36,721 nt of DNA from Comamonadaceae bacterium (lineage in GTDB: Bacteria > Pseudomonadota > Gammaproteobacteria > Burkholderiales > Burkholderiaceae_C): NCBI GenBank assembly GCA_947378785.1, contig CANCLK010000028.1, forward strand, positions 1 through 36,721, in the 5' to 3' direction. Position 1 is the stretch's first letter; each line of letters starts with the position of its first letter. Below are positions 1 to 36,721 of this stretch, in pieces. The position numbers were made by a program, and so were the translations under genes. The notes beneath the pieces are model-generated. The model saw only the letters and a list, made by a program, of their open reading frames with translations. It did not search any database and was not told the DNA's origin.

Positions 1-254
1 ATCGACGAATCTTTTTTGCGCCGCAAAGCCACCTCAATGGAGTCATCCATCGTCACCACCTCGGAGGCCGCAACCATCTGGCAACGCGGATGCCCCTGCA
101 GCACCGTAAACTGCGGCTGCGCCGACAAAACGGATTCCAGCCCGGCAAGCAAAACACTCGCATCAGGATGACTGCACAGAAAAGCCAAGCTGGCCGGCAC
201 AGTCACCGAGGGGCCAAAATCCCCTCCCATGGCATCAACAGCGATCCTGATCAT
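1..254 (-). CDS. plsX: Phosphate acyltransferase PlsX (partial, N-terminal 84 residues)
   Basis: PlsX converts acyl-ACP and phosphate to acyl-phosphate, the first step of the PlsX/PlsY route to phosphatidic acid. Reading the minus strand from an ATG at 254 gives a protein opening [20 protein letters not shown], which is the characteristic PlsX N-terminus (VDAMGGD followed by a GPSVTVP loop). The frame stays open to the window edge, so the C-terminal three quarters are missing from the window, not from the gene. It lies downstream of rpmF in the same direction, the standard yceD-rpmF-plsX-fab order of proteobacteria. A hairpin (300-320) sits between rpmF and plsX. Confidence 0.93.
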
Positions 255-285
255 GATGGGACCGGTGCAATCAATAAAGGGGTGT

Positions 286-328
286 GCAGCAAAACAAAAG
301 CCCGCAGGATGAGTGCGGGCTCGTTTTT
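286..328. terminator. Hairpin with U-tract on both strands between rpmF and plsX
   Basis: A perfect 7-bp stem, gcccgca (300-306) and tgcgggc (314-320), encloses a 7-nt loop. On the minus strand it is followed by cttttgttttg, and on the plus strand by tcgttttt, so it looks like a short intrinsic terminator in either direction. Because plsX continues in the same direction as rpmF only about 45 nt further on, it may act as a partial terminator or attenuator that lets the ribosomal protein be made in excess over PlsX. That role is inference. Confidence 0.55.
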
Positions 329-339
329 AAAAGCGTGAA

Positions 340-522
340 TTACGCTTCAGACTTGGTTTTCAGAACCTTGCGGCCACGATAAAAGCCGGTTGGGCTGATG
401 TGGTGGCGCAGGTGAATTTCGCCCGTGGTGGACTCAACCGCAATACCTGGAACATTCAAGGCATTGTGCGAGCGGTGCATACCGCGCTTGGAAGGTGATT
501 TTTTGTTCTGTTGGACGGCCAT
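340..522 (-). CDS. rpmF: 50S ribosomal protein L32
   Basis: A 60-residue protein, the normal length of bL32, opening [20 protein letters not shown]. The Q-x-K-x-S-x-S-(K/R)-R-x-x-R-R-(S/A)-H segment is diagnostic, and [14 protein letters not shown] is the usual C-terminal block. L32 is a large-subunit protein of the cytoplasmic ribosome near the peptidyl-transferase region. The start ATG at 522 is preceded on the minus strand by a good Shine-Dalgarno (caggagc). It follows yceD by 141 nt and precedes plsX, the conserved order. No zinc-binding cysteines are present, so this is a C-minus form of L32. Confidence 0.97.
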
Positions 523-663
523 AATCCGCTCCTGAGGGGGGTGTAGGGTTGGTAATTACGCACTACAGCTGGCCAACCTTTGTATAACTGGCCATTTTCA
601 TGGGCCTGTCAGGCGGTGCATCAGTACGCGAAGCCTTAGATTATAGCGCGTCCCGCCAAGGCC
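523..663 (-). promoter_or_regulatory. yceD-rpmF intergenic region with candidate rpmF promoter
   Basis: Between yceD and rpmF the minus strand carries a perfect -10 hexamer TATAAT (plus-strand 640-645) about 115 nt upstream of the rpmF start. No convincing TTGACA-like -35 is seen 16-18 nt further upstream, where the sequence runs into the 3' end of yceD. If it is active, rpmF has its own promoter in addition to read-through from yceD. This is motif-level evidence only. Confidence 0.35.
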
Positions 664-1200
664 TCAGCTTTTCTTCAATTGTCCGAGGACGGCGAACGGG
701 TTCGGCTTAGCTTCAGCCGCGTCCACCGCTGGGTCTCCAGCACTGAATACAGGCGTCACCGGGCAACTCTCATGCATGGGCACCAGCGGTAGCGCCATCA
801 GCAACTCGTCTTCCAGCAAGGCCATCAAATCGAACAGCGGCACCATCACCAGCAAGTCCTCTTCAGCCTCGTCGTCTTCCGCCATCGCGATGTCTTCACT
901 GTCGACAAAACGGTACCACTGATCAACGCCCACCGGCATCGCCACCTGCGTCATGCAGCGCTGGCAAGTCAAGGGCACACGGGCCTGCGCCGACAGGTGC
1001 AGCCAAACTTGGTCGTCAGCACCGGTTTTGGGGCGCAATTCACCCGTGGCTTGCCACTGAACGGCATCATCTGGGCTCAATCCCTGAGTTTCGTCAGCAA
1101 GGCGTTGGAGATCTTTGATTAAAGTGGTCTCAGACCACGGTTGGCCGTCATGGGCGAGTTCTTGGAGGTTCAGCCGTTGGGCTTGGAAATTTCTGGACAT
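664..1200 (-). CDS. yceD: YceD/DUF177 family protein (23S rRNA accumulation)
   Basis: A 178-residue protein of the DUF177/YceD family, normally encoded just upstream of rpmF. The recognisable core is VPLTCQRCMTQV (about residues 76-87) with the CxxC pair C79/C82, then an acidic stretch (DDEAEEDLL, about 107-115) and a later HESCP segment. In E. coli YceD is needed for normal accumulation of 23S rRNA, and some bacterial homologues bind RNA. Its position ahead of the L32 gene fits a ribosome-biogenesis role. The start ATG at 1200 lies only 26 nt from the divergent maf start. Confidence 0.85.
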   Translation of the reverse strand: MSRNFQAQRLNLQELAHDGQPWSETTLIKDLQRLADETQGLSPDDAVQWQATGELRPKTGADDQVWLHLSAQARVPLTCQRCMTQVAMPVGVDQWYRFVDSEDIAMAEDDEAEEDLLVMVPLFDLMALLEDELLMALPLVPMHESCPVTPVFSAGDPAVDAAEAKPNPFAVLGQLKKS

Positions 1201-1226
1201 ATGGGTCAGTGTAAGAGAATCAGGGG

Positions 1227-1868
1227 ATGACCCTCTCCTCCCCAGATGCCGCCAAGGCCTTTTCCACCACGCAACGAGCCCTCGTTTTGGGCTCCACCTC
1301 GCGCTATCGCCAAGAACTTCTGGAACGTCTGCGCATCCCTTTCAGCGTTGCCGCGCCAGATGTCGACGAAACACCGCTGGCCGGAGAAGCCCCCGATGCA
1401 GTAGCCATGCGCCTAGCTCTGGCCAAAGCGCGCGCGGTCGCTAGCGCCTTTCCGCAAGCCGTGGTGATCGGCTCTGACCAAGTAGCCGACTTGGACGGCT
1501 TGCCGCTGGGCAAGCCCGGCACACACGATCGTGCCGTGGCTCAGCTGCGCCAGATGCGAGGCCGCACCGTGATTTTCCAAACGGCCGTTGCCGTGGTGTG
1601 TCTGGCCAGCGGCTTTGAACAAGCGGCATTGGCCGCCGTGAAAGTCCGCTTTCGTCAACTCAGTGACGAGGCCATTGAAAACTATTTACAGGCCGAGAAG
1701 CCCTACGACTGCGCCGGTAGCGCTAAAAGTGAAGGGCTGGGCATCGCACTGTTGGAGGCGATCGACAGCGATGACCCAACCGCGCTGATCGGCCTGCCCC
1801 TGATCCGCACCTGCCACCTGATTGAAGCCGCCGGCATTCGGCTGCTCGAATCGAAAGTCAACGCATGA
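1227..1868 (+). CDS. yceF: Maf-family nucleotide pyrophosphatase, YceF clade
   Basis: A 213-residue Maf/HAM1-like protein. The N-terminal LGSTSRYRQELL motif (about 21-32) is the Maf phosphate-binding loop, VDETP (46-50) follows, and GSDQV (82-86) holds the catalytic aspartate D84. YDCAGSAKSEGLGI and the C-terminal DPTALIGLPL match the YceF clade, which hydrolyses modified nucleotides such as m7GTP, rather than the dTTP/UTP-specific YhdE clade. About 18 extra residues precede the core. It is divergent from yceD and overlaps the next gene by 4 nt (ATGA), so the two are probably translated together. Confidence 0.92.
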   Translation: MTLSSPDAAKAFSTTQRALVLGSTSRYRQELLERLRIPFSVAAPDVDETPLAGEAPDAVAMRLALAKARAVASAFPQAVVIGSDQVADLDGLPLGKPGTHDRAVAQLRQMRGRTVIFQTAVAVVCLASGFEQAALAAVKVRFRQLSDEAIENYLQAEKPYDCAGSAKSEGLGIALLEAIDSDDPTALIGLPLIRTCHLIEAAGIRLLESKVNA

Positions 1869-2674
1869 ACGACACCCCAAAAATACCAAGCAACAACGCT
1901 CAAAAAGACAGCAAAGGCAAACTCTATCTGGTGCCCGCACCGCTGGATTTTGGCTGTGACGATGCGGCCCCCCTGCAACAAGTCATGCCGCAAGGCACGA
2001 TGGAGGTCGCCGCCAAACTGGGGTTCTGGGTCTCTGAGAATGCCCGCAGCACCCGTGCTTATTTGAAGCGTGTCAATGAACTGCACCCGCTGAACCAACC
2101 CATCCAAGCGCTGCAAATTCAGGAACTCCCACGCGAAGTGCATAAAAAAGGCGATCACGGGGGCAACTTTGATGCGCGCCCGTTGCTGCAAGCCGCTCTG
2201 CAAGGTCATGACATGGGCTTGGTCAGCGAAGCGGGCATGCCAGCGATTGCAGACCCCGGCTCATCGGTGGTGCGTGCCGCGCACGACTTGGGCTTGCAGG
2301 TAGTGCCATTGGCGGGGCCTATGTCGCTGGTGATGGCGCTGGCCGCCAGCGGACTGAATGGTCAGAACTTCGCGTTTGTGGGCTATCTGCCGCAAGACGC
2401 GGGCGAGCGCTCACAGCGCATACGCGAACTCGAATCATTGGCTCTCAAATCTGGGCAAACCCAGATGTTCATTGAAACGCCTTACCGCAACACGGTGTTG
2501 CTGAGCGCATTGCTTCAAACTTTAAACGGCAACACTCGGCTGGCGCTGAGCTGCGGCCTCACGCTTGAAGCGGCTTGGTCACGCAGTGCGCAGGTCAGCG
2601 TGTGGAAGAGCAAGCGAGATGAAAAACCGGGCGCACCGCTGGCATTGCCAACGGTGTTTTGCATCGGCCGATAG
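1865..2674 (+). CDS. SAM-dependent methyltransferase, tetrapyrrole-methylase fold (RsmI-related)
   Basis: A 269-residue protein with the TP-methylase fold. The clearest blocks are LYLVPAPLDFG near residue 20, VSEAGMPAIADPGS (about 120-133), which corresponds to the SAM-binding SDAGTPxxxDPG motif of RsmI, VVPLAGPMSLVMALAASGL, and FVGYLPQ. RsmI 2'-O-methylates C1402 of 16S rRNA. This protein is related but diverges in the N-terminal half (ENARSTRAYLKRV), so it is better called an RsmI-like paralogue of unknown substrate. Its start overlaps the stop of maf. It is convergent with the S49 peptidase gene, with 35 nt between the stops. Confidence 0.82.
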   Translation: MNDTPKIPSNNAQKDSKGKLYLVPAPLDFGCDDAAPLQQVMPQGTMEVAAKLGFWVSENARSTRAYLKRVNELHPLNQPIQALQIQELPREVHKKGDHGGNFDARPLLQAALQGHDMGLVSEAGMPAIADPGSSVVRAAHDLGLQVVPLAGPMSLVMALAASGLNGQNFAFVGYLPQDAGERSQRIRELESLALKSGQTQMFIETPYRNTVLLSALLQTLNGNTRLALSCGLTLEAAWSRSAQVSVWKSKRDEKPGAPLALPTVFCIGR

Positions 2675-2709
2675 ATGATTCACCGATACAGATTGGGCAG
2701 TCGGTCTTT

Positions 2710-3705
2710 TTAGCGAATCACCGGAACACTGCGCAAAGTCGCCTTCATGGCGCCCTCGCCCATCGCCGCACCGAAGCGCTTGGCCAGACGCTCGGCCACG
2801 TTTTCTCGACGGGTGTAATCAATGATGTCTTCTGTTTTGACGACCTCACGGGCGACAAATTCGAGCGAGCCGAACTGATCTGCCAGACCCAAATTAACGG
2901 CCTGCTCACCGCTCCAAAAAAGGCCGCTGAACATTTCAGGAATTTCCTTCAAACGATCACCTCGGCCATTTTTAACGACCGTGATGAACTGCTGGTGGAT
3001 CTGATTCAGCATGGTTTGCGCGTAGGCGCGTTGACGCTCGCTCTGGGCACTGAACGGATCTAGGAAACCCTTGTTTTCACCCGCAGTCATCAGACGCCGC
3101 TCAACCCCTAGTTTGTCCATCAGGCCCGTGAAACCAAAGCCGTCCATCAGCACACCGATGCTGCCCACAATGCTGGCCTTGTCGACATAGATTTTGTCGG
3201 CCGCCACGGCAATGTAATAGGCCGCAGACGCACATGTTTCCTCAACCACGGCGTAGACCGGTTTCTTGTGCTTGGCTTTTAATCGCATGATTTCATCGTT
3301 CATCATGCCCGCTTGGACCGGACTGCCACCGGGTGAGTTAATCAACAACACCACCGCTTTGGCGCCCTCGTCTTCAAACGCGGCACGCAGAGCGGAATTG
3401 ACATATTCAGCACTCGCGTCAGAACCTTCAGAAATTTCACCCTTGATCTCGACCACCGCGGTGTGCGGCGTACTGACGCTGCTTGGCGAAGAGCCCCGAT
3501 GCAGCGCCAGCCAAACCAGCACAATCAGAAACAGCAACCAGGACAGCCGTACGAAGGTCTTCCAACGGCGCGTTGCTTTTTGCTCATTCAGCGCGGCGAA
3601 GGCCAGTTTCTCCAGCGTTGCACGCTCCCACCCGGCCTCTTGAGGGGCCGCAGCGGCACGAGCGACAGTTTCATTGATGACGGATTGATTGTTGTTTTCG
3701 TTCAT
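2710..3705 (-). CDS. sppA: S49 family signal peptide peptidase (SppA-like, single-domain)
   Basis: A 331-residue membrane-anchored serine protease. A cytoplasmic N-terminus is followed by one transmembrane helix (about 51-68, rich in L, I, V and W) and then the S49 fold. LINSPGG (121-127) is the ClpP-like strand and loop. S160 in TCASAAYY is the expected nucleophile and K212 in AGENKGF the general base, matching the Ser-Lys dyad of Bacillus SppA. The length fits the half-size SppA class, not the duplicated E. coli enzyme. SppA degrades cleaved signal peptides in the membrane. It lies 11 nt downstream of the Rieske gene, so it is probably the last gene of the rluC operon. Confidence 0.88.
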   Translation of the reverse strand: MNENNNQSVINETVARAAAAPQEAGWERATLEKLAFAALNEQKATRRWKTFVRLSWLLFLIVLVWLALHRGSSPSSVSTPHTAVVEIKGEISEGSDASAEYVNSALRAAFEDEGAKAVVLLINSPGGSPVQAGMMNDEIMRLKAKHKKPVYAVVEETCASAAYYIAVAADKIYVDKASIVGSIGVLMDGFGFTGLMDKLGVERRLMTAGENKGFLDPFSAQSERQRAYAQTMLNQIHQQFITVVKNGRGDRLKEIPEMFSGLFWSGEQAVNLGLADQFGSLEFVAREVVKTEDIIDYTRRENVAERLAKRFGAAMGEGAMKATLRSVPVIR

Positions 3706-3716
3706 GGTGGTCTAGT

Positions 3717-4100
3717 TTAAAACGTCAGAGGCTTGAGGTTGTACGCGGGATGCCAAAAGACCACGCCGTCGTGTTCTGAAAGAATTATTTTCACAAGGCC
3801 GCCGCGGCACGGACCTGCAGCGCATTCGCCCGTGCCAGGGTGGTAAGCCGCGCCGTGACTGGCGCACAACAACCATTGACCACTGTCGTCAAAAACCCGG
3901 TTGGGCTGCCAATCCAATTCCATCGCCACATGGCTACATCGATTCAGGTAAGCCTGCGGTTGACCGTCAAACCGAACACCAAAAGCGCGGCAAGTCTGCC
4001 CCGCATACAGCACATCGAAAGAAATGGCCAGGCCACCCTCAACGAGGTCGGCAGCATTGCACAGCGGTTGGGGTGGGTCTGCAGCCAACACGTCAGGCAT
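3717..4100 (-). CDS. Small Rieske [2Fe-2S] ferredoxin-like protein
   Basis: A 127-residue single-domain Rieske protein. The cluster ligands are visible as C55-x-H57 (NRCSHVAMELDW) and C79-x2-H82 (LLCASHGAAYHPGTG), followed by the GPC loop at about residues 96-98. No oxygenase domain, signal peptide or membrane helix is present, so it should act as a soluble electron carrier or redox-sensing protein. Its start overlaps the end of the HAD phosphatase gene by 8 nt, and it is followed closely by the S49 peptidase gene. The physiological partner is unknown. Confidence 0.88.
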   Translation of the reverse strand: MPDVLAADPPQPLCNAADLVEGGLAISFDVLYAGQTCRAFGVRFDGQPQAYLNRCSHVAMELDWQPNRVFDDSGQWLLCASHGAAYHPGTGECAAGPCRGGLVKIILSEHDGVVFWHPAYNLKPLTF

Positions 4101-4755
4101 GGGCGCGCAACCAAGTCTGTAGCTCGGTCACTGAGTGCAGCACCGCAAGCGGACGAAGCACCTCAAAGGCGTCTGGTTCGTGCGCGCCATAGCTGACACC
4201 GACGCTGGCACACCCTGCATTCAGTGCCATCTGCAAATCATGCGTGGTGTCGCCGATCATCAAGGTGCGCTCGGGCGCCACATCGAACTCGCGCATCAAT
4301 TCATGCAACATGAGCGGATGCGGCTTGCCAGCGGTTTCATCGGCCGTTCGCGAGGCGTCAAAACGCCCCTTGAGCTCGACCGCCTGCAGGGCTTCGTCAA
4401 GTCCACGCCGGGACTTACCGGTGGCCACCGTCAAAATATGGCCGCGTTCTTTGAGTTCTGCCAGCAGCGTCAAGGCACCGTCGAAGAGACTGATGTCGTT
4501 TTGACGCCGCATGTAGTGGTGCTTGTAGCGCTGGCTGAGTTCGGGATAGCGCGATTCCGGAACGTCAGGTGCGGCGTGGGCCAGCGCCTGCATCAGGCCC
4601 AGCCCGATCACATAAGCAGCGGCCTCATCGCTGGGCTTGGCACCTCCCACATCGACCACGGCAGCCTGAATGCAGCGCACGATGATCTGGGTCGAATCGA
4701 ACAGCGTGCCGTCCCAATCAAAGGCGATCAAATCAAAATTCAGGGGGCGGGACAT
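4093..4755 (-). CDS. HAD-IA family phosphatase (phosphoglycolate phosphatase-like)
   Basis: A haloacid-dehalogenase-fold phosphatase of about 220 residues. Motif I is FDWDGTLFDS, with the nucleophile and acid/base aspartates; motif II is the T of VATGKSRRGL; the motif III lysine lies in AGKPHP; motif IV is MIGDTTHDLQMA. The alpha-helical cap between motifs I and II marks subclass IA, as in Gph. The chosen ATG at 4755 gives MSRPLNFDL, which places motif I near residue 13 as usual. An ATG five codons upstream (4770) would also work and would deepen the overlap with rluC. The substrate cannot be fixed from sequence. It is translationally coupled to rluC upstream and to the Rieske gene downstream. 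Confidence 0.87.
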   Translation of the reverse strand: MSRPLNFDLIAFDWDGTLFDSTQIIVRCIQAAVVDVGGAKPSDEAAAYVIGLGLMQALAHAAPDVPESRYPELSQRYKHHYMRRQNDISLFDGALTLLAELKERGHILTVATGKSRRGLDEALQAVELKGRFDASRTADETAGKPHPLMLHELMREFDVAPERTLMIGDTTHDLQMALNAGCASVGVSYGAHEPDAFEVLRPLAVLHSVTELQTWLRAHA

Positions 4756-5977
4756 GGGCAACCAAGGCATTCAGTTCGGGCGGAAGTTCGGCTAACAGCG
4801 TGATGCGCTTGCCGTTCGAGGGGTGCGTGAACTTCAAGGTCCAAGCATGCAAAAACATGCGCTTGAGCGCTTGCCCGGCCGGCAGCTTTTGCAGGCCTTT
4901 GTTCAACTCAAAGTTACCGTATTTGTCGTCGCCGGCAATCGGATAACCTTCGGTTGCCAGGTGCACACGAATCTGGTGCGTACGACCGGTTTTAATAGTC
5001 ACTTCAAGCAAACTAAAATCGCTCAAGGGCTGATCTTTTGACGCTGGCAGCGCTGCCCGCACCTTGACCAAGGTGACGGCGCGCATAGCATCTGGATGGT
5101 CTTTCTCGACCACCCTCACGCGGCGCTCACCATCCGGCAGCAGGTATTTTTGCAGCGGCTTGTCGAGAACTTTTAGTTTTGGCGGCCAGTTGCCAGCGAC
5201 CATCGCCAAGTAAACCTTGTCGGTTTCGCGTTCGCGGAACTGCTCTTGCAAAATTTTCAGAGCCATTCGTTTTTTGGCGATCAACAGCACACCACTGGTT
5301 TCCCGATCTAGCCGGTGCACCAGCTCCAGGAAATCGTGCCCCGGCCGGGCCATGCGCATCTGCTCAATCACGCCAAAGGCTACGCCGCTGCCGCCATGCA
5401 CAGCCACACCCGCCGGCTTGTCAATGGCCAGCACATGCTCGTCTTCAAACAAAATCGAAAACTCGCGCGAGGGTGCCAGCCCGCCCACACTGGAAGTCGC
5501 ACCGTGACGGGCTATTTCAGTGGCCATCGCCAGCGCTTTTTGATCAGCACGCTCTGATGTACGCACCGGCGGCAACCGCACCACATCGCCTGTAGCCACA
5601 CGCGTATCGGCCTGTACACGGCCTTTGTTGATGCGCACTTCGCCGCTGCGAATAATCCGGTACACATGGGTTTTGGGAACACCCTTGAGCTGGCGAATCA
5701 AAAAATTGTCAAGCCGCTGACCGTTGTAATCATCAGTCACCGTGACCAGCGTAGCCTGCGGCAAAACGGCTGGCTCAACGGGTTGCGCAAGTTCAGCTCG
5801 GACCGGCTGAGTCACGGAAACCCGCCTAGGCGCTGCGGCGGACTGCAGCTGCGCAGGTGACTGGCGTGAAGCGCCAGACCTCGTTTTGGCCGGCGAACCC
5901 AAGGGTTTACCGGCACCTCTTGGGGCGTTTTTTTGTCGTTTGGCCGGGGAGGTTCCTGACCCTATAATGTGTTTCAC
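4733..5977 (-). CDS. rluC: 23S rRNA pseudouridine synthase RluC
   Basis: RluC makes pseudouridines 955, 2504 and 2580 of 23S rRNA in E. coli. The protein has an S4 RNA-binding domain (LDNFLIRQLKGVPK to SGEVRINKGR, about 89-120) and an RluA-type catalytic domain with HRLDRETSG (221-229), where D224 is the catalytic aspartate. The C-terminal GRTHQIRVHLA block is also present. The reading frame begins at a GTG (5977) and has about 75 residues of low-complexity Ala/Pro/Arg/Gln sequence before the S4 domain. Either this tail is real or translation starts further in. The rne promoter candidate (5940-5968) overlaps its first codons. The divergent rluC/rne arrangement is conserved with E. coli. Confidence 0.92.
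   Translation of the reverse strand: MKHIIGSGTSPAKRQKNAPRGAGKPLGSPAKTRSGASRQSPAQLQSAAAPRRVSVTQPVRAELAQPVEPAVLPQATLVTVTDDYNGQRLDNFLIRQLKGVPKTHVYRIIRSGEVRINKGRVQADTRVATGDVVRLPPVRTSERADQKALAMATEIARHGATSSVGGLAPSREFSILFEDEHVLAIDKPAGVAVHGGSGVAFGVIEQMRMARPGHDFLELVHRLDRETSGVLLIAKKRMALKILQEQFRERETDKVYLAMVAGNWPPKLKVLDKPLQKYLLPDGERRVRVVEKDHPDAMRAVTLVKVRAALPASKDQPLSDFSLLEVTIKTGRTHQIRVHLATEGYPIAGDDKYGNFELNKGLQKLPAGQALKRMFLHAWTLKFTHPSNGKRITLLAELPPELNALVAHVPPPEF
5940..5968 (+). promoter_or_regulatory. Candidate rne promoter (sigma-70 type)
   Basis: On the plus strand TTGGCC (5940-5945) and a perfect TATAAT (5963-5968) are separated by 17 nt. Transcription would start near 5975 and run towards rne, giving a leader of about 590 nt. 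E. coli rne is likewise expressed from a distant promoter with a leader of several hundred nucleotides used for autoregulation. The element lies inside the first codons of the annotated rluC reading frame. The -35 matches the consensus at only 4 of 6 positions. Confidence 0.5.
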
Positions 5978-6566
5978 TAGCGATGCGCTGTAAGTAGTTG
6001 ATTTGTCTGGCAGTTTAGTCCACCCACAAGTCCACGCTTGTCACAGTGCCGCGCTGGAAGGTCGATGCCAATGACTGTTTTGCCCGAAAAGCCAAGGTGC
6101 CATGCACCCCGCAAAGGACCAACTCAGTGTGAATGTCGACGTTTTGCGAACACAACAACGGAATACAAGGTGCATAGCCCCACGGGCTGTGCACGGATCC
6201 TGATGAGATCAAGCCTTTTTATGGTTAGCCTCCTGATGACAACTCTGGTTGGACTGGTTTTTTCATGCCTGCGGCGCCTCATGGCCCCGCTTTGGGGCAT
6301 GAACTCACCTGCAACCCCTGCATCACGGACACGCGCTGCTATTTCATTTATAGCAAATAACCGGTTGGCCCCAGCTCATCCCATCCACGCGCCCACGCCC
6401 AGACCGCTCGCTTGACTGCTCTTTTTTAAGCAGTCCAGCCGAGCACGTCAAAAGCTCTCCGGCAATTCCCCACGTTCGCATCACGTCAGCTTCAGGCATC
6501 GTTAGCCCAATTTGGGCAGTTGAATGCTCGAGAAAATTCTCGAGGCAAGAACGATAAGGAACTCCG
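5978..6566 (+). promoter_or_regulatory. rluC-rne intergenic region: long rne 5' leader with hairpins
   Basis: 589 nt without a convincing gene; the short frames here have no recognisable protein character. Structure is concentrated near rne. A bulged hairpin lies at 6279-6302 (atggcccc with ggggcat), gcccaa/ttgggc at 6505-6517, and a strong stem ctcgagaa/ttctcgag at 6527-6544, 22 nt before the start codon. This resembles in layout the long, structured rne leader of enterobacteria through which RNase E represses its own mRNA. Homology to that leader cannot be judged here. The rne Shine-Dalgarno (aagga, 6556-6560) lies just after the last stem. Confidence 0.5.
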
Positions 6567-9500
6567 ATGAAACGGATGCTGATTAACGCTACCCAGACTG
6601 AAGAACGCCGGTTAGCCATTGTTGATGGACAAAAACTCCTCGACTACGAAATTGAAATCGAAGGACGCGAACAGCGCAAGGGCAACATCTACAAGGCCGT
6701 CGTCACGCGCGTCGAGCCTTCGCTGGAAGCTTGCTTTGTTGACTACGGTGAAGACCGTCACGGTTTTCTACCGTTCAAAGAAATTTCGCGCAATTACTTT
6801 GCCCCCGGCGTTCCTGTCGGCCAGGCTCGCATCAATGATGTGATCCGCGAAGGCCAGGAACTGATGGTTCAGGTCGAAAAAGAAGAGCGCGGCAACAAGG
6901 GCGCAGCCCTCACCACCTTCGTCAGCTTGGCGGGGCGTTATGTGGTGTTGATGCCCAACAATCCACGAGGCGGTGGCGTCAGCCGCCGTATCGAAGGCGA
7001 CGACCGGGCCGAGCTCAAAGAAGCCATGGACCAGCTGGAATATCCGGCCGGCTCCAGCATCATTGCGCGCACCGCCGGCATCGGCCGCAGCGCCCCTGAA
7101 TTGCAATGGGACCTGAACTACCTGATCAAGCTCTGGACTGCCATCGAAGGCGCTGGCAAGCAGGGCAAAGGCGCTTTCCTGATTTATCAAGAATCGAGCT
7201 TGGTGATTCGCGCCATTCGCGATTACTTCAACAGCGACATCGGTGACATTCTTTTCGACACCGACGACGTCTACGAACAAGCCCGTCAGTTCATGGCGCA
7301 CGTCATGCCTGAGCATGAGCACCGCGTCAAACGCTACCGCGATGACGCACCGCTGTTCTCGCGTTTCCAGATCGAGCACCAGATCGAATCGGCTTATGCA
7401 CGCACCGTGCAACTGCCTTCTGGCGGCGCCATCGTGATCGACCACACTGAAGCGCTGGTGTCCGTCGACGTCAACTCGGCCCGCGCGATCAAGGGCGGCG
7501 ACATTGAAGAAACCGCCACCCGCACCAACCTCGAAGCCGCTGACGAAGTGGCCCGCCAAATGCGCTTGCGCGACTTGGGCGGCCTGATCGTCATCGACTT
7601 CATTGACATGGAAGAGAGCCGCAATCGCCGCGACGTCGAAAATCGCCTGCGCGACGCGCTGCGACAAGACCGTGCCCGCGTGCAGTTCGGCACCATCAGC
7701 AAATTCGGCCTGATGGAAATGAGCCGCCAGCGTTTGCGCCCGGCCCTGTCTGAAGGTGCGTCGATTCCTTGCCCGCGTTGCGGTGGGTCTGGCCACATCC
7801 GCGACACCGAAAGCTCGGCATTGCAAATTTTGCGCATCATCCAAGAAGAGTCGATGAAAGACAGCACGGCCTCGGTGCTGTGCCAAGTGCCCGTCGATGT
7901 GGCGTCGTTCCTGCTGAACGAAAAGCGCTCTGAAATCGCCAAAATCGAGATGAAGCAGCGCATCAACGTGCTGCTGGTGCCCAACAAAACGCTCGAGACA
8001 CCGAACTACAAGCTCGAACGCCTGAAGCACGATGACCCGCGACTGGACAACATCGAAGCCAGCTACAAGATGGCCGAAGAGATGGAAGACCCGACCTTGG
8101 TCACGCGCCGCAGCCAAGAAAAGCACAACAAGCAAGAACCCATCATCAAAGGTGTGCTGCCTGACATGCCTGCACCGATCGTGGTACCGAAGCCAGAAGT
8201 CGCGGCCAAACCGATGGCAGCGGCCCAACAGCGCTCACCACTTGCAGCGCGCACACCTGCGACACCTGCTGCAGAAAAAGGCTTCTTTGGCTGGCTCAAA
8301 AACCTGTTTTCTAGCGCTGATGCAGCCCCCGCAGTAACGCCCAGTAAGGATGCGAAAAAAGACGAACGTGGCGAAGGCCGCCGCGATGAGCGCAGTGAGC
8401 GCGGCGAGCGGTCAGAGCGCGGCGAACGAGGTGGCCGTGATGGTCGTCGCGGCGGCCGTGGTGGCCGTGGTGAACGCACTGAAGGCCGCACTGAGCGGAC
8501 TGGCGAACGCGGTGCTGAACGAGGCGAAGGCCGCGCTGATCCGCGTCGTGAACGCAGCCCGGAAGGTCGTCCAGAACGCGCTCCGCCTGAAGGTCGTGGT
8601 GACGGTGGTCGCGAAGGGGGGCGCGGTGCAGAACGTTCCGGCGAATCACGTACAGAGGGTCGCAATGAAGGTCGCGCAGAGGGTCAGCCACGCGGTGAAG
8701 GCCGTGGTGACCGCAATCGCCGCGACCGACCAGAACGCGCAGAGCGCGGAGACCGTGGCGGTGAACGCACGGGCTTGCCACGTGACGCAGCGCAAGAAGA
8801 ACTGGCCATGGCCAATCAGGCCGCCATGGCAGCCGCTTCGCGCGGTGAGGTCACCGCACCGGAAGCTGAACGTGAAGATCGTCAGCCCCGCGAAGCCCGT
8901 GAACCACGCGAAGGACGCCGTGAACGCGGTGGTCGTCGCCCTGAGCGCCGTGACGAAGCACCCGCGGCTGACGCTAGCCAAGCTGGGTTTGCTGAAGCTG
9001 GCGCTGATCGTCCAGAAGCAATAGATGCTGCAGCGCAAGGCAACGTGGCCACTACAGGCCAAGATGACAACCAAGAACGCGCACCTCGCGAACGTCGTAG
9101 CCGTGACCGTTATGGTCGCGAGCGCCGTGAACGTGGTGATCACGCCGAGTCGTCCCCAAGCCAAGCATCTGACGCCAACGCCAGCACCCCGGACGCCGCA
9201 CCCATGCAAATGGCCCATCAAACGGTCAGTCCAGTTGTGGCCATGAGTGAAGTGCGCACTGAGCCTGCAGCGCCCATGGCCATCGTACCCACGACGATCA
9301 TCGTGCCAGTACCTGCGCCAGTTCAAGCACCAGTACAGCCAGTGGCGAGCGCACCAGCGCCCATCACACGCGCCCTGCCTCAGGTTGCGTCATATGACTT
9401 GCCGTTGCAAGACTTGGCTCAGGTGGCCAGCGCCTCTGGCCTGCAGTGGGTCAACTCCAACACCAGCAAGATCGCCGAAACGCAAGCCGCCATGGCAGCT

Positions 9501-9644
9501 GAGCCGCGTCCAACCCATGTGCCGCGTGAGCGTGCACCTGTGGTGGCCATTGAAGCGAGCCCTCTGGTGCTGGTAGAGACCAAACGTGATCTGCGCAGTA
9601 TGACGCTGCCTTTTGAAGACGCAGCGACCAAACAGCCCCAGTAA
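6567..9644 (+). CDS. rne: Ribonuclease E
   Basis: A 1025-residue RNase E, the essential endonuclease for mRNA decay and for rRNA/tRNA processing and the scaffold of the degradosome. The N-terminal half contains the S1 domain (about 36-120), the 5'-sensor region, and the DNase I-like catalytic site with D301 (VSVDVNSAR) and D344 (VIDFIDM), equivalent to E. coli D303 and D346. The zinc-link C402-P-R-C405 joins the dimer. From about residue 535 the protein becomes disordered, with an Arg/Gly/Glu-rich tract (about 595-890). It ends in a conserved-looking block (about 940-1015: LPLQDLAQVA, GLQWVNS, HVPRERAPVVAIE, LVLVETKRDL). No amphipathic membrane-targeting helix was identified with confidence. 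Start chosen at MKRMLINA with a good Shine-Dalgarno. Confidence 0.96.
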   Translation: MKRMLINATQTEERRLAIVDGQKLLDYEIEIEGREQRKGNIYKAVVTRVEPSLEACFVDYGEDRHGFLPFKEISRNYFAPGVPVGQARINDVIREGQELMVQVEKEERGNKGAALTTFVSLAGRYVVLMPNNPRGGGVSRRIEGDDRAELKEAMDQLEYPAGSSIIARTAGIGRSAPELQWDLNYLIKLWTAIEGAGKQGKGAFLIYQESSLVIRAIRDYFNSDIGDILFDTDDVYEQARQFMAHVMPEHEHRVKRYRDDAPLFSRFQIEHQIESAYARTVQLPSGGAIVIDHTEALVSVDVNSARAIKGGDIEETATRTNLEAADEVARQMRLRDLGGLIVIDFIDMEESRNRRDVENRLRDALRQDRARVQFGTISKFGLMEMSRQRLRPALSEGASIPCPRCGGSGHIRDTESSALQILRIIQEESMKDSTASVLCQVPVDVASFLLNEKRSEIAKIEMKQRINVLLVPNKTLETPNYKLERLKHDDPRLDNIEASYKMAEEMEDPTLVTRRSQEKHNKQEPIIKGVLPDMPAPIVVPKPEVAAKPMAAAQQRSPLAARTPATPAAEKGFFGWLKNLFSSADAAPAVTPSKDAKKDERGEGRRDERSERGERSERGERGGRDGRRGGRGGRGERTEGRTERTGERGAERGEGRADPRRERSPEGRPERAPPEGRGDGGREGGRGAERSGESRTEGRNEGRAEGQPRGEGRGDRNRRDRPERAERGDRGGERTGLPRDAAQEELAMANQAAMAAASRGEVTAPEAEREDRQPREAREPREGRRERGGRRPERRDEAPAADASQAGFAEAGADRPEAIDAAAQGNVATTGQDDNQERAPRERRSRDRYGRERRERGDHAESSPSQASDANASTPDAAPMQMAHQTVSPVVAMSEVRTEPAAPMAIVPTTIIVPVPAPVQAPVQPVASAPAPITRALPQVASYDLPLQDLAQVASASGLQWVNSNTSKIAETQAAMAAEPRPTHVPRERAPVVAIEASPLVLVETKRDLRSMTLPFEDAATKQPQ
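8347..9170 (+). repeat. Low-complexity RGER-type coding repeat within rne
   Basis: Within the C-terminal half of RNase E the DNA is a degenerate short repeat based on cgtggcgaa/gaacgcggc-like units, encoding runs such as SERGERSERGERG, RGGRGGRGER and EGRAEGQPRGEGRG. The repetitive G/C-rich code leaves other frames open for more than 200 codons on both strands, but those frames encode only monotonous Ala/Val- or Pro/Arg-rich sequence. Arg-rich RNase E tails bind RNA and partner proteins in known systems. The same role here is inferred. Confidence 0.75.
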
Positions 9645-9668
9645 AGCGGTCAAGCCAAACGTCATCGG

Positions 9669-9687
9669 CCCCGGCATCACGCCGGGG
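9669..9687. terminator. GC-rich hairpin downstream of rne
   Basis: A perfect stem ccccggc (9669-9675) and gccgggg (9681-9687) with a 5-nt loop lies 25 nt after the rne stop. It has no following T-run of its own and stands immediately before the strong terminator at 9693-9729. It may protect the rne 3' end or assist termination. Confidence 0.45.
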
Positions 9688-9692
9688 TCAGA

Positions 9693-9729
9693 CATGAAAA
9701 AAGCGACTCAGTGAGTCGCTTTTTTCATG
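9693..9729. terminator. Strong bidirectional intrinsic terminator (rne / hemY)
   Basis: A 37-nt perfect inverted repeat: catgaaaaaagcgactca, a central g at 9711, then the exact reverse complement. The core stem agcgactca/tgagtcgct is flanked by A6 on one side and T6 on the other, so it forms a stem with a U-tract in both directions. It lies between the convergent rne and hemY genes and should serve both. The stretch 9730-9849, up to the hemY stop, shows nothing else recognisable. Confidence 0.9.
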
Positions 9730-9849
9730 TTCTGCCCGCTTGGTGTCGCTACAAAACAGCCGGAGCAGGCCTTGAGGAATTCAAGTCGTTCGCAATGACA
9801 GGTGAACGGCCGGGATGCCCCATGGGCGCCACCCTGAACTGCCACCAGC

Positions 9850-11139
9850 TCAGGCCTCCGCTGCTTGGCGATATGCTTTCTGCACAGCAACTTCATCGCC
9901 ACGTTGCCCAGCCAACTCAGCGAGCGCACGCCAAGCCTTGCGCTTGAGCACGACATCTTCCAAGGTGATCACCGCGTGAGATAGCAACTGCTGCGCTTTG
10001 CCCCACAGCTGACGCTTCAGGCAGGCCATGCCAGCTAAGTATTCGAAATTAGGATCACCAGGGCGGGCTTGCAACGCAGCCTCAATGCGCGCCAGCCAGA
10101 CGGCATCGATCGATTCGAGGCTGTCCTCCAGCGCCAAGATGAATTTGACGCGAAGGTTATCACCCAGGTCAGAGCGCGGCTTCATCACCATGTCCCATGC
10201 GCCAGCCAGCCAGTGGCGTGCCACTGTGGCGTCGCCCTTCAAAAGCATCAGACGCGAAGCTGCATGAACCGCCAATTCAGGCATCGCGCGTTCGGCGTCG
10301 TCCAGCGACAGCCACACTTGCAGCAGCTGTTCCGGGTCATGCGCAGCGTTGAGCAATTCAAGCGCCAACCCGCGAACAATGCTTTGAGCCGCCGGTGCTG
10401 AAAACGCCCGATGCTTGGCCAGTAGGCGAGCCGTTTCCAACGCATCTACGGTCTGGCCAGCCAGCCGTGCAGCGCGCAAGCGCATCCGCAAGGCCAGCGT
10501 ACGGCGCCCAGCGCCTTGGGGCAGCTGACTGAGCCACTCCATCGCTACGCTAGGCTCACGGTCGTCCAGCGCCCAGCGCGCAGCGCGCAACTGAATGCCT
10601 TCTTGGGTTTCCAACACTGTCCTATGACCGGCGCCTTCAAGCGCTTGCTGCAGGTGCTGATCGCGTACCCCGCGGTTTTGCAAAGATTGCGCGCTTTCGG
10701 CTACCAGTAAATGCGCCAACGAGCGCAGTTGCTGAGAACGGGCCGGCTGATGACCCGAGTCGAAGCCCACCTCGGCGATCAACTGACTCATATTCTTCTC
10801 TTGCAGCAAAGCGTTCTCTGCTGAGCGCGAAGCACGAATAAAGCGACCGGCCAGCATGTGCGCAAGTGCATCCATCAATGCCGCGTACATAGCGCGCTCT
10901 TTTTGCTGGGCACGCCAGCGTCTAGCCTGCCGCGGCAACGACACCACCACACTCAGGGCCTTGAGGGCAAAGTGCAGCAACACAAATGCGCTGACCAGCA
11001 CCAACACCATCAAATTGAAGGAAAGATCAACCCTGTACGGCGGCCAAAACAGTGTGACGACTGCGTGATTATTGCCAGCCAACAGGGCAACGGCCACAGC
11101 CACACCAAACAGGGCAACTAACCAAAGAGCGGCGCGCAT
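9850..11139 (-). CDS. hemY: HemY-family membrane protein (TPR-containing)
   Basis: A 429-residue proteobacterial HemY (HemY_N domain), not the protoporphyrinogen oxidase of the same name in Gram-positives. It has two N-terminal membrane helices (LWLVALFGVAVAVALLAG and LMVLVLVSAFVLLHFALKAL), then VVSLPRQARRWRAQQKERAM and a helical TPR-like periplasmic or cytoplasmic part. ALDALAHMLAGRFIRA-type helices and DPNFEYLAGMACLKRQLWGKA near the C-terminus are TPR-like. Its precise role in late heme synthesis is not established. The frame can be extended upstream to 11457, but that extension is non-protein-like and overlaps hemX, so the ATG at 11139 (MRAALWLV) is chosen. Confidence 0.88.
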   Translation of the reverse strand: MRAALWLVALFGVAVAVALLAGNNHAVVTLFWPPYRVDLSFNLMVLVLVSAFVLLHFALKALSVVVSLPRQARRWRAQQKERAMYAALMDALAHMLAGRFIRASRSAENALLQEKNMSQLIAEVGFDSGHQPARSQQLRSLAHLLVAESAQSLQNRGVRDQHLQQALEGAGHRTVLETQEGIQLRAARWALDDREPSVAMEWLSQLPQGAGRRTLALRMRLRAARLAGQTVDALETARLLAKHRAFSAPAAQSIVRGLALELLNAAHDPEQLLQVWLSLDDAERAMPELAVHAASRLMLLKGDATVARHWLAGAWDMVMKPRSDLGDNLRVKFILALEDSLESIDAVWLARIEAALQARPGDPNFEYLAGMACLKRQLWGKAQQLLSHAVITLEDVVLKRKAWRALAELAGQRGDEVAVQKAYRQAAEA

Positions 11140-11161
11140 AAGCTGTTTTTTATCTAAGGAC

Positions 11162-12295
11162 TTAACGGCCAGCGGCCGCGGTAGCCAAGGCGGCCAGAGT
11201 CTCGTCAAAACGTGGCAACTCGCCGGTGCGGAGCTGCGACTGCGTCTGCTGCAGCAAGGCTTTGGCGGCTTGGGTCTTGCGCGAGGAATCGTCAAAATAA
11301 CGCGACAAACTGGCCTGGACGCTGGCCAGATCAGATCGGGCAGCTTCGGTCTGCCGGGACAGCAGCGCCAAACGGGCATTGAGTAGTTTGAGCTTGAGAT
11401 TTTCGCGCAAGAAATAGGACTGTTCAGGGGCCAGCAAGGCGGCCTCGGGTTGGTCAATCCGGCTCACACGCAAGAGGCTTTTGGCGTCTTCGCGCAGACC
11501 CTGCAGAACACGACCAGACCAGTGGCTCAGCGTCTGTAGCTCAAAAAATCTCGCAAAATCGGTTCGCGCCGAGCCAGCTAAATCGGAAGGAGCCGAAGCA
11601 GCAGCAGAGCGGTCGGCCACAGGCTTGGACAATACCTGCGTCGCTTGACTCACGCCAAGCACCACGTCATTGGCCACTGGTAACTCATCGACCTGACGCA
11701 CCAGTTCATCCAGTTTCAACAGCATCGCGGGGACATCCGTCAGGGCCGCACTCTTGATGCGTTCGGCGTCTTTGACAATAGCGCGCTGAACCGGGCTCAA
11801 GCGGGGTTGGGCGGCACGTGCAAGCCTCTGTTCGGCTGACTTGAGCGCAGCCAGCAAGGGCTCGGCGCTGCCAGTCAGCTGCGCCTGCTGCTGCGCCAGC
11901 CGCAAATTGGCTTCCATCTCAATCACCAAATTGTCATCGCGTGAACGCGACAAACTCTGCATGAGATCTTCCAGCTGGCCACGCTGAAGACTGACCTCAC
12001 TGATGCGATTCTCGGTCACGGCTAACCGCGCGGACAGTTCGCGACTGCTCTCTTGCGCTTGGCGGGCAAGCGTCCGGGCTTCGATGGCTTGGGTACCAGT
12101 GTCGGCGCTGCGACGCGCTAGCTCTTCTTGAACATGACTGAGTTTTTGCCACAGCAACAGGCTCCCCACTGCGCCAACCAAGGCCAACAACAGCAATGCC
12201 AGCGCCCAAATGCGCGAGCGCCACCAAGCGCTGCCGACAGCAACGCCAACACTAGCTGAATAAGCGGAAGATGGTGCGGTAGGAGTGTCACTCAT
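11162..12295 (-). CDS. hemX: HemX family protein (uroporphyrinogen-III C-methyltransferase-like)
   Basis: A 377-residue HemX. A short Ser/Thr/Ala-rich N-terminus precedes a single membrane helix (IWALALLLLALVGAVGSLLLW, about 29-49), then a long coiled coil rich in Glu/Gln/Arg (about 50-165), then a helical C-terminal domain typical of PF04375. It carries no methyltransferase motifs despite its historical name. The ATG at 12295 ([10 protein letters not shown]) overlaps the hemD stop by 4 nt, which fixes the start. A longer in-frame extension to 12427 lies inside hemD and is rejected. hemY follows 22 nt downstream. Confidence 0.88.
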   Translation of the reverse strand: MSDTPTAPSSAYSASVGVAVGSAWWRSRIWALALLLLALVGAVGSLLLWQKLSHVQEELARRSADTGTQAIEARTLARQAQESSRELSARLAVTENRISEVSLQRGQLEDLMQSLSRSRDDNLVIEMEANLRLAQQQAQLTGSAEPLLAALKSAEQRLARAAQPRLSPVQRAIVKDAERIKSAALTDVPAMLLKLDELVRQVDELPVANDVVLGVSQATQVLSKPVADRSAAASAPSDLAGSARTDFARFFELQTLSHWSGRVLQGLREDAKSLLRVSRIDQPEAALLAPEQSYFLRENLKLKLLNARLALLSRQTEAARSDLASVQASLSRYFDDSSRKTQAAKALLQQTQSQLRTGELPRFDETLAALATAAAGR

Positions 12296-13128
12296 GGATG
12301 CAGCAATTCTATCGATGCCACGATGTCGTCCAGCGTCGGTCGTGACTCGATAACAACACCCCAGCCCGCCGCCTGCGCGGCATTCGCAATTCTGGCATGG
12401 GTGACGATCGCTCTGGCCTGCGACCAATCTACCGCCTGAGGCAAATTCGCCAACGCTTCCGAACTGCTGAAGAGCCAGACCGATCCATCTCGCTCACTGG
12501 CGGCCATGCGCTGCAGTTGCGCCTCCGTGAAACACGGGGAACGGCGTTCATAAACCACCACAGAATCAACCGAAGAACCCGCATTTTCAAGCTGACGCGC
12601 GAGCCATTCACGGCCCGTCGCAGCGGCGTCCAACGTGCCGTTGTGGCCGCTTTGACCGCGCACGATCAATACGCGCCGTCCCGACCAATCCCGCTGGCCG
12701 ATCAGTTGCCACAAGGCTTCGGAGTCAAACTGCGCCGCGTCAGCGGGAGGTGAGTCAATCTGCGCCAGGGGCACCCCCTGAGCCGCCAACGCCTGCGCGG
12801 TGCCCGGGCCGGGGGCCATGAAGCGAACATGGGGCAACGTCGCCCAGTCCACTGTCCGAGGCGCAGCATCTGAGTGCCGCGCTGCAAAGAAATGTTCAAC
12901 TGCATTGCCGCTGACAAACATCACAGCGGCGTAATTTTCTAAATGCGCCCACGCCGCACGCGCCGCCGTTAAATCGGCCACGCTGGCAATCTCAATCAGC
13001 GGCAGAGTTTCGGTGCTGATGCCGCGCTGCTGCAATTGGTCTGCCCAACGCTGAGCATCAGGCGCGGGTCGGGTGACGATGACGTGGCCAACACGCTCAA
13101 CGTCTTTCACTTGTTCAAGGGTTGGCAT
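12292..13128 (-). CDS. hemD: Uroporphyrinogen-III synthase
   Basis: HemD closes and isomerises hydroxymethylbilane to uroporphyrinogen III. The protein is about 278 residues from ATG 13128 ([20 protein letters not shown]). [21 protein letters not shown] is the family's opening strand and helix, [13 protein letters not shown] the middle motif, and [13 protein letters not shown] the late one. HemD sequences are generally poorly conserved, so position between hemC and hemX is strong supporting evidence. It overlaps hemC by 14 nt and hemX by 4 nt, indicating tight translational coupling. Confidence 0.93.
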
Positions 13129-14137
13129 TTGAGGCCCAGACAGCACCCCCGGCACGCAGCAGCGCGGCCACGTGCTCCCCCAGTGCTTCGGCCTCGGCGA
13201 AATCACGCACAAGGGCTTGGTGCTGCACCCGCACCAACGGAGCAGTCACAAGCGCCCGAGTGCTTTGCAAGACATCAGGCCCCGCCGAGCCCGGATCGCC
13301 CCAAGCCGCTTCAAGCTGCATACCCTCAGCCGTCGGCCCGCGTGTGAAGGCGGCCAGCGGCATCGAACAGCTGCCCCCCATGGCGCGCGACACCGTGCGC
13401 TCAGCGGTCACGGCCAACCAAGTGGGCTGGTGCGCCAGCAAGGCCAGTGCGTCAATCAGGTCTTGCCGGTCCGCCTGCACTTCAATGCCAAGCGCGCCCT
13501 GCCCCGCGGCGGGCAGCACAGTGTCAGGCTCAAAGGTCGCGCGAATGCGGCTGTCGAGCCCCAGGCGTTTGAGCCCGGCGGCGGCCAGCACGATCGCGTC
13601 GTACTGCCCCTCGTCGAGCTTGCGCAGACGGGTGTCTAGGTTGCCGCGCAAGGGCTCTATGCGCAGGTCCGGCCGCAAAGACTTCAAAATCACCAAGCGG
13701 CGCAAGCTTGATGTGCCGACCACCGCGCCCACCGGCAAGGCGGCCAGCGAGGCATGGTGATTCGACACAAACGCATCGCGCGGGTCTTCACGTTCCATCA
13801 CACACGCCAGCGCAAAACCAACCGGCAAGTCCATCGGCACGTCTTTCAGCGAATGCACGGCGATGTCAGCGCGGCCATCCATCAACGCCGTTTCAAGTTC
13901 CTTGACGAACAAGCCCTTGCCGCCCACTTTGCTCAATGAGCGGTCCAGAATCTGGTCGCCCAAGGTGGTCATGCCGAGCAGTTCAACCTGCCAGCCCAAG
14001 CGGCTTTCCAACAAAGCCTTGACGTGCTCAGCCTGCCAAACCGCCAAGCGGCTTTCGCGAGTGGCAATCACCACTTTTTTACCCGGCGCTGGCTTCGCCT
14101 CAGTTGCTTTTTCTACTGCGGTTTGATGTGCGATCAC
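13115..14137 (-). CDS. hemC: Porphobilinogen deaminase (hydroxymethylbilane synthase)
   Basis: HemC joins four porphobilinogens into hydroxymethylbilane in the cytoplasm. Motifs: [13 protein letters not shown] (24-36), HSLKDVP (95-101) with the catalytic aspartate D99, GTSSLRR (141-147), RGNLDTRL (164-171), and [11 protein letters not shown] with C257, the cysteine that carries the dipyrromethane cofactor. The start is a GTG at 14137 (read as MIAHQTAV). No ATG lies nearer the conserved core, and the first 20 residues are non-conserved. It heads the hemC-D-X-Y operon and is divergent from argH. Confidence 0.96.
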
Positions 14138-14348
14138 TCGTAGCGGCCTTGTTAACTTTCAATTGCGTGAATGCTAGCATGCAGCCTTTCGCACTTCAGG
14201 GGGATGGCGGGGCTGCGCAACACGGACTGCATGCAAGGACAGATAAAATCTGCAAATAGCCTTGCACCAGCGTATCTGGTGCAACGTCCCCATTTCACCG
14301 CCCCGTCCGCTTGCCACGCTCCAGAAACATGGCACTGAAAGTCCTTCC
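14138..14348. promoter_or_regulatory. Divergent hemC/argH control region with argH leader hairpin
   Basis: 211 nt separate the divergent hemC and argH starts and must hold both promoters. A perfect 9-bp hairpin, ttgcaccag (14262-14270) and ctggtgcaa (14276-14284) with loop cgtat, lies 64 nt before the argH start. It could be an argH leader structure or a dimer operator. A TAAAAT box at 14244-14249 precedes it but has no convincing -35. No recognisable ARG box was found. Confidence 0.4.
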
Positions 14349-15758
<1,410 letters not shown>

Positions 15759-15873
15759 CGCCATGACGGTCGTGAATTAAATTCAATATCTGCGGCCTCG
15801 GTTATCAATTTCTTCAAACCAGTCTCCTCGCAAAGCCGATAGCATCTGAGCATTACACAAGGAGACAAGAGCA

Positions 15874-17028
15874 ATGACCGTGATCACCAACATTGAAGAC
15901 TTGCGCGTTCTGGCCGAAAAGCGCGTGCCGCGCATGTTTTACGACTACGCCGACTCTGGCTCGTGGACAGAGGGCACTTACCGCGCCAACGAAACTGATT
16001 TCCAAAAGATCAAGCTGCGCCAGCGCGTGGCCGTCAACATGGAGAACCGCAGCACCGCCACCAAAATGGTCGGCATCAACGTGAAAATGCCAGTGGCCAT
16101 TGCGCCGGTCGGGCTGACGGGCATGCAGCATGCCGATGGTGAAATCAAAGCCGCCAAGGCGGCTGAGAAATTCGGCATTCCGTTCATCTTGTCGACCATG
16201 AGCATTTGCTCGATCGAAGACATTGCCGCCAATACACAAGCGCCCTTTTGGTACCAGCTGTACATGATGCGTGACCGTGAAGCCATGGCAGCCATGATTG
16301 AGCGCACACGCAAAGCCGGTTGCACTGCCTTGGTCTTGACGCTTGACTTGCAAGTCATCGGCCAGCGCCACAAAGACTTGAAAAACGGCCTCACCGCGCC
16401 GCCCAAACCAACGCTCGCCAACATCATCAACCTGCTGACCAAACCGCGTTGGTGCCTCGGCATGGCGGGCACCCGCCGGCACACGTTTGGCAACTTGGTG
16501 GGCCATGTCAAAGGCGTGAGTGACATGAACTCGCTGGCGGCTTGGACCAACGAACAGTTTGACCCGACCCTGTCTTGGGCTGACGTGGCGTGGGTCAAAG
16601 AACGCTGGGGCGGCAAACTGATCCTCAAGGGCATCCAAGACGTTGAAGACGCCAAACTCGCGGTGCAAAGCGGTGCCGATGCGATCGTCGTCAGCAACCA
16701 TGGCGGCCGTCAACTCGACGGTGCGCAGTCCAGCATTGAAGCACTGCCAGCCATCGTGGCAGCCGTCGGCTCAGACATCGAAGTCTGGATGGACGGCGGC
16801 ATTCGCTCCGGTCAAGACGTCCTCAAGGCTTGGGCCTTGGGCGCACGCGGCACCTTGATCGGCCGGGCCATGGTCTACGGTTTGGGCGCGATGGGCGAAG
16901 CCGGCGTCACCAAAGCGCTCCAAATCATCCACAAAGAACTCGACATCACGATGGCGTTTTGCGGCCGTACCGACATTCAAACCGTCGACAAAAGTATTTT
17001 GTTGCCGGGGACATTTCCGACAGCGTAA
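15874..17028 (+). CDS. lldD: FMN-dependent alpha-hydroxy-acid dehydrogenase (L-lactate dehydrogenase-like)
   Basis: A 384-residue TIM-barrel flavoenzyme of the glycolate oxidase / LldD family, which oxidises L-2-hydroxy acids and passes electrons to quinone or oxygen. Seen are MFYDYADSGS (21-30), the FMN-facing PVAIAPVGLTG (73-83), K252 in ILKGI, and the active-site SNHGGRQLD with H276 and R279, followed by the phosphate-binding DGGIRSGQDVLKA and ALGARGTLIGRA. It has a strong Shine-Dalgarno (aaggagac, 15859-15866). No lactate permease or LldR-type regulator is adjacent, so the exact substrate (lactate, glycolate, mandelate or other) is open. Confidence 0.87.
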   Translation: MTVITNIEDLRVLAEKRVPRMFYDYADSGSWTEGTYRANETDFQKIKLRQRVAVNMENRSTATKMVGINVKMPVAIAPVGLTGMQHADGEIKAAKAAEKFGIPFILSTMSICSIEDIAANTQAPFWYQLYMMRDREAMAAMIERTRKAGCTALVLTLDLQVIGQRHKDLKNGLTAPPKPTLANIINLLTKPRWCLGMAGTRRHTFGNLVGHVKGVSDMNSLAAWTNEQFDPTLSWADVAWVKERWGGKLILKGIQDVEDAKLAVQSGADAIVVSNHGGRQLDGAQSSIEALPAIVAAVGSDIEVWMDGGIRSGQDVLKAWALGARGTLIGRAMVYGLGAMGEAGVTKALQIIHKELDITMAFCGRTDIQTVDKSILLPGTFPTA

Positions 17029-17064
17029 AGTCCCAGCTTCGCCTGCACCCACACCTTACTGCCC

Positions 17065-17838
17065 ATGCTGTTTCTTCTTTCCCCTGCCAAAGCCCTTGAC
17101 TACGACACGCCTGCGCATGTGGCCAGCCACACACAGCCCCTTTTCACAAGGCAGTCGGCAGAGCTGATCAAGGTGTTGAAAACGCAGTCACCGCAGCAAA
17201 TCAGCAGCTTGATGAAGCTCTCTGACAAGTTGTCAGGCCTCAACGTGGCGCGCTACGAGGCTTGGTCGCCGACGTTCACCGCCAACAACTCAAAGCAGGC
17301 TGCGCTGGCCTTCAACGGCGATGTGTACGAAGGGCTGAATGCCAAGACCCTCAGCGAGTCTGATTTGCAATGGGCGCAAGCGCATGTCTGCATCTTGAGC
17401 GGCCTGTATGGCGTGTTGCGGCCGCTGGACTGGATGCAGCCTTATCGGCTTGAAATGGGCACGGCGCTGGCCACATCACATGGCAAGAACCTGTACCAAT
17501 TTTGGGGCAGCGAGATTTCCAACTACCTGAATGAACGCGCGGCAGCCGACGCCTCGCCGGTGGTGGTCAATCTTGCCAGCGAAGAGTACTTCAAGGTGGT
17601 CGACCGCAAAGCCTTGAAGCCCCGCGTGGTGACTTGCGTGTTTCAAGAACTCAAAGCGGGCCAGTACAAGATCATCAGCTTCATGGCCAAGCGCGCGCGC
17701 GGTTTGATGGTGCGCTACGCGATTGAAAAGAAGCTGGACAGTGTGAAAAAGCTGGAATCCTTTAACCTTGAGGGCTATGACTTTTCGCCCGACGCGTCCG
17801 AACCCGACCGTTTGGTGTTTCGTCGCCAAACGAGCTGA
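17065..17838 (+). CDS. yaaA: Peroxide stress protein YaaA (DUF328)
   Basis: A 257-residue member of the YaaA/UPF0246 family, the same length as the E. coli protein. The N-terminal MLFLLSPAKALDYDTP block, SDKLSGLNVARYEAWSP, AALAFNGDVYEGL and GLYGVLRPLDWMQPYRLEMG are family hallmarks. In E. coli YaaA lowers free iron during hydrogen peroxide stress and is under OxyR control. The fold contains a DNA-binding-like cleft, but the biochemical activity is not settled. It lies 36 nt after the flavin dehydrogenase, a possible peroxide source, and 27 nt before the 2OG oxygenase. Confidence 0.94.
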   Translation: MLFLLSPAKALDYDTPAHVASHTQPLFTRQSAELIKVLKTQSPQQISSLMKLSDKLSGLNVARYEAWSPTFTANNSKQAALAFNGDVYEGLNAKTLSESDLQWAQAHVCILSGLYGVLRPLDWMQPYRLEMGTALATSHGKNLYQFWGSEISNYLNERAAADASPVVVNLASEEYFKVVDRKALKPRVVTCVFQELKAGQYKIISFMAKRARGLMVRYAIEKKLDSVKKLESFNLEGYDFSPDASEPDRLVFRRQTS

Positions 17839-17865
17839 TCCACTCAGATCTCAAGGAGGTTTCCC

Positions 17866-18714
17866 GTGAGCACGAACAACTCCTTGGAGCAAGACATCAC
17901 ACCGGCCGTGGTTGCTTGGCTGGCCGACCAGCGAGCAGCAGGCTTTGGCCAAGACCAGTTGCTGAAGTCGCTGATCGAAGCCGGTTGGGGTGAGGCCGCG
18001 GCGCGCCATCTGCTGGCCATGCCCGCCATGGTAGGACCCGACCATTTACCCTTTCCGCTGCCGGTGCCTTGGCCGGCACACGCTGGTGAGCGCTTAGCGC
18101 TGGACGCTGGCGATCGACAAGTCAACGCCATCACGGTACTGCAAGACCCGCCTCTGCTGGTGCTGGAAGGGCTGCTGAGCAGTGAAGAGTGTCAAGAGCT
18201 GATAGAGGCAGCAGCACCTCGCATGTCTCGCTCGCTCACGGTCGACGTGAAGACCGGGGGAGAAGAAACCAACGTGGCGCGCACCAGCGAAGGCATGTTT
18301 TTTGAACGCGGCGAGAGCGAGCTCATCAGCCGCATTGAGGCGCGTATTGGCGAGCTGCTTGGCTGGCCGGTGGAAAACGGCGAAGGCTTGCAAGTGCTGC
18401 ACTACGGTCCCGGCGCTGAGTACAAGCCGCACTATGATTATTTTGACCCTGCTGAGCCCGGAACGGCAAGTATTTTGCAGCGTGGTGGCCAGCGCGTGGC
18501 CACGCTGGTGATGTACCTGAACGAGCCCGAGGCTGGCGGTGCCACCGTCTTTCCTGATGCAACTTTAGCGGTCGTGCCCAAGTGCGGCAATGCGGTTTTT
18601 TTCAGTTATAGCCAGCCACACCCGGTGAGCCGAACGCTGCATGGTGGCGCGCCGGTGCTCACCGGCGACAAGTGGATCGCCACCAAGTGGCTGCGCGAAC
18701 GCGAATTTATCTAA
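17866..18714 (+). CDS. 2OG-Fe(II) oxygenase, prolyl 4-hydroxylase-like
   Basis: A 282-residue cytoplasmic dioxygenase. The P4H-type double-stranded beta-helix covers about residues 95-280. The iron ligands are H189 and D191 (KPHYDYFDP) and H259 (RTLHGG), and the 2-oxoglutarate-binding lysine is K269 (GDKW). LVLEGLLSSEECQELI is the usual N-cap of the P4H domain. The first 55 residues form a separate helical module (VVAWLADQRAAGFGQDQ, LIEAGWGEAAARHLL). The start is a GTG at 17866 behind a very strong Shine-Dalgarno (aaggaggt, 17852-17859). The substrate may be a protein proline or another residue; this cannot be told from sequence. It is followed by queF after 9 nt. Confidence 0.87.
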   Translation: MSTNNSLEQDITPAVVAWLADQRAAGFGQDQLLKSLIEAGWGEAAARHLLAMPAMVGPDHLPFPLPVPWPAHAGERLALDAGDRQVNAITVLQDPPLLVLEGLLSSEECQELIEAAAPRMSRSLTVDVKTGGEETNVARTSEGMFFERGESELISRIEARIGELLGWPVENGEGLQVLHYGPGAEYKPHYDYFDPAEPGTASILQRGGQRVATLVMYLNEPEAGGATVFPDATLAVVPKCGNAVFFSYSQPHPVSRTLHGGAPVLTGDKWIATKWLREREFI

Positions 18715-18723
18715 CCACACACC

Positions 18724-19587
18724 ATGAACTCCCCTGAACACTCCCAGCTAGGCAAAGCCTCCGCCTATGCGGATGAATACGATGCGTCACTGCTGTTTCC
18801 TATTGCTCGCGCGGGCAAACGAGAAGAGATTGGCGTCGGCACTCAAGCGCCTTTTTTGGGGGCAGACATGTGGACCGCCTATGAGCTCAGCTGGCTCAAC
18901 TTGCGCGGCAAGCCACAGGTGGCGCTGGCGCAAGTGGTGGTGCCGTGTGAAACGCCCAATATCATCGAGAGCAAATCCTTCAAGCTGTACCTGAACAGCT
19001 TCAACAACACCCGCTTTGCGGATGCCAGCGACGTGCTGGCCCGGCTGCGAGCCGACCTCAGTGAAGCCGCTTGGCGCGGTGCGGTGCTGCCAGCAACGGC
19101 CAGCGCACCACCCTCGGTGGGCGTCAAGTTGATGCTGCCCGACATGTTTGACCGTGAACCCTTGCAAGAGCTCGATGGATTGAATCTCGACCGGCTCGAT
19201 GTCGAGTGCACGCGCTACACGCCAGCGCCTGATCTATTGACCGCCAATACCGACGAAGCGCCGGTGAGCGAAGTACTCACCAGCCACTTACTCAAAAGCA
19301 ATTGCCTGGTGACCGGCCAGCCGGATTGGGGCAGCGTGCAAATCAGCTACACCGGGCCGCAAATTGACCAGGAAGGTCTGCTGCAATATCTTGTGAGTTT
19401 TCGCAATCACAACGAGTTTCATGAGCAGTGCGTCGAGCGGATTTTCATGGACATCTGGAACCGCTGCAAACCGTCCAAACTGGCTGTTTATGCACGCTAC
19501 ACGCGACGTGGTGGTCTGGACATCAATCCATTTCGGACCAGCTACCCACAGGCGCTACCGCCGGCAGTGCGGACGGCGCGTCAGTGA
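18724..19587 (+). CDS. queF: NADPH-dependent 7-cyano-7-deazaguanine reductase QueF
   Basis: QueF reduces preQ0 to preQ1 in queuosine tRNA modification. At 287 residues it is the long, two-domain (YqcD/E. coli) type. The QueF motif [13 protein letters not shown] (82-94) binds NADPH. C194 in [15 protein letters not shown] is the residue that forms the thioimide with preQ0, and D201 the general acid. [11 protein letters not shown] (about 227-237) holds the substrate-binding His/Glu. It is the last gene of the plus-strand run and is convergent with dinB, with only 7 nt between the stops and no clear terminator. Confidence 0.95.
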
Positions 19588-19594
19588 ACGGACT

Positions 19595-20818
19595 TTAAAA
19601 AAGCTGATCCATTGAGGGAGAACCCGGCTCTTCAGCTGTCAAGCCTGCCGGAACTGACCGCGTCTGAAGCGCTGCAGCATCTTCAGCCTTCAACAAGGTG
19701 CCGACACGCACGCCCAGCAACCGCAGTCTTTGAGTCAAAGGCACGCGCTTGAGTGCCAAGCCAGCGATCTGCCGGATGGTTTTAGCATCGGCCGTGTAGT
19801 GCGCCAGCGTCTGGTCGCGCGTGACACTTTGGAAGTTGTCATAGCGCAGCTTGATGCCGATGGTCTTGCCCACATAACCTTTGCGCTCTAGGTCTTCGGC
19901 GACTTTCTCGCACAAGCGCGTGAACACAGCACCCAGCTCAGCCTTGTCGCGCACCGCATGCAGGTCGCGCTCAAAAGTCGTCTCACGGCTCATCGACACG
20001 GGCTCGCTTTGCGTCACCACAGGCCGGCTGTCACGGCCCCAGGCAGCATCATGCATCCAGGCCCCTGTGGCTTGGCCAAAGTGGTCAATCAGCCAACCGA
20101 TCTCCTGCGCCGCCATCTCGCCAATCGTGTGAATGTTCAGCGCCGCCAACTTCGCATCAGACTTCGGGCCAATGCCGTTGATCTTGCGACACTTCAGCGG
20201 CCAAATCATGGTTTGCAGGTCGGCCTCCTGAACAATCGAAATGCCATTTGGCTTGTTGAACTCGCTCGCCATTTTTGCGATGAGTTTGTTCGGTGCGACG
20301 CCGATGGAGCAAGTCAGGCCGGTCTTCTCCAGAATGCTGCGCTGAAGCAACCGCGCCAGCGCACGGCCGCCATCGCGCTGGCCACCTGGGACGTCGGTGA
20401 AGTCGATATAGACCTCGTCCACACCGCGATCTTCCACCAGCGGCGCGACTTCCCGAATGGCCTCTTTGAAAGCCCGCGAGTACTTGCGCACCTCGTCAAA
20501 ATCGACCGGCAACACAATGGCATCAGGGCAGAGCTTGGCCGCTTTCATCATGCCCATGGCTGAGCCGACCCCGAACTGCCGAGCGGCATATGTGGCCGTG
20601 GTGATGACGCCGCGCCCCACATAGTCCTTGAGTCTGGGGAAGTCGTCGACGGGTATGAAGCGCAGCGCGCGTTCGCCCTGGGCTTCGCGCAAAGCTTCGT
20701 CAATCCGACGGCGACCACCCCCGATCACCACGGGCAAGCCCTTCAGCTGAGGGTAGCGCAGCAACTCGATAGACGCGAAAAAGGCGTCCATGTCAAGATG
20801 CGCGATGCGGCGGATCAC
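19595..20818 (-). CDS. dinB: DNA polymerase IV-like Y-family polymerase (DinB)
   Basis: A 407-residue Y-family translesion polymerase. LDMDAFFASIE (D9) and VDEVYIDFTD (D134/E135) provide the metal ligands of the palm. VAPNKLIAKMASEFNKPNG and the helix-hairpin-helix KINGIGPKSDAKL follow, then a little-finger domain. Compared with E. coli DinB it carries about 30 extra residues between VVIGGG (31-35) and GVITTATYAARQFGV, in the finger region. It starts 6 nt after the DUF1854 stop, so it is co-transcribed with the cyanophycin-associated genes. No LexA box is visible directly in front of it. Confidence 0.93.
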   Translation of the reverse strand: MIRRIAHLDMDAFFASIELLRYPQLKGLPVVIGGGRRRIDEALREAQGERALRFIPVDDFPRLKDYVGRGVITTATYAARQFGVGSAMGMMKAAKLCPDAIVLPVDFDEVRKYSRAFKEAIREVAPLVEDRGVDEVYIDFTDVPGGQRDGGRALARLLQRSILEKTGLTCSIGVAPNKLIAKMASEFNKPNGISIVQEADLQTMIWPLKCRKINGIGPKSDAKLAALNIHTIGEMAAQEIGWLIDHFGQATGAWMHDAAWGRDSRPVVTQSEPVSMSRETTFERDLHAVRDKAELGAVFTRLCEKVAEDLERKGYVGKTIGIKLRYDNFQSVTRDQTLAHYTADAKTIRQIAGLALKRVPLTQRLRLLGVRVGTLLKAEDAAALQTRSVPAGLTAEEPGSPSMDQLF

Positions 20819-20824
20819 AAGCCC

Positions 20825-21295
20825 TTACAGAAACCGATCCAGCAACTTGCGTGAATGCCGATCCATCTGGGCCAAATCGCGAATCAAAAACTGCACGCCA
20901 TGGCTATCTGTGACGAGCAACACCGTGGCCGACAAACGGCGGATGTCTTCCTCGCCCTTGAGCTGCAAGCTGGTGTCGCCGCGATCGGTTTCGATATCCC
21001 ATGTGCAGGGTGCGACCACGCTGCTCACACCACGCAATTTCAAGATACGCGGCATGAACTCGCGCTGGGTCAAGGCGCGCACCACACTGGCACGCAAGGC
21101 AGCAGACAAGTTCTCCAAAGCTGCGATCCACAGCAGCTCATGGCCGTCGACATCGACCAAGGCCACACCTTCATCAGGCGCGGCCACGGGGAAAGCCCGG
21201 ACCGCTGTGACGTGTTCGTGGCGCACGCCTTGACTTGAGACGTAGAACCAGTGGCCGGCCGCGTCACAATCAAATTCAAAATTCAGCGTGGTCAC
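20825..21295 (-). CDS. DUF1854 protein, cyanophycin-metabolism-associated
   Basis: A 156-residue soluble protein of the DUF1854 family. Visible blocks include EGVALVDVDGHELLWI, REFMPRILKLRGVSS, PCTWDIETDRGDTSLQLKGEEDIRRL and VLLVTDSHGVQFLIRDLAQMDRHSRKLLDRFL. It has no signal peptide or membrane segment. In Burkholderiales this family is encoded next to an ABC transporter opposite cyanophycin synthetase genes, exactly as here. It overlaps the ABC transporter gene by 4 nt (21292-21295) and is presumably made with it. The function is unknown; a partner or regulatory subunit of the transporter is an inference from coupling. Confidence 0.82.
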   Translation of the reverse strand: MTTLNFEFDCDAAGHWFYVSSQGVRHEHVTAVRAFPVAAPDEGVALVDVDGHELLWIAALENLSAALRASVVRALTQREFMPRILKLRGVSSVVAPCTWDIETDRGDTSLQLKGEEDIRRLSATVLLVTDSHGVQFLIRDLAQMDRHSRKLLDRFL

Positions 21296-23652
21296 AAAAT
21301 GTCCTTTGCGGTGTGTTGCACAGCCACGGGTACGCTCAAGGGCGCAGCTTCCACAATGGGTAATTCACGCAAAACAGCGCCCTCAGCTTCGGCTTGGCGC
21401 TGCTGCGCTTCATACAAACGCCAGTAAGCGCCTTGCGCAGCAATCAAGTCGTCGTGGGGGCCGACTTCCACAATTTGGCCTTTGTCCATCACCACCAATC
21501 GGTCGGCTTTGCGCAGGGTCGACAAACGGTGAGCAATGGCAATGGTGGTGCGTCCGCGCACCAAATTGTCCAAAGCATTTTGAATTTCTTTTTCGGTTTC
21601 AGTATCGACCGAAGACGTGGCTTCGTCCAAAATCAAAATGCGCGGGTTGATCAACAAGGCTCTGGCGATGGAGATGCGCTGGCGTTCGCCGCCCGACAAA
21701 CCTTGGCCGCGTTCGCCGACCAACGAGTCATAGCCTTGGGGCATGCGCAAAATAAATTCGTGCGCATGGGCAGCGCGCGCCGCCGCCACAACTTCTTGGC
21801 GCGACGCATCGGGTTTACCGTAAGCAATGTTGTCCGCTACCGTGCCAAAGAACAAAAATGGCTCTTGCAACACCAGACCGATATTTCGGCGGTAATCGCT
21901 CACGCCGAATTGACGAATGTCCACCCCATCCAAGGCAATGCTGCCCTCGGAGACATCATAAAAACGACAAATCAAATTCACCAGGGTGCTCTTGCCCGAA
22001 CCGCTGTGTCCGACCAGACCGATCATTTCCCCCGGCGCAATGTCTAGGCTCAATTGGCGAATCACGGCGCGGTTGCCATACCTGAAATCGGCATTCGTTA
22101 ACGTGAGGCGCCCTTGCACCTCAGGCATCGGCAGCGGATTTTTCGGCTCTGGCACGCTGGAAACGTGGTCGAGTATTTCAAAAATCCGCTTGGCGCCAGC
22201 AGCCGCTTTTTGGGTGCTTGAGACGATACGACTCATCGAATCTAGACGTGCATAGAAACGCCCGATGTAAGCCAGAAAAGCCGTCAATACACCGACCGTT
22301 ATTTCATTTTTAGAGACCAACCAGATACCAAAAGCCCAGACCACCAGCAATCCTATTTCGGTCATGAAGGTCACCGTCGGACCGAACAAAGACCAAACCC
22401 GATTCAATCGGTCATTCACAGCGAGGTTGTGCTTGTTAGCCTCGTCAAAACGCTGTGCTTCCCGCTTTTCCTGAGCAAATGCTTTGACCACGCGAATGCC
22501 TGGAATGGTGTCGGCCAGCACATTCGTCACCTCAGACCAGACACGGTCAATTTTTTCAAAACCCATGCGTAAACGCTCACGCACCACATGGATCAACCAG
22601 GCGATGAAGGGCAAGGGCAGCAGCGTGACCAAGGCCAAGCCCGGATTGATGGACAGCAAGATGATCGCCGTCATCAAAATCATCAGCACATCGGTGGCGA
22701 AGTCCAGCAAGTGCAATGATAAAAAGACGTTGATGCGGTCGGTCTCGCTGCCAATGCGGGCGATCAAGTCCCCCGTGCGCCTACCACCAAAATATTCGAG
22801 TGACAACTTCATCAAGTGCTCGTAGGTGGTGGTCCGCAAATCAGCGCCAATGCGCTCAGACACCAAGGACAAGATGTAAGTCTTGATCCAACCCAAACCC
22901 CAAGCCACAAAAGCAGAACCAAACAAGCCAAGCAAATACCAAGACACCGTGACCGGGTCAATTTTCTCGCCATTCTGGTAAGGGATAAGCACCTCGTCCA
23001 TCAAGGGCATCGTCAAGTACGGTGGTACCAAAGTGGCTGCAGTAGCGGCGAGGGTCAAGAGAAACCCCAGTAGCAACTGCCCTTGGTAGGGCCGCGCAAA
23101 ACGCCATAATTTGAACAGAGTCAAGGTTGAGGTGGGACTTCCCTCTTTCTCCGCGCACACCGGGCAGTCGTCCTCGGCGGCGTTTATGGGGCTTTGACAT
23201 ACCGGGCAGATGTCGTCCAGCGAGGCGCCTTGCGCCAAGTTTTCTGGCATTTCCTGTGTGCTGTCCACCAACCTGTTTTGGCGCTGCTCTTCAAACAGCG
23301 TTTTGAAGCGCAACACGGCTGCCAGCCGGCCCAAGGTGAACCGCCAAACCGCCAAACGCCGACCATTGGCCTGCAAAGACAAGGTGCCAACACCCGCGTG
23401 ATCGCTTAATAACAAGGTTTGCAGCGGGTCAAATGGCCAAGAAGGCCAGTTTTTTTGCGCCTCATCGCCAGAGATGACCCGATGATCGGTCAGAATGAGA
23501 AGCGTTTTAACAAAATTTAAATTGTCATCCAAGTCAACTTCCAGCCAAGCTGAAACGTTTTCATCTGGATGAACTTGCAATGCCCCGTGCTCGCGCCAGT
23601 CAAAAGGCAACCCAATAAAATTATTGTTGGGCGGAAGGGCTTTGGGGGTCAT
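21292..23652 (-). CDS. ABC exporter with N-terminal PH-like region and zinc-knuckle, cyanophycin-associated
   Basis: A 786-residue half-transporter. Residues 1-145 form an extra cytoplasmic region resembling a bacterial PH-like fold (LLILTDHRVI, LAVWRFTLGRLAAVLRF). It is followed by two CPVC knuckles (C149/C152 and C163/C166), a likely zinc ribbon. Next come six membrane helices of the type-1 exporter fold (about 190-470) and an ATPase domain: Walker A GHSGSGKST with K554, signature LSGGERQ, Walker B ILILDEATSS, and an H-loop in IAIAHRLST. Most close exporters are lipid, peptide or drug flippases. The substrate here is unknown. It is divergent from the cphA genes across a shared 159-nt promoter region and coupled to DUF1854. 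Confidence 0.85.
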   Translation of the reverse strand: MTPKALPPNNNFIGLPFDWREHGALQVHPDENVSAWLEVDLDDNLNFVKTLLILTDHRVISGDEAQKNWPSWPFDPLQTLLLSDHAGVGTLSLQANGRRLAVWRFTLGRLAAVLRFKTLFEEQRQNRLVDSTQEMPENLAQGASLDDICPVCQSPINAAEDDCPVCAEKEGSPTSTLTLFKLWRFARPYQGQLLLGFLLTLAATAATLVPPYLTMPLMDEVLIPYQNGEKIDPVTVSWYLLGLFGSAFVAWGLGWIKTYILSLVSERIGADLRTTTYEHLMKLSLEYFGGRRTGDLIARIGSETDRINVFLSLHLLDFATDVLMILMTAIILLSINPGLALVTLLPLPFIAWLIHVVRERLRMGFEKIDRVWSEVTNVLADTIPGIRVVKAFAQEKREAQRFDEANKHNLAVNDRLNRVWSLFGPTVTFMTEIGLLVVWAFGIWLVSKNEITVGVLTAFLAYIGRFYARLDSMSRIVSSTQKAAAGAKRIFEILDHVSSVPEPKNPLPMPEVQGRLTLTNADFRYGNRAVIRQLSLDIAPGEMIGLVGHSGSGKSTLVNLICRFYDVSEGSIALDGVDIRQFGVSDYRRNIGLVLQEPFLFFGTVADNIAYGKPDASRQEVVAAARAAHAHEFILRMPQGYDSLVGERGQGLSGGERQRISIARALLINPRILILDEATSSVDTETEKEIQNALDNLVRGRTTIAIAHRLSTLRKADRLVVMDKGQIVEVGPHDDLIAAQGAYWRLYEAQQRQAEAEGAVLRELPIVEAAPLSVPVAVQHTAKDIL

Positions 23653-23811
23653 AAAGGTTCAAGCAACAAGAGTCAACATGTGTTGGCGGCTAAGAAGAAA
23701 AGCGGCCAGGACACAGCTCATGCACCTTGTTTATCGGAAGAATTCTGCACGTGCCGCAATCATCAAGATATTCTATCGCCACTCATCCCTGCGCCCAGCG
23801 TGCTGTCACCC
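23653..23811. promoter_or_regulatory. Bidirectional control region between ABC exporter and cphA2
   Basis: 159 nt separate the divergent starts at 23652 and 23812 and must carry promoters for both cyanophycin-locus arms. The frame of cphA2 can be read back through it and into the ABC gene, but that peptide is not conserved-looking and is taken as non-coding. A TATTCT box at 23769-23774 points towards cphA2 but has no clear -35. No firm operator was recognised. Confidence 0.4.
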
Positions 23812-25989
23812 ATGAGTGCTAAAGACATTCAATTTCTGCGCATCACGCATTTGCGCGGTCCCAATATTTGGACCTATCGCCCCGTCATGGAGGCTTGGAT
23901 CGACATTGGTGCACTAGAAGACTGCCCCTCCAACACCCTGCCCGGCTTCAACCAACGCTTGCAAGCCATGCTGCCGGGCTTGGTCGAACACCGGTGCAGT
24001 GTGGGCGAGCGCGGCGGGTTTTTAAAGCGCTTGGAAGAAGGCACTTGGCCCGGTCACATCATGGAGCATGTGGCGCTGGAGCTGCAAAATCGTGCCGGCA
24101 TGCAGACCGGATTCGGCAAAGCCCGCGAAGCCGGCGTCCGCGGGATCTACAAAGTCGTGATCCGAACCCGGCATGAGGCGGTCAGCCGCGCAGCCTTGCA
24201 AGCCGCGCGCGATTTGGTCATGGCCGCCATCGACGATCGCGACTACCCGGTCGCCCAGACCATTGCCGATTTGACCCAAATGGTTGACACCCTGTGCATT
24301 GGGCCCAGCACCGCCTGCATCGTCAACGCGGCAGCCGAGCGCGGCATACCAGCCATACGCCTGAACGAAGGTAACTTGGTCCAGTTGGGCTACGGTGCCA
24401 ACCAACGCCGCATTTGGACTGCAGAAACAGACAAAACCAGTGCCATTGCTGAAGGCATCTCCAAAGACAAAGACCTGACTAAAAATTTACTCGCCAACTG
24501 CGGCGTACCCGTACCCGAGGGGCGCAACGTGGCGTCGCCCCAAGAAGCTTGGTTGGCAGCGCAAGACATCGGCTTACCCGTTTGCATCAAACCCGTTGAC
24601 GGCAACCACGCCCGTGGCGTGTCACTGGAACTGCACACCCAAGCTGAAGTCGAGGCGGCCTTTCATCTGGCAGAAGCCGAAGGCAGCGAAGTATTAGTCG
24701 AGCGCCATATTTTGGGCGATGAGCACCGCTTGCTGGTGGTCGGCGGCAAAGTCGTCGCCGCAAACAAGGGCGAGGCGGCCTGCATTGTGGGCGATGGCGT
24801 CCACACAGTCCAAGATCTCATCGAAAGCCAGATCAACTCTGATCCTCGACGCGGCGAGGAAGAAGATTTCCCCTTGGACACGATCCGTTTGCACGAGCAC
24901 CCAACCGCCGTGATGGAGCTAAAACGTCAAGGTTTGACGGGCGACAGCATTCCCGTGATGGGGCGCAAAGTGGTGGTCATGCGCACCGGCAACATGGCTG
25001 TGGACGTGACAGACTTGGTACACCCCGACGTTGCCGAACTCGCTGCGTTGGCAGCCCGCATCGTAGGCTTGGACATTGCCGGGGTTGACTTGGTGGCCCA
25101 AGACATTTCCAAGCCGATGAAATCGCAAGGCGCTGCCATTGTGGAAGTCAACGCAGGCCCAGGCCTCTTGATGCACTTGAAACCAGCCTCAGGCCCTGCC
25201 CGCCCAGTGGGAGAAGCCATTGCCAAACACTTGTTTTCAGATGAAAGCAAAGCTCGTATTCCCGTGGTCGGCTTGCTCGGCCATGCAGACACCACCGGCA
25301 CCAGCCACTTGATTGGCTGGCTGCTACACCTGCAAGGACTGCGCACGGGCTTGTCGTCGGCCAAGGGTTTGTTTGTCGGCCAACGCTGCTTACAAGACCA
25401 CGATGGCTTGGCTTGGGAGACCGCCCAACGCTTGCTTGTCAACCGCGCCGTACAAGCTGCGGTGTTCGAAACCACCGCCCGCCAAGTCTTGACCGAGGGC
25501 CTGCCTTACGACCGTTGCCAAGTCGGTGTCGTCACCTCCATGCCGAAGGCCGACGGTTTGCAAGACCTTTATATACAGAGTGACGCGCAAATGCCGAATG
25601 TGGCACGCACGCAAGTCGATGTGGTGCTGCCCGATGGCGTCGCGGTGTTGAATGCAGAGGACGATGCTGTTGTCGCACTGGCAGACTACTGCGATGGTGA
25701 AGTGATGTTCTATGCATCCTCAGAGGACAACCCCCACTTGGCCAAACACCGCGCAGCAGACGGACGTGTGGTGTTTTGGCGCGAAGGTCACTTGATCTTG
25801 GCCCACGGCACACAAGAGACGGATGTGCTCAATCGGAAGTTGCCTGCTATCGACAAATTCTTCCGCGATCAAATTCTCAGATGCAACGAGGTTCTCGCCT
25901 CCGCTGCGGCCGCTTGGGCCTTGGGCGTACCCTTTGATTTGATTCGTGCCGGCACCAAAAGCTTTGGCCAAAGTCCTGCTTCGCACTGA
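23812..25989 (+). CDS. cphA2: Cyanophycin synthetase CphA2-type (Mur-like domain degenerate)
   Basis: A 725-residue relative of cyanophycin synthetase. The N-domain (about 1-160) and the ATP-grasp domain (about 160-485) are intact in outline: AETDKTSAIAEGISKDKDLTK, GLPVCIKPVDGNHARGV, VEVNAGPGLLMHL. In the Mur-ligase-like domain the P-loop is lost: at residues 490-498 it reads GHADTTGTS where the neighbouring CphA has GTNGKTTT. The last Mur lobe, with the DYGHNPDA motif, is missing. In cyanobacteria CphA2 lacks this second activity and polymerises beta-Asp-Arg dipeptides from only the ATP-grasp site. The same is inferred here. The start is set at ATG 23812 (MSAKDIQFLRITHLRGPN), which aligns with the start of the next gene's product. 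cphA follows after 32 nt. Confidence 0.85.
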   Translation: MSAKDIQFLRITHLRGPNIWTYRPVMEAWIDIGALEDCPSNTLPGFNQRLQAMLPGLVEHRCSVGERGGFLKRLEEGTWPGHIMEHVALELQNRAGMQTGFGKAREAGVRGIYKVVIRTRHEAVSRAALQAARDLVMAAIDDRDYPVAQTIADLTQMVDTLCIGPSTACIVNAAAERGIPAIRLNEGNLVQLGYGANQRRIWTAETDKTSAIAEGISKDKDLTKNLLANCGVPVPEGRNVASPQEAWLAAQDIGLPVCIKPVDGNHARGVSLELHTQAEVEAAFHLAEAEGSEVLVERHILGDEHRLLVVGGKVVAANKGEAACIVGDGVHTVQDLIESQINSDPRRGEEEDFPLDTIRLHEHPTAVMELKRQGLTGDSIPVMGRKVVVMRTGNMAVDVTDLVHPDVAELAALAARIVGLDIAGVDLVAQDISKPMKSQGAAIVEVNAGPGLLMHLKPASGPARPVGEAIAKHLFSDESKARIPVVGLLGHADTTGTSHLIGWLLHLQGLRTGLSSAKGLFVGQRCLQDHDGLAWETAQRLLVNRAVQAAVFETTARQVLTEGLPYDRCQVGVVTSMPKADGLQDLYIQSDAQMPNVARTQVDVVLPDGVAVLNAEDDAVVALADYCDGEVMFYASSEDNPHLAKHRAADGRVVFWREGHLILAHGTQETDVLNRKLPAIDKFFRDQILRCNEVLASAAAAWALGVPFDLIRAGTKSFGQSPASH

Positions 25990-26021
25990 CGCACATCCAA
26001 CGCACATCAGGAAACCTGTTC

Positions 26022-28616
26022 ATGGAAGTTTCAAGAATTCGAGCATTGAGGGGGCCCAACTTGTGGAGCCGTCACACCAGCATCGAGGCTATCGTCACCT
26101 GTACACCCGACGAATGCGCCTTGCCCAAGGGCAGTGCTTTCGAAAAAAATGTGCGGCGTATTTTTCCGGCCTTAGGCCTGCTTGAAGGCGCCCACCCTGG
26201 CCAGCCGGCCAGCATGGCCCATGTCCTAGAAAAAATCTCTTTAGATTTACAAGCCCACGCCGGTTGCCCCGTCACCTTCAGCCGCACCACGGCCACCGAA
26301 GAAGCTGGGGTCTATCAGGTTGTTGCGCAATACACCGAAGAAGCCGTTGGTCGTTTGGCCTTTTCTTGGGCTGAAAAATTGTGCCACGCGGCACACAACC
26401 AAGAGCCTTTCGACCTTCACCAAGCTTTGACCGAATTGCGTGACTTGGACGAAGATGTGCGTTTGGGTCCATCGACCGGTGCCATCGTGGATGCTGCGGT
26501 AGCCCGTGGCATTCCTTATCGGCGCCTGACCGAAGGCAGCATGGTTCAGTTTGGCTGGGGTTCGCAACAACGGCGCATTCAAGCAGCCGAAACTGACAGC
26601 ACCAGCGCCATCGCCGAAGCCATAGCCCAAGACAAAGATTTAACCAAAACTTTGCTGTTGGCCGTTGGCGTGCCCGTGCCGATTGGCCGGCCAGCCAAGA
26701 ATCTGGAAGACGCATGGGCGATTGCCCAAAAAATTGGCTTGCCGGTGGTCCTCAAACCGCTGGATGGCAACCAGGGCAAAGGCGTGACGGTCAACATTGT
26801 TGAGCGCAGTGCTTTTGACCAAGCCTATGCCACTGCCGCACACTATGGTGATGTGCTGGTCGAAAAATTTCTGCCTGGCAGTGACTACCGTCTGCTAGTG
26901 GTGGGTAACCAATTGATAGCGGCCGCACGGCGCGAACCGCCGTTGGTAGTGGGTGACGGCGTCTTCAGCGTGCGCGAGTTGGTGGCACAAGTCAACGCTG
27001 ACCCACGCCGGGGCGATGGCCACGCGACATCACTGAGCAAAATCAAGTTTGACGACATCGCCATTGTTTGCCTGAAGTCGCAAGATTTAAACCCCGATGC
27101 CGTGCCCGAAAAAGGCCGCCGCGTGGTGTTGCGCAACAACGCTAACTTATCGACGGGCGGCACAGCAACCGATGTCACGGACGATGTGCACGCCGATGTC
27201 GCTGCGCGCGTGGTGGCTGCAGCCCAAATGGTCGGCGTCGATGTTTGCGGCGTCGATGTCGTTTGCGAGTCGGTGCTGCGCCCATTGGAAGAGCAGAACG
27301 GCGGCGTGGTTGAGGTCAACGCAGCCCCTGGCTTGCGCATGCACATCAGCCCTTCCTTCGGCAAGGGCCGTGCGGTGGGCAAAGCCATCATCGACCAGCT
27401 TTATCCTGACGGCAGTGATGGCCGTATCCCCGTCATTGCTGTGACAGGCACCAATGGCAAAACAACCACCGTGCGATTGACGGCACACTTGCTCAAAGCG
27501 CACATGCTGCGGGTCGGGATGACCAACACCGATGGTGTCTATGTGAATGGCCGTCAAATCGACGATGGCGATTGCAGTGGCCCACGCAGTGCACGCAATG
27601 TACTGATGCACCCGGACGTTGATGCTGCCGTCTTTGAAACAGCACGCGGCGGTTTGCTGCGCGAAGGCTTGGCCTTTGACCGCTGCCAAGTGGCGATCGT
27701 GACCAACCTCGGCTCGGGCGATCACCTCGGCTTGAACTACATCACCACGCTGGAAGATTTGTCGGTCCTCAAGCGCGTGGTGGTCTTGAATGTGGCGCCG
27801 GATGGTATGGCTGTTTTGAACGCCGCCGACCCCGCTGTCGCGATGATGGCCAAACTCTGCCCAGGCCAAGTGACCTTCTTTGCACTGGACCCACACATCT
27901 CTGTTTTGGCCACGCACCGAGCTCAAGGTAAGCGAGTGCTGTACACCGAAAATGGGCAAGTGGTCGCTCAGGAAGGGAAGAAGATTTTCCGCATTCCTTT
28001 GGCTGAAGTTCCACTCACCCGGCAAGGTCAAATCGGCTTTCAAACTGAAAATGTCATGGCCGCAGTGGCTGCGGCTTGGGCCATCAATGTGCCCTGGGAG
28101 ACCATTGCGCTCGGTCTCTCGACCTTCGTCAGCGACATGCAAGGTGTGCCGGGCCGCTTCAACGTGTTTGACTACCGCGGTGCTACCTTGATTGCCGACT
28201 ACGGCCACAACCCAGATGCCATACAAGCCTTGGTCAACGCGGTGGAGAACATGCCTGCCAACAAACGTGTGGTGGTGATCAGCGGCGCTGGCGATCGGCG
28301 TGACCAAGACATTCGTGACCAAACCCAAATTCTGGGTGCTGCCTTTGATGACGTGCTGCTGTATGAAGACGCCTGCCAACGCGGACGCAGCGACGGTGAG
28401 GTTTTGCACCTCTTGCGACAAGGTTTGGACGGAGCCGCGCGGACATCCTATGTGCAAGACATCCAAGGCGAGTTCAACGCCATCGACATCGCCTTGGCTC
28501 GTTTGTCACCGGGCGACTTGTGCCTAATCCTGGTTGACCAAGTTGAAGCTGCGCTGGCCTACATTCAGCAACAGGTGAACGGCAGTCAAAATACACTCGC
28601 CACGTTAAAAGACTGA
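26022..28616 (+). CDS. cphA: Cyanophycin synthetase
   Basis: CphA makes multi-L-arginyl-poly-L-aspartate without a template, adding Asp to the backbone and Arg to its side chain with two ATPs. At 864 residues it has the full three-domain build: N-domain (MEVSRIRALRGPNLWS), ATP-grasp (about 160-470: AETDSTSAIAEAIAQDKDLTK, KPLDGNQGKGV, VVEVNAAPGLRMHI), and an intact Mur-ligase-like domain with P-loop GTNGKTTT (476-483), NLGSGDHLG, and the late DYGHNPDA and ISGAGDRRDQD motifs. The Shine-Dalgarno aggaaa lies about 11 nt before ATG 26022. With the CphA2-type gene directly upstream it forms the tandem pair known in Ralstonia and relatives. No cyanophycinase is nearby. Confidence 0.96.
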   Translation: MEVSRIRALRGPNLWSRHTSIEAIVTCTPDECALPKGSAFEKNVRRIFPALGLLEGAHPGQPASMAHVLEKISLDLQAHAGCPVTFSRTTATEEAGVYQVVAQYTEEAVGRLAFSWAEKLCHAAHNQEPFDLHQALTELRDLDEDVRLGPSTGAIVDAAVARGIPYRRLTEGSMVQFGWGSQQRRIQAAETDSTSAIAEAIAQDKDLTKTLLLAVGVPVPIGRPAKNLEDAWAIAQKIGLPVVLKPLDGNQGKGVTVNIVERSAFDQAYATAAHYGDVLVEKFLPGSDYRLLVVGNQLIAAARREPPLVVGDGVFSVRELVAQVNADPRRGDGHATSLSKIKFDDIAIVCLKSQDLNPDAVPEKGRRVVLRNNANLSTGGTATDVTDDVHADVAARVVAAAQMVGVDVCGVDVVCESVLRPLEEQNGGVVEVNAAPGLRMHISPSFGKGRAVGKAIIDQLYPDGSDGRIPVIAVTGTNGKTTTVRLTAHLLKAHMLRVGMTNTDGVYVNGRQIDDGDCSGPRSARNVLMHPDVDAAVFETARGGLLREGLAFDRCQVAIVTNLGSGDHLGLNYITTLEDLSVLKRVVVLNVAPDGMAVLNAADPAVAMMAKLCPGQVTFFALDPHISVLATHRAQGKRVLYTENGQVVAQEGKKIFRIPLAEVPLTRQGQIGFQTENVMAAVAAAWAINVPWETIALGLSTFVSDMQGVPGRFNVFDYRGATLIADYGHNPDAIQALVNAVENMPANKRVVVISGAGDRRDQDIRDQTQILGAAFDDVLLYEDACQRGRSDGEVLHLLRQGLDGAARTSYVQDIQGEFNAIDIALARLSPGDLCLILVDQVEAALAYIQQQVNGSQNTLATLKD

Positions 28617-28627
28617 CGCCGGCCTAG

Positions 28628-29719
28628 ATGACTGCTTTGCCGGTGGCACGTTACCCGTTGATTGACGTGCTGAAAGCCTTGGCTGCGCAGTTCATCGTCC
28701 TGCACCACTTTTCAGTTTACGGCCCGGTGTCCGAGGCGCTGCATGCGGCCTTGCCAAGGGTGATGGGCTTGCTGTATGAGTATGGACTCATCGCCGTGCA
28801 GGTTTTTTTTGTAGTCGGTGGTTATCTGGCGGCAAGAGTCTTGTCATCCTCCACGGCCGCTTGGCACACGCCACGCATCGCAATTTTCAAACGCTATGTT
28901 CGTTTGCTGGTGCCCTATTTATTCGCCCTGATTGTCGTTATGTTGTGCACCGCTTGGGTTCAACCTTGGTTGACGGAAGATCTGGCTGCGCCCGCCCCTG
29001 GCTGGGGGCAATGGTTGGCGCATGTGGCCATGCTGCAAAGCATCTTGGGGATTGAGTCCTTGGCTGCCGGTGCCTGGTACGTGGCCATGGATTTCCAATT
29101 GTTCGCATTGCTGACGCTTCTGCTGTGGTTGTTCGGGGGCGGCAACACCCGGCGTGCGCAAACCGTGATCGCGGTGCTCTGCGTGGCCTCACTAATGGTG
29201 TTCAACCGCCAAGCTGAATTTGACGCCTGGGCGGTGTATTTTTTCGGGGCTTATGGACTCGGTGCGCTGGCGTGGTGGTCGCGTCGTTCCAGCCTGACCG
29301 ATGGACCTCCCGCCTCGCCCTTGTATGCCCGTGTCATGTTCGTCTTGACAGTCGTCTGCGGGCTGGTGGCCTTGGCGATAGATTTCAGAGAACGTATCGC
29401 CTTGGCCATGGGGGTTGCCCTCGCGTTGGTGTACTGGGGAACGGCTTCACAGCTGTTGGCTCATTGCGCCAAGGCTCAAACCAATATGGAGACTTTGGGC
29501 AAGCAATCTTATGCCTTGTTTTTAATGCATTTCCCGGTGTTGTTGCTCACCAATGCGGCCTTCACGCGTTTTGGTTTCACACCGGAAACCAGCTCTGCGA
29601 CCACCGCCTTAGGCTGGGGTATTGCCGGATGGGCAGCCAGCCTATGGGCTGCTAATCTCTTCTACCGCTGGATAGAATCCCCTGCAGCAGCGTGGCGTGG
29701 TGCTTTAAGGCCACGCTGA
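28628..29719 (+). CDS. Acyltransferase-3 family membrane protein
   Basis: A 363-residue integral membrane protein of the OafA/YrhL-like acyltransferase-3 family. The N-terminal YPLIDVLKALAAQFIVLHHF (9-28) contains the family's conserved His pair H26/H27 at the end of the first helix. AVQVFFVVGGYLAARVL is the F-F-x-x-S/G-G-Y-L block of helix 2. About ten hydrophobic segments follow, and the late SYALFLMHFPVLLL is the usual helix-9 motif. These enzymes move acetyl or other acyl groups across the membrane to sugars, lipids or peptides. It follows cphA by only 11 nt, so it belongs to the cyanophycin transcription unit. The acceptor is unknown. Confidence 0.85.
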   Translation: MTALPVARYPLIDVLKALAAQFIVLHHFSVYGPVSEALHAALPRVMGLLYEYGLIAVQVFFVVGGYLAARVLSSSTAAWHTPRIAIFKRYVRLLVPYLFALIVVMLCTAWVQPWLTEDLAAPAPGWGQWLAHVAMLQSILGIESLAAGAWYVAMDFQLFALLTLLLWLFGGGNTRRAQTVIAVLCVASLMVFNRQAEFDAWAVYFFGAYGLGALAWWSRRSSLTDGPPASPLYARVMFVLTVVCGLVALAIDFRERIALAMGVALALVYWGTASQLLAHCAKAQTNMETLGKQSYALFLMHFPVLLLTNAAFTRFGFTPETSSATTALGWGIAGWAASLWAANLFYRWIESPAAAWRGALRPR

Positions 29720-29767
29720 AACAGACAATTAGCGTTAACCCGTTTTTATTTCGCTTCATCACTGACC

Positions 29768-30922
29768 ATGACAGCTCTCACCTCGCCTATGACGCCCCTC
29801 CAGAACAGCCAGGGCATCGTGATTCAAAACGTGAATCAGCGCGATGCAGAGTCGACACAAAAAACCGTTCAGGATGTGCTGGAAATTCTGGGTTTGGCAG
29901 AAGATGTGGACTTCTCCGGCGGTACGTCTACCGCGAAAAATCTGCAATGGGTTTTGAAAAAAGAACGCATGGCAACTTGGATGCCAGACCTGAATACCTT
30001 TGATCTGTGTGAGCGTGTGGGCTTGCAAAGTCGCACCCTTACCGCTGATTTAGTTCGCGAAATTTGGATCACCATGCTGGCCAGCCCGATGGCTTGGGCC
30101 TTCCCCAGTGCAGAAGAGCTGATCTCCGCCGTTCGGATGCGCCAGTTCATTGTGCAAGCCGCCCGCAAAACCGCCCTGGACTTTCACACCAGTGAAGCCG
30201 AACGTCCGAGCGACTGCTGGACTTATCGCGAAGACACCGGCTTCACCGTACTACCCGACTCGCCGCTGATTCAGGCACTCATCAAGGCCACTCAGCCAGA
30301 TGTCAGCGGCGTGGTTTACGCCTTTTCGTGTTACCGCGCGACGGAATACATCTTGTTGTTGGCGATTGCACAAGAAGCCCAGATCAGCAACCCGGCTTTA
30401 TTGGCTGGCTTACAAAAACAATGGGAGACACGGGCGGTCATGTCAGGGCGGTTTCACGAGGTATTTTTGCGAGAAACCGGCAGCATTGAAACGCCTTTGC
30501 CAATCAGTTATTACATCCCCGGGGACCGAGTATGGTTTCGCAACCCAGATGACGCCTCGTCAGACGTCGCCGGCTTTGAGGGCTCTTGGGTTTTCTACTT
30601 GGGCGGCGGCCAGTTCTCCAATTTTTGGCAACGCAACAAACCCTTCACGCTCGCGTCCAAATGCGTCGACGTCTATGAATGGCGCAACGGCACCAGACGA
30701 GATGCCAGCGGAGAACTGCAGATGGACGAAGAACTGGTTGCGCAGCTGGTGGACAAAACCATGACCCGGCCTGCCGAGGTTGAACGCATCACACAGCGCA
30801 TGTTTCGCCTGCGCGACCCGCAAGGCGTTTACGCGCAAGGTGGCTGCATGGACACCTCCCGTGAATCACCGCGCTGGGTGCGGCCTGACACCACAGACAT
30901 TGTTCTGCCAGGCATGTACTGA
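29768..30922 (+). CDS. Hypothetical protein with Tgl (spore-coat transglutaminase)-like blocks
   Basis: A 384-residue soluble protein with no signal peptide. Four blocks occur in the same order as in Bacillus Tgl: R-x2-IV-x-AA-x-K (125-134), YAFSC (184-188; Tgl YAFEC with the nucleophile C116), GDRVWFRNP (252-260; Tgl GDCLYFKNP) and G-x2-V-x2-LG (272-279; Tgl GENVILLG). C188 is therefore the likely nucleophile. The Tgl residues E115, E187 and H200 are not conserved at the aligned positions, so activity may be altered. The N-terminal 100 and C-terminal 90 residues have no Tgl counterpart. It lies 48 nt after the acyltransferase gene, as the last gene of the cyanophycin arm. An ATG seven codons inside is a possible start. 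The assignment rests on alignment from memory and needs a profile search. Confidence 0.55.
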   Translation: MTALTSPMTPLQNSQGIVIQNVNQRDAESTQKTVQDVLEILGLAEDVDFSGGTSTAKNLQWVLKKERMATWMPDLNTFDLCERVGLQSRTLTADLVREIWITMLASPMAWAFPSAEELISAVRMRQFIVQAARKTALDFHTSEAERPSDCWTYREDTGFTVLPDSPLIQALIKATQPDVSGVVYAFSCYRATEYILLLAIAQEAQISNPALLAGLQKQWETRAVMSGRFHEVFLRETGSIETPLPISYYIPGDRVWFRNPDDASSDVAGFEGSWVFYLGGGQFSNFWQRNKPFTLASKCVDVYEWRNGTRRDASGELQMDEELVAQLVDKTMTRPAEVERITQRMFRLRDPQGVYAQGGCMDTSRESPRWVRPDTTDIVLPGMY

Positions 30923-30939
30923 ACGGGCAAGACCCGTTC
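30921..30939. terminator. Short hairpin between convergent Tgl-like and DUF3501 genes
   Basis: A 7-bp stem gaacggg/cccgttc with loop caaga begins within the stop codon of the Tgl-like gene and fills the 25-nt gap to the DUF3501 stop. No T-run follows on either strand, so it is at best a weak terminator or mRNA 3'-end protector. Confidence 0.35.
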
Positions 30940-30947
30940 CAGCAGGA

Positions 30948-31538
30948 TTAACGCAGATCGCTGACCAGCGAGGCCAGAGCCTCTGGCGCCACCGTCGTGT
31001 GTGCCGGGTAGTTGGTGTGGTCGCAACCCACTTTGACGCTGGCACCGGCTTTGACAGCGGCGCACATGGCGGGCGTGAGTTCAAAGCGCACGAAGTGAAC
31101 GGCTGAAGTTTTTTCGTCATTCTCCCGGTCCATGTCTTCGTCGGCAATCGCGTAGACGCGGGGATGACCTTCGACTTCCACAAAGGTGCGATCTTCGACC
31201 CCGATCAAGCGGGCCAGCTCACGCTTGCGCTCGTTCACATCAGGGTACTCGATGAGCATGGTGGCTTTCCAGTTGCTGCCGTCTGGCATCAAGGGCGCGT
31301 AGGCGTCTATTTCTTGCTTAATGCCCTCTTCTTCGAATATTTTCTCGATCCGCAGCATCTCCTGGATTTGGTAGCGGATGCTGGTTTCGCTTTCAAATTG
31401 CAGGTTGATGTGCTCGCCCAGACGCACGCTGCGGAGTTGACGGTGCGCCATCACGTCAGCCTTGTGCTCTTTGCGAAATTTACTGTAAGCCTCTAATGTC
31501 ATGAGACTGTCGCGTGTGATTTTTCCAGTGACTTGCAT
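30948..31538 (-). CDS. DUF3501 family protein
   Basis: A 196-residue soluble protein of the DUF3501 family. Recognisable are ITRDSLMTLEAYSKFRKEHKAD, RSVRLGEHINLQFESETSIRYQIQEMLRIEKIFEEEGI, and the late HFVRFELTPAMCAAVKAGA and GCDHTNYPAH. The function is unknown. The family is regularly encoded after a rubrerythrin and a GlpC-like Fe-S oxidoreductase, as here, suggesting one oxidative-stress or redox module. The start is set at ATG 31538 behind aaggaaac. A longer frame to 31895 overlaps the neighbouring gene and is not protein-like. Confidence 0.86.
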   Translation of the reverse strand: MQVTGKITRDSLMTLEAYSKFRKEHKADVMAHRQLRSVRLGEHINLQFESETSIRYQIQEMLRIEKIFEEEGIKQEIDAYAPLMPDGSNWKATMLIEYPDVNERKRELARLIGVEDRTFVEVEGHPRVYAIADEDMDRENDEKTSAVHFVRFELTPAMCAAVKAGASVKVGCDHTNYPAHTTVAPEALASLVSDLR

Positions 31539-31564
31539 GGTGTTTCCTTGAATGAGGGCGCTGG

Positions 31565-32914
31565 TCACTTCAAGCCGTAAGCGGTACGGATGAGGGTCAG
31601 CGGATGTTTTTGCGATGGCGCGCCTAGCTGATTGACGTCGAACCCTTGCGCAATGTGGTGGCCGCCCAGCGGGCAGTCGCTGCTGATAACGTCTGGCAGA
31701 CCACCATCTTTGTGATTGGCCATGGCTTTGAAAAGTGGCTTGCCGATCTTCATCGCTTGCTGGTGATAAGGCACCTTCACGCCAAAAGTCCCGGCGTGGC
31801 CGGAGCAACGTTCGTGCGTTTGAACACTGGTGCCCGGCACCATCTTGAGCATTTCTTCGGTTTTTTTGCCGATGTTTTGCACGCGACCGTGGCACGGAAT
31901 TTGATAACTGATCTTGCCCAAGGGCTGCGTGAATTCGGTCTTCAACAGTCCATCACGTTTGCGCGCCATGAGGTATTCGAACGGGTCCCACATATGCGCC
32001 TTGACGAGCTGCACATCAGCATCGTCCGGATACATCAGGGGAATTTCCTGCTTGAACATCAAGGTACAACTCGGCACCGCACTCAAAATAGCGAAGCCAT
32101 CGCGGGCATAGCGGGCCAACACAGGGATGTTGGCCTCCTTGCTTTTATTGACCGACTCCAAGTCGCCGAGTTCTAGCTTCGGCATACCGCAGCATTGCTC
32201 CTTGTCGACCAGCACGTAAGGCACTTCATTGTGGTCCAACACCTTGAGCAAATCGTGGCCAATGCCAGGCTCGTTGTAGTTGATGTAACAGGTCGAATAA
32301 ACCACTACCTTGCCCGGTGTTTTAACGCCGTCTTTGACCGGATGTGGCGGCGACTCAAGTGCACCTGAGCGAAATGTTTGCGTGGCCAACTCAGGCAACC
32401 AGGCGTCTTTGTCAACGCCCAATACTGTCTCCATCAAGGCGCGGGCCGGTTTCGTTTTGTTGATGGCGTTGACGGCTTGCACGACGATCGGAATGCCGGC
32501 GAACTTGCCGTGCACGTCAGTCGAAGCCAAGACTTTTTCAGCGACACCGACCTCGCCTTTTTTGAACTTGATGGCCTTGGCGCGCAGCATGGTGTGCGGA
32601 AAGTCGAGGTTGAATTCGTGCGGTGGCACGTACGGGCACTTGGTGAGGTAGCAGAGGTCGCACATGTAGCACTGGTCGACCACCTTCATGTAGTCTTTTT
32701 TATCGACACCGTCGACTTCACCCGTCTTGCTGTCGTCGATCAGATCAAACAGCGTCGGGAAAGAACCGCACAAGCTCACACAACGTCGGCAGCCATGGCA
32801 GATGTCAAAGATGCGCTCCATCTCATGGACAGTGGCTTCTTCGTTGTAGTAATCCGGGTTTTTCCAGTCGATCGCGTGACGCGTTGGGGCTTGCAGGTTG
32901 CCTTCAGTGGCCAT
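31565..32914 (-). CDS. Fe-S oxidoreductase, heterodisulfide-reductase/GlpC-like (CCG domains)
   Basis: A 449-residue iron-sulfur protein. Two [4Fe-4S] ferredoxin-type motifs are present: C39-x2-C42-x2-C45-x3-C49 and C82-x2-C85-x2-C88-x4-C93. Two cysteine-rich CCG-type domains follow, with CCGMPKLELGD and the degenerate CSGHAGTFG. It is soluble or peripheral, without membrane helices. Proteins of this build receive electrons from flavoproteins or quinones (GlpC, HdrD, GlcF). Together with the adjacent rubrerythrin it could deliver electrons for peroxide reduction. This is inference from the conserved neighbourhood. The Shine-Dalgarno is gaggcaag. DUF3501 starts 26 nt after its stop. Confidence 0.87.
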   Translation of the reverse strand: MATEGNLQAPTRHAIDWKNPDYYNEEATVHEMERIFDICHGCRRCVSLCGSFPTLFDLIDDSKTGEVDGVDKKDYMKVVDQCYMCDLCYLTKCPYVPPHEFNLDFPHTMLRAKAIKFKKGEVGVAEKVLASTDVHGKFAGIPIVVQAVNAINKTKPARALMETVLGVDKDAWLPELATQTFRSGALESPPHPVKDGVKTPGKVVVYSTCYINYNEPGIGHDLLKVLDHNEVPYVLVDKEQCCGMPKLELGDLESVNKSKEANIPVLARYARDGFAILSAVPSCTLMFKQEIPLMYPDDADVQLVKAHMWDPFEYLMARKRDGLLKTEFTQPLGKISYQIPCHGRVQNIGKKTEEMLKMVPGTSVQTHERCSGHAGTFGVKVPYHQQAMKIGKPLFKAMANHKDGGLPDVISSDCPLGGHHIAQGFDVNQLGAPSQKHPLTLIRTAYGLK

Positions 32915-33039
32915 GATCTTGCCTCAGGAGTAGTTTGTGAAAAAGCTCGCCCGAAACTTTTTCACAAACCCTTATGCCCTCTTGCGAGGGCATAAGGAAA
33001 CGACTGTCGCTTTTTGAGCTGCAGCCGTGAAATCGAAAA
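32915..33039 (-). promoter_or_regulatory. Tandem perfect hairpins between rubrerythrin and Fe-S oxidoreductase genes
   Basis: Two strong inverted repeats lie side by side: a 12-bp stem ccttatgccctc (32970-32981)/gagggcataagg (32986-32997) with a 4-nt loop, and a 13-bp stem gtttgtgaaaaag (32933-32945)/ctttttcacaaac (32957-32969) with an 11-nt loop. Neither is followed by a clear U-tract on the minus strand; the second is followed by tactcctgagg, which is the ribosome-binding region of the Fe-S gene. They probably act as mRNA processing or stability elements, or as partial terminators setting the rubrerythrin to oxidoreductase ratio. Confidence 0.7.
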
Positions 33040-33462
33040 TCAATCCACCAGTTCAGTCAGCGCCTTGGCGTAACGATTGGCGTGTGAACGCTCAGCCTTG
33101 GCCAGGGTTTCGAACCAGTCAGCCACTTCGTCATGACCTTCGTCACGAGCGGTTTTGGCCATACCGGGGTACATGTCGGTGTACTCGTGCGTCTCGCCTG
33201 CGACAGCAGATGCGAGGTTGTCACGGGTCGCGCCGAAAGGCATGCCAGTGGCTGGGTCGCCGCACTGCTCAAGCCACTCGAGGTGACCGTGCGCGTGGCC
33301 GGTTTCACCTTCAGCGGTGGAGCGGAACAGCGCTGCCACGTCTGGCTGGCCTTCAACGTCAGCTTTGTTTGCGAAATACAGATAACGACGGTTGGCCTGT
33401 GATTCGCCGGCAAATGCGGCTTTCAGGTTTTCTTCCGTTCTGGAGCCTTTGAGAGCAGCCAT
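33040..33462 (-). CDS. rbr: Rubrerythrin (diiron domain only)
   Basis: A 140-residue rubrerythrin-family ferritin-like four-helix bundle. Candidate diiron ligands are E20 (FAGESQANRRY), E53 and H56 (EGETGHAHGH), E90 (VAGETHEYTDM), and E124 and H127 (KAERSHANRY). The C-terminal rubredoxin domain of classical rubrerythrin is absent, so electrons must come from another protein; the Fe-S oxidoreductase encoded next is the obvious candidate. The family reduces hydrogen peroxide. The start ATG 33462 has a strong Shine-Dalgarno (aaaggagat). It heads the rubrerythrin/Fe-S/DUF3501 unit. Confidence 0.93.
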   Translation of the reverse strand: MAALKGSRTEENLKAAFAGESQANRRYLYFANKADVEGQPDVAALFRSTAEGETGHAHGHLEWLEQCGDPATGMPFGATRDNLASAVAGETHEYTDMYPGMAKTARDEGHDEVADWFETLAKAERSHANRYAKALTELVD

Positions 33463-33653
33463 GGAAATCTCCTTTAGTGTTGATGAAAAGGTCGCTGGAT
33501 GACCTTGGATAAATCCAAAGACCGAGAGACATTAATGGCATCAACGCGCCGCGTCTAGTTGGAGGTTTCAATACGAATTATTCAAAAAAACTATCGATAC
33601 CCCTATCGCAATATTTATTTTCAGCGATAGATTAATAATAGAGATCGAACGTA
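33463..33653 (-). promoter_or_regulatory. AT-rich region upstream of rubrerythrin with CTATCG repeats
   Basis: 191 nt, clearly richer in A/T than its surroundings, lie between the tctC stop and the rubrerythrin start. The hexamer CTATCG occurs at 33591-33596 and 33603-33608, and inverted as CGATAG at 33625-33630. The last two form a 7-bp inverted repeat, ctatcgc/gcgatag, with a 14-nt gap. This may be an operator for the rubrerythrin unit. On the minus strand the same bases are followed by T7 (33584-33590 on the plus strand as A7), so part of it may instead be the tctC terminator. Confidence 0.45.
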
Positions 33654-34640
33654 TTACTTCGACTGAAATCCACTGCTTTTGATAATCTCTGCCCAAGCTT
33701 GTGAATAAGATTTTTCCCGTTGAGCGAGTTGGCTGGACGTCATATAACCCACCGTCAAGCCCATCTGAGTCAAATGATTGCGCACCTCGGGCTGGGTGAG
33801 AACTTTGGCCAAGGCGTTAGAGAACGTTTCGATGAACGTTTTGGGCGTGCCCGCTGGTGCAAAGATGCCGTAATACGGCAGATCTTCCAATCCACCCATG
33901 CCAAGTTCTGAAAACGTTGGCACGTCAGGCAAAGCGGCTTGCCGTTTGCCACCAAGCACCGCCACGATCCGGACTTTGCCGGCCTTGTGGTTTTCAATGA
34001 AGTCTGGCACCGACGCGACGCCCGCGCTGATCTGATTACCCAGCATGTCAGCCATCATGGGCGCGCTACCCCGGTAGGGTGCCGACACCAGATCAAGCTT
34101 GAATTTGTCAGCGATGACCTTGACCAAAAACTCAGGCGTTGAGGCGGGCGCCGGAATGCCCACTGCGCCCTTGCCGCCCTGCGTTTTGGTCCATGCCAGA
34201 TACTCGGAGAAGCTCTTGCCCGGGGTTCCGCCAGACACCGCGAAGGCATTCACAAACGTGGCAAAACCAACCACCGGCACAAAGTCTTGTGCCGGTGCAA
34301 AGCCTGGATTTTTGGTCACCATCGGCAAGATGGTGATGGTATGGTCATGCGACAAAAACAGCGTGCTGCCATCGGCCGGTGCTGCTTTCAGCGCCTGCGC
34401 CGCAATCTGCCCGCCGGCACCCGGCTTGTTCTCAACGATCACCGGAACGCCCAACTCGTCCTTGAGCTTTTCAGCCAAGATGCGCGCTGCCGCGTCCGTA
34501 CCGCCGCCAGGCGGGAAACCGACCAGAATTTTGATGGGCTTGAGAGGCTGCGCGAATGCCAAGCCAAGGCTGCAACAGACAGCAAAAGCCGTGGCAAAAC
34601 GAGTGACCGAAGCCAGTCCTTGTCTGCGAGTAAAAATCAT
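33654..34640 (-). CDS. Tripartite tricarboxylate transporter substrate-binding protein (Bug/TctC family)
   Basis: A 328-residue periplasmic solute-binding protein. It has a signal peptide (TRRQGLASVTRFA, hydrophobic FAVCCSLGLAFA) with likely cleavage after AFA at residue 30, then the Bug opening PIKILVGFPPGGGTDAAARI. VIVENKPGAGGQIAAQAL, VGFATFVNAFAV and LPDVPTFSELGMGGLE are further family blocks. Such proteins bind carboxylates or similar small acids. No TctA/TctB membrane partners are adjacent, so it is an orphan like most of the many Bug proteins in Burkholderiales. The ligand is unknown. It is divergent from valS. Confidence 0.92.
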   Translation of the reverse strand: MIFTRRQGLASVTRFATAFAVCCSLGLAFAQPLKPIKILVGFPPGGGTDAAARILAEKLKDELGVPVIVENKPGAGGQIAAQALKAAPADGSTLFLSHDHTITILPMVTKNPGFAPAQDFVPVVGFATFVNAFAVSGGTPGKSFSEYLAWTKTQGGKGAVGIPAPASTPEFLVKVIADKFKLDLVSAPYRGSAPMMADMLGNQISAGVASVPDFIENHKAGKVRIVAVLGGKRQAALPDVPTFSELGMGGLEDLPYYGIFAPAGTPKTFIETFSNALAKVLTQPEVRNHLTQMGLTVGYMTSSQLAQREKSYSQAWAEIIKSSGFQSK

Positions 34641-34817
34641 AGTGAAACTCCTGCGTTTAGAGGGTGGCGTGTTTTTGGACCAACGCGCAATTTTGCTACG
34701 GATTCTGGGGAAATCGCAGAGCCAGCATCGGTGTCGTCCAGCTAGTTAAAATCAGCTGCTTCGTCCTCGCAATGAGAGCGCGCCCCTCTAGGGACGTTTT
34801 CACTTCATAAAGTTTCC
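34641..34817. promoter_or_regulatory. Divergent tctC/valS intergenic region
   Basis: 177 nt between divergent starts that must hold the valS and tctC promoters. The tctC side has a clear ribosome-binding site (caggag on the minus strand, near 34648-34653). No convincing promoter hexamers, T-box-like leader or other RNA element was recognised. Confidence 0.3.
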
Positions 34818-36721
34818 ATGAGCAACGCCCCCACCCAGCCTGTCGATCAACCCGGCCTGCAATCTCTGTCCAAATCGTTTGAGCCTGCCGCATTAGAGGC
34901 ACACTGGGGTCCAGCTTGGGAGCAAAGCGGCATGTACGAGCCGACGCTGGACGCGGCCAAGCCGTCGTTTGCGATTCAGCTGCCACCGCCCAACGTGACC
35001 GGCACGCTGCACATGGGCCATGCGTTCAATCAGACCATCATGGACTCGTTGGCGCGCTATCACCGGATGTCGGGTGACAACACGCTGTGGGTGCCCGGCA
35101 CCGACCACGCGGGCATCGCCACGCAGATCGTGGTCGAGCGCAAGCTAGCGGGCGAAGGCAAAACACGGCACGACCTGGGCCGCAAAAACTTTGTCGCCAA
35201 AGTCTGGGAATGGAAAGAAGAGTCCGGCTCGACCATCACGCGACAAATGCGGCGCATGGGCGACTCGGTCTCCTGGAAGCACGAGTACTTCACCATGGAC
35301 CCGAAAATGTCCAAGGTCGTCACCTCGACCTTTGTGCAGCTCTACGAGCAAGGCCTGATTTACCGCGGCAAGCGCCTCGTCAACTGGGACCCGATTTTGA
35401 AATCGGCGGTGAGCGACCTAGAAGTTGAGAGCGAAGAAGAAGACGGCTTCATGTGGCACATCCGCTACCCACTAGCCGATGGCTCGGGCTCGTTGACCGT
35501 CGCCACCACACGCCCTGAAACCATGCTCGGCGACGTCGCGGTGATGGTCCACCCGGAAGACGAACGCTACCAGCATTTGATTGGTCAAGCCGTCAAACTC
35601 CCGCTGTGCGACCGCGACATTCCGGTGATTGCCGATGACTACGTCGACATCGCTTTTGGCACGGGCGTGGTCAAGGTCACACCCGCACACGACACGAACG
35701 ACTATGCCGTCGGCCAGCGCCACAAGCTGCCGATCATCGGCGTACTAACGCTGGATGCCACCATCAATGACAACGCGCCTGAAAAGTACCGCGGCCTAGA
35801 CCGCTTTGTAGCGCGCAAGGCCGTCGTTACTGACTTGGAAGCGCAGGGCTTTTTGGTTGAAGTAAAGAAGCACAAGCTGATGGTGCCGCGTTGCGCTCGC
35901 ACCGGCCAAGTGATAGAGCCGATGCTGACCGACCAATGGTTTGTCGCCATGAACAAGGTCAGCCCTCAAGATCCCACCGGTAAATCGATCGCACAAAAAG
36001 CCATTGATGCGGTCGACAGCGGTGCGGTTAAGTTCGTGCCCGAGCAATGGGTCAACACCTACAACCAGTGGATGAGCAATATTCAAGACTGGTGTATTTC
36101 GCGCCAGCTCTGGTGGGGTCATCAAATCCCGGCCTGGTACGACGAAGACGGCAAAGTCTATGTCGCTGAAAACGAAGCTGCGGCCCAAGCTCAAGCCCCC
36201 AGCAAGACGCTGCGCCGTGATGAAGACGTGCTCGACACGTGGTATTCATCTGCGTTGGTGCCTTTCTCATCATTAGGCTGGCCAGAAAAAACCAAAGAGC
36301 TGGATCTTTTCTTGCCGTCCAGCGTGCTGGTCACCGGCTACGACATCATCTTTTTCTGGGTCGCCCGGATGATCATGATGACGACGCACTTCACTGGCCA
36401 AGTGCCTTTTCACCACGTGTACATCCACGGCTTGGTGAAAGACGCACAGGGCAAAAAAATGAGCAAATCCGAGGGCAATGTGCTGGACCCGGTTGATCTG
36501 ATTGACGGCATTGAGTTAGCGCCGCTGCTCGACAAGCGCTCACAAGGCTTGCGCAAACCCGAGACCGCGCCGCAAGTGCGCAAGAATACCGAGAAAGAAT
36601 TTCCGGCAGGTATTCCTGGTTACGGCGCTGATGCGCTGCGCTTCACTTTTGCCTCGCTGGCCAGCTTAGGCCGCAGCATCAACTTCGACAGCAAGCGCTG
36701 CGAAGGCTACCGCAATTTCTG
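34818..36721 (+). CDS. valS: Valyl-tRNA synthetase (partial, N-terminal 634 residues)
   Basis: ValRS charges tRNA-Val and edits mischarged threonine. The frame opens at ATG 34818 ([20 protein letters not shown]) and remains open to the window edge. [20 protein letters not shown] carries the class-I HIGH motif as HMGH (65-68). [17 protein letters not shown]-type connective sequence and [13 protein letters not shown] (editing domain) follow. [21 protein letters not shown] is the post-editing block, and the KMSKS motif is at residues 547-551. The full-length protein is usually about 900-960 residues, so roughly a third is cut off by the window. Confidence 0.97.

Follow-up and report, generated by a model that had tools for sequence, protein, structure and literature searches.

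A Tgl-fold cysteine protein with an altered active site and its association with the cyanophycin genes of Betaproteobacteria

The window, i.e., the whole stretch of 36,721 nucleotides that was analysed, carries a set of genes for cyanophycin synthesis and, in line with them, the gene of a protein related to the transglutaminase Tgl of Bacillus (hereafter, the TGL protein). The genus of the window is Polaromonas-like, and Polaromonas and Comamonadaceae MAGs are the nearest among the best 80 of 420 relatives of this protein. On the forward strand, four genes follow one another with gaps of 32, 11 and 48 bases and encode, in this order, a second CphA-like protein of 730 residues (23797..25989), the cyanophycin synthetase CphA (864 residues, 26022..28616), a membrane acyltransferase (28628..29719, Acyl_transf_3, PF01757, in Pfam) and the TGL protein (29768..30922), in such a way that the acyltransferase gene is placed between cphA and the TGL gene. 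CphA scores 1216 bits against NF010623 (cut-off 877) and 954.9 bits against TIGR02068, also above the cut-off, and the CphA-like protein reaches 981.8 bits against the former and 699.7 bits against the latter, where the cut-off is 850. The open frame of the CphA-like protein begins at 23569, its 730 residues being counted from the Met at 23797, and no Mur ligase domain is found in it with Pfam. A partner of this kind lies 5' of the full CphA in 20 of the 21 cphA-linked loci from named-species genomes, where both are visible, and some of the CphA-like matches in genomes of the genus contain one internal TGA. Divergently from this row, the reverse strand encodes a cyanophycin metabolism-associated ABC transporter (21292..23652; NF052233, 1374 bits, cut-off 880) and a cyanophycin metabolism-associated DUF1854 family protein (20825..21295; NF052234, 209 bits, cut-off 150). 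Beyond the 3' end of the TGL gene, the minus strand bears genes for a DUF3501 protein and an iron-sulphur protein (identified by eye), which are outside the cph set.

Based on its spacing, the row from cphA to TGL is predicted to be likely transcribed as a single unit. A scan of positions 23400-31200 for promoters and terminators, which reports consensus matches only, returned no sigma-70 site (3.1 are expected in shuffled sequences) and 18 terminator-like sites, compared with 9.9 in the shuffles, one of them at 29632-29653 of the forward strand, within the 3' end of the acyltransferase gene. The earlier note on this DNA had placed the TGL gene at the end of a cyanophycin synthesis operon, a description that is backed by the co-directional cph genes and their short gaps, but weakened by the terminator-like site that precedes TGL.

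The TGL protein has 384 residues, from an ATG at 29768 to a stop that ends at 30922, and consists of an N-terminal stretch of about 90 residues followed by a match to the Pfam family PF20085 (TGL) over residues 92-355 that scores 102.7 bits (gathering cut-off 23.7, E 2.4e-29), this being its sole Pfam family at E <= 1. When its sequence is compared with those of solved structures, only 7c9j, the Tgl of Geobacillus, is retrieved (E 1.5e-6), and a profile made of 28 sequences reaches both 7c9j (E 1.5e-11) and the B. subtilis Tgl 4p8i (E 2.2e-4). An AlphaFold2 model, built on a 51-sequence alignment, has a mean pLDDT of 89.1 and a pTM of 0.91, and a Foldseek search with it against 350,542 PDB chains gave two matches at E <= 0.001, again 4p8i and 7c9j, with E 1.3e-7 and probability 1.00. 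The assignment of the open reading frame at 29768-30922 to a Tgl-like protein, proposed from the letters of the sequence, is therefore borne out by the PF20085 score, the matches to 7c9j and 4p8i and the structural comparison with the Tgl fold, which at that threshold finds exclusively Tgl. The likeness to the enzymes of Bacillus and Geobacillus comprises the Pfam family, the fold, an aligned catalytic Cys and PGD motif, and a strand that can be aligned past the site of the catalytic Glu. Nevertheless, the TGL protein differs from them in its length of 384 residues, with the extra N-terminal stretch, and in its hosts, which are cphA-bearing Betaproteobacteria, and it scores just 28 bits against the NCBIfam Tgl equivalog NF002869, below the cut-off of 307 bits. 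In NCBIfam it matches two families at E <= 1, neither of which is a cyanophycinase (the profile TIGR02069 is not matched), and, unlike the ABC transporter and the DUF1854 protein, it bears no cyanophycin-associated name there. From the look of its start, inspected by eye, which does not resemble a signal peptide, we infer that the protein would be cytosolic.

In the Tgl of B. subtilis, the nucleophile is C116, its partner is E187, replaceable by E115, and H200 is required for activity, the mutants E115A and H200A having no detectable activity according to the available text of PMC6490927. In the sequence and profile alignments, C116 corresponds to C188 of the TGL protein (codon at 30329..30331, forward strand), located in an FSCYRA motif, whereas E115 corresponds to S187 and E187 to S273. 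By counting positions along the aligned strand, H200 would fall on F286, a placement that relies on what we take to be the Bacillus motif around H200. Thus, the earlier note was right in putting C188, which is invariant in 51 aligned rows, at the position of the Tgl nucleophile and in regarding E115 and E187 as replaced, as the printed alignments show; the replacement of H200, which it had also announced, agrees with this strand count. Are these replacements the trace of a protein that has lost its chemistry? S187, C188, E271, S273 and F286 are all invariant in both the 28- and the 51-sequence alignments, and since the replacing residues are themselves invariant, the replacements do not resemble decay. 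Together with its FSCYRA-x-EY motif, the invariant E271 (codon at 30578..30580, forward strand) is a further trait that sets the TGL protein apart from Tgl, and it lies two residues ahead of the E187 site, now S273. In the AlphaFold model, C188 opens the helix formed by residues 188-207 and E271 is found immediately before the strand 272-279, where it may be oriented like S273, since residues two apart share a strand face. PF20085 has been grouped with the NlpC/P60-like papain-fold amidases in the available part of PMC10318531, and the TGL protein has in common with them a papain-like fold, a GD motif on a strand and the Cys at the start of a helix; it differs from them in having S273 at the site of the Tgl catalytic Glu and the invariant Glu two residues earlier, and the comparison would extend, by inference, to their classical His position.

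The sequence variation among homologues is informative about which residues could make up the working site. C188, the GD motif, E271 and the EGS motif are present in 51 of 51 rows, in which several families are represented, and among 47 main-type homologues both C188 and E271 are found in 45. The only two main-type homologues without C188, L098 (with Ser, from genome G328) and L102 (with Pro, from genome G254), have also lost E271 and S273; they belong to one genus, so that this may be a single event, and cphA is retained in both genomes. These two proteins are possibly non-catalytic relics. The loss of E271 together with C188 resembles the decay of a working pair. By contrast, H230, considered as an essential catalytic His, was rejected, as it is near-invariant in the main subfamily but gives way to Arg or Gln in two proteins where C188 and E271 are both retained, and to Glu in all 8 rows of a second subfamily (see below). 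Due to this invariance, to the joint loss in L098 and L102, to the variation at H230 and to the retention of both residues in the second subfamily, we propose that C188 is paired with E271 as its acidic partner, two residues ahead of the Tgl site. These same data bear on the possibility of a catalytically dead or purely structural protein, to which the replacement of three Tgl active-site residues and the existence of L098 and L102, also devoid of C188, would point; however, the constancy of these motifs in all 51 rows, their retention in 8 of 8 members of the second subfamily and the fact that the proteins without C188 have lost E271 too make it an improbable explanation.

That second, divergent subfamily of PF20085, which could not be seen from the window alone by the earlier note, comprises L036, L037, L038, L100, L101, L103, L104 and L107, besides L099, which is a shorter piece. 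Most of its members have hydrophobic N-termini that, by eye, look like signal peptides, and the subfamily is thus apparently exported. In an alignment of 10 main and 8 second-subfamily proteins, the residues common to both are C188, G252, D253, E271, G272 and S273, conserved in 8 of 8 second-subfamily rows, whereas H230, E193 and E236 are missing from those 8 rows. In addition, six genomes (G050, G460, G486, G543, G567 and G588) show a weak match restricted to the C-terminal half, as happens in the second subfamily, and all six possess cphA.

The link between the TGL protein and cyanophycin rests less on the locus of the window than on genome surveys. The survey of the order covered 399 genomes from 51 families, in which TGL was called from a match above 200 bits (32 genomes) and cphA from E < 1e-100, a threshold of our own choice. 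Of these 32 TGL genomes, 31 possess cphA, which is present in 147 of the 399 overall, and hence TGL is almost confined to cphA genomes in the sampled order. Nine further genomes with weak TGL matches only, which include the six just named and were left out of the 32, are all cphA-positive, and in G052, where there is no TGL match, CphA barely missed the threshold (E 7e-95). In the only exception, G576, one TGL piece runs into a contig end at residue 236, and a second contig opens with an overlapping TGL piece, with a stop right after it (L283 and L284 are both loci of this genome); the first 6 kb of that second contig gave no other TGL match with tblastn, and G576 probably holds a broken copy in a genome devoid of cphA. 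Could this co-occurrence reflect shared ancestry, genome size or chance, with no functional link at all? Phylogeny does inflate unstratified counts, but the association survives stratification by family in an exact test (p = 8.9e-7), in which relatedness within families remains. For instance, cphA and TGL are found in the same 3 of the 11 genomes of family f44, where the genome sizes of those with cphA (2.4-3.2 Mb) and those without it (2.7-3.7 Mb) overlap, and in family f4 TGL is present in 5 of 6 genomes with cphA and in 0 of 6 without it.

Narrower samples give the same picture with less independence. Within the genus (87 genomes), CphA (E < 1e-100) is present in 66 genomes and TGL in 45, all 45 of them with cphA, while TGL is absent from the 21 genomes without it (Fisher 7e-9). 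This figure carries little weight, because the genomes without cphA fall into approximately three clades, and therefore represent few independent events, on an rpoB tree that includes 14 of the 21; that tree was built with 60 of the 87 genomes, and neither the genome of the window nor most of those with linkage had a usable rpoB. At the family level (299 genomes), 37 of the 39 genomes with PF20085 have CphA, compared with 185 of 299 overall, and the two exceptions, G160 and G268, contain weak, divergent PF20085 matches. Among the named-species genomes described below, 42 of the 44 tested have CphA (E < 1e-180), both exceptions (L149 and L188) being MAGs; the other 36 of the 80 comprise 21 with cphA inside the locus and 15 of Polaromonas type that were left out of the test. 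Even though the pattern in the genus rests on approximately three clades, the stratified test, the overlapping genome sizes and the recurrence of the linkage in differing arrangements make the lack of any functional link very improbable, and we consider with good confidence that TGL is associated with cyanophycin. Nonetheless, TGL is absent from 116 of the 147 cphA genomes of the order, which means that it is unnecessary for cyanophycin metabolism in general.

A scan of named-species genomes yielded 420 relatives of the TGL protein, the best 80 of which were taken with flanks of up to 9 kb, shorter at contig ends. In these 80 loci, cphA is found in the flank in 21 and in none of the flanks of the other 59, an acyltransferase in 21, a DUF1854 gene in 18 and an ABC transporter in 19 (the latter counted when accompanied by CphA or DUF1854). 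The homologues are hence mostly away from cphA, an outcome that the earlier note had named as a refutation; its proposal of a link with cyanophycin nonetheless stands on other grounds, namely the nesting of TGL within cphA genomes and the recurrent linkage. When linked, TGL is found at either end of the cph module and in either orientation, with at least five arrangements. The order cphA-cphA-acyltransferase-TGL is shared by 10 loci (L114-L123) of Polaromonas/Comamonadaceae and related MAGs; in a Sulfuricellaceae MAG (L130), and in L285, whose contig has an identical length and layout, TGL directly follows cphA-cphA; in G747 (L286) it is convergent to the cphA end; in 7 loci, from Thiobacillus and others, it comes after ABC-DUF1854 and is co-directional with them; in L132, L148, L287 and L288, from Allopusillimonas, a second Alcaligenaceae and two other genomes of the order, it is convergent to the DUF1854 end; and in the short contig L165 a cphA piece and TGL are accompanied, in the opposite direction, by an acyltransferase and DUF1854. 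In the sample of the order, the distance between TGL and cphA is about 6 kb or less in 6 of 31 genomes (G000, G545, G685, G747, G763 and G767), when approximately 0.3 would be expected with uniform placement, a rough model that gives this count a chance of about 3e-7, and in the genus they are about 1.5 kb apart or closer in 10 of 45 TGL genomes. A first search for relatives and a neighbourhood clustering had suggested that the link to cphA was limited to the close kin of the window, which was overturned by the named-species scan and the order survey.

Some other features of these neighbourhoods are worth recording. Genes for alanyl-tRNA synthetase, a redoxin, an aminotransferase, a PhzF-like protein, DsbD and a creatininase, identified by annotating representatives, were set aside as lineage-local context. 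In 5 loci, TGL adjoins on the opposite strand the gene of an unrelated Transglut_core (PF01841) protein, annotated in a representative (L032:7295-8500, minus strand). Betaproteobacterial-type cph modules also appear in MAGs that bear the improbable names of Rhizobium (L171) and Verrucomicrobiaceae (L165), probably as misbinned contigs, and two TGL frames contain one internal stop: L178:9001-10110, with cphA in the locus, and G582:C1:3261459-3262568, in a genome with cphA. The tree of the TGL proteins was made with 114 sequences, leaving out duplicates, short pieces and matches below 140 bits.

The composition of the linked loci raises another question: does TGL act on the polymer or on the module that accompanies it? 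The ABC transporter (NF052233) and the DUF1854 protein (NF052234) are, like TGL, accessory genes of the betaproteobacterial cph module, although TGL differs from them by its known enzymatic fold and by its presence in only a minority of the genomes with cphA. TGL could serve the module by processing or modifying the ABC transporter, the DUF1854 protein or the transported cargo, together with the acyltransferase, whose company to TGL was not mentioned in the earlier note. The ABC transporter (19 of 80) and DUF1854 (18 of 80) are within the module at linked loci, in Thiobacillus and Alcaligenaceae TGL adjoins DUF1854 and not cphA, and of the 21 loci with an acyltransferase near TGL, 11 have cphA and 10 lack it (L128, L129, L159, L163, L169, L175, L181, L184, L190 and L193), the acyltransferase being on either side. 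However, most TGL genes are separate from the whole module, as 59 of 80 have no cphA in the flank, and this role is, in our view, unlikely. No paper was found in the literature searched with the term DUF1854 or with the NCBI name.

On the whole, the TGL protein probably acts on cyanophycin. The reading that we favour, tentatively and short of calling it probable, is that of a cytosolic, Tgl-fold cysteine acyl-transfer enzyme of the betaproteobacterial cyanophycin module, with the polymer or the granule as its substrate and hydrolysis as the favoured outcome. In this mechanism, C188, activated by E271 in place of the E187/E115 of Tgl, would attack a side-chain amide, for which the beta-aspartyl amide that bears arginine would be the nearest analogue, within the polymer, of the glutamine gamma-amide used by Tgl. 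The acyl-enzyme could then be resolved by water, resulting in the release of arginine or trimming, or, alternatively, by an amine, leading to exchange or to a cross-link. Net hydrolysis, by which cyanophycin would be mobilised or remodelled, appears more likely than cross-linking. A true transglutaminase-type cross-linker, joining lysine-bearing chains to one another or to granule proteins, or swapping arginine for amines, would have in its favour the fold and nucleophile shared with a proven cross-linker, Tgl (whose chemistry is described in the accessible text of PMC6490927), and the description of cyanophycin whose side chains contain some lysine (PMC5178258, in the part available and citing others). 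Nevertheless, the E115 and H200 needed in Tgl, according to that same text of PMC6490927, are here an invariant Ser and Phe, and no candidate granule protein is apparent among the recurrent neighbours in the representatives annotated, which leaves this alternative with a low probability.

If the favoured hydrolysis takes place, TGL would be related to the question of how cyanophycin is broken down in Betaproteobacteria. No cyanophycinase gene was detected in the betaproteobacterial genomes available up to August 2016, and an alternative pathway was inferred (PMC5178258); later, cyanophycinase was reported in 2.8% of 903 betaproteobacterial genomes with CphA1, and isoaspartyl dipeptidases in 70.9% of them (PMC10206079), both as given in the available parts of these sources. 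With TIGR02069 above its cut-off as the indicator, cyanophycinase is absent from all 87 genomes of the genus. The same profile was applied to 80 of the 147 cphA genomes of the order (the 31 with TGL and 49 without it, the latter hand-chosen across families), and it passed its cut-off in 2 of 31 TGL-positive and 9 of 49 TGL-negative genomes, a difference that is not significant (p = 0.19) and shows no complementary pattern between TGL and cyanophycinase; in this hand-chosen set, with 11 of 80, cyanophycinase is commoner than in the published 2.8%. One of the TGL genomes, G480, has CphA matches at C1:5343264 and C1:3388974 and a cyanophycinase at C1:5338624, about 4 kb from the first of them. 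A cyanophycinase-like reading is opposed chiefly by the absence of TGL from most cphA genomes and by this lack of complementarity, and since most cphA genomes are devoid of TGL, it would be a candidate for part, and not all, of the betaproteobacterial cyanophycinase gap. Cyanophycinases, the intracellular form of which is CphB, are enzymes of Ser-type fold and are unrelated to TGL. TGL is proposed to act on the polymer that they degrade, and the cytosolic and the apparently exported TGL subfamilies would parallel CphB and CphE, the latter being extracellular (PMC3235067, in the part available). In its most specific form, the proposal is that a papain-like Tgl-fold enzyme, with its glutamate shifted by two residues to E271, cuts the beta-aspartyl isopeptide bond and constitutes, along with its apparently exported sister subfamily, a second, non-homologous degrading set, which is a doubtful possibility for the time being.

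In agreement with the earlier note, which knew of no described link between this family and cyanophycin, our literature search retrieved no published connection of TGL or transglutaminase with the polymer, including the available parts of PMC7522526 and PMC11915815, its scope being open papers, with subscription papers mostly and bioRxiv preprints wholly outside it. What is new here is the altered active site and the association with the pathway, as the fold and the family were already known. The breakdown of cyanophycin in Betaproteobacteria is a published open question (PMC5178258 and PMC10206079, in their available parts), for which TGL provides an assayable candidate, either for part of the breakdown gap or for a modification of the polymer, that would extend the chemistry of the Tgl fold. 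Should TGL prove to cleave or cross-link cyanophycin, it could also be used to produce an altered polymer; and if the cleavage of the isopeptide bond is true, TGL and its apparently exported sister subfamily would fill part of the betaproteobacterial cyanophycinase gap.
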